Source of the DNA: Nitrospiria bacterium
Lineage (GTDB): Bacteria; Nitrospirota; RBG-16-64-22
Direction of reading: 5' to 3'
DNA: 42,486 nucleotides
Assembly: GCA_919903025.1 (NCBI GenBank)
Contig: CAKKSE010000035.1
Span: 1 to 42,486 of the forward strand
Part shown: positions 1 through 42,486 of the stretch, in pieces
How positions within the stretch are numbered: position 1 is the first letter of the stretch
Layout of the letters: every line of letters starts with the position of its first letter
Program-made: the position numbers and the translations under genes
Notes under the pieces: generated by a model
Database searches by the model: none
Told to the model about the DNA's origin: nothing
Seen by the model: the letters and a program-made list of their open reading frames with translations, nothing else

Positions 1-654
1 GGACGAGCGGTTGCTGATGAACCGGACCGGGTCGATCGGCTCCCGCGTCGGCCCGGCCGTGACGAGGAACGATTCCCCTTCCAGATCCCCGGTCTTGAGG
101 ATCGCCCGCAGGACGCCTTGAGCAATCCGCTCTGGATCGGCCAGGCGTCCGACGCCCGTCTCCCCGCAGGCGAGATCTCCCTCGGCCGGATCGAAGACGG
201 TCACTCCCCTGGCTCGGAGCGTTGCGATGTTCGCCTGGGTGGCGGGATGCCTGTACATTTCGACGTTCATCGCCGGCGCGACGAAGACCGGCGTCGTTGT
301 GGCGAGCGCGATCTCGCTCAGGAGGTTGTCGGCGAGACCGAGGGCCATCTTGGCGATCGTGTGGGCCGTGGCCGGGGCGATCAGAAGGGCCGCCGCCTCG
401 CGGGCGACAGCGATGTGGGAGATTTCCGGCCCCGAGGCCGATCGCTCGGTGAGCACCGGTGAGCCGGTCAACGCCTCGAAGGTGAGGGGCGTGACGAACC
501 TCTCGGCGGCCGGCGTCATGACCACGCGGACCCGGACGCCTCCCCGGATGAGGGCGCGGGCGATCTCGGCCGCCTTGTAGGCGGCGATGCTTCCCGTAAC
601 GCCCAGGAGGACCATGGACGGACGATCGTCCGCCCGATGGGCGCTATTCCTCAT
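1..654 (-). CDS. coaBC: CoaBC bifunctional phosphopantothenoylcysteine decarboxylase/synthetase (partial, 3' end off window)
   Basis: Catalyses two coenzyme A steps: CTP-dependent ligation of cysteine to 4'-phosphopantothenate, then FMN-dependent decarboxylation. The visible 218 codons cover the whole CoaC decarboxylase half: the N-terminal LLGVTGSIAAYKAAE nucleotide-binding start, the PAMNVEMY motif and the active-site cysteine in DLACGETGVG. The first residues of the CoaB half (LVTAGPTREPIDPVRF) are also present before the window edge cuts the gene, so the rest of CoaB cannot be assessed. The chosen ATG lies 4 bp after the rpoZ stop; a second in-frame ATG at 615 starts directly at MVLLGVTG and is an equally good candidate. 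It is the last visible gene of yicC-gmk-rpoZ-coaBC, an order common in many bacteria. Family assignment is firm; only the start is open. Confidence 0.95.
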   Translation of the reverse strand, partial: MRNSAHRADDRPSMVLLGVTGSIAAYKAAEIARALIRGGVRVRVVMTPAAERFVTPLTFEALTGSPVLTERSASGPEISHIAVAREAAALLIAPATAHTIAKMALGLADNLLSEIALATTTPVFVAPAMNVEMYRHPATQANIATLRARGVTVFDPAEGDLACGETGVGRLADPERIAQGVLRAILKTGDLEGESFLVTAGPTREPIDPVRFISNRSS

Positions 655-658
655 CGGA

Positions 659-1063
659 TTAGGCGCCGCTCTCCGGGGCGGCTTCCGCCGTGGCCTCTTC
701 GCCTTTCTGGGGTCCGCTGATCTCGATCATGCCCGCGGCCGCGGCCTGCCGGTCGTGGATGTAGATCTTGAGGTCCTTCTCCAGCTCCGCGAGGTCCGAC
801 TCGCCTTCCGCCGCCGCCGCCAGCGCTCGCCGCTTGCGGGATTCGTCGATCGCGTGTCTCGCCTTCTCGCCGACAAGGCAGCTCAGCTTCCCCTGGGAAG
901 CCTCATCGAGGGCGATCGTCGAAAGTTTGCGGCTTCGGGGCGGGACGAGGGGCGTCTGGCCGTCGGCCAGGTCGCGCACCCGGTGCGAGGCCAGGATGAC
1001 CAGCCGAAACCGCGTGTCGATCTCCTGATTGTCGTTCATGATCGGAAGAGAAATAAGATCCAC
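659..1063 (-). CDS. rpoZ: DNA-directed RNA polymerase omega subunit
   Basis: The omega subunit binds beta-prime and helps assemble RNA polymerase. This 134-residue protein carries the family core: a DTRFRLVILASHRVRDLADG segment, then PLVPPRSRKLSTIALDEA, which corresponds to the conserved helix region. A charged Ala/Glu-rich tail of about 50 residues follows. The GTG at 1063 is preferred over the ATG at 1039 because AGGAGG lies 7 nt upstream of the GTG, whereas the ATG has no recognisable ribosome-binding site. It lies 11 bp after gmk and 4 bp before coaBC in one operon. It is slightly longer than many omega proteins because of the acidic tail. Confidence 0.9.
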   Translation of the reverse strand: MDLISLPIMNDNQEIDTRFRLVILASHRVRDLADGQTPLVPPRSRKLSTIALDEASQGKLSCLVGEKARHAIDESRKRRALAAAAEGESDLAELEKDLKIYIHDRQAAAAGMIEISGPQKGEEATAEAAPESGA

Positions 1064-1074
1064 CTGATTGCCTC

Positions 1075-1704
1075 CTACTTGAGCAGGTTCTTGATCCGTC
1101 GCTCGGCGTCTCCGGGCAGGAGCCTGCAGCGTTCAGCCCGGATGATCGATTTCAGGGCGTCGAGCGCGCCGTCAAACTCGGTATTGATAATAACATATTC
1201 GTAATTTGGAAGGTCCCGGATTTCGTCGATCGCCCGGGCCAGCCGGCGCTCTATTTCCTCCTCTGGTTCGGAGTTTCGTTTGCGGAGCCTGGCCTCCAAC
1301 ACCGCGAGCGACGGCGCAAGGACGAAGATGTGCACGGCGGGAACGCCGGCCTTCCGAACCTGCGAGGCCCCCTGCGTGTCGATGTCCAGGATCACGTCCG
1401 TTCCGGCGGAGAGGTCGGATTCCACGTCCTCCCGGCTCGTGCCGTACAGATTTCCGTGGACTTCCGCCCACTCGAGGAACGCCTCCCGGCGGACGCGGGC
1501 ATCGAATTCGTCCCTGCCGATGAACCTGTAGTCGCGGCCGTCCGTTTCCCCGGGCCGGGGGCGGCGCGTCGTGTAAGAAACGGAATGCTTCAGGCCGGCG
1601 AGGCCGCCGCTCACGGCTTGGCACAGCGACGTCTTGCCAGCTCCGGACGGGGCGGAGACGACGAACAGCCTCCCCCGCCGCCGCTCTTGTGACACCTCGC
1701 TCAT
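1075..1704 (-). CDS. gmk: Guanylate kinase
   Basis: Phosphorylates GMP to GDP with ATP in purine nucleotide metabolism. The 209-residue sequence is the usual length for the family. A Walker A P-loop (SAPSGAGKTSLC) lies near residue 17, followed by the GMP-binding stretch SVSYTTRRPRPGETDGRDY and the lid-region segment FLEWAEVHGNLYGTS. The DIDTQGASQVRK motif is present. The ATG at 1704 lies 4 bp downstream of the yicC stop, so the two are probably translated from one message. No remA/DUF370 gene separates yicC and gmk, as it does in Firmicutes. Confidence 0.97.
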   Translation of the reverse strand: MSEVSQERRRGRLFVVSAPSGAGKTSLCQAVSGGLAGLKHSVSYTTRRPRPGETDGRDYRFIGRDEFDARVRREAFLEWAEVHGNLYGTSREDVESDLSAGTDVILDIDTQGASQVRKAGVPAVHIFVLAPSLAVLEARLRKRNSEPEEEIERRLARAIDEIRDLPNYEYVIINTEFDGALDALKSIIRAERCRLLPGDAERRIKNLLK

Positions 1705-1708
1705 TCGC

Positions 1709-2584
1709 TCACTCGATATTCTGGATCTGTTCGCGGATTTTCTCGACTTCCTGCTTGGCCGTGAGCACCGACCGCGTGATTTCGATGTCCCCGGCCTTGG
1801 ACCCGATCGTGTTGATTTCCCGGTTCATCTCCTGGAGAAGGAAATCGAACGCCTTTCCGACGCCCTCGGATCGGCGGCCGATCTCGGACGCCTGTTTGAG
1901 GTGGCTCGCGAGGCGGGTCACCTCCTCCGTAATGTCCGACCTCTCCGCGAGAATCGCCACTTCCTGGGCGAGCCGCGCGGGATCGACCGGCTGTCGCGCG
2001 AGATCGGCCACCCGCTTCTCGAGCCGCCCCTGGGCCGCCTTGGGGACCAGGGGCGCCCGCTCGCGGATCCGCTCGGCCAGACCGCCCAGCTCCTGAAGGC
2101 GGGCGGAGACATCCGCCGCCAGGCTCTCCCCTTCCCTTTTCCGCGTCTTCGCGTGGGACGAAAGGGCCTTCGTGACGATGGGTTTGACCTCGGTCCACGC
2201 GGCCTCCGGAGAGATGTCTTCCGCGGGGACGACGAAGAGATCGGGACAACGGAGAAGGTCCGACAACGTGACGGTCCCGGGGAGGCGAAGAGCGCGGGCC
2301 GTCTTGCGGAGCTCGCCGAGGTGGCGCTTCGCGGCGGCCAGATCGAGCGTGGCCAGCGGCCGGGCGCGGACGCCTTCGGACCGGTTGATCGAGACTTCGA
2401 CGCGGCCGCGGCGGATCGTTCGGCCGATCTCTTCGCGCAGGAAGGCCTCGATCGACGACCAACCGGCCGGGAGACGCGCCAGGATGTCCAGGAACCGATG
2501 GTTGACGGACTTGATTTCGACGGAGACGCGGCCGAACGAAGTGTTCCCGCTCGCCCGGCCGAAGCCGGTCATGCTGAGGATCAC
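1709..2584 (-). CDS. yicC: YicC family endoribonuclease
   Basis: YicC proteins are endoribonucleases known in E. coli to take part in small-RNA turnover. The 291-residue protein has the family hallmark MTGFGRA at its N-terminus, followed by VEIKSVNHRFLDI. At the C-terminus it has the conserved block around NREINTIGSKAGDIEITR and VLTAKQEVEKIREQIQN. The start is a GTG at 2584 with GAGGAGG just upstream. It is the first gene of the yicC-gmk-rpoZ-coaBC operon and is preceded by a good sigma-70-type promoter at 2608-2636. Length and ends match the family. Confidence 0.93.
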   Translation of the reverse strand: MILSMTGFGRASGNTSFGRVSVEIKSVNHRFLDILARLPAGWSSIEAFLREEIGRTIRRGRVEVSINRSEGVRARPLATLDLAAAKRHLGELRKTARALRLPGTVTLSDLLRCPDLFVVPAEDISPEAAWTEVKPIVTKALSSHAKTRKREGESLAADVSARLQELGGLAERIRERAPLVPKAAQGRLEKRVADLARQPVDPARLAQEVAILAERSDITEEVTRLASHLKQASEIGRRSEGVGKAFDFLLQEMNREINTIGSKAGDIEITRSVLTAKQEVEKIREQIQNIE

Positions 2585-2607
2585 GGTCCCTCCTCGATAG
2601 ATCGGGA

Positions 2608-2636
2608 ATTTTAGCGGCCGCCTGATGCCGCGTCAA
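2608..2636 (-). promoter_or_regulatory. Probable sigma-70 promoter of the yicC-gmk-rpoZ-coaBC operon
   Basis: Read on the minus strand there is TTGACG (2636-2631), a 17-bp spacer and TAAAAT (2613-2608), 24 nt before the yicC GTG. The hexamers are 5/6 matches to the consensus with ideal spacing. The call rests on sequence match only. Confidence 0.65.
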
Positions 2637-2657
2637 ACAAAATCCAGCGCTCGTTGT

Positions 2658-2671
2658 CCTTGACGTCAAGG
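2658..2671. promoter_or_regulatory. Perfect 14-bp palindrome in the yicC/lipM divergent region
   Basis: CCTTGACGTCAAGG is a perfect inverted repeat. It lies 26 bp upstream of the lipM-like ATG and about 22 bp upstream of the yicC -35 box, and it contains a TTGACG hexamer in each orientation. It could be an operator or simply part of the lipM promoter. No regulator is assigned. Confidence 0.35.
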
Positions 2672-2696
2672 GCGGGCTTCGACCAGGATAGCATCC

Positions 2697-3398
2697 ATGC
2701 CGCGCGAGCGCTGGAGACTCATCATCGAGCGAATTCCCGAGCCGGGGCCGGTCCAGATGGCCCGGGACGAGGCCCACGCCCGGCTGGCCTCCGCCTCACC
2801 GCCCACGCTCCGCCTCTATCGCTGGAGCGAGCCGACCGTCTCGATCGGGCGGTTCCAGCAGTGGCGCATCGTTGCCTCCGCGCCGGAATTCTCGGGTTTT
2901 CCGCTCGTCCGGCGCCCCTCGGGAGGCCGCGCTCTCGTTCACGGGGAGGACCTGAGCTTTGCCGTAACGGTTCCGCGGTCGCACTCTCTGGCCGGCCTCT
3001 CGGTTGCGGAGAGCTGCCGGGTCCTTGCGGCCGGTCTCGTTCGGGGTCTGCGGGCGCTCCGCCTCGACGTGGAGGCCGTGCGGCGGCCGGAACGCGCGCG
3101 TTCGCATTCCCTCTCGTGCCGCGAGGCGTTCTCTCCTTACGAGATCTCGTGCAATTCGGAGAAGGTCGTTGGAAGCGCCCAATGGCGGCCGGAAGCGGGC
3201 TTCCTCCAGCACGGCTCAGTCTTTCCCTCGGTGGTCGCGGGCGGATGGGAGGGGGTTGCGCGGGTGATCGTGTCCGGACTGGAGGAAGAGATGGGGATCG
3301 GGTTCGAAACGGGCGAAGCGACGGAGGACGAAGCAGTCCTGGCAGAAAGGCTCGCCAGCGAGAAGTACGGCGCCGGGGGGTGGAACGAAGAGCGGTAG
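2697..3398 (+). CDS. LipM/LplA-family octanoyltransferase or lipoate-protein ligase
   Basis: Belongs to the biotin/lipoate A/B protein ligase fold that attaches octanoyl or lipoyl groups to lipoyl domains of 2-oxoacid dehydrogenases or GcvH. The 233 residues include RWSEPTVSIGRFQ, the acyl-adenylate/acyl-binding block RRPSGGRALVHGEDLSFAV, and SEKVVGSAQWR followed by LQHGSV. A cysteine in the LSCREAF stretch aligns with the catalytic cysteine of LipM octanoyltransferases, which use a thioester intermediate. That favours LipM over a true LplA, but the small C-terminal domain cannot be judged. The gene is divergent from yicC. Its last about 55 bases recur almost exactly at 4290-4350 (see the repeat entries). 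No lipA or lipB is visible in the window. Confidence 0.85.
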   Translation: MPRERWRLIIERIPEPGPVQMARDEAHARLASASPPTLRLYRWSEPTVSIGRFQQWRIVASAPEFSGFPLVRRPSGGRALVHGEDLSFAVTVPRSHSLAGLSVAESCRVLAAGLVRGLRALRLDVEAVRRPERARSHSLSCREAFSPYEISCNSEKVVGSAQWRPEAGFLQHGSVFPSVVAGGWEGVARVIVSGLEEEMGIGFETGEATEDEAVLAERLASEKYGAGGWNEER

Positions 3399-3400
3399 GA
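3341..3400. repeat. Direct repeat copy 1: 3' end of the lipM-like gene
   Basis: This 60-bp stretch covers the last coding bases of the lipM-like gene and its stop codon. It recurs at 4290-4350 with three substitutions and one single-base insertion. The longest exact block is CCAGCGAGAAGTACGGCGCC, then one mismatch, then GGGGGTGGAACGAAGAGCGG followed by TAGGA. The vapBC pair lies between the two copies. The intact gene end belongs to this copy; the other copy is not attached to a reading frame. Confidence 0.85.
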
Positions 3401-3444
3401 TCCCCGGCAGAGGGAGTCAGAAGGAGATACGGTCGGCCTGATGC

Positions 3445-3867
3445 CTATTTTGCGGTCCATTCGGCCAAGTCCACGATATGACCGAGGCGTTTCGCCCTGG
3501 AGAAGTACCGCTGATCGGCGGTCACGAGGAGACCGTCGTGCTCCAGCGCAACGGCGTGATAGAGGGTGTCGAAGAGATGCTCGCCGAGATTCGAAGCCAG
3601 GGCTGCGGCGGTCTTGTAGATCGCCGGCTCGTCCGCTTCGTCGAACTCCAACGCGTGCAGGAGATCAACCGCCCGCGGGGCAATGTGAGGAGAAAGGCGT
3701 GCAATGACGGCGACGACTTCGGCGAGCCAGTGGGCCGGTTGCAACGGCTCCACCTCACCGTTCCGGATCCCCTCTAGGAGGCGGAGTGCCCGGTCGACAT
3801 GCGGCTCCTTCTCCGGTTCTGGGAAGAACCATTTGACAACGACACTTGCATCCACGGCAGCGATCAC
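3445..3867 (-). CDS. vapC: PIN-domain ribonuclease toxin (VapC family)
   Basis: PIN-domain proteins are Mg-dependent RNases, and VapC toxins usually cut initiator tRNA or rRNA. The 140-residue protein starts with the acidic motif AAVDASVVVKWFF (first catalytic Asp). An internal LAEVVAVIARL supplies the conserved Glu. LFDTLYHAVALEHDGLLVTAD contains the two later Asp residues (FDTLYHA and TAD). All four PIN acidic positions are therefore seen. Its ATG overlaps the antitoxin stop (ATGA), typical of vapBC. The pair lies between the lipM-like gene and a duplicate of that gene's end, which suggests acquisition as a unit. Confidence 0.9.
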   Translation of the reverse strand: MIAAVDASVVVKWFFPEPEKEPHVDRALRLLEGIRNGEVEPLQPAHWLAEVVAVIARLSPHIAPRAVDLLHALEFDEADEPAIYKTAAALASNLGEHLFDTLYHAVALEHDGLLVTADQRYFSRAKRLGHIVDLAEWTAK

Positions 3868-4097
3868 GGACGCCCCTTTACCCGGACCTGCCGAACGCGC
3901 CCTTCCGAAACCGGGCGCTGAGTGCGGCGAATTGCGAGCACCGCGGCGATCGCAGCCACACGCCGGCGTCGGCGCTCGCGCTCCCCGACGGCCTCTTTCA
4001 TGAGCCGCGAGAGAACGGCGCTCTTGTTCTCACCGGCGAACGCCTTGTTGAAAGCCTCCTTGATCTTGTCCGGAACGCTGAAGTTGACGGTCGCCAT
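3864..4097 (-). CDS. vapB: Antitoxin of the VapC toxin (ribbon-helix-helix type, probable)
   Basis: A 77-residue basic protein that begins ATVNFSVPDKIKEAFNKAF, the beta-strand plus helix pattern of ribbon-helix-helix repressors, followed by a second helix and the RERRRRRVAAIAAVL region. TA antitoxins of this kind bind their promoter through the N-terminus and the toxin through the C-terminus. It precedes vapC with a 4-bp overlap. A good ribosome-binding site (GAGGAGGG) precedes the ATG. The RHH call rests on the N-terminal pattern and the context, not on a strong signature. Confidence 0.8.
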   Translation of the reverse strand: MATVNFSVPDKIKEAFNKAFAGENKSAVLSRLMKEAVGERERRRRRVAAIAAVLAIRRTQRPVSEGRVRQVRVKGRP

Positions 4098-4131
4098 CGC
4101 ACCCTCCTCATTGGTGATCTTTTCAATAACA

Positions 4132-4161
4132 AGAATACACCACGCCCCCCTGCCTTGTCAT
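4132..4161 (-). promoter_or_regulatory. Possible vapBC promoter
   Basis: On the minus strand ATGACA (4161-4156) and TATTCT (4137-4132) are separated by 18 bp and lie 35 nt upstream of vapB. The match is moderate. The rest of 4162-4289 holds no gene or clear signal that I can recognise. Confidence 0.35.
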
Positions 4162-4289
4162 CTCTCCATCGGCCCGCCAGCGTTGGCAGGAGTGAGGGAC
4201 GGGAGGGGAGCCGGCCGGGTTCATACGCGCGCTAATGCCCGTTGGGTCTCCGTCCTGAGGCAATATCGCGGTACGAGCTAGTGTGCGAC

Positions 4290-4350
4290 GGCCGAAAGGG
4301 CTCTCCAGCGAGAAGTACGGCGCCAGGGGGTGGAACGAAGAGCGGTAGGA
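4290..4350. repeat. Direct repeat copy 2: orphan copy of the lipM gene end
   Basis: Near-identical to 3341-3400 and in the same orientation, 950 bp downstream, but not part of an open gene. It differs by an extra G and three substitutions. With copy 1 it brackets the vapBC module. Similarity stops sharply after TAGGA on the right and near GGCCGAAAGG on the left. Between this copy and the higBA promoter (4351-4470) I see nothing. Confidence 0.85.
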
Positions 4351-4470
4351 GCGGTTCCCTCCAATACGCCCGCCCTCCCCGCCCCGCAACTTGAACCAAC
4401 GCCCCCCTTGGAATCCCCGTACCCGATATTGTCCACTTAGCCAACACCCCCCGCCGTGCCCCAAAAATCC

Positions 4471-4499
4471 TTGCATCATATATCGTCATGCGATATATT
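4471..4499 (+). promoter_or_regulatory. higBA promoter with embedded operator palindrome
   Basis: TTGCAT (4471-4476), a 17-bp spacer and TATATT (4494-4499) form a good sigma-70 promoter. An 8+8 inverted repeat, ATATATCG (4478-4485) and CGATATAT (4491-4498) with a 5-bp centre, fills the spacer and overlaps the -10 box. This is where a HigA-type repressor would act. The expected transcription start lies at about 4506-4507, on the higB GTG, which suggests a leaderless message. Confidence 0.65.
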
Positions 4500-4506
4500 C
4501 ACGGCC

Positions 4507-4797
4507 GTGATCCGGATCTTCGCGGACAGGACGACCGCCGACATTTACGATGGGACCAACAGCCGGGCGGCTCGCAGAGTTCCGAAGGAGCTTCATGAAA
4601 AGGCCCGGCGTCTATTGGACCAGATCAATGCGGCTCCAACCGTGGACTTTCTTCGGACCCCGCCGGGCAACCGCCTGGAGAAGCTTCGCGGCAGTCTCGC
4701 CGGCTTCTGGAGCATCCGGATCAACGACCAATGGCGCATCGTCTTTCGCTGGGAGGAAAGGGATGCCGCAAGTGTGCGGATCCTAGACTACCACTGA
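4507..4797 (+). CDS. higB: HigB/RelE-superfamily mRNA interferase toxin
   Basis: HigB toxins cleave mRNA on the ribosome. The 96-residue protein from the GTG at 4507 reads MIRIFADRTTADIYDG, then RVPKELHEKARRLLDQI, FLRTPPGNRLEKLRG and WSIRINDQWRIVFRW. These are the expected blocks of the HigB ('plasmid maintenance killer') family, including the late basic and aromatic residues. An upstream ATG at 4456 gives a longer frame but would lie upstream of the promoter and adds unrelated residues, so I reject it. The toxin precedes the antitoxin, the usual higBA order, with a 2-bp gap. Confidence 0.9.
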   Translation: MIRIFADRTTADIYDGTNSRAARRVPKELHEKARRLLDQINAAPTVDFLRTPPGNRLEKLRGSLAGFWSIRINDQWRIVFRWEERDAASVRILDYH

Positions 4798-4799
4798 GG

Positions 4800-5099
4800 A
4801 TGACAACCATGCTTCCGAGACACCGACCACCCACAAGTCCAGGCCAGATGCTCCTCAAGGAGTTCCTTGAGCCGCTCGGCGTTACCCAGAAGACGTTCGC
4901 TCGCCACCTTAAATGGACTTACGCCCGACTCAACGAGATCGTCAACGGGAAGCGGCGCGTGACGGCCGAGTCCGCCCTCGCGATCGGCGAGGCCCTCGGA
5001 ACGGGACCTGAGTTCTGGCTCAACCTCCAGCGCGACTTCGACCTGTGGCACTCCCTTCGAAGCCATCGAACGGTCCCCCTTCTCAAGAAAGTCGCCTAG
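4800..5099 (+). CDS. higA: HigA family antitoxin (XRE helix-turn-helix)
   Basis: A 99-residue protein typical of HigA. SPGQMLLKEFLEPLGVTQ opens the domain. The XRE helix-turn-helix spans about residues 25-65 (FARHLKWTYARLNEIVNGK, then AESALAIGEALG). The family signature PEFWLNLQRDFDLW follows. It neutralises HigB and represses the operon through its helix-turn-helix, most likely at the ATATATCG/CGATATAT palindrome upstream of higB. The ATG lies 2 bp after the higB stop. Confidence 0.93.
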   Translation: MTTMLPRHRPPTSPGQMLLKEFLEPLGVTQKTFARHLKWTYARLNEIVNGKRRVTAESALAIGEALGTGPEFWLNLQRDFDLWHSLRSHRTVPLLKKVA

Positions 5100-5421
5100 C
5101 ACAGAAATCCTTATCCCCCTCCGTTTGATCTCCGAGACGACGACTAAACGGAACACTGCCGCCGCGACCGGGCAGGCACCGTGAACATCGGCGAGCAGGA
5201 CGAGCCTAGACCAGAAAAATGCATCCGCGATAGACGACGCCCGCTGCGGACGGGCGGAGGGGACGTAGTTGACCAAATGGACAAGTGCCATCTCGTCTCG
5301 TTACTTTGGAACCGGACGGACCGCGTTGCCATCACAGACAACCTTCTCATCCTCTCCCGTTGGCCTCCGTTGCCCGAGCATACCTGAGGGATTGGAAACC
5401 CCTCATTCCCAATCGGTACAT
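5100..5421. other. 322-bp stretch without a recognisable gene
   Basis: Open frames exist on both strands, for example 5181-5387 plus and 5144-5425 minus. None has a ribosome-binding site or residue pattern that I recognise, and they contradict each other. The stretch separates higBA from the convergent HEPN remnant and may hold degenerate sequence from an earlier insertion. Confidence 0.4.
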
Positions 5422-5853
5422 TCACTGCCTCCTCAGTGCGCCTCTCTCGGCAAGCTCCTTGCGAATCGCCCTGCGCGCTCGGGAGGCGATCTCGATGGCC
5501 TCGACCGCCTCCCTCCGGCTCACCCTCTCACTTTCACCGGGATAGCGGGTTGTGATGGCATAAGGCGTGAGCGTCTCGGCATCTTCAAGAGCGGAAAGCC
5601 GACTTGCGGATGCGGCACAAAGCTCCAGAAGGCGGGCGATGTTGTGGGTATACGGGAAGTCCACGCCCTCGAAGACGAGGAAAGCCTTGAGGTATTTCTC
5701 GGCGCACTACTGGGCGTGATAGGCGATCAGTCGATACGGACAGGCGCTCTTGAGGGCAAGCCCGTGCCTTGCCAGCCGCAGATCCTCATCGGCCGCCCTA
5801 GCCCACTCTTTAACCTTTCGAAGCCGCTCTTTTTCTTCTTTCGCGCCTGGCAT
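5422..5853 (-). pseudogene. HEPN-domain protein interrupted by an in-frame amber codon
   Basis: Reading from the ATG at 5853 gives a normal small HEPN protein (143 codons). It has a helical N-terminus (KVKEWARAADEDLRLARHG), then RLIAYHAQ, a TAG at 5707-5709, and CAEKYLKAFLVFEG. After that come FPYTHNIARLLELC and a C-terminus with TTRYPGESE followed by AVEAIEIASRARRAI. HEPN relatives normally read YHAQQCAEK here, so one CAG-to-TAG change explains the stop. HEPN proteins paired with a nucleotidyltransferase act as RNase toxins that the partner AMPylates. The 5' end overlaps the nucleotidyltransferase gene by 44 bp, the standard MNT/HEPN arrangement. A sequencing error or amber suppression are alternatives to true inactivation. 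Confidence 0.85.
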
Positions 5854-6157
5854 AAAGAATTCTTCCCTCCCTCCATGCGGGACGGGCGACGGTGCCGGGG
5901 ATGTTACGGTCGCGCTCGAACTCTTCGGGAGTCAGGACGATGATGTCCCTCGCGAACCCGAGGCCCCTCAGGGAACGATCCATGGCCACCGTGAGCGCGC
6001 GCCGCTTGCCCCGCACCGGGCACACGACGAGAAGATCCACATCGCTCCGCTCATCCGCTGTTCCTCGGGCTTGCGAACCAAACAGAACAATCCGCTGAGG
6101 ATCAAATCCATCCACCAGCCGCCGCGTAGCCCGCGTAAGTGTTCGCTTGCTAATCAT
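5810..6157 (-). CDS. MNT-type nucleotidyltransferase (antitoxin partner of HEPN)
   Basis: A 115-residue minimal nucleotidyltransferase. The core motif FGSQARGTADERSDVDLLVV (about residues 25-45) contains the GSxxRG loop and the two metal-binding aspartates. A third acidic position probably lies in the RDIIVLTPEEF strand. In characterised MNT/HEPN pairs the enzyme adds AMP to the HEPN toxin. The downstream HEPN gene overlaps it but carries an amber codon, so the antitoxin may now lack an active partner. Confidence 0.88.
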   Translation of the reverse strand: MISKRTLTRATRRLVDGFDPQRIVLFGSQARGTADERSDVDLLVVCPVRGKRRALTVAMDRSLRGLGFARDIIVLTPEEFERDRNIPGTVARPAWREGRILYARRERRKRAASKG

Positions 6158-6240
6158 TCGGCATCCCCATTCAGTCCCGGCCCCTTACCTTACAGCCTGC
6201 AGCGCATATCCGCAACCATTCCAGCTGACGCCCGGGGGGA

Positions 6241-6275
6241 ACGGCCGGCGGGGGGACCCGGCCGTTTTTGTTTTG
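6241..6275 (+). terminator. Orphan intrinsic terminator on the plus strand
   Basis: ACGGCCGG (6241-6248) pairs perfectly with CCGGCCGT (6258-6265) and is followed by TTTTGTTTTG. This is a convincing Rho-independent terminator for plus-strand transcription. The nearest upstream plus-strand gene is higA, over 1.1 kb away, with two minus-strand genes between. It may serve a transcript I cannot identify or be left from a lost gene. Confidence 0.65.
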
Positions 6276-6312
6276 TCAAGGCATGGTCCTCCTGAACGCT
6301 GGGGGAGACGAA

Positions 6313-6413
6313 TGGGACATCGTGGGACATCGGGGACGTTGACGCTTTCGGTGGGACATCGGGTGGGGTGGGACATCGGGGATGGGACATCGGGGACGTT
6401 GACGCTTTCGGTG
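6313..6413. repeat. Intergenic direct repeats built on GGGACATCG
   Basis: A 30-bp unit (GGGACATCGGGGACGTTGAC plus GCTTTCGGTG) occurs at 6324-6353 and 6384-6413, exactly 60 bp apart. GGGACATCG also occurs alone at about 6314, 6353 and 6371, giving five copies in 100 bp. No reading frame or cas gene is associated. Similar short repeats occur as remnants of small mobile elements, but no transposase is visible here. The rest of 6158-6589 has no gene. Confidence 0.75.
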
Positions 6414-6589
6414 CGTTGTGCTTCCCGCCCTTTTTTCGGGTGGAGGATCGCCGTCCAACCGCCTCTGTCACCTGTCACCCGCGAGTCCGGCCTTTCTCCA
6501 GGAGGTTCAAGAACCCAGCCTTGAGACGCCTCCGTCCACGAAACCGGGGCGGCTCCAATGATGGCCCAGGAGTCTTGCGCTCCGCACTC

Positions 6590-6634
6590 TTGACGCGGAC
6601 GGAGCCGACCTGGTAATATTGTATTACGTAATAC
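6590..6634 (+). promoter_or_regulatory. mazEF promoter and palindromic operator
   Basis: TTGACG (6590-6595), an 18-bp spacer and TAATAT (6614-6619) make a good promoter. Overlapping and following the -10 box is the perfect 14-bp palindrome GTATTACGTAATAC (6621-6634). A second interleaved inverted repeat, TAATA-TTG-TATTA, starts at 6614. This is the expected position for autorepression by the AbrB-type antitoxin encoded 21 bp downstream. Confidence 0.65.
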
Positions 6635-6654
6635 GAGAACCTGCGGAGGCTCCC

Positions 6655-6900
6655 ATGTCCACCCTGACCGTCACCAAGCTTACATCCAAGTGCCAGACGA
6701 CCGTTCCCGAGAAGATCCGGAAAGTCCTGGGCCTTGGCCCCGGAGATTCCGTGACCTTCGTGGTCGTCTCGGAGAAGGAAGGCAAGGTCCTCGTCCGGAA
6801 GGCCACGCCGATCGACCTCGAATTCGCCCGGGCGCTCGAGGGAACGCTTGCGGCCGAATGGCTCTCGAAAAACGACGACCAGGCGTACCGTGACCTTTGA
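6655..6900 (+). CDS. MazE/AbrB-family antitoxin
   Basis: An 81-residue protein with the swapped-hairpin DNA-binding fold of AbrB/MazE: TVTKLTSKCQTTVPEKIRKV, then LGLGPGDSVTFVV. The acidic C-terminal tail (WLSKNDDQAYRDL) would bind the toxin. The ATG at 6655 has GGAGG 6 nt upstream and lies just past the operator. An in-frame start at 6619 would fall inside the -10 box and is rejected. It overlaps mazF by 11 bp, so the two are translationally coupled. Confidence 0.88.
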   Translation: MSTLTVTKLTSKCQTTVPEKIRKVLGLGPGDSVTFVVVSEKEGKVLVRKATPIDLEFARALEGTLAAEWLSKNDDQAYRDL

Positions 6901-7237
6901 AGCGTTCGACGTGGTCGCGGTCCCCTTTCCCTTCGTGGACCGGAAGGCGCAGAAGCGCCGGCCGGCGCTCGTCCTGTCCCGGAGCGAATCGCTGGGAAAA
7001 GTCGGGCACTCCGTTCTCGCCATGATCACCTCTCGCAAGAACGCTCCTTGGCCCCTCGACGTGCCGATCTCCGGCGAAGCCGAGGCCGGCCTCGCGGCTC
7101 CCTCCGTTGTCCGAATGAAGATCTTTACGCTCGACAACCGCCTTATCCTGAAGAAACTGGGCCGTCTCTCCAGGCCCGACCGAATCGCCGTCCAGTCCGC
7201 GCTCGGCCGGCTCCTTGTCCTTAAGGAACCCGGCTGA
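6890..7237 (+). CDS. MazF/PemK-family endoribonuclease toxin
   Basis: A 115-residue protein starting at a GTG inside the antitoxin gene. The family features are the N-terminal FDVVAVPFPFVDRKAQKRRPALVLS (split here by the loop that binds RNA), VLAMITSRKN with the conserved Ser/Thr, and the C-terminal LAAPSVVRMKIFTLDNRLI region followed by the final helix. MazF toxins cleave mRNA at short specific sequences. The protein looks complete and uninterrupted, unlike the HEPN genes on either side. Confidence 0.88.
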   Translation: MTFEAFDVVAVPFPFVDRKAQKRRPALVLSRSESLGKVGHSVLAMITSRKNAPWPLDVPISGEAEAGLAAPSVVRMKIFTLDNRLILKKLGRLSRPDRIAVQSALGRLLVLKEPG

Positions 7238-7278
7238 TCCTGGCACCCCGCCACATCCGCAACCACCACGAGTATCGA

Positions 7279-7581
7279 TCAGAGATCTGTGTCGGGTCTA
7301 TTTCGATGAAGCTCCGTCCACTCGCTGAGCGGTACGAACTCGGGCTCTTTCGCGCTGTCCTTCCAATGCCACCACCCTCCCGCCTCTTCCGCGAGCCATG
7401 ACAGGACATCGATGTCGGGCAGGTTCGCTCGCTCCGAATCTGAGGCGGGCTCGGCGCCGCTCCGACGGCGCAACACCCAATCCCACAACGTAAATTCGAG
7501 CCCGGTGAGCCAGCCGGCGCACCAGTTCTCCTCGGAGAGGTGCCGCAAATAGACCAAGAGCGCACGCTGTGACGCTTGCAT
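7279..7581 (-). CDS. Hypothetical tryptophan-rich 100-residue protein
   Basis: I do not recognise a named family. The 100-residue product begins MQASQRALLVYLRHLSEENW and continues with GWLTGLEFTLWDWVL. After a variable stretch it has LSWLAEEAGGWWHW and ends with FVPLSEWTELH. Seven tryptophans in 100 residues and an amphipathic N-terminal helix suggest a folded soluble protein. A GAGGGG ribosome-binding site precedes the ATG. It starts 14 bp after the stop of the frameshifted HEPN gene and may be its operon partner. Coding character (regular hydrophobic pattern, ribosome-binding site, tight spacing) makes a real gene likely. Confidence 0.65.
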   Translation of the reverse strand: MQASQRALLVYLRHLSEENWCAGWLTGLEFTLWDWVLRRRSGAEPASDSERANLPDIDVLSWLAEEAGGWWHWKDSAKEPEFVPLSEWTELHRNRPDTDL

Positions 7582-7594
7582 TCGATCCCCTCGG

Positions 7595-8132
7595 TCAGCG
7601 AGGCCCCGCTCCGAATACTCCGACGGTCTTCCCGCCGTAGACGATCGTGAACCCGCGGAGCGGTTCGAGATCGGGAACCTCCTCCAGCCTCCGAAACATC
7701 CCCAGAACTTGGTCCTCGCCGAACGCCCGGTGCCGGCGGATCTCGATGCGGCCTTTGTAGACAACGACGGCCACCTTGGCGAGGAGATCGGATGCCGCCT
7801 TCCGGTCCGTCTTTCTCGCAAGGGCCATGATCTCCGGCGGATAGCGGCTCTGTAAATAGTACAACGACAACCGCTCCAGGAAACGCTTTTTCTTCGGCCG
7901 AGAGCCCCATTTCGGCCACTCCTTCCAGGCGCAACAGATCGTGAATCCTGGGAGGGAATACCCCCCTTCGCGCGATGACGCAGGCTTTCAGGAGCTTCTC
8001 GAGAGATTGCTGGCACATAAAGAGCACGTAAAGATAGCGGCGTGCTCCGAGCATCGCTTGGGCGGTTGCCAAGTCATAGCGGGACGCTTCAATCCACGCG
8101 CGGGCGTCTTTGACCGGGACACCTGTCATCAT
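7595..8132 (-). pseudogene. HEPN-domain protein with a +1 frameshift
   Basis: The N-terminal part reads PVKDARAWIEASRYDLATAQ, then RYLYVLFMCQQSLEKLLKAC and FPPRIHDLLRL, a standard HEPN-domain helix set. The frame is lost after LSAEEKAF. It resumes one base further on as LERLSLYYLQSRYPPEI, the expected continuation with the YLQSRYP motif. Removing one C at about 7879-7880 restores the gene. The restored C-terminus is longer than in minimal HEPN proteins by about 55 unrecognised residues. The start is at one of two adjacent ATGs (8132 or 8129). No nucleotidyltransferase partner is visible. A sequencing error is the main alternative to a true pseudogene. Confidence 0.75.
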
Positions 8133-8305
8133 GCACCCGCTTGTTCTGAGGTTGGACAAACCCGAGCCGGGCGGTTCTTGGTTCGGGCCGTCAGCCCGCC
8201 TCGATTTCGATTCTATACTGCAACGACCTGCTCCACAAGATCATCCGTTCGCGATGTGTCCGGGAAGCGCATCATTCGATGTTGCAGGCCGGGATTCTGC
8301 GGATT

Positions 8306-8319
8306 CCGGGACGTCCCGG
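8306..8319. repeat. 14-bp palindrome in the HEPN/mutS spacer
   Basis: CCGGGACGTCCCGG is a perfect inverted repeat in the 241-bp spacer downstream of mutS. There is no T-run on either side, so it is not a typical intrinsic terminator. The rest of 8133-8373 contains nothing I can assign. Confidence 0.4.
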
Positions 8320-8373
8320 CTTATGCCGCGTGTTCCCCTTAACGGGTCTTGTTCAGAGTCTCTGTCCACTCGG

Positions 8374-11007
8374 TTATCCTCCACTCCTCCACTTGTGGAG
8401 CAGATTCAGCGCCTCGATCGGGGTCAGGCGTTCCAGGTCCAGGCTGTCGAGCTCACGGGCGATCCGGTCTTCCTTTTCGCCGAACAGGTTGAGCTGGGGC
8501 GGGCCGGAGGGTTGTCCCGTCCCTTCGGCGCGGCGCGCGAGGCGCGGCTCGCCGTTCGACGTGATCGCTGAGGCTTCGAGGTTGGCCAGGATCTCCCGCG
8601 CCCGGGCGATGACGGGTTCCGGCAGGCCCGCGAGCCGCCCGACGTGGATCCCGTAGCTCTTGTCGGCGCCCCCTTCCTCGATCTTGTGCAGGAAAACGAT
8701 CTGGTCCCCCCATTCGCGGACGGAGACCCGGTGATTGAGGACGCCCTCGCAGGTGAGCGGAAGTTCCGTAAGCTCGTGATAGTGCGTGGCGAAGAGCGTG
8801 CGGGCGCGGAGGCGTCCCGCAAGGTCCTCGGCCACGGCCCAGGCGATCCCCACGCCGTCGAACGTCGACGTGCCCCGGCCGATCTCGTCGAGGATGACCA
8901 GACTCCGATCGGTGGCCTGACGGAGGACCTGTGCCGTCTCGGCCATCTCGACCATGAAGGTGCTCTGGCCGCGCGAGATGTAGTCAGTCGCGCCGATCCG
9001 GGTGAAGATGCGGTCAACGACGCCGATCCGCGCGGCGGCGGCGGGGACGGGCGCTCCCGCCTGGGCCAGGACGACGATCAGGGCGACCTGCCGCATGTAG
9101 GTCGACTTCCCGGCCATGTTAGGCCCCGTGATGACGTGGATCGGCGCTTGGGGCGCGAGGCGCGTGTCGTTCGGCACGAACCGGTCGGATCCGAGCGCCT
9201 CGACGACCGGGTGACGGCCGTCCTGGATCTCGATCTCGCGCGAGTCGTCGACCGTCGGAAGGACGTAATTCCGCCGGACACCGGTCTCCGCCAGAGCGGA
9301 GAGGCAGTCGAGACCGGCCACGGCGCGGGCCGTTCGCTGGATCCGGGCGGCTGACTGCGTGACGGCGGCGCAGAGCCCCTGGAACAGATCGTACTCGCGG
9401 AGAGCGATCTTTTCGTCGGCCCCGACGACCTGCTCTTCGAACTCCTTCAGTTCCGGGGTCGTGAATCGTTCCGCGCCGACGAGCGTCTGCTTCCGCATGT
9501 AGTCGCTCGGAACGCGTTCCTGCTGGGCCTTCGTCACCTCGATATAGTAGCCGAACACGCGGTTGTACCGGACCTTGAGCGAAGGGATCCCCGTCCGTTC
9601 CCGCTCCCGCCTCTCGATCTCGGCGATCATCCCCCGCCCCGCTCGGCCGATCTCCCGAAGAGCGTCGAGCGCCGCGTCCCAGCCGGGCCGGATCATCCCT
9701 CCCTCGCGGACAGTCGCGGGTGGGTCGTCAATCAGGGCGCGGGAGAGCAGGTCCGCCAGGTCGGGGATCGCATCAAGGCTCTCGCCGAAGGGGTCGAGCG
9801 GACCGGGTCCCGCCGTCTCCAAAACAGCGATCAGTCTCGGGACGGCCGCCATTGAGGCGCGGAGCGCCGCCAGATCCCGCGCGCCGGCCGTGCCCATCGT
9901 CACGCGGGCCAGCAGGCGTTCGAGATCGAGGACCTCCGGCAGAACGCCTCGAATGCCCTGCCTGATCCCCCCCTCCTCCATGAAGGTCCGAACGCCGGCC
10001 TGACGCTCGCGGATCGCGGCGACGTCGGTCAGCGGAGCGTGAAGCCATTCACGGATGAGCCGGGCGCCCATGGCGGTCCTCGTCTCGTCCATGACCGAAA
10101 GGAGCGATCCCCGGGGCGAGCCGTCATACAGGGACCGCGATATTTCAAGGGTCCGGATGGCGTTCGCGTCGAGGACGGGAACGGAATCCCGAACGAACCG
10201 GATCTCGCGGACATGGCTCAGCTCCCGCATCTGGGTCTCGCGGGCGTAGGAGACGGCCGCCGAAGCCGCCCCGACGGAGAGATCGTGTCCGGCCAGACCA
10301 AACGGTTCGAGCGTCGCCACGCCGAACTGGTCCTTCAGGCGGGACTCCCCCGTCGCCGAATCGAACCGGGCCGCCGGCCAGCGCGTGATCGTCGCCCCCC
10401 ATTCGGCCGCGGCCGCGGCGACGGCCGGGTCCGGCTCCCCCCTGTCCGGGACCAGGACTTCGGCCGGCCTGTGCCGATCGAGGAACAGAATCCCCTCCCG
10501 AACGCTTTCCTGCTCAGCCGCGAGAAGACGCCCCGTCGACAGATCGAGAAGGGCCAGGCCCGCGCGGCCGCCGCGGTCGAGGAAGGCGGCCAGGCTCCTC
10601 GATTCCCGCGCGTCGAGGAGGGCGGGATCGAGGGCCGTTCCCGGCGTGACGACGCGCACGACCTCGCGGCGGACGATCCCCTTCGCCTGCCGGGGGTCCT
10701 CGACTTGGTCGCAGACGGCCACGCGGTAACCCCGGTTGACCAGCTTGGCGAGGTACGCTTCGGCCGCGACGACAGGGACGCCGCACAAGGGAACGGCGTC
10801 CGGGCGTCCCTTGTTCCGGGACGTGAGGGCGATTTCTAGGACGCCCGACGCCGTCACGGCGTCCTCGAAGAACATCTCATAGAAGTCGCCCATCCGGAAG
10901 AAGAGGATGGCGTCCGGGTGCGCCTTCTTGATCTCTTGGTATTGCCGCATGGCCGGCGTCAGGCCGGCGCGGCCGTTAGCCGGGGAACCGGGGACGGAGC
11001 TTCTCAT
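8374..11007 (-). CDS. mutS: DNA mismatch repair protein MutS
   Basis: Recognises mismatches and small loops and recruits MutL. The 877-residue length is typical. The mismatch-wedge motif appears as FFRMGDFYEMFFEDA at about residue 40. The ATPase domain has the Walker A GPNMAGKSTYMRQ at about residue 625, the Walker B ILDEIGRGTSTFDG and the conserved ATHYHEL. The ATG at 11007 overlaps the HIT gene by 32 bp and keeps the family motif LTPAMRQYQEIK, which lies upstream of the next ATG (10950), so I favour the longer form. No mutL is visible in the window. Confidence 0.97.
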   Translation of the reverse strand: MRSSVPGSPANGRAGLTPAMRQYQEIKKAHPDAILFFRMGDFYEMFFEDAVTASGVLEIALTSRNKGRPDAVPLCGVPVVAAEAYLAKLVNRGYRVAVCDQVEDPRQAKGIVRREVVRVVTPGTALDPALLDARESRSLAAFLDRGGRAGLALLDLSTGRLLAAEQESVREGILFLDRHRPAEVLVPDRGEPDPAVAAAAAEWGATITRWPAARFDSATGESRLKDQFGVATLEPFGLAGHDLSVGAASAAVSYARETQMRELSHVREIRFVRDSVPVLDANAIRTLEISRSLYDGSPRGSLLSVMDETRTAMGARLIREWLHAPLTDVAAIRERQAGVRTFMEEGGIRQGIRGVLPEVLDLERLLARVTMGTAGARDLAALRASMAAVPRLIAVLETAGPGPLDPFGESLDAIPDLADLLSRALIDDPPATVREGGMIRPGWDAALDALREIGRAGRGMIAEIERRERERTGIPSLKVRYNRVFGYYIEVTKAQQERVPSDYMRKQTLVGAERFTTPELKEFEEQVVGADEKIALREYDLFQGLCAAVTQSAARIQRTARAVAGLDCLSALAETGVRRNYVLPTVDDSREIEIQDGRHPVVEALGSDRFVPNDTRLAPQAPIHVITGPNMAGKSTYMRQVALIVVLAQAGAPVPAAAARIGVVDRIFTRIGATDYISRGQSTFMVEMAETAQVLRQATDRSLVILDEIGRGTSTFDGVGIAWAVAEDLAGRLRARTLFATHYHELTELPLTCEGVLNHRVSVREWGDQIVFLHKIEEGGADKSYGIHVGRLAGLPEPVIARAREILANLEASAITSNGEPRLARRAEGTGQPSGPPQLNLFGEKEDRIARELDSLDLERLTPIEALNLLHKWRSGG

Positions 11008-11458
11008 ACGTGGAGTCGAGGTGGTCGGGAATGACCTTGGTCTCGCCCAAGATCGGCATCAAATCGGTGTCCCCCCTCCAGCGGGGAACGATGTGGATGT
11101 GGAGATGCTGGCCGATTCCCGCGCCGGCGTCGCGGCCGAGGTTCATTCCGATATTGAAGCCGTCCGGCTTGTAGACGGCGCGCAGGGCGGCGACCGAGCG
11201 GCGAACGGTGACCCAGAGATCGGCGAGGACCTCCGGAGGGAGCGTCTCGAACGATTCCTCGTGGAGGAACGGGACGACCATGAGGTGGCCGTTCGTATAA
11301 GGATAGATGTTCATGATGACGTACGACTGGGCGGACCGGTGCAGGATGCGGGCGGCCCGGTCGTCCCCGCACCGCGGGGATTCGCAGAAAACGCACCCTT
11401 CGCCGCGAGGCACGCCCACATAGGCCATCCGCCACGGCGCCCAGATTCGTTCCATCAT
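10976..11458 (-). CDS. HIT-family hydrolase/phosphorylase (Ap4A phosphorylase-like)
   Basis: A 160-residue histidine-triad protein. It begins ERIWAPWRMAYV, the characteristic opening of the bacterial Ap4A-phosphorylase-like HIT subgroup. A Cys pair (CVFCESP) follows. The triad is QHLHIHIVPRW at about residue 118. Substrates in the subgroup are dinucleoside polyphosphates or related nucleotides; the exact substrate cannot be told from sequence. It is distinct from the smaller HinT-like gene at 29845-30189. It overlaps mutS by 32 bp and is probably cotranscribed with it. Confidence 0.9.
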   Translation of the reverse strand: MMERIWAPWRMAYVGVPRGEGCVFCESPRCGDDRAARILHRSAQSYVIMNIYPYTNGHLMVVPFLHEESFETLPPEVLADLWVTVRRSVAALRAVYKPDGFNIGMNLGRDAGAGIGQHLHIHIVPRWRGDTDLMPILGETKVIPDHLDSTYEKLRPRFPG

Positions 11459-11480
11459 CCCTCCCGTGGATTTCGGGGGT

Positions 11481-11542
11481 AAGGATTAAGGGGTATGGAT
11501 TAATAAGTTCCCTTCCTCCCCCTACCCCCTAATCCCTAATCC
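11481..11542. repeat. Paired heptamer arrays in the HIT/cyclase spacer
   Basis: Two short arrays with a 7-bp period face each other. The left arm (11481-11508) is AAGGATT AAGGGGT ATGGATT with a degenerate fourth unit. The right arm (11515-11542) is CCTCCCC CTACCCC CTAATCC CTAATCC. The arms are roughly reverse complementary: GGATTAAGGGGTA pairs with TACCCCCTAATCC at 12 of 13 positions, so the spacer can fold into a hairpin downstream of the cyclase stop codon. Confidence 0.75.
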
Positions 11543-11549
11543 CGCTCTC

Positions 11550-13436
11550 TTAGAATAGGACGCTGTAGACCGAAACGGTTTTGTCCACGCCTTCGAGGAC
11601 CACGTCCCCGACAAATTCGAGGACGATGCGCTGTCCGAGGACCTCATCGGCGAACGACAGGTGGCGCGCTTCCTCGCCTCCGGCGTCGCTCGCGACGACC
11701 CTGCGGATCTCTTCGACCGTGTCCAGGCTCACGACGATTCCGACGTTGAACAACTGCCCCCGGCCGTCCACCGAGACGCCCGAGACCATCCGCCGCGTGA
11801 GGAAGCGTTGCGAAACGAACTGCTTGAACCCCTCGGCCTCCCGGGGCCCCCCCAGGCTCTCGGCGAGCGAATGGATCATCGTCCGGAACTCGTCCGACTC
11901 CCCCGCGGGCGCGGCGGGTTGTTTCGGAGACGAGAGCCGCCCGGCGAGATTCACGTTTCGCCCGATCACCGTCCGGTGAACCTGCCCCTGACACCCCATG
12001 AACTCGGCGACGAAGACCCGGCCCGTGTGGAGGGCGATCCCCATCTTGAGGTCGGTCTTCCCCTGGCGGCGGAGCCCGTCGAGGTGGCGCTGCATCATCA
12101 CGGCCGTCCGGAGGCCCATGAGCGGGTCCTCGCGCCGCGGGATCGGGACGCCGAAGGTGATCATGACGCCGTCGCCGATGAACTTGTCGATGCGTCCCCC
12201 GAAACGCATCACGATCTCGGCGATCGGGTCGAAGATTCGATAGAGCGATTCGGTCAGCTCTTTCTCGGAGAACCCCTTTTCGGAGAGGCGCGTGAATCCG
12301 CGGACGTCGGCGAAGAGGATCGTCGCCGCGCGGGCGTTGTTCACCACCTGTTCGGCCTCTCCGAATCGGAACAGCCGTCCCTGGCTGAAGAGGATTTCTT
12401 CCTCGGACGCCGCCGCCTCCGTCGTGAGGAGGTGGACCCTGTGCTGGAGGACCTCGAGGATCTCCGTCCGCCGGACGCCGTCCAGGAGGGCCTTGTACCG
12501 GTCCAGAAGGACGGTCCACCCATTCAGGCGCCCGGCCGCCTCGACCAGGACCGGCCTGGACCGCAGGGAGCCGGCCACCGCGTCGATGTCGGTCAGGAGA
12601 TAGTCGACGAAGGGCCGGCAGAAGAGGGCCTTGAGCTGCGCCTTCTTTTCGGAGAGATGCTCCACGGGGATGAAGGGAAGGAAGGTTCGGAGCGCTCCGA
12701 GGACTCCCCCCTCACGGGATTCGACGGCGCGGAGGAGGCGCGTTTTCAGGATGTGGAACACCTCCGTGAAGACACGGTGCGAGAAGGGATAGCGGGGATT
12801 GTGACCGGCGAGAACGACGGAGAGGTTGATCTTGTGGATGGCCGTCTCCGTGATCGGGAACTGGTCGGAGACGATCGACTCGATCAACTGCCATCGGAAC
12901 GCGGGGCCGAATTGAATGCGGACCTTGTCCGGCTCGGCTTCGGTGAGGGCCCGAAGGGCACGCGACTGGGCGGCCTGCAGGGCGCCGGCCAGGATAATCT
13001 CCACGCGATAGCGGAGAAAGACTTTCCGTCCCCGTCCCGTGAAGAACTCGTTGACCAGCACGGCCAGATACTTGGCGAAGGCCAGCCAGAAAAGGTTGAC
13101 CAGCCCGTTCCGCCGTTCATGCGGCATCGTCCGGACCAGGACGTCGCGAAGCGTCGCGATGAATTCGTTTTCCGCGGAGGCGCCCGATTCCACGTAGGCC
13201 AGGGGCGCGCCCTCGTCGTGCCCCTCGATGAGCCGATAAGCGTGATCCAGGAACGCCGAGGTGCGGCTCAGCAGATCCAGCGGAAGCCGGACGTGAAGCG
13301 ATTCGGCCCCGCCGCGCAGGGCCTCCTCCTCTGGAAGGACGGGAAGCGCGCTTCCGAACAGCGTCGCCACCTCGTCCTCGGTCCCTTGCGTGAAGGTGAG
13401 GTGCCGGCAGACCTCGGGCGGAAAGTAGGTTCTCAT
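11550..13436 (-). CDS. Class III adenylate/guanylate cyclase with unrecognised N-terminal domain
   Basis: The C-terminal cyclase domain (about residues 371-505 of 628) has LFADVRGFT with the first metal-binding Asp, DKFIGDGVMITFG with the second Asp and the substrate-contacting Lys, and TVIGRNVNLAGRL with the conserved Asn and Arg. It should be catalytically active. The residue at the purine-selecting position is Thr, so cAMP versus cGMP cannot be settled. The first 370 residues show no transmembrane segment, GAF, PAS or HAMP pattern that I recognise; they look mostly helical. About 120 residues follow the catalytic domain. The ATG overlaps the stop of the upstream uracil-DNA glycosylase gene (ATGA), making it the last gene of the pdxJ-to-cyclase operon. 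Confidence 0.88.
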   Translation of the reverse strand: MRTYFPPEVCRHLTFTQGTEDEVATLFGSALPVLPEEEALRGGAESLHVRLPLDLLSRTSAFLDHAYRLIEGHDEGAPLAYVESGASAENEFIATLRDVLVRTMPHERRNGLVNLFWLAFAKYLAVLVNEFFTGRGRKVFLRYRVEIILAGALQAAQSRALRALTEAEPDKVRIQFGPAFRWQLIESIVSDQFPITETAIHKINLSVVLAGHNPRYPFSHRVFTEVFHILKTRLLRAVESREGGVLGALRTFLPFIPVEHLSEKKAQLKALFCRPFVDYLLTDIDAVAGSLRSRPVLVEAAGRLNGWTVLLDRYKALLDGVRRTEILEVLQHRVHLLTTEAAASEEEILFSQGRLFRFGEAEQVVNNARAATILFADVRGFTRLSEKGFSEKELTESLYRIFDPIAEIVMRFGGRIDKFIGDGVMITFGVPIPRREDPLMGLRTAVMMQRHLDGLRRQGKTDLKMGIALHTGRVFVAEFMGCQGQVHRTVIGRNVNLAGRLSSPKQPAAPAGESDEFRTMIHSLAESLGGPREAEGFKQFVSQRFLTRRMVSGVSVDGRGQLFNVGIVVSLDTVEEIRRVVASDAGGEEARHLSFADEVLGQRIVLEFVGDVVLEGVDKTVSVYSVLF

Positions 13437-14128
13437 GCGGGCTCGCGGCCGCCCAGGAGGGCCATGACCTTTTGCACGTCCTCCCAGACCTGCTTCTTCT
13501 CGTTCGGATTCCTGAGCAGATAGGCCGGGTGGTACGTGGGCATGAGCGGAATTCCCTGATACGGATGGAACCGCCCCCGAAGCCGCGAGATCTTTTCGTC
13601 CGTGCCGAGGAGGGTCTGGGCCGAGAACGTCCCGAGAGCCACGATCGCGCGGGGGGAAATGATCTCCACCTGGGCCCGCAGGAACCCGGAGCACGCGCCA
13701 ATCTCCGACTGAAGCGGGTTCCGGTTTTCCGGGGGTCGGCACTTGATGATGTTGGCGATGTAGACCCTTTCGCGCCCGAGGCCCATCGCCTCGATGATCT
13801 TCGTGAGGAGCTGGCCAGCTCTTCCCACGAACGGCTCGCCCTGCCGGTCTTCGTCGGATCCAGGCGCTTCTCCCACGAACATGACCTCCGCTTCCGGATC
13901 TCCCACGCCGAAGACGAGGTGGGTCCGCCCCGTCCAGAGGCCGCATCGCCGGCAGTCGCCGATCTCTTCGCGAAGGGCCGCGAGCCGCGCGGCTTTCCCC
14001 GACCCGGTCTTTGCGGGCGTCCGCCGAGTCGAGATCCGCCTCGGGACGAGGACCTCCTCCACCCCCCAGGCCCGCAGGTTCTCGATGGCAGTCCGGGCGT
14101 CGGACCGGGGATCGCGTGCCGGCGTCAC
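13433..14128 (-). CDS. Family 4 uracil-DNA glycosylase (Fe-S)
   Basis: Removes uracil from DNA. The core has motif [21 protein letters not shown] and motif [13 protein letters not shown]. Four cysteines fit the [4Fe-4S] cluster of family 4: CRRC near residue 62, then KCRPP and GACSGF. The GTG at 14128 overlaps the nadK stop (GTGA). The 231-residue protein has an about 45-residue N-terminal extension before the cluster, common in bacterial members annotated as phage-polymerase-related. Translational coupling to nadK and the cyclase is evident. Confidence 0.92.
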
Positions 14129-15102
14129 CGTCTCACCCCGATCCGCCGCCCGCCCGACGGGTCTGGAGCGCGCGGGACGTCGCCCCAATGGAGCTTGCTC
14201 CGAAGGATGTCGAAATAGTTCCGGCGGGGGGACGACAGGAGACACGTTCGATGCTTGGACCGTTCGAGGACGATCCGGTCGCCGGACTTGAGCCGGAGGC
14301 CGATCTGGCCGTCCAGGGTCAAGTAGACGTCGTCGTCCCCCGCCCGGATCCCGATCTCCACGCGGGCCCGGTCGGGGATCACGAGCGGCCGGTTCGTCAG
14401 GGCGTGCGGGCAGATCGGCGTCAGGATGAACGCCTCGATCGTGGGATAGACGATCGGCCCGCCGGCGGCGAGAGAGTAGGCCGTCGAACCCGTGGGAGTC
14501 GACACGATCAGGCCGTCGGCCTTGAAAGTCGTGACCGTCTTTCCGTTGACGACGGTCTCCATCTCGATGATCCGCGCGAGAGCGGCCTTGTTGATGACGA
14601 CGTCGTTCAAGACGTCGTGGACGGCGATAACTTTGCGGTTCCGAACGAGGCGGGCCGAGAGGAGGATGCGTTCCTCGATGAGGCATTTCCCCGCGAAGAC
14701 CTCTTCCAGCGTCGGAAAGAGATCGTCCGCGGGGGTCTCCGTGAGGAAGCCGAGAGATCCGAGGTTGACGCCCATGATCGGCGTCCGGTACGGGTTGACC
14801 AGACGTGCGACCGACAGAAGGGTGCCGTCCCCGCCCAGGACGATGACCATGTCCGCCCGGGCGGCGATCCGTTCGGGCGGCAAGCCGGGGCGCCCCAGCG
14901 CGGCCGCAATGTCGGCGTTGAGGAGCACCCGGCGGCGCCGGGCAGTCAGCCAAACCGCGATCTTTCCCGCGATGGCCGCGGCCTGGGGGTGCTTCTTCTT
15001 CGCGATGATTCCGATCGCGCGAAAATCGCCCACGGCCCGCCGGGTCCACGGGGAGCTTCCTGTCTTGGAGGCTTTCTTGGGCGTTGCCGGTTTCTTCAAC
15101 AA
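14125..15102 (-). CDS. nadK: NAD kinase
   Basis: Phosphorylates NAD to NADP. The conserved motifs are all present: [31 protein letters not shown] and [18 protein letters not shown]. The start is uncertain. A TTG at 15102 follows a GGGGG tract and lies 14 bp after the tsaE stop. A GTG at 15033 starts two residues before the usual first strand ([13 protein letters not shown]) and would give 302 residues. A longer frame to 15165 would overlap tsaE. The C-terminus ends with a GTGA overlap into the glycosylase gene. It sits with nnrD in a cluster concerned with NAD(P) metabolism. Confidence 0.94.
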
Positions 15103-15115
15103 AGGCCCCCGATCG

Positions 15116-15565
15116 CTAGTTTTCCAAAACCTCCGGCCAGTCGATCTGGATCGAGCGGCGGTCATCGCCCTCGTCGCGGATGAGGACGCGGATCGCGTCC
15201 GCCGCGATCAAGGCGCCAAGCCGCTCCGCCCATTCGACGGCGACGACCGAATCCGGCCGGCGCAGCTCATCGATCGATTCCTCCCTCAGCTCGTCGGCCG
15301 ACCCGAGGCGGTAGAGGTCGACGTGGACGAGCGTCAGCCGACCCTCGTATCTCTGGACGAGGGAGAAGCTCGGGCTCGTCACCTCCCGCGGGTCGATTCC
15401 CAATCCCTCGGCCAATCCGCGCACGAAGACCGTCTTTCCCGTACCGAGATCGCCCGCGAGCGAGACAAGCTCGCCGCCGCGGAGACGGCCGGCCAGCCGG
15501 CGGCCGCACGAGATCGTCTCCTCTTCCGAGCGGCTGGCGACGGAGACGGCTACCGTCATCGGCAC
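15116..15565 (-). CDS. tsaE: tRNA threonylcarbamoyladenosine biosynthesis ATPase TsaE
   Basis: TsaE is the ATPase of the complex that makes t6A37 in tRNAs that read ANN codons. The 149-residue protein has the Walker A motif GDLGTGKTVFVRGL, the SPSFSLVQRY segment and the HVDLYRL strand typical of the family. Two ATGs (15565 and 15559) are possible. Either overlaps the nnrD end by a few bases, as is common for nnrD-tsaE pairs in other bacteria. Partner genes tsaB, tsaC and tsaD are not in the window. Confidence 0.95.
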   Translation of the reverse strand: MPMTVAVSVASRSEEETISCGRRLAGRLRGGELVSLAGDLGTGKTVFVRGLAEGLGIDPREVTSPSFSLVQRYEGRLTLVHVDLYRLGSADELREESIDELRRPDSVVAVEWAERLGALIAADAIRVLIRDEGDDRRSIQIDWPEVLEN

Positions 15566-17109
15566 GCGTGAACCCTCTTGAAGGCAAGCGGGATCTTTCG
15601 AGCAAGGTCGCTCGCGATCAGGCCCGTCGTTCCGCGGGCCTCCGCCGCGAGGTCCCCGGCCAACCCGTGGATGAAGACCGCCAGGGGAGCGGCCGACTCG
15701 ACGGGAAGGCCGCCCGCAAGGAGCGCCGCGATCAGGCCCGCCAGGACGTCGCCCGTGCCTCCGGTCGCCATTCCCGCGTTACCCGTCCGGTTGATCCAGT
15801 ACCGCCCGTCGGGAGAGGCCGTGACGGTCCCAGCCCCCTTGAGGACAACGACCGCTCCGCAGCGGCCGGCGGCGTCCCGCGCCGCGCCCACGCGGTCCTT
15901 TTGGACCTGTTCCACGCTTCCTCCGATCAAGCGGGCCATCTCGCCTGGATGGGGCGTCAGCACGGTGATCTGCCTCCTGAGGCGGAGGGCGGCCTCTTTC
16001 CCGGCCAGAAGCGTCAGCGCGTCGGCGTCGAGGACAAGAGGACAGGAGATGGCGCGGACGAGGGCCGAGACGGCTTCGGCTGTTCCGGCGGCGAGGCCGA
16101 TCCCGGGGCCGATCACCGCGGCGTCGGCGCCGGCCGCCGCCGCCCGGATCGAATCGACGGCCGAGAGATTGAAAAAGGTGTCTCCGTCTTTTCCCACGGG
16201 CAGGGTCATCGCCTCCAGGGTTTTCTGCTCGAAGACGCTCCTGAAAGCCGCGGGATGGGCGATCGTCACGAGGCCCGCTCCGCCGCGAAGGGCGCCGAGC
16301 GAGGCGAGGACGGCCGCGCCCGTTTTCCCCGTCGATCCCGCCGCGATCAGGACGCGGCCGAACGTTCCCTTGTGTCCGGAGGCCGGCCTCACGGGAAGAA
16401 GGGCGGCGGCTTCGCTCTCGGCCAGGACGCGCCCCCTCGGTCCGACGCGCTTCGTCGAAGTCTCCGGGAGGCCGATGTCGGCGACCTCCACTCGCCCCGC
16501 GTGAATCGACCCGGGCGGAAGGACCAGGCCCGCTTTGAGATGCCCGAACGTGATCGTGAGGCTCGCGCGAACGGCGGTCCCGAGGACGGCGCCCGTGTCG
16601 GCGTCGATCCCGGACGGGACGTCGACGGAGACGACCGGCCTGCCCGACGCGTTCACGGCATCGATCACACGCGCGGGGAAACCGGCGATCGGGGCATTCA
16701 AGCCCGTGCCGAAGAGAGCGTCCACGACCAGGTCCGACTCGGCGATGTCTCTGGCGAACCGGGCCTTGCTGGGCGGGGTGAGCAGACGGGTCCGCCCGCC
16801 CGCCCGGACGAAAATGCCGTGATGGAGGCGCGCTTCACCCTTGAGGTCCCTTGGCTGCGACACGGTCCAGACTTGCGCCGATATACCGGACCGGAAAAGG
16901 GTGCGGGCGATGACGAACCCGTCTCCCCCGTTGTTTCCTCTTCCGCAGAGCACGACGACCTTCTTCCCGGCCGGGGGGCGGAAGATCCCTTCGATGGCGG
17001 CGGCAACGGCGCGGCCCGCGTTCTCCATCAGAATGGCCGCGGGAATACCGACGATTTCGACGGCGTGGCGGTCGATCGCCCGCATCTCGGCCGAGCCGAC
17101 GACGATCAT
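15556..17109 (-). CDS. nnrD: Bifunctional NAD(P)H-hydrate epimerase/dehydratase
   Basis: Repairs damaged NAD(P)H. The N-terminal half (about residues 1-215) is the YjeF_N epimerase: ENAGRAVA, then VVLCGRGNNGGDGFVIAR and VDALFGTGL. The C-terminal half (about 225-510) is the ADP- or ATP-dependent dehydratase of ribokinase fold: GHKGTFGRVLIAAGS, AVIGPGIG, TPHPGEMARL and NAGMATGGTGDVLAG. The 517-residue length is standard. It overlaps acpS by 4 bp (ATGA) and leads into tsaE and nadK. Confidence 0.95.
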   Translation of the reverse strand: MIVVGSAEMRAIDRHAVEIVGIPAAILMENAGRAVAAAIEGIFRPPAGKKVVVLCGRGNNGGDGFVIARTLFRSGISAQVWTVSQPRDLKGEARLHHGIFVRAGGRTRLLTPPSKARFARDIAESDLVVDALFGTGLNAPIAGFPARVIDAVNASGRPVVSVDVPSGIDADTGAVLGTAVRASLTITFGHLKAGLVLPPGSIHAGRVEVADIGLPETSTKRVGPRGRVLAESEAAALLPVRPASGHKGTFGRVLIAAGSTGKTGAAVLASLGALRGGAGLVTIAHPAAFRSVFEQKTLEAMTLPVGKDGDTFFNLSAVDSIRAAAAGADAAVIGPGIGLAAGTAEAVSALVRAISCPLVLDADALTLLAGKEAALRLRRQITVLTPHPGEMARLIGGSVEQVQKDRVGAARDAAGRCGAVVVLKGAGTVTASPDGRYWINRTGNAGMATGGTGDVLAGLIAALLAGGLPVESAAPLAVFIHGLAGDLAAEARGTTGLIASDLARKIPLAFKRVHACR

Positions 17110-17513
17110 GTCCGGAGGCCTCCTCCCACGGCGGAGATCCCTTCCAGGACGGCCTGCGCCACGGCGTACTCCCGGTCGTGCGAGAGGGAGATGTGGACGA
17201 AGGCGACGCCGCGGGCGACCGATCGGTCGCGGACGGGGCCCGTCAGTCGGACGGAGGGGCGGCCGGACGGATCGCGCAGGACTTCCACGTTTCTCCAGGA
17301 CATCCCGGCCGAGAGACCCGTGCCCAGGCCCTTGAGGACGGCCTCCTTCGCGGCAAACCGGCCTGCCAGGTGCAGGGCGGGACGGGCTTGGGAGAACGCG
17401 AAGTTCAGCTCGTCAAGGCTGAAGACGCGATGGAGAAAGCGCTCGCCCCAGGTCCGGATCGCCCTGTCGATCCTGGCGACGTTGACGATGTCGATTCCCA
17501 CGCCGATTATCAC
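17106..17513 (-). CDS. acpS: Holo-[acyl-carrier-protein] synthase
   Basis: Transfers 4'-phosphopantetheine from CoA to acyl carrier protein. The 135-residue protein has the metal-binding GIDIVNVARI at its N-terminus, the RFAAKEAVLKGLGTG block containing the catalytic Glu and Lys, and the C-terminal HISLSHDREYAVAQAV. The length is normal. It lies 12 bp after pdxJ and overlaps nnrD, an arrangement (pdxJ-acpS-nnrD) common in Deltaproteobacteria-like genomes. Confidence 0.96.
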   Translation of the reverse strand: MIIGVGIDIVNVARIDRAIRTWGERFLHRVFSLDELNFAFSQARPALHLAGRFAAKEAVLKGLGTGLSAGMSWRNVEVLRDPSGRPSVRLTGPVRDRSVARGVAFVHISLSHDREYAVAQAVLEGISAVGGGLRT

Positions 17514-17525
17514 GCTCTCTTCGCC

Positions 17526-18260
17526 TCATGCCCCAGGCTGGCTTCGCGCGGACGCGATGCGTTCTTTCATCTCGCGGACGGCCTGGGTCATACCGGTGAA
17601 CAGCGCCCGCGAGACGATCGCGTGGCCGATGTTCAGTTCCTCCATCTCCGGGATCGCCGCGACCGCGCCCACGTTGGCGTACGTCAGGCCATGCCCGGCG
17701 TGGACGTGGAGACCCAGCCGGGCGGCCAGCCGGGCGGCGTGCGTCACCCGCTCGCGTTCGCGCGAGATCGATGCCTCGCTGCGGGCGTTGGCGTACATTC
17801 CTGTGTGGATCTCGACGGCGTCGGCCTCCACTTTCCGGGCTGTCTTGACCGACTCGGGTTCCGGATTGATGAAGAGGGCCACGAAGATCCCCCCGTGACG
17901 GAGGGCGCTGACGGCCCGCTTAATCGAAGCAGGGTCCGCCGCGAGGTCGAGGCCGCCTTCGGTGGTGACCTCTTCCCGGCGCTCCGGAACGAGGGTTGCC
18001 TGGTCGGGCTTCACGTTCAGGGCGATATCGATCATCTCGGGCGTCGCCGCCATCTCCAGGTTCAATCTTCCCCGGACGATGTCGCGGAGAAGGCGAAGGT
18101 CCCGGTCCTGGATATGCCGCCTGTCTTCCCGAAGGTGGACGGTGATTCCGTCGGCCCCTCCCAGCTCTGCCAGAACGGCGGCGGCGGCGGGGTCGGGCTC
18201 GGCGGCCCGGCGGGCCTGGCGGACAGTCGCGACGTGATCGAGATTGACACCGAGGCGCAT
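17526..18260 (-). CDS. pdxJ: Pyridoxine 5'-phosphate synthase
   Basis: Condenses 1-deoxyxylulose 5-phosphate with 3-amino-2-oxopropyl phosphate, the last step of DXP-dependent vitamin B6 synthesis. The 244 residues begin [18 protein letters not shown]. They contain [44 protein letters not shown] and [14 protein letters not shown], all family blocks. An in-frame ATG at 18299 would lie within the promoter region and is rejected. It is the first gene of the operon that ends with the cyclase. Confidence 0.96.
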
Positions 18261-18297
18261 TGATGATCCCGTGTTGTTGGGCGGCGGAGTCGTTTTC

Positions 18298-18325
18298 ATC
18301 TTACCCCAAGGACGCTCGGGGTCAA
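18298..18325 (-). promoter_or_regulatory. Probable promoter of the pdxJ operon
   Basis: On the minus strand TTGACC (18325-18320), a 16-bp spacer and TAAGAT (18303-18298) lie 37 nt before the pdxJ ATG. The match is reasonable. It is divergent from the crp-like promoter about 30 bp away, so the two could influence each other. Confidence 0.5.
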
Positions 18326-18356
18326 GGGGTTTCTTTGATTTGACAATAGTTTCCCG

Positions 18357-18385
18357 TTGACTTCGACTTGGCGGAATCCTAGTAT
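18357..18385 (+). promoter_or_regulatory. Probable promoter of the CRP-like gene
   Basis: TTGACT (18357-18362), a 17-bp spacer and TAGTAT (18380-18385). A further TTGACA occurs at 18340-18345 but has no matching -10 box. Because the TTG of this -35 box and an ATG inside the -10 box are both in frame with the downstream gene, gene finders may take them as starts. Confidence 0.55.
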
Positions 18386-18434
18386 GTCCTCCGAAAACGC
18401 CCGTCGAAAATCAGCCGCGAGCGGATCCGCCAGC

Positions 18435-19124
18435 ATGGCACAGACGTCGCTCATCCCGCCCATTCCCCTTTTCGAAGGGCTCGACCGGACCGAGGTCGAA
18501 AGGCTTGCCGACGCCATCGTGCACCGGCATTTTCCCCGTCATGCAATCATCCTCTGGCAGGAGGACTCCGGGGGGACTCTCTTCATTCTGGAAAGAGGCA
18601 AGGTGAAAGTCTCCCTCTTCAGCGATGAAGGCCGGGAGATCATCCTGGCGACTCTTGGGCCGGGCGAATGTTTCGGCGAGCTCGCGATCCTGACCGGCGG
18701 GGTTCGGTCGGCCACGGTGACAGCCGTCACCGACTGCGACGTGGGCGTTCTCGACGGAAAGATGTTCGAGCAGGCGCTCGCGTCCTCCCACAAGCTGGCC
18801 CTGACCCTCCTCCGCCTGCTTGGGACGCGCCTCCGCGAGGCCGACGACCGCATCGGCGACCTGGCTCTCCTGGACGTGTACGGCCGGGTTGCCCGGCACC
18901 TGCTGAAGATCGCCGCGAAGGCCGAGAAGGTCGGCGGCGTTCTCGTCGTTCACCCGGTACCGTCGCCGACGGCGATCGCCGAGCGGATCGGCTCGTCCCG
19001 CGAGACGGTCTCCCGCGTCCTGTCGGACCTGGAGCGCCGGGGCATCATCGCCCGCTCGGACCGGACGTTCGTTATCCGCAGACCCGGGGCGCTGTCGGGA
19101 ACCGAAAAAGGGCGCCAAGCGTGA
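18435..19124 (+). CDS. CRP/FNR-family transcriptional regulator, CRP-like
   Basis: The N-terminal cyclic-nucleotide-binding domain has FGELAILTGGVRSATV. Its Glu and the Arg-Ser pair match the cAMP-contacting residues of E. coli CRP. The dimerisation helix DRIGDLALLDVYGRVARHLL is also CRP-like. The C-terminal helix-turn-helix has SSRETVSRVLSDLERRGII, keeping the Arg, Glu and Arg that read GTGA half-sites in CRP. No FNR-type N-terminal cysteine cluster exists. I place the start at the ATG 18435 (229 residues) because earlier in-frame starts at 18357 and 18384 lie inside the promoter boxes; those would add up to 26 residues. It is divergent from the pdxJ operon, which ends in a nucleotidyl cyclase. 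Confidence 0.88.
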   Translation: MAQTSLIPPIPLFEGLDRTEVERLADAIVHRHFPRHAIILWQEDSGGTLFILERGKVKVSLFSDEGREIILATLGPGECFGELAILTGGVRSATVTAVTDCDVGVLDGKMFEQALASSHKLALTLLRLLGTRLREADDRIGDLALLDVYGRVARHLLKIAAKAEKVGGVLVVHPVPSPTAIAERIGSSRETVSRVLSDLERRGIIARSDRTFVIRRPGALSGTEKGRQA

Positions 19125-19135
19125 CGGACGTCACG
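19120..19135. promoter_or_regulatory. CRP-type palindrome upstream of the envelope gene block
   Basis: CGTGACGGACGTCACG is a perfect palindrome of the form CGTGA-N6-TCACG, matching the TGTGA-N6-TCACA layout except at the outermost bases. It overlaps the stop codon of the CRP-like gene. A TGTAAC hexamer at 19156-19161 could be a -10 box. It would put the palindrome centre near -41, as at class II CRP-activated promoters. No convincing -35 box is seen. Confidence 0.5.
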
Positions 19136-19208
19136 GCAAAAAGCGGCGATCGTCCTGTAACCTGACCAAGCTCGCGTAGCGGTCAATTCCAAATACAAGG
19201 AGGAACCG

Positions 19209-19763
19209 ATGCCCGGAAGAAGAATGATCCCAGTGCGAATCGTCGCGGCGGCGGCTGTTCTCGCCCTTCTCCCTCTGACCGCGGCCTGCGGGAAGAAGGA
19301 AGAGTCCAAGTCGATCAACATTCCCGGCCTCGGGAAGATCGAGACGAAGGGAGACGGCAAGGATGCGACGTTCTCGATCAAGACCAAGGAGGGAGAGGTC
19401 AAGTTCGAGAGTTCCAAGACCGTAACCGAGGCCGATCTGGGCGTTCCCATCTACCCCGGCGCGAAGTCGCAGGATGGCGGAAGCCTCATGATCGCCGGCG
19501 GCGGAAAGGAAAAGGGAGGGTCGTGGACCGCGGCCAATTTCACGACGGCCGATCCATACGAAAGCGTCAGGGACTTCTACAAGGGGAAAGCCGGTGCGGA
19601 TGCCCAGATCATGGAGACGTCGGCGGAAGGCGCCAAGACGGCCATGTTCCACCTGAAGGCCAAGGACGAGAAGGACAAGACCGCGGCCACGGTCATCGTC
19701 TCGCGCTCGAAAGACAAGCCGGAGACGGAGATTCACATTCAGCGCGTATCAGAGAAGAACTGA
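19209..19763 (+). CDS. Predicted lipoprotein of unknown function
   Basis: The 184-residue protein has a signal peptide (basic PGRRMIPVRI, hydrophobic VAAAAVLALLPL) and a lipobox LTAAC at about residue 27, so it is probably lipid-anchored. After the charged linker GKKEESK comes a domain with VPIYPGAKSQDGG, FTTADPYESVRDFYKG and a strand-rich C-terminus. The YPGA and SVRDFYK pattern is shared by many secreted bacterial proteins of unknown function. AAGGAGG precedes the ATG. It is the first gene after the CRP-type palindrome and is followed within 30 bp by another exported protein. Confidence 0.8.
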   Translation: MPGRRMIPVRIVAAAAVLALLPLTAACGKKEESKSINIPGLGKIETKGDGKDATFSIKTKEGEVKFESSKTVTEADLGVPIYPGAKSQDGGSLMIAGGGKEKGGSWTAANFTTADPYESVRDFYKGKAGADAQIMETSAEGAKTAMFHLKAKDEKDKTAATVIVSRSKDKPETEIHIQRVSEKN

Positions 19764-19792
19764 GCCGGACGAAATCGCGGGAGCGTAGGGCA

Positions 19793-20446
19793 ATGAACGC
19801 AAGAAGGATAAGAACTCTTCTTCCGGGACTGGTTCTGACCGCCTTGATTGCCGCTCCCGGGACGGCGTACGCCGGCAACGTCAGCTTCTGGGTCGGCTCT
19901 CCCTGGTTCGGCGCCTGGAGCGGTCACGCGGGAAGCGGGTTCTGGGTCGGATTGGACGGCCTCCTGATCGGCGCGGGACACGGAGGCCTCTGGGTGAGCG
20001 GAGGATATCCGTCCGGCCGCTGGCGCCACTTCGACCATCGGGACCACCGGCAACACCCGCGGTGGGGACACGGCTCGGTTTACGCGCCAGCTTACGCGAC
20101 GTATCCAGACGGCCGGCCATACGCCCCCGTCGTCGTCGTGGCGCCGGTCCGTACGGCTGAGGCTCCCGAGTCAACACCGCCGACGGCGGAACCAAGCCCC
20201 TCTCCCCACGGCGTCTTCTACTACGGCTACCCCGTCCACGGGGCGGGACGCCTCTCGCTGTCCGGCCTCCCGGAGAACTCCAGGGTTCTCATTGACGGCG
20301 TCCCGATCCGCGAGCGGGAGGTCTCGCTTCTCTCCGGCGCTCACCGGGTCGAGGTCCACGCCCCCGGCTTTCGACCGATCAATAAGGACGTCGAAATCCG
20401 CATGAACGAGATCCACGACCTCGCCGCAACCATGACCAGGGAATAG
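19793..20446 (+). CDS. Secreted protein with C-terminal PEGA-like domain
   Basis: A 217-residue protein with a cleavable signal peptide ending near AAPGTAYAG. The next about 100 residues are rich in Gly, Trp, His and Pro (for example WVGSPWFGAWSGHAGSGFW) and of low complexity. The last about 65 residues, from GRLSLSGLPENSRVLIDGVP to VEVHAPGFRP, match the PEGA pattern, a small beta domain common in surface proteins. The start at 19793 is chosen because the signal peptide begins there; longer frames run back into the lipoprotein gene. Function is unknown. Confidence 0.75.
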   Translation: MNARRIRTLLPGLVLTALIAAPGTAYAGNVSFWVGSPWFGAWSGHAGSGFWVGLDGLLIGAGHGGLWVSGGYPSGRWRHFDHRDHRQHPRWGHGSVYAPAYATYPDGRPYAPVVVVAPVRTAEAPESTPPTAEPSPSPHGVFYYGYPVHGAGRLSLSGLPENSRVLIDGVPIREREVSLLSGAHRVEVHAPGFRPINKDVEIRMNEIHDLAATMTRE

Positions 20447-20481
20447 AAGCAACCCTGTTTTCAAACAAGGAGGACTTGCCC

Positions 20482-20841
20482 ATGTCGCCCGAAGGCTCGA
20501 CCGCATCGAATCTCGGCACCTCGTCCACCGGACTACAGCCAAACGTGGCAGCGGCCCTCTCCTACCTTCTCGGAATCCTCACGGGGATCATTTTCTTCGT
20601 CATCGAGAAGGACAATCGCTTCGTCAAGTTCCACGCGATGCAGTCGATCCTCGTGTGGGCGGCCGTCTTCGTCGCATATATTGTCCTCATGTTCATCCCA
20701 ATCATCGGGTGGATCATCGCTCTCTTCCTGTGGATCGGCGTGCTCGTCCTCTGGCTCCTTCTGATGTGGAAAGCGTATCAGGGCGAGTGGTTCAAGCTCC
20801 CGATTCTCGGCGACATGGCCGAAAAGAACACGCAGTCGTAG
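20482..20841 (+). CDS. Small membrane protein (DUF4870/Tic20-like)
   Basis: 119 residues with three predicted membrane helices: AALSYLLGILTGIIFFVIE, ILVWAAVFVAYIVLMFI and IIALFLWIGVLVLWLLLMW. The sequence EKDNRFVKFHAMQSI between helices one and two is the signature of the DUF4870 family, whose role is not established. The ATG at 20482 has AAGGAGG at good spacing; a TTG at 20476 is too close to it. It sits between exported proteins in the envelope block. Confidence 0.85.
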   Translation: MSPEGSTASNLGTSSTGLQPNVAAALSYLLGILTGIIFFVIEKDNRFVKFHAMQSILVWAAVFVAYIVLMFIPIIGWIIALFLWIGVLVLWLLLMWKAYQGEWFKLPILGDMAEKNTQS

Positions 20842-20851
20842 GGGAGGCCCC

Positions 20852-21499
20852 ATGCGAATCTTCAACCGAACAATTACTGTTCTCTTGGCGGCGCTCGTCC
20901 TTCTGGCGGTCGCCCTCACGGCGGAGGCCCAGCCGCGGATCGCCGTGAAGGATTTCCGGGACAAGAGCGCAAAAGGATACGCGAAGATCGGCGCGGGGAT
21001 GGCGGAGATGCTGGCCACCGCCCTCGTCGAGACGGGAAGATACGTCGTTCTCGAAAGGCAGGCGATCCGGGACGTCCTTGAGGAGCAGGACTTGGGGGCT
21101 TCCGGCCGCGTCAAGAGAGATACGGCCGCGCCCATCGGCGAGATCGAGGGGGCGCAGTACCTGATCTACGGAACGATCACGGAGTTCGAGCCCGATTACC
21201 GCGGGATCGGCGGAGCGGCCGGCATGCCGGGCATCCGGCTCGGAGGAATCGCTGGGGGCGCGAAGCAGTCGCACGTGGCGATCGACCTTCGGATCGTTGA
21301 CGCCAAGACGTCGCGGATCGTCGCCGTCACGAAGGTTGAAGGAAAGGCCACGGACATCGGCGGCGGCATTGGAGGCGTGATCGGCGGCGGAAGGACCACG
21401 ATGCCGCTGGCCCTCGGCGGCTGGGCGAAAACGCCCATGGAGCAGGCGATCCGCGTCTGCATTCAGAATGCCGTCCAATACATTTCGGGAAAGATCTAG
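20852..21499 (+). CDS. CsgG-family protein, non-lipidated paralogue
   Basis: A 215-residue protein with an ordinary signal peptide (VLLAALVLLAVALTAEAQ) and no lipobox cysteine. The mature part has the CsgG/HfaB pattern: RIAVKDFRDKSAKGYAKIG, then GMAEMLATALVETGRYVVLER and YLIYGTITEFEPDY. It ends with LRIVDAKTSRIVAVTKVEGK and a Gly-rich stretch. CsgG proteins form outer-membrane curli secretion channels, but many relatives have other envelope roles. No csgA, csgE or csgF is seen. Its neighbour at 21527 is a close paralogue. Confidence 0.88.
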   Translation: MRIFNRTITVLLAALVLLAVALTAEAQPRIAVKDFRDKSAKGYAKIGAGMAEMLATALVETGRYVVLERQAIRDVLEEQDLGASGRVKRDTAAPIGEIEGAQYLIYGTITEFEPDYRGIGGAAGMPGIRLGGIAGGAKQSHVAIDLRIVDAKTSRIVAVTKVEGKATDIGGGIGGVIGGGRTTMPLALGGWAKTPMEQAIRVCIQNAVQYISGKI

Positions 21500-21526
21500 C
21501 CCAACAGCCAAGGAGGAATAAATTCG

Positions 21527-22246
21527 ATGATTACGAATCAGATGTTTCCGCGCTTCATCGTTGCGGGATTGGGGCTCGTTTTTCTGGCGGCTTCGTGCGC
21601 GCCGACGGCCACGGTCCGCGGCGGCGGCGGGCCGACCGCCGCCCAAGCCGAGGCGGTCCCGTACACGGGTCCCCAGAAGCGGATCGCCGTTAAGAAGTTC
21701 ACCGATAAGTCCGCCAAGGGATACCGGCGGATCGGGGATGGCATGTCCGAGATGCTCGCCACGGCCCTGTTCGAGACGGGACGGTTCATCGTCCTCGAGC
21801 GGCAGGCCCTTCGGGACGTGATGGAGGAGCAGGACCTCGGCGCCTCGGGCCGCGTGCGGAGAGAAACAGCCGCGCCCATCGGCCAGATCGAGGGGGCCCA
21901 GCTCTTGATCTACGGCGCGATCACGGAATTCGAGCCGAACTACCGCGGGATCGGCGGAGGCGCGGCCCTGCCCGGCCTCCGGATCGGCGGGCTCGGCGTC
22001 GGCGTCAAGCAGTCGTACGTCGCGATGGATCTCAGGATCGTGGACGCGAAGACTTCGCGCGTGGTGGCGGTAACGAAAGTCGAAGGGAAGGCCACCGACG
22101 TCGGCGCCGCCGGCGCGGGCGTCATCGGCGGCGGAAGGACCACGATGCCGCTGGCCCTCGGCGGCTGGGCGAAAACGCCCATGGAGCAGGCGATCCGCGT
22201 CTGCATCGAGAACGCCGTGCACTTCATCGTGCAGAGAAGCTTCTAG
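21527..22246 (+). CDS. CsgG-family lipoprotein, tandem paralogue
   Basis: A 239-residue protein with a lipobox (FLAASC) at about residue 24, then a Gly/Ala-rich linker and the CsgG domain (RIAVKKFTDKSAKGYRRIG, MLATALFETGRFIVLER, LLIYGAITEFEPNYRGIG). It closely parallels the upstream gene at protein level. An 83-bp segment near the 3' end (22124-22206) is identical to 21380-21462. The lipidated N-terminus is the usual form for CsgG. AAGGAGG precedes the ATG. A strong terminator follows. Confidence 0.88.
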   Translation: MITNQMFPRFIVAGLGLVFLAASCAPTATVRGGGGPTAAQAEAVPYTGPQKRIAVKKFTDKSAKGYRRIGDGMSEMLATALFETGRFIVLERQALRDVMEEQDLGASGRVRRETAAPIGQIEGAQLLIYGAITEFEPNYRGIGGGAALPGLRIGGLGVGVKQSYVAMDLRIVDAKTSRVVAVTKVEGKATDVGAAGAGVIGGGRTTMPLALGGWAKTPMEQAIRVCIENAVHFIVQRSF

Positions 22247-22262
22247 CCCGCCGCGCAGACCG

Positions 22263-22291
22263 GCTGGGGCGGGTCAGAGACCCGCCCCAGC
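22263..22291. terminator. Hairpin between convergent csgG-like and lysR genes
   Basis: GCTGGGGCGGGTC pairs perfectly with GACCCGCCCCAGC across an AGA loop, giving a 13-bp GC-rich stem. It lies between two convergent stop codons and could act on both strands. There is no clear T-run, so termination may be only partly intrinsic. Confidence 0.65.
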
Positions 22292-22296
22292 GCTCT

Positions 22297-23202
22297 TCAC
22301 ACCTTCTCGTCGAACGGATAGATCTTCAGGAATTCCAGGAACTCGCTGGAGGCGTGCGAGGGAAAGGCCCGTTTGGGCCGGATGAGAGAGAACTCGCGCG
22401 TCATGACGACGTCCTTGAACGTCATCGTCTTGAGGGCGCCGGCCTTGACCTCCTTGCGGACCGCCCAGGCCGAAAGGATCGACAGTCCCACGCCGTGAAT
22501 CACGGCCTGCTTGATCGCCTCGGTGCTCCCGAGGACGAGCGGAGTCTTTAGCTTGTTCGACGTGATGCCGTGCTCGGCCAGGTGTTTCTCGATCATCTGC
22601 CGCGTCCCCGATCCTTCCTCGCGGAAGATGATCGGTTCCTTGAGAAGCTCCGAGACGGAGATGTTCCGCCGGGAAGCCCAGGAATGGTCGGGAGACATGA
22701 CGAGCACGAGTTCATCGGGGAAGAGCGGCTCGCGGATCAGCTTGTGCTTGTGGACCTCCCCTTCCACGAGACCCATGTCGATCTCTCCCGCCTCCAAGTG
22801 GTCGAGGATCCGGCGCGTGTTCGCGATGAGGAGGTTCACCTTGATCTTGGGATACTTTTTCCGGAAATCCACGAGGACGGGCGGAAGAAGGTAGTTTCCG
22901 ATCGTCGAAGAGGCCCCGAGGGAGAGGTTGCCCTTGACGAGGCCGGTCATCTCGCCGATCTCCTTCTCGGCGGCCGCGTAGAGGGAGAGGATATTCTTCG
23001 CGTGCTCGTAGAGCCGGACGCCCGCCGGCGTGAGGGTCACGGCGCCGGCCGTGCGCTCGAAGAGCTTCGTCTCGTAGGCTTCCTCGATAGCCTGGACCTG
23101 GAGGGAGACGGCGGGCTGCGTGAGATGGATGATCTCGGAGGCTTTCGAGAAGCTCCGGCACTCGGCGACCGTGCAGAATACCCTCAGCTTATGGTCGTCC
23201 AT
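22297..23202 (-). CDS. LysR-family transcriptional regulator
   Basis: The 301-residue protein has the N-terminal winged helix-turn-helix (DHKLRVFCTVAECRSFSKAS, LTQPAVSLQVQAIEE, KLFERTAGAVTLTPAG). The periplasmic-binding-like effector domain follows, starting at GNLSLGASSTIGNYLLP and ending with KRAFPSHASSEFLEFL. It belongs to the broad CysB/CbbR-like group; the effector cannot be named. Its target is not evident because the neighbours are rnpB and the convergent csgG block. The start lies only 28 nt after the 3' end of the RNase P RNA on the same strand, with no obvious promoter between. Confidence 0.93.
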   Translation of the reverse strand: MDDHKLRVFCTVAECRSFSKASEIIHLTQPAVSLQVQAIEEAYETKLFERTAGAVTLTPAGVRLYEHAKNILSLYAAAEKEIGEMTGLVKGNLSLGASSTIGNYLLPPVLVDFRKKYPKIKVNLLIANTRRILDHLEAGEIDMGLVEGEVHKHKLIREPLFPDELVLVMSPDHSWASRRNISVSELLKEPIIFREEGSGTRQMIEKHLAEHGITSNKLKTPLVLGSTEAIKQAVIHGVGLSILSAWAVRKEVKAGALKTMTFKDVVMTREFSLIRPKRAFPSHASSEFLEFLKIYPFDEKV

Positions 23203-23229
23203 GAATACCCGCCGGTTGAGAAAATCGTG

Positions 23230-23664
23230 AGGTCCGCCAAGAGGTCCTGTAAGCCGAATTCTGTTCCGGCCGTTTCCGGCCGGAGATGATCATTCCTCTT
23301 GCCCCGCCGTCGCCGGCGGAGTCGTGCGACCGACCCGCTCTGCCCTTTCCCCGGCGGACCGGGGAAACGTCGGATGGGCAACCCTTGCCCTCTTTCGAGG
23401 AAAGGCAGAGCCTATTTGGTCTTGCTCCGGGTGGGGTTTGCCAGGCCGGCCCGTCGCCGGGCCGCCGGTGAGCTCTTACCTCACCTTTTCACCCTTACCC
23501 GCCAGCGGCGGGCGGTATGTTTTCTGTTGCACTTTCCCTCGGGTCGCCCCGGGTTCCCGTTAGGAACCACCCTGCCCTTCGGAGTTCGGACTTTCCTCCC
23601 CGCGCCTATCCGCCTGAGGCGGACAGGTGCGGGGCGATCATCCGGCCCTCTTGGCGGACTCACT
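23230..23664 (-). ncRNA. rnpB: RNase P RNA (bacterial type A)
   Basis: The catalytic RNA that matures tRNA 5' ends. On the minus strand the conserved GAGGAAAGTCCGAACTCC-like P4 region, AACAGAAAACATACCGCC and the terminal ACAGAATTCGGCTTACAGG are all readable. The two ends pair as a long P1 helix: GTCCGCCAAGA near 23658 and TCTTGGCGGAC near 23232. The approximate length of 430 nt is normal for GC-rich bacteria. The 5' end is set by the promoter, 7 nt past the -10 box; the 3' end is uncertain by a few bases. Open frames across this region are artefacts. Confidence 0.95.
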
Positions 23665-23671
23665 ACTAATC

Positions 23672-23700
23672 ATAATATGGTGATTGCCGACGGAAGTCAA
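23672..23700 (-). promoter_or_regulatory. rnpB promoter
   Basis: On the minus strand TTGACT (23700-23695), a 17-bp spacer and TATTAT (23677-23672). This is a near-consensus promoter, as expected for a highly expressed stable RNA, and it predicts a start at about 23664. Confidence 0.8.
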
Positions 23701-23739
23701 CGCCGCCCGGAACACGCCGCCCGGAACCCGCCCCATGTC

Positions 23740-24345
23740 TTACGGATTGCGCGCGGCTCGGTCGAGCGCCTCGTTGGCCAGCCGGTCCGCCTCGACGTTC
23801 TTCTCGCGTGGAACGTGGTGTACGGCGACCCGCGGGAAGAATTTCATCCGCTCGACCGCTTCCCGATGGTAGCGGGCAAGATTGGAATCGCGGACTCGGT
23901 ATTCCCCGTTGATCTGGCGGACGAGAAGCTCCGAGTCGGAGAAGATTGTCAGGCAGTGCGGGCCGCCCGGCTGGCGCGCGGCCAGGCGAAGCGCCGCGAG
24001 AAGGGCCTCGTATTCCGCGACGTTGTTCGTCGCCCGCCCCAGGAAGAGGGACTCGGCCGCGAGCCTCTTGCCGTCCTTTTCGAGAAGGACCCCCGCGCCA
24101 GCGGGTCCCGGGTTTCCGCGCGAGGCCCCGTCGATCCGGGCAATCAGTTGGCCGGCTTCCGCCCCTTCCTTCGTCTTGCCCGGAGACGGCGGCGGCGCGG
24201 CCTCGAGCCGATCAGCCGCCTCGATCAGGAGTTTCTTGACCGCCGAGCGGGAAAGGTGCGGGTGCTCCTCAATGAGGAGGTCGATGTCCAGGCTGGCGGC
24301 GAGGCTGCGTAGGAGCGCAGCCGGAGTCAGACGGACGGATTCCAA
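23740..24345 (-). CDS. RNase HI-family protein with N-terminal extension
   Basis: Degrades RNA in RNA-DNA hybrids. The catalytic domain (about residues 66-200 of 201) holds the acidic residues in [43 protein letters not shown] and [11 protein letters not shown]. It lacks the basic protrusion of E. coli RNase HI, so it belongs to the compact archaeal/actinobacterial-like subgroup. The first 65 residues form a separate helical segment ([20 protein letters not shown]) of unknown role. It overlaps the zinc-ribbon gene by 19 bp, a linkage also known from other phyla. Confidence 0.9.
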
Positions 24346-25157
24346 TAGAGGATTCGGTGGCAGTGGGGACAGTCGATGATCGCCCGTCCCTCCCGGACCT
24401 GGTTGAAGAGTTGTGGAGGAAGACGCATCCGGCAGCCCGTGCAGGTGGCATTCCGCGCCGGGACGACGGCGGTCCCCCGCATCTGGACGCGGATGTTCTC
24501 GTACCGGGACAGAAGGCCTGGATCCAGGGCCGCGGCGAGATTCTCCCGCGCCTTCGTCTTCTCGTCGATCCCCGCGTCCACGTGGGCGTATTCCCGCTCG
24601 AGTTCCTGCCGCCGGCCCTCGAAACTGGCGCTCTCCTCGCTCACTTTGGCATCGAACGCCGAGAGATCCCCTTCCGCCGCCTCGACCTTTTCCATCAGCC
24701 CGAGGATCTCGTCTTCGACCGCCGAACGCAGTTTCTCGGCCGCGTCGATCTCCTTGAGATGGGCGAAGTACGCCGTGTTGGTCTTAATGTCGCCGCTGCG
24801 GTTCTTGAGCCGGGCGATATGGGCCTTGGTATCTTCGAGCTTGGCCTCCCGGTCCCGGCGGTCGCGGTTCATCTGGTCGAGGGCGCCGCGGGCCGCGGCC
24901 TGCTCCGCCTCGGCCTGGTCGAGCCGATCCCTGAGGGCCGCGACCTTCCCCGGAAGCTCGTCCTTGAGGACGCGAAGAGCGAGGACTTCCCGATCGATCT
25001 CCTGGAGGGACACAAGGAGCGCCAGTCCTTCGGACAGAGGCGTTGTCGTGTCCGTTCGTCCGCCCAAAAAAAATGCACTCGGGCCGCCCCCAGAGTGCAT
25101 CGAGTCCTCCCCGGATTGCGGGGTCCCGGTCGATTGACGTGGATCTGTCTGCGACAT
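24327..25157 (-). CDS. Coiled-coil protein with C-terminal zinc ribbon
   Basis: A 276-residue protein. About residues 45-235 are a long coiled coil ([20 protein letters not shown] through [18 protein letters not shown]). The C-terminus is a zinc ribbon with CTGC and CPHC pairs ([29 protein letters not shown]). Such proteins are widespread beside RNase HI and rnpB, and a nucleic-acid-related role is assumed but not shown. A strong AAGGAGG supports the ATG at 25157. The first about 40 residues are low-complexity and probably disordered. Confidence 0.88.
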
Positions 25158-25192
25158 TCAAATCCTCCTTGTCACCAGGATCCTTCGATCCA

Positions 25193-25268
25193 TGGTGGGC
25201 CCACCTGGGCTCGAACCAGGGACGAGCCGGTTATGAGCCGGCGGCTCTACCGACTGAGCTATGGGCCC
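25193..25268 (-). tRNA. tRNA with anticodon CAT (probably Ile2, possibly elongator Met)
   Basis: A 76-nt cloverleaf with encoded CCA. The acceptor is GGGCCCA/TGGGCCC, the D-arm GCTCAGTCGGTAGAGC, the anticodon loop CTCATAA and the T-arm CTGGTTCGAGCCCAG. The C4-G69, C5-G68 and C6-G67 acceptor pairs match features recognised by TilS lysidine synthetase, so tRNA-Ile2 is favoured over Met, although automatic tools would call Met. It lies 12 bp downstream of rpoD on the same strand. Confidence 0.93.
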
Positions 25269-25279
25269 GAATCGATTCC

Positions 25280-27097
25280 CTACACGTTTTCAACGAAGCT
25301 CTTCAACTTTCGGGCCCGGTTCGGATGGCGGAGCTTCCGGAGCGCCTTCGCCTCGATCTGCCGGATCCGCTCCCGAGTGACGTCGAACTCCTGGCCGACC
25401 TCTTCCAGCGTGTGGTCCGCCGCCTCGCCGATTCCGAAACGGCGTCGGAGGACCTTCTCCTCGCGCGGGGTCAGGGACTGGAGCACCTTCCGGATCTGCT
25501 CTTGCAGGTCCGACTTGATCGTGCATTCGAGCGGCGACGGCGCCTTCTTGTCCTCGATGAAGTCCCCCAGGTGTGAATCCTCCTCCTCGCCGATGGGCGT
25601 CTCGAGGGAGATCGGCTCCTTGGCGATCTTGAGGACCTTGCGAACCTTGTCGAGAGGGAGCTCCATTCGGCTGGCGATCTCCTCCGGGGTCGGCTCGCGC
25701 CCAAGCTCCTGCACAAGCTGTCGCGACGTCCGGATGAGCTTGTTGATCGTTTCAATCATGTGAACTGGGATCCGGATCGTCCGCGCCTGGTCGGCGATGG
25801 CCCGCGTGATGGCCTGGCGGATCCACCAGGTGGCGTAGGTCGAGAATTTATATCCGCGGCGGTACTCGAACTTGTCCACGGCCTTCATGAGGCCGATGTT
25901 CCCTTCCTGGATCAGGTCCAGGAACTGAAGCCCCCGGTTCGTGTACTTCTTGGCGATCGAGACCACGAGCCGAAGATTCGCCTCGACCAGCTCGATCTTG
26001 GCGAGCTTCGTTCGAATCTCGCCCTTCTCCAGATCCTTGAGGGCGTGCTTGAGCTCGACCGAGGACAACCCGATCTCCGATTCGGTTTCCGCGATTTGCC
26101 GGTAGGCTTCCCGGCACCTCTGCTCGAGGTCCGGCAGATGGCGGGCCGCGGTCCCCAACGATTTCTCCAGCTTGCGCCGTTCGGACTCGTTTGACTTGAT
26201 CTGACGGAGCACGGCGGGAAGGCTCTCGCGGGGGATCTTGAGCCGCCGCTCGACCGTGCGGATCTCCTCCTCCGCGTTCTTGATCAGCGAGACATGGACT
26301 TTCAGGCGTTCGGCGAAACGATTGACAAGCCGCGGTTGAAGGTTCAAAGCGACGAGCTTCTCGGCCAGTTGATGGCGGACCTCCTTGAGCTTTCCAATGG
26401 CGGTTTTGCGGCGCTCCTCGCCCATGCGTGACCGCCGAAGCCGCTCGTCCGCCGTGAGGAACCGCGTGGCGGCCCGCTTGGTCTCCGTGAAGGTCCTCAG
26501 CGTGCGCTCCCGGATCTCGCGCTCGTTCGTCGGGACTTCCGCCTCGAAATCTTCCTCGAAGGCGGCCACGACGTTCTTGAGCGGGATCTTGTTCTTCCGG
26601 AGCTGTTCGGCCAGGGCGAAAATCTCCCGGAGCGAGTTCGGAAGCGTCAGGACGACTTCCGCGATCTCGCGCTCGCCGGCTTCGATCCGCTTGGCGATCT
26701 CGATCTCGCCTTCGCGCGAGAGAAGCGGCACCGTCCCCATTTCCCGGAGGTAGAGGCGGACGGGGTCGTCCGTCTTTCCGAGGGCGCCGGGCGAAAGATC
26801 GTACTCCTCGGCCTCTTCCTCGGCCGGGGCGGGCTGCTCGCCGGCCTCGGCTTCCTCGGTCTCTTCCGCCCCTTCTTCGGCCTCGGGAGGAACGCGCCCG
26901 AACCCCTCGGGCGGACCTTCGACGATATCGATCTCCATCTCTCCGAACATCGACATGATGCTGTCGATCTGCTCGGACGAGACGATCTCGGCCGGAAGGC
27001 CGTCGTTGAGTTCCTCGTACGTCAGGAACCCTTTCTCCTTTCCGAGGGAGATCAGGTGCTTGACGTCGGCCATCTTGTCTTCGGGATTGCTCGCCAT
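25280..27097 (-). CDS. rpoD: Primary sigma factor RpoD (sigma-70)
   Basis: The housekeeping sigma factor. The 605 residues show region 1.1 ([20 protein letters not shown]), an acidic linker, region 1.2 ([20 protein letters not shown]), a non-conserved region with long helices, region 2 ([17 protein letters not shown] with the -10-reading helix), region 3 and region 4.2 ([20 protein letters not shown]). It is the last gene of the rpsU-yqeY-dnaG-rpoD operon, which couples translation, replication and transcription factors. The length is normal. Confidence 0.97.
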
Positions 27098-27129
27098 CTA
27101 CTCTTTTCCTCCGTTGCAGGGCACCGCCG

Positions 27130-28896
27130 CTACGGGCAGGCCTCCTTGCTGACTTTCATATGCTCCCTGAGCGACGTTTTCAAGGCCTCGGGGTCGTCCG
27201 AGGATTCCGCTTTCCGAATCTCGCCGTACAGCCTTCGCTGGGCAATACGCTGCCTCCGGCGGGCGAATACCCGGATGCAGTCTTGAAACGCGGCTTCGAC
27301 CTGCTCGGGCGTTCCCGGAAGATCGACGACCAGCAGCCGGCTGACGGCCGGGTCGGAAGCGTCATGCCCCCCTCCTTCGAGGAGACCGCTGTACGCCGCG
27401 CGAAGCGCCGCGTCCTCCCAGAGATCCGGTGAAACCTGATCGCGGGCCGTCGGGATCAGATCGGGCCGCATCAAGAGAATTTGAAGGAACAACGGCTCGA
27501 CGCGAACGGGCGTCGTCGATCCCCCCCGGACGCTCCCCTGCCCTGCCTCGCCATGGGACCTCGGTCCGCCCGGCGAAGAAATCGCGGACGGCGGGGCCGC
27601 CCCTCCCGATTTGCCGCGCGAAGCGTGCCACGCCTCGATGATCCACTCCTCGCGGATGTCGAGACGTTCGGCGGCCCGACGGATCCCTTCTCCCCGCTCG
27701 ATCGGGTTCGCAATCTGGTCCCATATAGGGAACATCCGCTCGACGATCCATGCAGGCGCTCCCCTTCTCTCCTTGATCAGGCTTTCGAGGACAAAATCCG
27801 TCAGGCGGACCGAACTCTTAACGGCCTGATCGAACGCATCCGGGCCCTCTTTGCGCAGGAGGGAATCGGGGTCTTCCCCCTCGGGGAGGACGGCGACGTT
27901 CACCGTGGCCCCGGTCTCGAGCAGGAGGCCGGCGCTGCCTCGCATGGCCCGGAGTCCGGCCGCGTCGCCGTCGTACACGAAGACGACTTCCGGGGTCATC
28001 CGCCTCAGTTGCCCGACTTGTCGGGGTGTCAGGGCCGTTCCGAGCGTGGCGACGGCGTGATCGAATCCGGCCGAATGCGCTCCGATGACGTCGAAGTATC
28101 CTTCGACGAGAAGCGCGGCTCCTTGGCGCCTGATGGCCTCCCGAGCCTGAGAGAGGCCGTAGAGATGGTCCCCCTTCTTGTAGATCGCCGTCTCGGGAGA
28201 GTTCAGGTACTTCGGCGGGGAGTCATCCATGCTCCGGCCCCCAAAGGCAATCGTCCGCCCCGTTGCATCAACAATCGGAAAGATGATTCGATTCCTGAAT
28301 CGGTCGTACACCCCCTGGCCGCTGTTCCGAGGGACCGCCAGGCCCCCCTTCACGAGCAGATCGGCTGAAAACCCCTTCCCCCTCAAGTGGCCAATGAGAG
28401 CGTCCCAGGCGGGCGGGGCGAACCCCAGTCCGAAGGACTTCTGCATCTCCACCTGAACGCCCCGGCCGGCCAGATATTCTCGGGCGCCCAGACCCAGCGG
28501 CGACAAGAGCGAAGCCGAAAAGAACGACCGCGCGGCCTCGTGGAGCGCGATGAGCTTCTGCGTCTCGGAATCCTCGCGGGCTTCCGACGTCGGAAGGTTA
28601 ATTCCGGCGTGCGCCGCCAGATGCCTCACCGCATCCGGGAACGAAAGCTTCTCGTGACGCGCCAGGAACTCGATCACGTCCCCCCCGGCCCCGCAGCCAA
28701 AGCAGTGAAAAACCTGCTTGCCGGGATTGACCGTGAAGGAAGGAGTCTTCTCGGCGTGGAAAGGACAAAGACCCTTGAGATTCTGGCCAGCCTGCTTCAA
28801 GGTGACAAACTGGCCGACGATGTCAACGATCCCGCTTGCGTCCTTGATCCGCTGGACCAGATCACCCGAAAAGGCGCCCGATCTCCCCGCTCTCAT
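27130..28896 (-). CDS. dnaG: DNA primase
   Basis: Makes RNA primers at the replication fork. The 588 residues have the N-terminal CHC2 zinc finger (LCPFHAEKTPSFTV, QVFHCFGCGAGGD) at about residues 42-70. The catalytic core has YDRFRNRIIFPI, the TOPRIM motif LLVEGYFDVIGAH and the metal-binding FVYDGDAAGLRA. The C-terminal DnaB-binding part is less conserved, as usual. It starts 81 bp after yqeY and ends 32 bp before rpoD. Confidence 0.97.
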   Translation of the reverse strand: MRAGRSGAFSGDLVQRIKDASGIVDIVGQFVTLKQAGQNLKGLCPFHAEKTPSFTVNPGKQVFHCFGCGAGGDVIEFLARHEKLSFPDAVRHLAAHAGINLPTSEAREDSETQKLIALHEAARSFFSASLLSPLGLGAREYLAGRGVQVEMQKSFGLGFAPPAWDALIGHLRGKGFSADLLVKGGLAVPRNSGQGVYDRFRNRIIFPIVDATGRTIAFGGRSMDDSPPKYLNSPETAIYKKGDHLYGLSQAREAIRRQGAALLVEGYFDVIGAHSAGFDHAVATLGTALTPRQVGQLRRMTPEVVFVYDGDAAGLRAMRGSAGLLLETGATVNVAVLPEGEDPDSLLRKEGPDAFDQAVKSSVRLTDFVLESLIKERRGAPAWIVERMFPIWDQIANPIERGEGIRRAAERLDIREEWIIEAWHASRGKSGGAAPPSAISSPGGPRSHGEAGQGSVRGGSTTPVRVEPLFLQILLMRPDLIPTARDQVSPDLWEDAALRAAYSGLLEGGGHDASDPAVSRLLVVDLPGTPEQVEAAFQDCIRVFARRRQRIAQRRLYGEIRKAESSDDPEALKTSLREHMKVSKEACP

Positions 28897-28977
28897 CGCC
28901 GGTCCCCGCCATCCCTCTCATCCCTGTCGGAGCGCTTCATTCGGTCGCGGTTTGCAGGGGCACGGCATCCCGCTCCC

Positions 28978-29436
28978 CTACGACGCCCCACCCTCCAGGA
29001 GCGATTGCACAACTTTCTGGACGGCCTTGCCGTCGGCCTGTCCTACGACGCGCGGCATAACGACCTTCATCACGGCGCCCATTTCCTTGGGGCTCCGGGC
29101 CCCCGTTTCGGCAATGGCCTGCCGGACGATCCGCGAGAGATCTTCGTCCGACAAGGCCGGGGGAAGGTATTCCCGGACGATGTCGAGTTCTCTCCGCTCC
29201 TTCTCCGCCAAATCGGCCCGGCCGCCGGCTTCGAACTCCCTGATCGACTCCTGCCGTTGTTTCGACTGCGCGGAAAGTACCTTCATCCACTCAGCGTCGT
29301 CGAGGGGGCGCCTCAGCTCGATTTGACGGTTCTGGGCGGCGGCCCGGATGAACCGGATGACCGAAACGCGCAACGAATCGCCCGCCTTGAGCGCGTTCTT
29401 GAGATCTTCGCCAAGCCGTTCGGACAGCGCCGCCAA
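28978..29436 (-). CDS. yqeY: GatB/YqeY domain protein
   Basis: A 152-residue protein similar to the C-terminal tRNA-binding domain of GatB. It has LGEDLKNALKAGDSLRVSVI at the N-terminus, then KQRQESIREFEAGGRADLAE, YLPPALSDEDLSRIV and GAVMKVVMPRVVGQADGKAV. The free-standing role is unknown; it is habitually found between rpsU and dnaG. I chose the TTG at 29436, 11 bp after the rpsU stop and preceded by TAGGA; a longer TTG-initiated frame would overlap rpsU. Confidence 0.9.
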   Translation of the reverse strand: MAALSERLGEDLKNALKAGDSLRVSVIRFIRAAAQNRQIELRRPLDDAEWMKVLSAQSKQRQESIREFEAGGRADLAEKERRELDIVREYLPPALSDEDLSRIVRQAIAETGARSPKEMGAVMKVVMPRVVGQADGKAVQKVVQSLLEGGAS

Positions 29437-29446
29437 GTTCAGATTC

Positions 29447-29644
29447 CTACTGGACCTGGCGCGCGGCTTTTCGAATGGCTTTCTTCCGAGCGGCAAGGGC
29501 CTTGCGTTTTTTCCGGACGCTCGGCTTCTCGTAGTGTTCGCGTTTCTTCATCTCCGAGAGGATCCCGTCCTTCTCGCACTGCTTCTTGAACCGCTTAAGG
29601 GCGCTTTCGAACGATTCGTTCTCTTTAACCCTTACAGTCGGCAT
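29447..29644 (-). CDS. rpsU: 30S ribosomal protein S21
   Basis: A 65-residue basic protein, the usual length for bS21. It begins [19 protein letters not shown], continues with [16 protein letters not shown] and ends in a lysine/arginine-rich tail. The start is the ATG at 29644, where the family begins; an upstream in-frame start at 29716 adds unrelated residues. It is the first gene of the macromolecular-synthesis operon and follows a strong promoter. Confidence 0.95.
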
Positions 29645-29751
29645 TTCGCTTCTTCCCCCCTCTCGACTCGTATGATAAGCTTGTTTTTGGGCGCGTCGGC
29701 CCCCAAATGCGCTCAAAACCCCATGAAAAATAAGCCTTTTCTAAAATTATA

Positions 29752-29780
29752 ATAATATCAACTCAGACACACCGTGTCAA
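29752..29780 (-). promoter_or_regulatory. Promoter of the rpsU-yqeY-dnaG-rpoD operon
   Basis: On the minus strand a perfect TTGACA (29780-29775), a 17-bp spacer and TATTAT (29757-29752). It is one of the best promoter matches in the window. The predicted transcript has an A/T-rich leader of about 100 nt before the rpsU ATG. Confidence 0.82.
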
Positions 29781-29844
29781 CGATCTATTATGCGACCTAC
29801 AACACGGCCCATTTCTTCCCGATCGCTCCAGCCCGCCGCCTCGC

Positions 29845-30189
29845 TCATCCAGGGGGCCACCCGAACGCCCTGCCTCCAACCAAGTGGACATGGATATGAA
29901 ATACAGACTGTCCGGCGGACGCGCCGGAGTTCACCACGAGCCTGTATCCCGATGCCGCCACTCCCCTTTCTTGCGCCAGCTTGCGGGAAATCCAGAACAG
30001 ATGCCCCATCAGTTCCCTGTCGGTTTCTTCGACGCCGTTGACCGACTCGATATGGCGTCTCGGCACGAGAAGAATGTGCACGGGCGCCTGGGGGTTGACG
30101 TCTTCGAACGCGACGAGCTTGTCATCCTCAAAGACGATCTTGCTCGGGAGCTTTCGCTCGATGATCTTGCAAAAAAGGCAGTCGTTCAT
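29845..30189 (-). CDS. HinT-type histidine triad nucleotide-binding protein
   Basis: A 114-residue HIT hydrolase that cleaves adenosine phosphoramidates. It opens [20 protein letters not shown] with the CxxC pair, continues [13 protein letters not shown] and ends with the triad [18 protein letters not shown]. Its ATG overlaps the hisIE stop (ATGA), placing it at the end of the histidine operon, as in Geobacter-like genomes. It is shorter than, and in a different subgroup from, the HIT gene next to mutS. Confidence 0.95.
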
Positions 30190-30848
30190 CTTTTTTCCCT
30201 CCGGGACGCTTTTTCCTCGAGACCGCTCCGCCCGAACCTCCGGGCCAGCTCGGCGTAGACATCGCCCGGCCTGATCCCGCTCTCGGCCATGACAACCAGC
30301 GCGTGAAAAACCAGGTCGGCCGCCTCATGGACGATGGCCCGCTTGTCGTCACCTTTTGCGGCCAGAATCAGCTCGCCGGACTCTTCGGCGATTTTCTCGA
30401 GGATCGCGTCCTTCCCCTTCTCGAACAGTGAAGCCACGTAGGAGCCCGGGGGACGGCGCTTCTGTCGGTCCTCGATCGCCGCGAACACGCGCGAAATGAT
30501 TTCCGCCCCGCGGATCTCTTCTTCTCCCCGGAGGGTCCTGTAGAAACAGGAGACCTCCCCGGTGTGGCAAGTCGGACCCGACGGTCGAACGCGGTAGAGA
30601 AGAGCGTCCGAGTCGCAATCGAAGCGGATGGAGACGACGCCCAGCGTGTTGCCCGATGTTTCCCCCTTCTTCCAGAGGGTCCGCCGCGACCGGCTGAAAA
30701 AGTGGGCGAATCCGGTCTCAACCGTCTTCTCGAGGGCCTCTTCGTTGGCGAAAGCCAGCATCAGGACTTCCCCGCTCTCGGAATCCTGAACGATGACGGG
30801 AATCAGGCCGTTGTCGTCGAACTGGAGGTCCTGGGAAAGTCCGGTCAT
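30186..30848 (-). CDS. hisIE: HisIE bifunctional phosphoribosyl-AMP cyclohydrolase/phosphoribosyl-ATP pyrophosphatase
   Basis: Catalyses steps 2 and 3 of histidine synthesis in a 220-residue fusion. The N-terminal cyclohydrolase has [34 protein letters not shown] with metal-binding Asp/Cys residues and [13 protein letters not shown]. The C-terminal pyrophosphatase (from about residue 125) has [15 protein letters not shown] and [13 protein letters not shown]. The start is the ATG at 30848; a frame reaching 30878 adds residues from the repeat-bearing spacer. The repeat array at 30874-30992 separates it from hisF. Confidence 0.94.
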
Positions 30849-30873
30849 TATTCCCCCGAAAAGAAAGTCGTCG

Positions 30874-30992
30874 GTCAATCGTCAATGGTCAATAGTCAAT
30901 CGGGAAGACACACGGGTTGCCTATCCGTGTATTGGCCATGGCCATTAACGATTGACCAATGACCATTGACCGATAACCATTGACCATTACCT
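30874..30992. repeat. Paired heptamer arrays in the hisF/hisIE spacer
   Basis: The left arm (30874-30901) is four tandem heptamers of GTCAATN. The right arm (30944-30992) is seven heptamers based on ATTGACC, the reverse complement, ending at the hisF stop codon. The 42-bp centre holds a small hairpin (CACGG/CCGTG) and the palindrome GGCCATGGCC. The layout matches the spacer at 11481-11542 although the heptamer sequence is different. Confidence 0.85.
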
Positions 30993-31809
30993 ACGCAAGC
31001 CTGATTGGGATCCCGCGGCCGGCCAAGTACCGCTTCGCATCGCCCACGGTTGCCTCCCCGTAGTGAAAAATCGAGGCCGCCAGAACGGCGTCCGCGCCCC
31101 CGAGGACGATCCCTTCGTAGAGATGATCGAGCGTCCCCACTCCCCCGGAGGCGATCACGGGGATCCCGACGCCGCGGCCGACCGCCTTGGTCAGATCAAG
31201 GTCGTACCCCTCCCTCGTTCCGTCCCTGTCCATGCTGGTGAGGAGGATCTCCCCGGCCCCGAGGCCCTCCATCCGTCCCGCCCATTCCACCGCGTCGATG
31301 CCGGTCGACCGGCGCCCCCCGTGTGTGAACACCTCCCAGCCGGCATCCGATGATTGGGGACTTCCTTCCGCGACCCTTCGACCTTCGACCTTGGACCTTG
31401 GACTTCGGACTCTCTTCGCGTCAATCGCCACGACGATGCATTGGCTTCCGAACCGCTCGGACGCTCTCTGGACGAACCCGGGATCGGCGACGGCGGCCGT
31501 GTTGACGGCCACCTTGTCGGCCCCCGCCTTGAGGAGAGCGCGGATATCCTCCAGCGTTCGCACGCCTCCTCCCACCGTCAGGGGCATGAAGACCTGGTCG
31601 GCCGTCCGGGCCACGACGTCCAGGATGATCGGCCTTTCCTCGTGCGAGGCGGTGATATCGAGGAAGCAGAGTTCGTCGGCTCCCTGCTCATCGTAGGCCC
31701 GGGCGATCTCCACGGGATCCCCGGCGTCGCGAAGGTTGACGAACGTGACTCCCTTGACGACGCGGCCGCCCATGACGTCGAGACACGGAATGATCCGCTT
31801 GGCGAGCAT
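30991..31809 (-). CDS. hisF: Imidazole glycerol phosphate synthase cyclase subunit HisF, with an internal insertion
   Basis: With HisH, converts PRFAR to imidazole glycerol phosphate and AICAR. The barrel motifs are intact: [16 protein letters not shown] with the first catalytic Asp, [23 protein letters not shown] with the second Asp, [11 protein letters not shown] and [13 protein letters not shown]. It has 272 residues rather than about 253. Compared with Thermotoga HisF, about 20 extra residues (about 134-156, rich in Arg, Ser and Pro) follow AIDAKRV and precede [13 protein letters not shown]. The DNA for this insert (about 31342-31410) contains a heptamer repeat. The frame is kept, so the enzyme may still work with an extended loop. 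Confidence 0.93.
31373..31415. repeat. Heptamer repeat inside hisF
   Basis: On the plus strand ACCTTCG, ACCTTGG and ACCTTGG stand in tandem (31381-31401), flanked by degenerate copies (ACCCTTCG before, ACTTCGG and ACTCTCT after). The array coincides with the extra loop in HisF. It is not found in the other his genes. Confidence 0.75.
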
Positions 31810-31812
31810 CGG

Positions 31813-32544
31813 CTACCGCGGGCCTCCGTCGAGAATGGAGAGCGCTTCGTTCAGGTCGACGGCTCCCGCGTAGAGCGCCTTTCCGACGATCACGCCCGCG
31901 AGGGGCGGATCGACCGCCTTGAGCCGCCGGATGTCATCGAGCGATCCCACGCCCCCCGCCGCGATCACGGGATGGCGGCTCGCCGACGCGACCGCCTTGA
32001 CCGCTTCCACGTTCGGCCCGGTGAGCATTCCGTCGCGGCGGATGTCGGTGTACAGGATCCCCGCCAGCGGCAGACCGCCGATTTCGTCGAGCAGTTCCAG
32101 CACGGGAGTCCGCGACATTTCCACCCATCCCGACAGGGCGACGAAGCCGTCCTTCGCGTCGACGCTTACGACCACCCTGCCCGGATACTCTCCGCAGGCG
32201 GAGCGCAGGAACTCGCGGTCCCGGACGGCGCCGGTCCCCACGACGACCCTCGCCGCTCCCAGATCGAAGAGCCTCTTCATCACCGGCAGGTTCCGGACCC
32301 CGCCGCCCACCTGCACGGGGATGTCGGCTTCAAGGAGGATCTCCTTGATCGCCGGGAGGTTCTGGGGCGTCCCCGTGACCGCCCCATCCAGGTCGACAAG
32401 ATGCAGCGCTCTGGCCCCAAGGGAGATCCACCGCCTCGCCGCCGCGGCCGGGTCCTCGTCGTAGACAGTCTCCATGTCCATCCGCCCCTGCGCGAGCCGG
32501 ACGCACCGCCCGTTCTTGATGTCCACCGCCGGGTAGAGGATCAT
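31813..32544 (-). CDS. hisA: ProFAR isomerase HisA
   Basis: Isomerises ProFAR to PRFAR, the step before HisH/HisF. The 243-residue half-barrel pair has the catalytic Asp in LYPAVDIKNGRCVRL and the second in VVSVDAKDG. It also has PVQVGGGVRNLPVM, LYTDIRRDGMLTG and VIAAGGVGSLDDI. It overlaps hisH by 4 bp and lies 3 bp before hisF. Normal length and no insertion. Confidence 0.96.
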   Translation of the reverse strand: MILYPAVDIKNGRCVRLAQGRMDMETVYDEDPAAAARRWISLGARALHLVDLDGAVTGTPQNLPAIKEILLEADIPVQVGGGVRNLPVMKRLFDLGAARVVVGTGAVRDREFLRSACGEYPGRVVVSVDAKDGFVALSGWVEMSRTPVLELLDEIGGLPLAGILYTDIRRDGMLTGPNVEAVKAVASASRHPVIAAGGVGSLDDIRRLKAVDPPLAGVIVGKALYAGAVDLNEALSILDGGPR

Positions 32545-33182
32545 CCGAGCTTTCCGAACTCTTCGATGATCGACAGGCCGACGCCCTGGCTCTTCTCCGG
32601 GTGGAACTGTGTCGCCACGATGTTATCCTTCCAGACGGCCGAGACGAACTCCACCCCGTGCTCCGTCGTCGCGGCGATGACGCCGGGATCGTCCGGGAGA
32701 ACGACGTAGGAGTGGACGAAGTAGACGTACGAGCCGTCACCCACGTTCCGCATCGCCGGCGGCCTCCGCCGAAACGTCAGGGTGTTCCACCCCATGTGAG
32801 GAACCTTGAGGCCTCGCTTCCCCACCGACTCCGGGAATCGCGCGACGCGTCCGGAGAAAACGCCGAGCCCCGGATGGCGCCCAAACTCCTCCCCCTCGGA
32901 AAAGAGGATCTGCATCCCGACGCACAGGCCCAGGAAGGGTTTGCCCGCCTCGATGGCCCGAAGGACCGGTTCGGCCAGTCCCCGGTTCTCGAGGTTCGAC
33001 ATGCAGGCCGGGAACGAGCCCACGCCGGGAAGGACGACGTGCGTCGCGTCGGCAATATCGGCCGGGTCGGAGGTGATGGCGGCCGGGTGCCCAACCCGGG
33101 CGAACGCCTTCTCGACGCTCCTCAGGTTCCCCATCCCGTAGTCGACGATCGCAACCCGCGTTCGATTCACCGATTCACCCAT
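32541..33182 (-). CDS. hisH: Imidazole glycerol phosphate synthase glutaminase subunit HisH
   Basis: Supplies ammonia from glutamine to HisF. The catalytic Cys is in FLGLCVGMQILF and the His-Glu pair in ATQFHPEKSQGVGLS. The N-terminus RVAIVDYGMGNLRSVEKAF and VVLPGVGSFPACM are typical. The first eight codons (MGESVNRT) are read from the octamer repeat at 33163-33194. A GTG at 33167 would also start in the same frame and could be the older start. It has 213 residues and no disruption. Confidence 0.95.
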   Translation of the reverse strand: MGESVNRTRVAIVDYGMGNLRSVEKAFARVGHPAAITSDPADIADATHVVLPGVGSFPACMSNLENRGLAEPVLRAIEAGKPFLGLCVGMQILFSEGEEFGRHPGLGVFSGRVARFPESVGKRGLKVPHMGWNTLTFRRRPPAMRNVGDGSYVYFVHSYVVLPDDPGVIAATTEHGVEFVSAVWKDNIVATQFHPEKSQGVGLSIIEEFGKLG

Positions 33183-33194
33183 TCACCGGATTAC
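33163..33194. repeat. Octamer array across the hisB/hisH junction
   Basis: CGATTCAC CGATTCAC CCATTCAC CGGATTAC stand in tandem on the plus strand, covering the hisB stop codon and the hisH start codon. The same CGATTCAC unit recurs between hisG and murA (36909-36948). Confidence 0.75.
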
Positions 33195-33784
33195 AGCTTT
33201 CCCTTCGTGCTCGGCACCCCCTTGACCCTCGGGTCCAGGCTCGTCGCCTGATCGAGCGCCAGGCCGAAGGCTTTGAAGACGCCTTCCAGGACGTGGTGAG
33301 GGTTCCGGCCGTAACGGGCGTTGATGTGGAGCGTCACGCCGCTGTTGTTGACGAAGGCCGCGAAGAAGTCTTCGACCAGGCGGGCGTCGAACCCCTTTAT
33401 CTTCTCCCGCTTGACGAGATCCACGTTGTAAACCAGAAAGGGACGACCCGAAATGTCGACGTGCGCGGCGCAGAGCGCCTCGTCCATCGGCACCTCGGCC
33501 CCGCCGTACCGCCGGATTCCGGTCTTCGATCCGAGGGCCTCCTTGAGGGCCGCCCCCAGGACGATCCCGATGTCCTCGACCGTGTGGTGATCGTCGACCT
33601 CGACGTCGCCCCGGGCCTTGAGGTCCAGGTCGAAGAGGCCGTGACGCGCGAACAGTTCCAGCATGTGCGAAAGAAATCCGACGGGCGTCTGGACGCGGGA
33701 CCTGCCCGCTCCGTCCAGATTGATGGAGGCCGTCACGTTCGTCTCTTTCGTCTTTCGCTCGACCTTTCCGATCCGGCGCGTCAT
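33191..33784 (-). CDS. hisB: Imidazoleglycerol-phosphate dehydratase HisB
   Basis: Dehydrates imidazole glycerol phosphate to imidazole acetol phosphate. The single-domain 197-residue form has [19 protein letters not shown], the metal-binding [14 protein letters not shown] and [17 protein letters not shown] motifs, and a C-terminal VPSTKGKL typical of the family. The ATG overlaps the hisC stop (ATGA). It lacks the phosphatase domain fused in enterobacteria, so a separate histidinol-phosphatase must be encoded elsewhere. Confidence 0.96.
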
Positions 33785-34857
33785 TGGATCTCCTTCAGGG
33801 CAAGTTGGATCGCTTCGAGAAACGCCTTGTTCTCCGCCGGGGTCCCGATGGTCACCCGAAGACAGTTCTTCAAGGCGGGCGTCCGGCTGAGGTTGCGGAT
33901 CACGACACCGCGGCTCAGGAGCCCAGAATGAATGGCCTCGGCGTCTCCCACCGTCCGGAAGAGAATGAAATTGGCCTCCGTCGGGTACGGCGAGAGGCCT
34001 CGCGTCCACTCTAGCGCCTCCATCAGCCGGTCGCGTTCCCGGACGACTTTCTTGACCTGCGCGGACAGCACGCGGGGATGGCTCAGGGCTATCCGCGCGG
34101 CCGTCTGCGTCAAGGAGTTGATGTTGTACGGCAGCCGGATCTTCTCGATCTCCCGGACGATGTCGGGATGGGCCGCCATCACGCCCAGGCGGAGCGCGGC
34201 CAATCCGATCTTCGAGACGGTCCGAAGAACGACGACGTTCCGGTGCCGGTCCCCGTTCGAGAGGCAGCTCTTGCCTGAGTAGTCGCCGTACGCTTCGTCG
34301 ATCACGACGAGCCCGGGGGCGAGGTCGACGACCTCGTTGATGCGCGTCCGTGAATAGCAGACGCCCGTCGGGTTGTTAGGGTACCCCAAGAATACGATCC
34401 GCGGCCTGCGCGCAAGAGCGGCGCGCATCTCCTCCATCCTCAGGTCGAAGCGTTCGTCCAGGGGGACAGCGTCGACGGCGAGCCCGTGCCCCTGGGCGAT
34501 CAGGGCGTACATCGAGAACGACGGGACCGGAACGAGGGCCCGCGCGCCGGGCACCGAAACGGCCGCGGCCAGGAGCGAGATGATTTCGTCCGAGCCGTTC
34601 CCGAGGAGGACCCAGTCCGGCTCGACGTTCAGCCAGGCCGCCACGGCGGCCTTGAGCTCGCGCGCCTCGGGGTCCGGATAGCGGTTCGTCGGGACGCGGG
34701 AGAGGGCTTTCATGATCTCCCTCCGCACCTCCGGCGCGAGGGAGAAAGGCGACTCGTTGGCGTCCAGCCGGACCTTCCCGATCTGGGCTTCAGCCGCGTA
34801 AGGTTCCATCCCGGCCAGTTCGGGCCGAAAGAGATGCCGAAAGCGCCGGGGGCTCAC
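33781..34857 (-). CDS. hisC: Histidinol-phosphate aminotransferase HisC
   Basis: PLP-dependent transamination of imidazole acetol phosphate. The 358-residue fold-type I enzyme has [59 protein letters not shown] and the PLP-lysine motif [14 protein letters not shown]. The GTG at 34857 overlaps the hisD stop (GTGA). Its place between hisD and hisB is a common operon order. Confidence 0.95.
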
Positions 34858-36206
34858 CGCCCTGGCCCCCGTTTTCGACCGGCCGGACGGGTCGTCTTCG
34901 GACCCCGGGCGCCGCGGGAGTGATCCAGGCGCATCTCCACGGCCCGGGCGTGGGCCTCGAGTCCCTCGGCGCGAGCCAGCCGAACGGCGGCCGGTCCCAG
35001 GCGGACGAGCGCCTCGCGCGTGAACGCGACGACACTCGATCGCCGAAGGAAATCCCCGACGGACAGGGGCGACGCGAACCGGGCCGTTCCCCCCGTGGGC
35101 AGAACGTGGTTCGGGCCCGCGACGTAGTCGCCGACCGCCTCGGGCGTGTCGTGGCCCAGGAAGACGGCCCCGGCGTTCCGGACCAGCGGAAGAAGCCCGA
35201 AAGGATTTGCCACGGCCAGTTCCAGGTGCTCCGGGGCGATCCGGTTCGAGATCTCGACCGCCTGCGCGAGAGACCGCGCGCGGATCAGCGTTCCGCGGCG
35301 AGCCAGCGATTCGGCCGCGATGCTCTTTCTGGGGAGCAGGGCCGCCTGACGACCCGCCTCCCGCCGGATCCGGACCAGAAGGTCCAGGGACGGCGAGACG
35401 ACCAAAGGCCACGCCAGGGGATCGTGTTCCGCCTGCGCGAGGAGGTCGGCCGCCGCCACCCGCGGGTCGGCCGACTCATCCGCGATGATGAGAACCTCCG
35501 AAGGTCCCGCCACCATGTCGATATCGACTGCGCCGAAAACCATCCGCTTGGCCGTCGCGACGTAGATGTTCCCTGGCCCGACGATCTTCGCGACGGGCCG
35601 CACGCTTTTGGTTCCATAAGCCATCGCGGCCACCGCCTGTGCGCCGCCGATCGCGTAGATCTCGTCAACCCCGGCGATCTTGGCCGCGGCCAGGAGGATG
35701 GGGGGGACGGTCCCTCCCGTCGCGGGCGTACAAAGGACGATCCGAGGGACGCCGGCAACGCGCGCGGGAATGGCGTTCATCAGGACGGATGACGGGTACG
35801 ACGCCGTTCCGCCGGGCGCGTACAGGCCCACGGAATCGAGGGGTTTGACCACTTGGCCGAGGAGGGCCCCCTCCTCATCGGTGACGAACCAGTTCTTCTC
35901 GCGCTGGTGCTCGTGGAATGCGGCGATTCGATCCGCGGCCGTCCGAAGAGCGTCGAGGACTCCCGCCTCGACCCCTCGGAACGCGCCGTCGATCGCGCGC
36001 CGCGTAACCTTCCACTTGCTGGGAGGAAGACCGCACCGGTCGAACCGGCGCGCGCAACGCGCGACGGCGGCGTCCCCCTCCCGGCGAACGGCGTCGATGA
36101 TCCCGCGAACCGCCGTCTCAACCTCGGGCGGGACGTCGGATCCGCGGCTGGCAATCGCCTCGATTTCGCGCTCGAATCCCCGGGATCCGTCCTCGATGAG
36201 TCTCAC
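34854..36206 (-). CDS. hisD: Histidinol dehydrogenase HisD
   Basis: Zinc-dependent oxidation of histidinol to histidine in two steps. The 450 residues include [67 protein letters not shown] and [12 protein letters not shown]. The GTG at 36206 overlaps the hisG stop. A basic tail of about 20 residues (from [15 protein letters not shown]) follows the normal end of the enzyme and overlaps the start of hisC; it looks like read-through of the coding sequence rather than a domain. Confidence 0.95.
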
Positions 36207-36919
36207 CGGCCCTCCCCCGGTCGACCGATCTGGCCGCGAATGTCGTCCATCAGTTTGGAGACGCGGTCGTACTTGATCTTGAGGGCCGCTCGATTCACGA
36301 TGAGCCGCGCGGTCGATTCCATGATCGTCTCGACCGGCGCGAGGCCGTTGGCCTTGAGCGTCCGCCCCGTGTCCACCAGGTCCACGATCCGCTCCGAGAG
36401 ACCCAGGATCGGCGCGAGCTCCATCGACCCGTAGAGCTTCACGATCTCGACGGGGATTCCCCGGCGCGCGAAGAAGGACTCGGTCAGGTTCGGGAATTTC
36501 GTCGCGATCCGGACTCCCGACCACCGGCCCGGATTGTCCACGCGCGAGAGCGCCTCCGGCTCGGCCACCATGAGCCGGCACCGCCCGAACTTGAGGTCGA
36601 TCGGCTCGTACACGTCCCGTTCCTGCTCGTACAGGACGTCGCTGCCGACGATCCCGAGGTCGGCCGCCCCGTACTCGACGTATGTCGGAACGTCCGCGGG
36701 GCGGATGACCGCAAAGCGCATCCCCGCGCTGGCGTTCTCGAAGACAAGCTTCCGGGGGTCCGGTTCCCGCATCTCTTCGGCCGCGAGTCCCATCCCCGCA
36801 AAAAGCGCGACGGCCCCTTGATAGAGCTTCCCTTTCGGAAGGGCGACCGTCAGGAAGACCGTTGATCGGGACGCCGCGGTCTTTGCCGACCGCCGCTCTG
36901 GCTTTTGCCGATTCACCAA
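36203..36919 (-). CDS. hisG: ATP phosphoribosyltransferase HisG, short form
   Basis: Commits ATP and PRPP to histidine synthesis. The 238-residue protein has LTVALPKGKLYQGAVALF, the AADLGIVGSDVLYEQ segment and the PRPP-site stretch DLVDTGRTLKANGL. It lacks the about 75-residue C-terminal regulatory domain, so it is the HisG-S type. That type needs the HisZ partner for activity and feedback inhibition; no hisZ is in the window. The first 20 residues before the fold come partly from an octamer repeat region, so the true start may be later. Confidence 0.94.
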   Translation of the reverse strand: MVNRQKPERRSAKTAASRSTVFLTVALPKGKLYQGAVALFAGMGLAAEEMREPDPRKLVFENASAGMRFAVIRPADVPTYVEYGAADLGIVGSDVLYEQERDVYEPIDLKFGRCRLMVAEPEALSRVDNPGRWSGVRIATKFPNLTESFFARRGIPVEIVKLYGSMELAPILGLSERIVDLVDTGRTLKANGLAPVETIMESTARLIVNRAALKIKYDRVSKLMDDIRGQIGRPGEGR

Positions 36920-36948
36920 TGCACCCCTTCGCCGATTCTCCGTATTCT
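36909..36948. repeat. Octamer array between hisG and murA
   Basis: Units CGATTCAC, CAATGCAC, CCCTTCGC, CGATTCTC and CGTATTCT follow each other with an 8-bp period, from inside the hisG start to the murA stop. The first unit is identical to the repeat at the hisB/hisH junction. Confidence 0.6.
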
Positions 36949-38204
36949 TAAGACGTCAGCCTGAGGATCCGGGCTCCCAGCTTCTCGAGCTTCTTCTCGA
37001 GCGATTCGTATCCCCGGTCCAGGTGGTAGACGCGGGAAATCTCCGTCTCGCCGCGCGCGGCCAGCCCGGCCAGGACAAGCGACGCCGAAGCGCGCAGGTC
37101 CGTCGCCATGACGGGTGCGCCCGACAGATCGGAGACCCCCTTGATGATCGCATTCGACCCTTGGATCTTGATGTCCGATCCCATCCGGCGGAGCTCGGCC
37201 ACGTGCGTGAAACGATTCTCGAAGATCGTTTCCGTAATCACCGACAGCCCGTCAGAAACGGACATCAGGGCCATGAACTGGGCCTGCATGTCGGTCGGGA
37301 AGCCCGGATAGGGCGCCGTTCGCGCGTCCACGGACCTGAGCCGCCGGTCCGCTTTTACGCGGATGGCCCCGTCCGGCTGGACGGCCACATCGGCCCCCGC
37401 CTCCCGCAACTTGTTAAGGACGGCGTCGAGATGCTCGGCCCGCGCGCCGCGGATGAGGACGTCGCCCTTCGTTATGGCGGCGGCCACGGCAAGCGTTCCC
37501 GCTTCGATCCGGTCGGGCATGATCCGGTGCTCGGCGGGCTTGAGATCCCCGCCCCCCTGGATCGTGACGGTATCCGTTCCCGCGCCGCTGATCTCGGCCC
37601 CCATGGCCTTGAGGAGGTTCGCCAGATCGACGATCTCCGGCTCGCGGGCGGCGTTCTCGATAATCGTCGTTCCAACGGCCCGCGTGGCGGCCATCATGAG
37701 GTTCTCCGTCCCCGTCACCGTCACGGTGTCGAGAACGATCCGAGCCCCCGTCAGTCCGTCGGCCGCCGCTTCGACGTACCCGTGGTCGATCGTGATCCGG
37801 GCCCCCATCTTTTCGAGGCCGGCCAGGTGAAGATTGATCGGCCGCGCGCCGATGGCGCAGCCGCCCGGAAGGGAGACACGGGCCCGTCCCATCCGGGCTA
37901 GAAGCGGCCCCAGAACGAGGACCGAAGCCCGCATCGTCTTGACCAGATCGTAGGGCGCCTCCGTGCCGTGCAAAACCGTCGTATCGACGACGAACCGATC
38001 GCCGTCCCGCTCGGCCGTCGCCCCCAGCCGCTCCAGGAGGTTTCCGATCGTCGTGACGTCCATGAGGACCGGGACGTTCGAGAACCGGAAGGCGCCCGGC
38101 GCGAGAAGCGTCGCCGCGATGATCGGGAGGGCGGCGTTCTTCGCCCCGCTGACCTGGACCTCGCCGGTCAACGGGATCCCCCCGCGCATCAGCAGACGCT
38201 GCAT
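36948..38204 (-). CDS. murA: UDP-N-acetylglucosamine 1-carboxyvinyltransferase MurA
   Basis: First committed step of peptidoglycan synthesis: transfer of enolpyruvate from PEP. The 418 residues begin with [20 protein letters not shown]. They have the catalytic cysteine in [16 protein letters not shown], the same Cys that fosfomycin modifies, and a standard C-terminus with [16 protein letters not shown]. The ATG at 38204 overlaps prmC by 16 bp; an internal ATG at 38189 starts at MRGGIPLTG and would remove the overlap. It precedes hisG as in Geobacter-like genomes. Confidence 0.97.
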
Positions 38205-39133
38205 TCTTGCCCCTTCCGCGCTCCCGGAGATGCCAGCCGTGCGTTTCCTTCCGGACGCCTCGCCGCCGCAACGCGCGGCAGGCCGGCCAAGTCGGGCGCG
38301 ACCGCGCCATCGACGAACCCGGACCGTTCGAGGAGACCGAGAACGCCCTGGCCCTGGTCATGGCCGATCTCGAAGACGAGAAATCCCCCCGGCCTCAGAA
38401 ACCGCCGGGCCCCTTCGATCAGCCGGCGGATGACCGACAGACCGTCCGGGCCTCCGTCCAGCGCCGCGCGCGGCTCCCAGCGAGAAACCTCGGGAGCCAG
38501 GGAATCGATCTCCCCCCTTCGGACGTACGGCGGATTTGAAACAACAAGGTCGATCCCGCCCTCCAGGGACAGACTCCCCATCGGCTCGAAGAGATCCCCC
38601 TCGATCACGCGCACCCGTGCCGAGACCCCCGCCGCTTCGACGTTCGTCCGGGCCAGATCCAACGCCGATCCCGAGATATCGGCGGCGAAGATTCGGGCAT
38701 CGGGGAACTCGGCCGCCAGCGCGACCGCCAGGCACCCGCTCCCCGTTCCGATGTCGGCTATCGTCCGTATCACGACGCCGTCCCGGGCGGAGAGGTGGAG
38801 CGCCTCCTCGACGATTCCCTCCGTTTCGGGCCGAGGGATCAGGACGTCGGGCGCGACGCGGATCGGGATGCCCCAGAACTCCGTCCTGCCCAGGATCATG
38901 GCCGCCGGCTCGCGCTCTGCCCGCCGAGCGACGAATCCCCGGAAAAGCGCGACCGCGTTGTCCGAAGGCGGCTGGTCCAGGCGGGCCAAGAGACCGGCCG
39001 CATCGAGCCCCGCGGCATTCTGGAGGAGAAGAAAGGCGTCGCGAGGCGCCTCGGGGATCCCCGAGTCCCTAAGAACGGATGTTCCCCGTTCCCTCAAGTC
39101 CTGGAACGTCAACCCCTCGCCCGACCGCCTCAC
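38189..39133 (-). CDS. prmC: Peptide chain release factor N5-glutamine methyltransferase PrmC
   Basis: Methylates the glutamine of the GGQ motif in release factors. The 314-residue protein has an N-terminal helical domain, [14 protein letters not shown], the SAM-binding [16 protein letters not shown] and the substrate-binding [11 protein letters not shown]. The GTG at 39133 overlaps the prfA stop (GTGA), coupling the enzyme to its substrate. The last about 25 residues beyond the normal end are low-complexity and overlap the murA start. Confidence 0.96.
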
Positions 39134-40224
39134 GATACCCCCGCCTCCACCTCGATCGACTTGAGTCTCTCGGCCGTTTCGGCCGTGGCCAGGGCGTCGA
39201 TGATCTCGTCCAGATCGCCGCCCATGACGGCGTCGAGCCTGTGAAGAGTCACGCCCACGCGGTGGTCGGTCACCCGGTTCTGGGGGAAATTGTAGGTCCG
39301 GATCCGTTCCGACCGGTCCCCCGTCCCGACCTGTTCCTTTCGGGTCTTCGCGCGCTCCGCCTCGGCTTCCGACCGTTTCTTGTCCAAGAGCCGCGCCATC
39401 AGGACCTTCATGGCGCGGGCTTTGTTCTTGATCTGCGATTTTTCGTCCTGGCACGAGACGACCAGTCCCGACGGCAGGTGCGTGATCCGCACGGCCGAAT
39501 AGGTCGTGTTGACGCTCTGCCCGCCCGGACCCGAGGAGCAGAACGTGTCGATCCGGAGGTCCTTCTGGTCGATCTGCACCTCGACATCCTCGGCTTCCGG
39601 AAGCATGGCCACGGTCACGGCGGACGTGTGGATTCGCCCGCCCGACTCGGTGACGGGCACGCGCTGGACGCGGTGGACACCGGACTCGTACTTCAAGCGG
39701 CTGTAGGCCCCGCGCCCCTCGATCGACGCGATCACTTCCTTGAGTCCGCCGATGCCCGTCTCACTCGTGTTGAGGACTTCAACCTTCCAGCGCCGGCCCT
39801 CGGCATACCGGACATACATCCGGAAAAGCTCCGCGGCGAAGAGCGCCGCCTCCTCCCCGCCGGTCCCCGCCCTTACCTCGAAGATGACGTTTCGCTCGTC
39901 GTTCGGATCTTTCGGAAGAAGAAGGAGCTTGATCTCCCGCTCGGTATCGGCGCGTTCATTCCGAAGGCGGTCCACCTCGGAAGCGGCCATCTCGCGCAGC
40001 TCCGGATCGGCCGAGCGGTCGTCCTGGATTTCCTGCGATTCGTCGATCTGCCTCATGATCGTCTTGAGCCGCCTGTAACCAGAGACGATCTCAGTGAGCG
40101 ACGCCTGCTCCTTGGAGTATTTCTGGAACAGGGAGGAGTTCGAAAGGACCTGAGGCTCCGCCAGAAGACGGTTCAGCTCCTCGTACCTGGCCTCCACGGC
40201 CTCTAGTTTGCCCAGAATGTCCAT
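39130..40224 (-). CDS. prfA: Peptide chain release factor 1
   Basis: Terminates translation at UAA and UAG. The 364-residue length is normal. The PxT anticodon-like element is present as PVT in [17 protein letters not shown]. The catalytic GGQ is in [17 protein letters not shown]. The recognition loop fits RF1, not RF2. An RF1 is relevant to the amber-interrupted HEPN gene, because it would terminate at that TAG. prmC follows by overlap. Confidence 0.97.
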
Positions 40225-40259
40225 TTGCCGCGTTTACACTCGCCATGCCGTTGATATCG

Positions 40260-40284
40260 AAAAAAAACCCCGCATGCGCGGGGT
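40260..40284 (-). terminator. Intrinsic terminator after rpmE
   Basis: On the minus strand ACCCCGC and GCGGGGT form a stem around GCAT, followed by a run of eight T (40267-40260). It ends rpmE transcription before prfA. A second small hairpin (GGATGG/CCATCC) lies at about 40291-40306. Confidence 0.82.
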
Positions 40285-40408
40285 CGGAAAGGATGGCCCG
40301 CCATCCCACCCTCCGGATAAAAGGATGGGCGGCGTGCCTAGCAGGCTCTGAAAAGCTTGCGCCCTGGTCCGTCTGCTCCCCTGCTCCGGCCCCCGTTTCG
40401 CCTGAAGT

Positions 40409-40672
40409 CTACGCCTTGCTCCGGCGGGCGGTCTTCGGGGCCGGCTTCTGGGCCGCCCCCTGGGTCTTCCCGCCCGCGGCGTACTTCTTCTGGAAGCGTT
40501 CCACCCGGCCTTCCGTGTCGATGATCTTCTGCTTCCCTGTAAAGAACGGATGACAGCTCGAACATATTTCCACGCGGATCTCCGGATGGGTCGTCGATCG
40601 AGTCTTGAAAGTCTCCCCGCAGGCGCAATGGACCGTCGCGTCAACGTACTCTGGATGAATGCCAGCCTTCAC
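40409..40672 (-). CDS. rpmE: 50S ribosomal protein L31, zinc-type
   Basis: The 87-residue protein begins [21 protein letters not shown] and contains [15 protein letters not shown]. It therefore keeps the cysteines of the zinc-binding (C+) form of bL31. A basic tail of about 20 residues ([20 protein letters not shown]) goes beyond the usual length. The GTG at 40672 with GGAGG upstream is chosen. It lies between rho and prfA, as in many proteobacterial genomes. Confidence 0.95.
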
Positions 40673-40822
40673 TCTGCCGCCTCCCTCGAATGTCGTGTAT
40701 CGGAAAATCAAACATGCAAATGCTAACAGAATCAGCACCCCAAGGCAAGGGACTTATCCGAAAGGGTCCGGAACTGGAATCCCAACACAATCCCTTGATT
40801 ATCAATAAGATAGCCACAGACG

Positions 40823-42073
40823 CTACCTGTTCATCGAATCCAGAAAGTCCCTGTTGGTTTTCGTCCCCTTAACCTTGTCGATCAGGAACTCCATGCTCTC
40901 CACCGTCGAGAGCGGATTAAGGACCTTTCGCAGGATCCACATCTTGTTCAGGTCGGCCTGATCGACCAGGAGTTCCTCCTTCCGCGTCCCAGAGCCGTTG
41001 ATGTCGATCGCCGGGAAGACCCGCTTCTCGACGAGCTTCCGGTCCAGATGCAGTTCCATATTGCCGGTTCCTTTGAACTCCTCGAAGATCACGTCGTCCA
41101 TCCGGCTTCCTGTGTCGACGAGGGACGTGGCAAGGATCGTGAGCGAGCCTCCGTTCTCGATGTTCCGAGCCGCGCCGAAGAACCGCTTCGGCCTCTGGAG
41201 GGCGTTCGAGTCGAGTCCGCCCGAGAGCACCTTCCCCGAGGGGGGGATGACGGCGTTGTGGGCCCGAGCCAGACGCGTGATGCTGTCGAGCAGGATGACC
41301 ACGTCCCGGTTGTGCTCGACGAGCCGCTTCGCCTTCTCGATGACCATGTCCGCCACCTGGACGTGCCGCGTGGCCGGCTCGTCAAAGGTCGATGAAATGA
41401 TCTCGGCCTTCGTCACCTGCCTCTGCCAGTCGGTCACTTCCTCCGGCCGCTCGTCGATGAGCAGGACGATCAAAACAACCTCGGCGTGGTTGGCGACGAC
41501 CGCTTTTGCGATCGCCTGCAGAAGCATTGTTTTTCCCGTCCTGGGCGGCGCGACGATCAATCCCCGCTGGCCTTTTCCGATCGGCGTAATCAGGTCCATT
41601 ACCCGAGTGGACATGTCCGTGGACGAGTGCTCCAGCTTGAGCCGCTCCTCTGGATAGAGGGGCGTCAGGTTGTCGAAAAGTATCTTGTCGCGCGCGGCTT
41701 CGGGAGGCTCGAAGTTGATCGATTCGACCTTGAGGAGGGCGAAATACCGCTCCGTTTCCTTGGGAGGCCGGATCTGGCCGGAAACCGTATCCCCCGTCCG
41801 GAGGTTGAACCGCCGGATTTGCGAGGGAGAAACGTAGATGTCATCGGGGCCCGGAAGATAGTTGTAGTCCGGCGCCCGGAGAAATCCGAACCCGTCCGGC
41901 AATATCTCCAGGACGCCCTGGCCGAAGATCATGCCGTTCTTCTCGGTCTGGGCCTGAAGAATGGCGAAAATGAGATCCTGTTTTCTCAGACCGGCCGCGC
42001 CCTCGACGTTCAGGTCTTTGGCGACCTGCGTCAGTTCGGCGATGTTTTTCTCTTTCAGTTCGACAAGATTCAT
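40823..42073 (-). CDS. rho: Transcription termination factor Rho
   Basis: Hexameric RNA helicase that terminates transcription. The 416 residues begin [20 protein letters not shown]. The RNA-binding cold-shock-like domain ([21 protein letters not shown]) is followed by the Walker A motif [14 protein letters not shown], the Q-loop and R-loop area ([20 protein letters not shown]) and [22 protein letters not shown] precedes the ATG at 42073. A longer frame to 42244 adds a repeat-bearing N-terminus and is rejected. Confidence 0.97.
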
Positions 42074-42486
42074 CAGTGGGGCTCCTTGGTGGATTGTTGG
42101 TTCTCCGGCGGGAGAATCGGCCAAACCGAGAGAATCGGCCAGGCCTTGAGGCTTGCCGTGATTGGCGTCCCCCCGTCGAACCTGCTCGGTTGCCCAGGAG
42201 GCGTCTTTGCGTCTACGGATGCCGGAACCGGATTTATTCGTCATTCCTGTTCTTGATCATGAGGGAGTCGCAGGTCCAAGAAAACAAGAGGGAGAGATGT
42301 TCACAGGCTGGGCCGCCGCTGGACCAGTCGTCCGCTTCCGCCGGAATTGCCTGTACCCTTAATGGCTTTTGTCCAAGTTTAAGTAAAAAGGCCTCATGGG
42401 AAGTCCGCTCGATTCGGTCTGCTTTTCAGGATCGGAATTGTCAGGGATTAACGGATCGTGCGCGGAAACGATAACTTGGTGGTTAC
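42074..42486 (-). other. Long rho leader region
   Basis: 413 bp with no recognisable gene up to the window edge. It contains a 12-bp direct repeat, GAGAATCGGCCA, at 42112-42123 and 42130-42141. No convincing promoter hexamers are found. Rho mRNAs often have long leaders that allow autoregulated termination, which is compatible with the length but not shown here. Confidence 0.4.

Follow-up and report, generated by a model that had tools for sequence, protein, structure and literature searches.

How did a toxin–antitoxin (TA) pair come to lie between two copies of the end of one gene? The question is raised by a stretch of 42,486 nucleotides from a Nitrospiria bacterium (contig CAKKSE010000035.1, positions 1–42,486), hereafter called the window, in which a first-pass annotation had noticed that 60 bp covering the 3′ end and stop codon of a lipM-like gene recur in the same orientation, with a vapBC pair in between. 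The features concerned are the following.

2697–3398, plus strand: gene of the lipoate-protein ligase A/B (LplA/LipB) family, here called lipM (PF21948 LplA-B_cat, E = 9.7e-19; PF03099, E = 3.5e-11)
3341–3400, plus strand: gene-attached copy of the repeat, comprising the last 58 nt of lipM with its stop codon, plus 2 nt
3445–3867, minus strand: VapC-like toxin gene with a PIN domain (PF01850, E = 1.2e-11)
3864–4097, minus strand: ORF of 77 amino acids, putative VapB antitoxin, overlapping vapC by 4 nt
4290–4350, plus strand: orphan copy of the lipM 3′ end
4507–4797, plus strand: HigB-like toxin of the neighbouring TA module (PF05015, E = 3.5e-19)
4809–5099, plus strand: HigA antitoxin (TIGR02607, E = 8.5e-27, above cut-off)
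8374–11007, minus strand: mutS, the conserved gene that closes the lipM–mutS gap

The duplication was confirmed, with three substitutions and one indel: positions 3341–3400 and 4290–4350 aligned over 61 columns, 57 of them identical (93.4%), around a core of 55 nt with three mismatches (3346–3400 and 4296–4350), and the copies started about 950 bp apart. As the two copies differ at four columns, an assembly duplicate is an unlikely source of the second lipM end. A BLAST search of the 2.86-Mb genome returned the second copy with an E-value of 1.8e-19, and the next best match after the two copies was 21 nt long; the further copies for which the annotation had proposed a search were thus not found, and a dispersed repeat was ruled out. 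Neither the flanking IS copies nor the dispersed repeat of a composite transposon or IS cargo was detected around this 60-mer with its two genomic copies. The orphan copy is intergenic, lying between the divergent vapBC (minus strand) and higBA (plus strand). Of the pair between the copies, the toxin has the PIN domain expected of VapBC and a Pfam match, whereas the antitoxin matched no Pfam or NCBIfam family and is called VapB from its operon position and size. The remark that no integrase was visible in the vapBC unit was borne out, in that only the vapC and vapB-like ORFs fit between the lipM-end copies and no integrase or recombinase was found there.

The gap beyond lipM is crowded. Window positions 3399–8373 form a TA island, with about five modules or remnants in approximately 5 kb (vapBC, higBA, HEPN/MNT, PrlF/MazE-PemK, and a frameshifted HEPN). 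The HEPN gene at 7595–8159 is broken by an apparent frameshift, and its module looks decayed. Two other direct repeats were observed in the window: a perfect 31-bp repeat at 6323–6413 (TGGGACATCGGGGACGTTGACGCTTTCGGTG), to which related sequences occur on further contigs of this genome, and a repeat of about 556 bp at 20928–22227, with copies 80% identical and 744 bp apart.

The genus was sampled in three genomes, all of them metagenome-assembled (MAGs). The congener G002 (Nitrospirae bacterium RBG_16_64_22, record MHEK01000079) was collinear with the window through yicC–lipM and mutS and carried a full-length lipM ortholog (77% identical), but its lipM–mutS gap measured 565 bp, compared with 4975 bp in the window, and contained a single lipM end, no vapBC, and one different, lone PIN gene (vapC). 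G002 is thus the vapBC-free relative with a single copy of the 60 bp for which a search had been suggested, although it is not a clean empty site, with an unrelated vapC occupying the same place. This lone vapC (L039, 5098–6267) has no stop codon of its own near the gene end, and its frame continues through lipM in the antisense direction, as though the junction had truncated its 3′ end. In the other congener, G001, collinearity breaks at mutS, and lipM and yicC were looked for and neither was found. The locus had been described as lipM–yicC; lipM stands, but yicC lies on its other side and the insertion point is between lipM and mutS. Because the G002 gap is short and has another PIN gene and a single lipM end, the lipM–mutS gap is recognizable as a TA hot spot, judged by its gene content, and vapBC most likely represents an addition specific to this lineage. 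The entry of vapBC at the lipM end was therefore supported by a congener with a single copy and no vapBC, by the lack of an integrase, and by a 60-mer that is not dispersed. The companion suggestion, that vapBC is excisable by recombination between the repeats, was not supported: a lipM–higBA junction free of vapBC was not observed, and four alignment columns already distinguish the copies.

A similar arrangement recurred at other toxin loci. Sampling was confined to PIN and PemK toxins, and a locus was counted as bracketed when a direct repeat of at least 30 bp and 75% identity was found within 2.5 kb. The genus set comprised those PIN/PemK loci of the three genomes, 83 in number, that had 600 bp or more on either side; as controls, 2340 pseudo-positions were taken in random regions totalling 300 kb, and another 300 kb was used for other Nitrospirota. 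Within the genus, 14 of the 83 loci were bracketed versus 59 of the 2340 random positions (2.5%; Fisher test, 7e-8, or 4e-7 without the window), and in other Nitrospirota, 13 of 60 PIN loci were bracketed versus 53 of 2340 (2.3%; 3e-9), Fisher values that overstate the certainty because the control positions are not independent. Many control matches were tandem or dispersed repeats. The control set was also contaminated: the sole clean duplication in the second set (L338, in a single-contig genome) itself brackets another vapBC, at the start of a wzz-like gene. After dispersed and paralogous repeats were removed by hand, about nine genus cases (the window included) and six others were left in this manually curated list. 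Besides lipM, the duplicated gene ends were as follows.

L181: 3′ end of an alpha/beta hydrolase gene
L123: 3′ end of a phosphonate-binding protein gene
L088: 3′ end of a YggU-family protein gene
L171: 3′ end of an AAA protein gene
L124: 3′ end of a resident vapC
L257: 3′ end of radA (named from its C-terminal sequence and KaiC/ChlI/Lon_C domain matches)
L300: 3′ end of dnaB
L307: 3′ end of hemB
L255: 3′ end of mogA (named from a MoCF_biosynth match)
L252: 3′ end of a MauG-like gene
L326: 5′ start of hypD
L086: 5′ start of a DUF4178 gene
L338: 5′ start of wzz

The repeats differed between loci in sequence and in length (roughly 40–300 bp), and no conserved att sequence or cassette ends were found among them. 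The annotation had invoked integrating elements that target gene ends and recreate them. The gene end is indeed recreated, but scars of this kind are found at many different genes, mostly at the 3′ end and sometimes at the 5′ start, with variable length and no integrase, which argues against att-site specificity. It appears from these footprints that, in the genus as in other Nitrospirota, TA modules have repeatedly taken one entry route. At L257 (1125–2769), three radA 3′ ends enclose two different TA pairs (Phd-PIN and RHH-PIN), each followed by a radA end; the array is possibly a record of successive acquisitions.

Several loci were set aside, because the copies also occurred elsewhere (L099 and L122), were weak or TPR-like (L130 and L145), looked dispersed (L243 and L316), or had more copies in the genome (L259), or because G001 contained part of the insert (L082). 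L097 was dropped as a pair of tandem NtrC paralog ends with a TA insertion that was clean against G002. There, G002 (C54) lacks a PIN module that G001 has; the junction is nearly exact and no long repeat accompanies it, which suggests that TA modules are also gained or lost in another way and gives at least one TA insertion without duplication. L119 and L123 were retained as ambiguous, their insert being shared with G002, which has one copy only. At L165 and L230 (G001, C133), two species have the same repeat pair with different DNA enclosed. At L155 (1223–2470), the duplicated nadE 3′ end encloses a non-TA gene whose cNMP-binding match is partial and below cut-off; the process is therefore not necessarily confined to TA modules.

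Single-copy sites in congeners showed the state without the insert. The long direct repeats that bracket the insert were single-copy in a relative for the window against G002, and cleanly so for L088 and L171. At L088, the left flank, one 91-bp copy, and the right flank are contiguous in G001 (C80), and the flank matches overlap on that copy; at L171, G001 (C136) has one segment of about 305 bp, and the orphan duplicate in G002 carries a deletion of about 172 bp. Single copies were also found for L124 in G000 (C213) and L155 in G002 (C91), in both of which the left flank is not conserved, for L086 in G000 (C87), where 160 bp of the left flank differs, and for L252 in 13 congeners. At the examined junctions, the gene side was intact and the far side non-homologous. 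At lipM, the eight bases past the gene-attached copy resemble the downstream sequence of G002, which complicates the junction model.

We propose, with a probability of about 0.5, that the second lipM end is the scar of the acquisition of vapBC by one-sided homologous recombination with an illegitimate far junction. The incoming DNA would have consisted of the end of a conserved gene joined to a TA module. This incoming end would recombine by homology with the resident gene end, leaving the gene intact, and the far side would be joined illegitimately within or beside the resident's own gene end, which would thereby be left past the cassette as the orphan copy. Both the gene end on the donor DNA and the illegitimate nature of one junction are inferred from the footprints. 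Ku-dependent end joining was rejected as the route, as no Ku gene was matched in the three genomes of the genus.

A possible but less likely explanation is long target duplication, in which the module entered at a break with nicks staggered over a wide distance and the 60-bp target was copied to either side during repair, so that both copies are local and diverged later. It accounts for the gene end–insert–gene end structure with a single copy in congeners, it has a precedent in restriction–modification (RM) systems with long, variable duplications of the order of 100 bp (PMC3874152), and it suits the lipM copies, whose mutual identity (93%) exceeds that with the congener (the orphan copy is 88.5% identical to the single lipM end of G002). 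The lack of Ku for end joining counts against it, as does the distribution of the differences over codon positions. Pooled over 14 cases, the copies differed at codon positions 1/2/3 in the proportions 44/39/110, a departure both from an even distribution (p = 2e-11) and from the 44% that we estimated for one functional and one drifting copy (p = 3.6e-4). In about half of the cases, the differences were mainly at third positions, as in mogA (L255, 0/1/13), hemB (L307, 0/1/5), and the MauG-like gene (L252, 2/2/10), and also in hypD and others. Once formed, a local duplicate is free to drift, and strong third-position bias therefore argues against it; in L252, L255, and L307, this bias contradicts a local origin of both copies; it suggests that gene ends of two lineages met by recombination and were not freshly duplicated in place. 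The L252 gene matched G112 over 1890 bp with 97.9% identity. Its orphan copy, by contrast, was only 82% identical to G112, too divergent for a recent local copy, and grouped among other species of the genus Nitrospira in a small tree with weak support. The orphan copy was also the closer of the two to the congener's single copy at L088 (83/91 versus 75/91 for the gene-attached copy) and L124 (72/80 versus 67/80).

Not all cases require a foreign copy, because no third-position bias was present at L181, L124, or wzz (L338, 5/2/1, found later and outside the 14-case pool), and the orphans at L171 and L086 were the more divergent copies. The differences at lipM, wzz, and L181 look neutral, as target duplication would have it, although at lipM (2/0/1 plus an indel) they lack third-position bias in numbers that are uninformative on local versus foreign origin and too few to separate one-sided recombination from local long target duplication. 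We conclude that a good share of the cases probably brought together gene ends of different lineages; in the remainder, lipM included, local duplication is possible.

It is doubtful, and improbable in our judgement, that the module arrived as a circular TA intermediate that carried one gene-end copy, integrated by a single crossover in the resident end, and could be re-excised via the repeats. Such a circle would yield direct repeats from two lineages and would explain the two cassettes and three gene ends of the radA array; the last 30 bp or so of the gene-attached copy at L252 are unlike G112, as a crossover inside the repeat would give. However, the orphan copies often have internal deletions, and repeats of 35–120 bp with 5–20% mismatch are poor RecA substrates. 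That the lipM end was tandemly duplicated first and a TA module landed between the copies by chance is very improbable: tandem paralogous gene ends do exist, and the NtrC genes of L097 had their repeat before the TA arrived, but about 15 toxin loci would each have required the coincidence on their own, the 600 kb of controls had few unique duplications with matched spacing (and one clean case there brackets a vapBC), and the congeners of L088, L171, and L252 are single-copy, with no tandemly duplicated, TA-free intermediate.

One-sided recombination at gene ends may extend beyond this locus. At slightly under even odds, we suggest that a general mode of entry, independent of any integrase, has carried TA modules across Nitrospirota and perhaps beyond. 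Conserved housekeeping genes would supply, at their ends, the homology shared between species, and every arrival would add one end; if this is true, stacks such as radA–TA–end–TA–end would be a log of successive arrivals. Type II TA modules abound and their mobility is clear, yet passages of a 2020 review (Fraikin 2020, PMC7167474) state the mechanism of their chromosomal integration as unknown. Bracketing scars hint at how TA modules enter chromosomes without an enzyme of their own. A scar marks the entry point, indicates the empty site, and may hold the sequence of two lineages, making the question testable by genome comparison, and it offers a simple filter for acquired TA modules. In the open-access literature, we found no report of duplicated gene ends around TA modules.

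Several known systems share parts of this pattern. Site-specific integrative elements restore the 3′ end of a gene on the far side of the insert. The re-creation of a gene end beyond the insert is common to both, but here there is no integrase, the target genes are many, the repeat length varies, and 5′ starts are sometimes used. As in TA islands and plastic TA loci (PMC2701414, PMC7167474), unrelated modules are packed into one intergenic region and differ among relatives; the passages on TA islands in Makarova 2009 (PMC2701414) make no mention of gene-end repeats, and the duplicated gene ends are not described in the corresponding passages of either paper. Homology-facilitated illegitimate recombination predicts one homologous and one illegitimate junction and no cargo-coded recombinase (PMC3240628), which may apply to the present loci; it is known from transformation and conjugation experiments, whereas here it would be seen from its genomic footprint alone. 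The insertion of RM systems with long target duplication, proposed for Helicobacter pylori (Nobusato et al. 2000; Furuta et al. 2010; summarised in PMC3874152 and PMC3031569), likewise involves a transposase-free addiction module between long, variable direct repeats of resident sequence that is single-copy in a relative. It differs in that the cargo here is a type II TA module, the repeats are mostly the ends of conserved genes, and the copies often differ from each other like orthologs of two lineages.

Follow-up and report, generated by a model that had tools for sequence, protein, structure and literature searches.

We found that the spacer between a cyclase gene and a HIT gene in a groundwater Nitrospirota MAG is nearly filled by two inverted arms of a tandem heptamer, and that its genus carries many such arrays, built from several 7- and 8-bp words. 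The arrays recur in intergenic spacers and are biased in position and strand near stop codons. The focal element is absent in both nearest named relatives, at some orthologous spacers one word has been replaced by another, and in three cases an entire element has a matching counterpart at an unrelated site. Tentatively, we read the elements as stems of no particular sequence behind gene ends, which may insulate the next gene and shield the upstream 3′ end; a reading in which the repeats are merely tolerated is nearly as likely.

The element between the cyclase and HIT genes

The window is the whole stretch of DNA analyzed, 42,486 nucleotides of the MAG, whose nearest named relatives are NC_groundwater_891 (L091, Nitrospirae bacterium isolate) and RBG_16_64_22 (L092). 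On the minus strand, a gene for an adenylate/guanylate cyclase-domain protein (11550–13436; PF00211, E 1.4e-11; start codon inferred) precedes one for a HIT-domain protein (10976–11458; PF01230, E 2.9e-14), a pair that looks like an operon. The spacer measures 91 nt and runs from the cyclase stop codon (11550–11552, minus) to the HIT ATG at 11458, or to a second ATG 3 nt further on. Two near-complementary heptamer arms had been described in an earlier note as filling this spacer at 11481–11542; the arms are real, and the element reaches slightly further on both sides (11474–11544, minus). In the sense direction, a 5′ arm of the words GGGATTA/GGGGGTA (11520–11544) begins about 5–6 nt past the cyclase stop codon, followed by a 21-nt loop (11499–11519) and a 3′ arm of TTAATCC/ATACCCC (11474–11498), which ends ahead of the HIT ribosome-binding site. 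The arms are 25 nt each and 80% complementary. Tandem Repeats Finder reported 2.0 copies of a 14-bp unit (92% match) in the left arm and 2.4 copies of a 7-bp unit (100% match) in the right arm, and the heptamer units are degenerate (GGGATTA, GGGGGTA, GGATTAA, GGGGTAA).

The sense RNA of the element has a folding energy of −39.7 kcal/mol, whereas its 200 shuffles average −29.4 (z = −3.27) and none of them was as stable, which bears out the potential hairpin behind the cyclase gene that the note had suggested. The fold of the antisense strand is unexceptional (z = −0.96; 37 of 200 shuffles as stable). No terminator, sought as a GC stem followed by a U-run, was matched at the hairpin, and Rfam matches at gathering score were confined to RNase P and one tRNA in the window, with none at the element. 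A G-quadruplex motif, GGGATTAGGGATTAGGGGGTAGGGGG, is predicted on the sense strand at 11518–11543. The pattern CCCTAATCCCTAATCCC, allowing up to two mismatches, has 57 overlapping matches in the genome; a reversed control is uninformative for it because the pattern is identical when read backwards. Chance as the source of the arms is excluded, mainly by these matches and by the strong excess of arrays described below.

Words, place and strand of the arrays

Arrays with a score of 14 or more were counted in a sample of the host genome (G000) of 745,901 bases, 29,823 of them N. Period 7 gave 62 arrays and period 8 gave 35, against 0–6 for each of the periods 4–6 and 9–12; further peaks at 14, 16, 21 and 24 are multiples of 7 or 8. 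One first-order Markov resample of G000 contained no array of period 7 or 8, and neither did 200 kb of E. coli MG1655. The same peaks appeared in two genomes of the same genus, G001 and G002 (16 + 29 arrays in 314 kb and 43 + 54 in 614 kb). The genome-wide search proposed earlier hence returned many similar spacer arrays, rather than none elsewhere in the genome.

The 238 arrays of the three samples, which come from related genomes and are not independent, clustered round ten centres under greedy clustering with up to two mismatches, and eight centres hold at least six arrays. Written by eye as a core with variable letters, the words include ATTCACC[N], CAATTT[N], GTCA[AT]T[GC], TCAGC[NN], GAGTTC[N], CTCTGT[GC]C, ACCCATC[N] and CCCTAAT, some arrays having been assigned to the wrong family (CCTTCGA at 31375 was put with CAATTT; AACGAAT belongs with GTCA[AT]T). 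In each of the two largest families, a single position clearly varies (0.48 and 0.29 bits), the rest of the core being fixed (1.19–1.91 and 1.03–1.66 bits). Within the window, a second inverted heptamer element, GGTCAAT/ATTGACC, lies at 30871–30988 (plus; best arms 87% complementary; fold z = −4.5 and −5.4), and an octamer array of ATTCACC[N] at 33163–33187 (plus) is kept in both relatives. The CCTTCGA/CCTTGGA heptamer array at 31375–31411 is in frame within a gene (30991–31809, minus) that we take from its sequence to be hisF; between AIDAKRV and WEVFTHGG, its product has 23 residues in the window and 17, of other sequence, in each relative. Scaffold N gaps in G000 (L066, L081, L086, L043) coincide with array sites of the relatives; assemblies thus seem to break at arrays, whose number may be underestimated.

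With genes called by our own codon-usage script (coding bases, 83%), 225 of the 238 arrays were placeable and 194 of these were intergenic: 142 between codirectional, 29 between convergent and 23 between divergent genes. Divergent spacers, which hold promoters, were depleted (23/194 arrays vs. 23% of spacer bases; p = 1e-4). In the 142 codirectional cases, the array started at a median of 16 nt behind the upstream stop, and half of all intergenic arrays lay within 30 nt of a stop codon. There, the chosen strand W, which was fixed for each word family after looking, was the sense strand in 86 of 97 arrays (34/41 in G000, 18/18 in G001, 34/38 in G002). Near start codons (30 nt or less), 29 of 45 arrays pointed outward, which was not significant, and at 31–80 nt from gene ends the polarity was gone (10/18 at stops, 5/15 at starts). 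In the CAATTT family it was weak (34/59). Heptamer arrays were also seen beside and between the clustered tRNA-Thr, -Gly and -Tyr genes in two species (L046:89-581, L144:127-575).

Among 49 inverted elements, 45 read W–loop–W′, three were reversed and one was unclear. An inverted partner scoring 12 or more was present in the flanks of 58 of 232 arrays, against 22 of 232 when the flanks of other loci were used; direct partners were found for 48 of 232. The excess was clear for heptamers (39/118 vs. 10 in the control), whereas octamers (19/114) were barely above their control (12) and below their direct partners (24). Since inverted partners accompany only 58 of 232 arrays, not every array can exist for the sake of a stem. 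Paired arms matched at 96%, 89% and 85% of core positions in three word families, whereas the variable position matched in 17/44, 17/34 and 19/26 cases against expected fractions of 0.29, 0.51 and 0.48. With the core agreeing and the variable letter at chance, the arms of two families appear to be two arrays of the same word rather than copies of each other; the third family leans the opposite way (p = 0.017). Inverted duplication or quasipalindrome repair is hence unlikely as the maker of arms in two of the three families, and the third leans towards such repair. Adjacent units shared their variable letter more often than shuffled ones in two families, CAATTT (z = 4.8 at lag 1) and CAGAGGCA (z = 2.6); for ATTCACC units, z was −0.7 at lag 1 and 2.8 at lag 2.

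The words differ in how far they spread. The focal word had any match in 5 of 118 genomes of the phylum, and CAATTTN matched in 15 of 118, with control matches in one genome; CAATTTN is abundant in the genus of the host and once more in G040 (45 matches), which belongs to a distant family. In cyanobacteria, CAATTTN is near background (7/146 genomes vs. 6/146 for the reversed control), and the idea of universal words was set aside: not every word crosses phyla. GTCATTN occurred in 15 of 98 genomes of the phylum of the cyanobacterial centre, with up to 750 matches in one genome, whereas its reversed control occurred in 8 of 98 and was frequent in G213 (100) and G215 (47), where the real pattern is absent. 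STRR elements, reportedly described by Mazel in 1990, are dispersed intergenic heptamer arrays of heterocystous cyanobacteria. The likeness to them drawn in the earlier note is partly right, in kind but not in identity: dispersed intergenic heptamers are common to both, but STRR elements are cyanobacterial whereas the present host belongs to Nitrospirota, and the focal word is not known to be among the Calothrix STRR words. The genome word GTCATTG, massively repeated in some cyanobacteria, is a rotation of the STRR word TTGGTCA; no paper holding TTGGTCA was found in open-licence PMC text.

Orthologous sites in sister species

At the cyclase/HIT junction, only 18 nt (L091) and 10 nt (L092) separate stop from start in the relatives, and the element is absent from both; the surrounding DNA is 91.6–94% identical to L091. 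We infer a gain in the host rather than two losses. The focal word itself is expanded in the host species (13 exact matches in G000, 0 in G001 and 2 in G002). Where a comparison of copy number between strains had been proposed, the difference took a stronger form, in that the element is absent in two species of the same genus and the word itself differs at other sites.

We bridged 85 orthologous array pairs, 67 after deduplication. Automatic classification gave 21 pairs with the same word, 9 with overlap, 17 with different words and 20 without an array on one side. Four of the 17 "different" rows were discarded by eye (clusters 19 and 80 have the same word, cluster 22 shows gradual drift and cluster 90 has both words on both sides), leaving 13 rows at ten orthologous spacers where the word has changed (clusters 21, 24, 31 with 116, 48, 53, 70, 72, 98, 127 and 170). 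Three of the ten are less certain: cluster 48 may be drift, cluster 72 shares its spacer with further arrays and cluster 98 has an N gap in G000. When the sites were folded (60 shuffles each, cluster 98 being outside the set), z was below −2.5 on at least one strand on both sides in clusters 21, 24, 53, 127 (G002/G000) and 170; the fold was weak on one side in clusters 31, 70 and 127 (G001 side) and on both sides in clusters 48 and 72. The most striking change, and the clearest three-word site, is the tRNA-Asp/tRNA-Val spacer, which holds GGTCAAT/ATTGACC in G002, GGAGTTC/GAACTCC in G000 and GGGGAATC/CCCCGTTT in G001. By eye, the word of each species forms inverted arms there, although in G001 the fold is weak (z = −1.4 and −2.0).

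Eight of the 20 "absent" rows were clean by eye (clusters 0 twice, 16, 29 once, 121, 122 twice and 192). Four were N-filled in G000 (clusters 93, 129, 130 and 174), five were diverged or sub-threshold arrays (clusters 1 twice, 2, 24 and 85; cluster 24 has, by eye, another word on the G001 side) and three were too long for alignment (clusters 29 once, 76 and 172). A further empty site was seen at L193:3748 compared with L061. No target duplication was noticed by eye in the alignments of empty and occupied sites.

Loops mostly differ between loci, and those compared among GGGATTA elements look unrelated by eye. Nevertheless, for three pairs of elements whose sites are unrelated, the match spans the full element and stops at its ends: L156/L169 (both G002; 77 nt, 96%), L070/L038 (both G000; 93 nt, 88%) and L150 (G002)/L136 (G001) (92 nt, 91%). 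Copying of entire elements has therefore occurred in at least some cases.

Other repeats occur near the arrays. In G001, the orthologue of the window at about 30850 (L133:2744-3062) carries an insert with long inverted repeats, GTAGGTTGGGTTAG...CTAACCCAACCTAC, beside a GTCAAT array; this insert is missing from the window. A hairpin repeat, CTCCCCTTACAAAGGGGAGG, lies beside or inside ATTCACC arrays at L136:1483-1815 (G001) and L150:4685-4797 (G002), and the copy at the L150 site is missing from G000 and G001. At L137:15495-15972 (G002), the 9-bp word GCAGATTNC and its complement form, by eye, an inverted array by ATTCACC units.

What the elements may do

Our leading explanation, held tentatively, is that a stem, whatever its sequence, protects the upstream 3′ end and insulates the gene that follows. 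The focal element would be a lineage-specific copy of GGGATTA, one of at least eight 7- or 8-bp spacer words found across the genus. With one word at both edges of the spacer, pointing outward, the spacer would become a stem-loop, so that a tight cyclase–HIT junction (10 and 18 nt in the relatives) would have become a 91-nt spacer with a strong mRNA stem. Such a stem may keep ribosomes that terminate at the stop codon from going on to the following gene, and may shield the 3′ end of the upstream gene; words would be exchangeable between species at one site because any word suffices for a stem. The insulating function, and selection for it, are suggested by the fold of the focal RNA, the period peaks, the intergenic place close behind stop codons, the polarity, the lack of the focal element in the relatives and the word changes, some of which keep stems. 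The available part of one paper (Chemla et al., PMC7518266) describes ribosome termination structures as stable mRNA stems right behind the stop codon, defined by folding only, and reports that they insulate re-initiation in a synthetic operon. The focal stem resembles these in position and stability, whereas the structures in that part of the paper are not tandem words. The same source finds such stems depleted inside operons, yet the cyclase–HIT pair is operon-like, which counts against insulation, as do the loss of polarity beyond 30 nt from gene ends and the several word-change sites that lack a strong fold. Several elements, the clearest three-word site among them, also lie between tRNA genes; nothing is translated there that a stem could insulate, and translation can be at most a part of the explanation.

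Nearly as likely is that the arrays are spreading repeats, grown by slippage and copied between loci, that survive harmlessly behind gene ends and form hairpins as a by-product. Single-armed arrays are common, divergent spacers are avoided, the variable letter is shared between adjacent units of the CAATTT and CAGAGGCA families, which is a mark of slippage, and the focal word is expanded in the host; all of these fit tolerated repeats. The polarity of 86 of 97 arrays near stops and of 45 of 49 inverted elements is unexpected of a strand-blind process, although a transcription-linked mutational bias could give both. The elements between tRNA genes, together with the whole copying, make both insulating stems and tolerated repeats slightly less likely.

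We consider it possible, though rather unlikely, that sites at gene ends are periodically rewritten from a limited vocabulary of 7- and 8-bp words, while place, outward polarity and often the stem persist. Each word would then combine a fixed core with one less constrained position, and a hypothetical process would overwrite the array at a site with another word. The recurrence of some words in distant families of the phylum, and of one in cyanobacteria, would call for a common generator or for repeated horizontal transfer.

Also unlikely, though with real support, is that the elements are mobile units of the form W–loop–W′, similar to MITE or REP elements and moved in trans by a transposase, possibly of Y1 type. 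Whole-element copying makes this more likely, since three pairs match whole at unrelated sites, and empty sites are found both at the window element and at L193:3748 against L061. Y1_Tnp genes were present in all six genomes tested, but G011 and G027 have them without any CAATTTN match. The loops of the focal family, which look unrelated by eye, the lack by eye of target duplication and the many one-armed arrays further argue against mobile units.

A G-quadruplex element, as proposed in Xanthomonas and Nostoc, seems improbable. A four-tract motif lies on the focal sense strand and five of seven focal-word arrays could form one, but only 15 of the 238 arrays in the three genomes are capable, so G-quadruplexes cannot be the common basis of the words, and we rejected them as a general basis of the arrays. 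An intrinsic transcription terminator between cyclase and HIT is less probable again: beyond the arms of the 49 inverted elements, 20 of 98 flanks hold a T-rich tract, compared with 322 of 3786 intergenic places taken at random (p = 4e-4), but the focal hairpin gave no terminator match and its spacer lies between codirectional genes. Writing of words from RNA templates by a telomerase-like reverse transcriptase, which would fit recurring words with mostly non-recurring loops and arms that share a core with variable letters at chance in two of three families, is hardly credible and was dropped on the RVT_1 search, which found no match in G000 (98.7% complete) or G002 and was positive in 3 of 12 genomes, showing no visible link with how rich in words a genome is.

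Of the cases described so far, the nearest is the G-rich heptamer family of Xanthomonas and Nostoc (GGGNATC / GGGGA(C/T)T; Rehm et al. 2015, PMC4692102). According to the available part of that paper, the Xanthomonas repeats are 89–93% intergenic at an average of 28 nt from the upstream ORF, the repeats are fewer between divergent genes, the G-rich strand is often sense within 50 bp of a stop, inverted sites are paired in 70 and 75 cases, and the role remains to be elucidated. Tandem heptamers with variable positions, intergenic location, proximity to an upstream stop, strand bias and inverted pairs are common to both. The focal motif contains four G tracts, and its G-quadruplex is predicted from sequence. 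The unit differs: the focal GGGATTA is neither GGGAATC/GGGANTN nor GGGGA(C/T)T, although after rotation it is one change from GGGGATT. Unlike the repeats in that part of the source, several words and octamers coexist here in one genome, and most arrays are incapable of forming G-quadruplexes. In what is available of PMC2700814, Geobacter metallireducens has several classes of tandem 7- and 8-mers, called regulator binding sites, with classes 1 and 2 paired on opposite strands; its words differ from ours, and word replacement is unmentioned in that portion. The TAACTGA repeats of Beggiatoaceae (PMC4679880, available part) are likewise intergenic heptamers, patchy across phyla, but consist of one word, particularly upstream of start codons, in 169 direct sets and one indirect set. 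Among open-licence PMC papers, no title or abstract opening recognizably concerned heptamer arrays in Nitrospirota or word replacement.

Reports of heptamer arrays come from scattered bacteria, usually with one word or few classes per group and no accepted function in the parts of these papers available (PMC4692102, PMC2700814, PMC4679880). To the picture of Rehm et al., the present genomes add several words, octamers beside heptamers and the replacement of words at fixed sites. Place, strand and stem are often conserved while the word is not, which argues against word-specific binding proteins as well as a general G-quadruplex basis. Three sister genomes with several words and with matched, empty and replaced sites amount to a comparative experiment. 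If the stems do insulate, these arrays would give bacteria an inexpensive means of growing stems where genes end.

Follow-up and report, generated by a model that had tools for sequence, protein, structure and literature searches.

A predicted CRP-family class II activator and its candidate regulon of mostly surface and secreted proteins in an uncultured class of Nitrospirota

The window analyzed here, a stretch of 42,486 nucleotides, lies on contig C35 of a 2.86 Mb Nitrospirota genome (G000). The genus is represented by three genomes (the window genome and its sisters, G001 and G002) and belongs to the class RBG-16-64-22, which is listed among the Nitrospirota classes of almost entirely aquifer members (PMC11033732). 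This class is known here from assembled genomes only, and its regulation is essentially unstudied; in the system described below, the regulator, the operator, the promoter geometry, and the target list are all readable from sequence. A CRP-family regulator of 229 amino acids is encoded at 18435-19124 (plus strand), behind its own promoter (TTGACT-N17-TAGTAT, 18357-18385, plus strand), which was detected in a promoter scan and is kept in both sister genomes. We adopted 18435-19124 as the coding sequence because the in-frame ATG upstream, at 18384, overlaps the -10 box of this promoter. Because the promoter contains no GTGA palindrome, the regulator is probably not autoregulated through such a site. 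The gene is followed on the same strand by an operon encoding a predicted lipoprotein (19209-19763; lipobox-like LPLTAAC, no Pfam or NCBIfam match), a PEGA-domain envelope protein (19793-20446; PF08308), a DUF4870 membrane protein (20482-20841; PF09685), and two CsgG-family proteins (20852-21499 and 21527-22246; PF03783, 131 and 132 bits, respectively), the second of which is a lipoprotein. On the minus strand, a class III nucleotidyl cyclase domain (11550-13436; PF00211, 44 bits) closes a divergent operon, as the first-pass annotation had stated, and this operon comprises seven genes.

The regulator combines a cNMP-binding domain (PF00027, 82.6 bits, cut-off 27.5) with a Crp-type winged helix (HTH_Crp_2, PF13545, 52.2 bits, cut-off 27) and thus is a Crp-like member of the Crp-Fnr superfamily. 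Residue alignment showed that Gly71, Glu72, Arg82, and Ser83 of Escherichia coli CRP are retained in its phosphate-binding cassette (FGELAILTGGVRSATV) and that Arg180, Glu181, and Arg185 of the recognition helix are present as SRETVSRVL, in agreement with the cAMP-contacting Glu, the Arg-Ser pair, and the recognition-helix Arg-Glu-Arg noticed in the first-pass annotation. In E. coli CRP, these three helix residues read GTGA (the SRETV.R code). The score of the regulator against the CRP equivalog model (NF008732), 104.9 bits, is below the cut-off of 266, and the adenine-contacting pair of the CRP C-helix, Thr127/Ser128, is Ala/Asp in all three members of the genus (RLREADDRIG in the window regulator). 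Positions 19, 21, 96, and 101, which belong to AR2 of E. coli CRP, are occupied by V, R, V, and M; AR2 being unconserved, the contacts of the regulator with RNA polymerase may differ from those in E. coli. In the tree of homologues, the members from the genus are set apart from the other Nitrospirota proteins, without supported close kin.

The stop codon of the regulator gene (19122-19124) is overlapped by a palindrome for which the first-pass annotation gave the form CGTGA-N6-TCACG. Its letters (CGTGACGGACGTCACG) lie exactly at 19120-19135, and it is longer than described, with two 7-nt arms around a 2-nt center (CGTGACG-GA-CGTCACG, not assigned to a strand). The palindrome is kept in both sister genomes (CGTGACGGACGTCACG and CGTGACGGACATCACG) inside a conserved 84-nt gap that closes with a conserved Shine-Dalgarno sequence (AAGGAGG, 19197-19203, plus strand) and the ATG at 19209. 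Only 0.03 copies of the bare CGTGA-N6-TCACG are expected in the window, which contains a second copy (10038-10053) inside a mutS-like gene. Genome-wide, we found 24 copies, compared to one for the reversed pattern; about two-thirds of these are in coding DNA, and the intergenic excess (8 of 24) is modest, with p about 0.01. Most of the 24 copies, being coding, look like background, and for this reason the bare palindrome was rejected as evidence of function. Such counts would suit a palindrome that is incidental, that is, frequent in GC-rich coding sequence and here merely overlapping a stop codon, but the conservation of its non-coding half in three genomes, together with the extended motif, its orientation, and the phasing of the -10 region described below, renders this explanation extremely improbable. 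A terminator reading was also rejected, given that the plus strand has no T-run and the sole terminator-like match is at chance level, and an Rfam search at three of the operator sites gave no match. The variant TGTGA-N6-TCAC was discarded as a regulon site, with few copies and no conserved promoter set.

Common to the intergenic sites is a longer motif, GCGTGA-N6-TCACGG(AA), which is asymmetric, its GGAA end facing the target. There are five perfect copies of the 14-base form, GCGTGA-N6-TCACGGAA, and the window contributes a sixth with one mismatch (GGCA for GGAA); all lie outside called genes, where 0.018 would be expected. The extended intergenic motif is not a chance product. The other one-mismatch copies that were placed in gene context are all coding, except for an operator on contig C121 of G001. 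Altogether, the genome-wide search that had been proposed in the first-pass annotation recovered about seven intergenic extended sites spread over several contigs, six of them before genes, mostly those for surface or secreted proteins.

The promoters at these sites have a common geometry. At 8 of the 19 intergenic palindromes, TGnTA follows TCAC at a distance of exactly 19 nt; none of the other offsets from 12 to 27 has it, and it is absent beside all 92 site orientations in coding regions. When one representative per locus was retained, 5 of the 8 loci had the element in place, a count reached by none of 5,000 dinucleotide shuffles. Summed over the loci, the best TATAAT match begins 22 nt downstream of TCAC, and the palindrome is accordingly centered at -41.5, as in class II CRP promoters. 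The conserved CGGAA then sits at the -35 position, which accounts for the asymmetry of the motif. This architecture, with an operator at -41.5 over a weak -35 region, recurs across independent targets. In the window, the weak -35 region, placed from the -10 register of the aligned target promoters, reads CGGCAAA (19134-19140, plus strand), where the sister genomes and most other targets have CGGAA, and the -10 region falls within 19156-19163 on the same strand according to these alignments and the offset scan. One extra base shifts it off register (center at -40.5 or -42.5, compared with -41.5 in the sister genomes), and the window promoter is the least canonical of the operator promoters. The TGTAAC box proposed in the first-pass annotation does exist, at 19156-19161, and the start near 19169 that went with it is close to the predicted transcription start of the lipoprotein operon, about 19168-19170; the register common to the other targets, however, favors TAACCT (19158-19163) as the -10 element.

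A sigma-70 promoter scan gave no match of the scan's strength over the operator, as expected for activator dependence. The GGAA that follows the palindrome at most sites could alternatively be read as a GGAAC-type -35 element recognized by an ECF sigma factor, with the palindrome as an accessory operator. The base after GGAA is, however, not conserved as C, a CGTC-type -10 is missing, and the actual -10 elements resemble extended sigma-70 ones (TGnTATAAA and TGnTATGGT) at sigma-70 spacing, so that an ECF promoter appears highly unlikely. One further palindrome, before a chemoreceptor-like gene (C8:83324), was excluded from the set as it has no -10 in register. A genome search for the combined site and -10 pattern, allowing two mismatches, yielded no additional promoter that was convincing among the matches placed in context.

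The genome encodes eleven cNMP domains and only three CRP-type HTHs scoring over the cut-off, the recognition helices of which read SRETVSRVL (the window regulator), TTVETAIRVM, and LGREQVVGIL; in a fourth cNMP protein (L017), the HTH is below the threshold and reads LPKERVGG. The window regulator is thus the only protein in the genome with SRETVxR in a CRP-type HTH, and assignment of the operators to it is well supported by this comparison. We infer that the window regulator binds these sites and that binding activates transcription. Considering that GTGA-N6-TCAC is not unique to CRP, genuine promoter operators might instead serve another binder, such as Rex, whose site is TTGTGA-N6-TCACAA, or a repressor of an unrelated kind. 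This alternative seems unlikely: the fixed center at -41.5, the weak -35, and the extended -10 suit an activator rather than a repressor, the flanks of the sites are GC/GG and not TT/AA, and the helix of the regulator is exact for the half-site, with one site located at the end of its own gene. The reading we consider probable is that the regulator acts as a class II activator of the CRP family, with a cyclic nucleotide as the probable ligand, and controls a regulon of mostly surface and secreted proteins that is small and dispersed. The ligand-bound dimer would occupy the palindrome GTGAC-N4-GTCAC (in the context GCGTGA-N6-TCACGG), centered at about -41.5, overlap the degenerate -35 region (CGGAA), and recruit RNA polymerase to the extended -10 (TGnTA).

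The predicted regulon includes, besides the lipoprotein-PEGA-DUF4870-CsgG-CsgG operon of the window, Flp-like pilins together with a type IV prepilin peptidase, adjoining a CpaF-like ATPase (C230), an outer-membrane beta-barrel preceded by a small secreted protein (C230), a secreted-protein operon (C175), and two small Os1348/NHLP-group peptides (C33 and C123), one of which precedes a metal-efflux-like tripartite operon. A further site, on C155, has no evident downstream gene. The outer-membrane, C175, and peptide sites were found again in at least one sister genome; for the Flp promoter, the gene itself was not found in the sister genomes. Activation of the lipoprotein-to-csgG block by the regulator, as put forward in the first-pass annotation, is also what we consider most likely, judging by the site at about -41, the recurrence of this architecture, and the sole matching helix. 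The accompanying notion of a local circuit is replaced by that of a regulon, with sites scattered over several contigs.

The strictly local version of the system, in which the cyclase at 11550-13436 makes cAMP and the regulator activates the lipoprotein-to-csgG operon only, would agree with the location of the two genes within 7 kb, in an arrangement kept in the genus, and with the intact phosphate-binding cassette. It is nonetheless improbable, and not only for the dispersal of the operators and the replacement of both adenine contacts. The genome encodes five class III cyclase domains, three of which (L027, L028, and L029) have the full set of metal Asp, Lys, Asp, Asn, and Arg; one (L030) is degenerate. 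The window cyclase contains both metal Asp, the Lys, Asn, and Arg, and has Arg for the base-specifying Asp (IGRNVNLAGRL), a replacement that is fixed in all three genomes of the genus. Beside regulator homologues outside the genus, the window-type neighborhood was not seen, and GTGA-N6-TCAC was absent except for two isolated cases; the system is confined to the three genomes. The dependence of the regulator on the neighboring cyclase, proposed in the first-pass annotation, loses its footing with three complete domains elsewhere in the genome, and a link from this candidate to the regulator is possible but not favored. The N-terminal region of the window cyclase, roughly 350 residues, is of unknown family. 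An FHA-GAF class III cyclase (L028; L215:11971-13542, G000 C230) is a better candidate for the source of the ligand. This protein, with complete catalytic residues, is encoded near genes for Ser/Thr kinase-like and PP2C-like proteins on the 26-kb contig, C230, that also carries the outer-membrane and Flp operators.

The intact phosphate-binding cassette makes a cyclic nucleotide the probable effector, but with the pair Ala-Asp in place of the adenine-contacting residues, cAMP itself is doubtful. This pair is common to many homologues in Nitrospirota and betaproteobacteria, so in this widespread CRP-like group, with a nucleobase pocket unlike that of CRP, cAMP should not be assumed as the ligand. 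More tentatively, and with more doubt than confidence, we suggest that the Ala-Asp subfamily reads a non-cAMP ligand, either cGMP, with the guanine paired to the Asp, or another nucleotide, and that its members in this genus control surface structures and small NHLP-type peptides as a compact regulon.

Activators of the CRP family and class II promoters are already established, as are operators of the GTGAC type (Clr and CgrA); the new elements are the family member with its Ala-Asp pocket and the predicted regulon, which comes from an uncultured class, and our literature search found no description of such a regulon in the papers retrieved. The window system resembles that of E. coli CRP in the fold, the cassette residues Gly71/Glu72/Arg82/Ser83, the SRETV-R helix, the GTGA-N6-TCAC half-sites, and the class II center at -41.5, but the regulator is distant in sequence, with Ala/Asp for Thr127/Ser128 and other AR2 residues, the outer base of the operator is C/G instead of T/A, and the regulon is small rather than global. 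Among solved structures, the best sequence matches are actinobacterial GlxR and Mycobacterium tuberculosis CRP (PDB 4byy, 3r6s, 3d0s, and 3i54; E about 1e-31), which have the same domain order but are distant, with RLRRTNA or RLRRTNN in the C-helix, compared to RLREADD in the regulator. Clr of Sinorhizobium meliloti is a Crp-like receptor that is fed by class III cyclases, reads cAMP and cGMP through Thr140-Thr141, and acts from class I and class II positions at operators with the motif GTNNCNNNNGNNAC (PMC10127613). This motif fits GTGACNNNNGTCAC, whereas the Thr140-Thr141 pair of Clr (PDB 7pza and 7pzb) corresponds to Ala-Asp in the window regulator. The CRP homologue CgrA of Rhodospirillum centenum has TGTGA-N6-TCACA sites, with CGTGACCGCCGTCACA at one listed target (PMC4681086). 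It shares with the window system GTGA-N6-TCAC sites, CGTGACCGCCGTCACA among them, but is cGMP specific and forms an operon with its own cyclase, in contrast to the loose cyclase linkage of the window regulator. The nearest proteins outside the genus are CRP-family members of betaproteobacteria (Lautropia and Rhodocyclaceae; 38-43% identity), which share the Ala-Asp C-helix motif; they differ in the recognition helix (SREMVSRVM) and are encoded beside trxB-like and FtsK-like genes, as judged by sequence, with no such palindrome nearby.

Several observations concern the small peptides and the sites without genes. The two peptides (L002:1591-1812 and L015:1589-1822) are encoded directly behind operators and belong to the Os1348/NHLP RiPP-like clan with scores that fall short of the curated cut-off, narrowly or by more; CPCGGHKW forms the C-terminus of the first, and no modification enzyme was recognized by eye within the stretches read. 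In G001, the gene for the first peptide is a remnant (L288, G001 C154:8908-8991): the operator, the promoter, and the first 45 codons are gone together, and the last 28 codons persist with 93% identity. On C155 of G000 (L145/L277:2066-2110), a perfect extended operator lies 3' of a gene for a small secreted protein that is CsgG-like but has no Pfam match, with no gene called downstream, and possibly represents the promoter of an untranslated RNA or a decayed promoter. No gene follows the strong operator on C121 of G001 (L167:668-790) and its extended -10 (TGGTATACA); just downstream, a 12-bp GC hairpin is followed by CTCTTTTT, and this operator may drive a short untranslated RNA.
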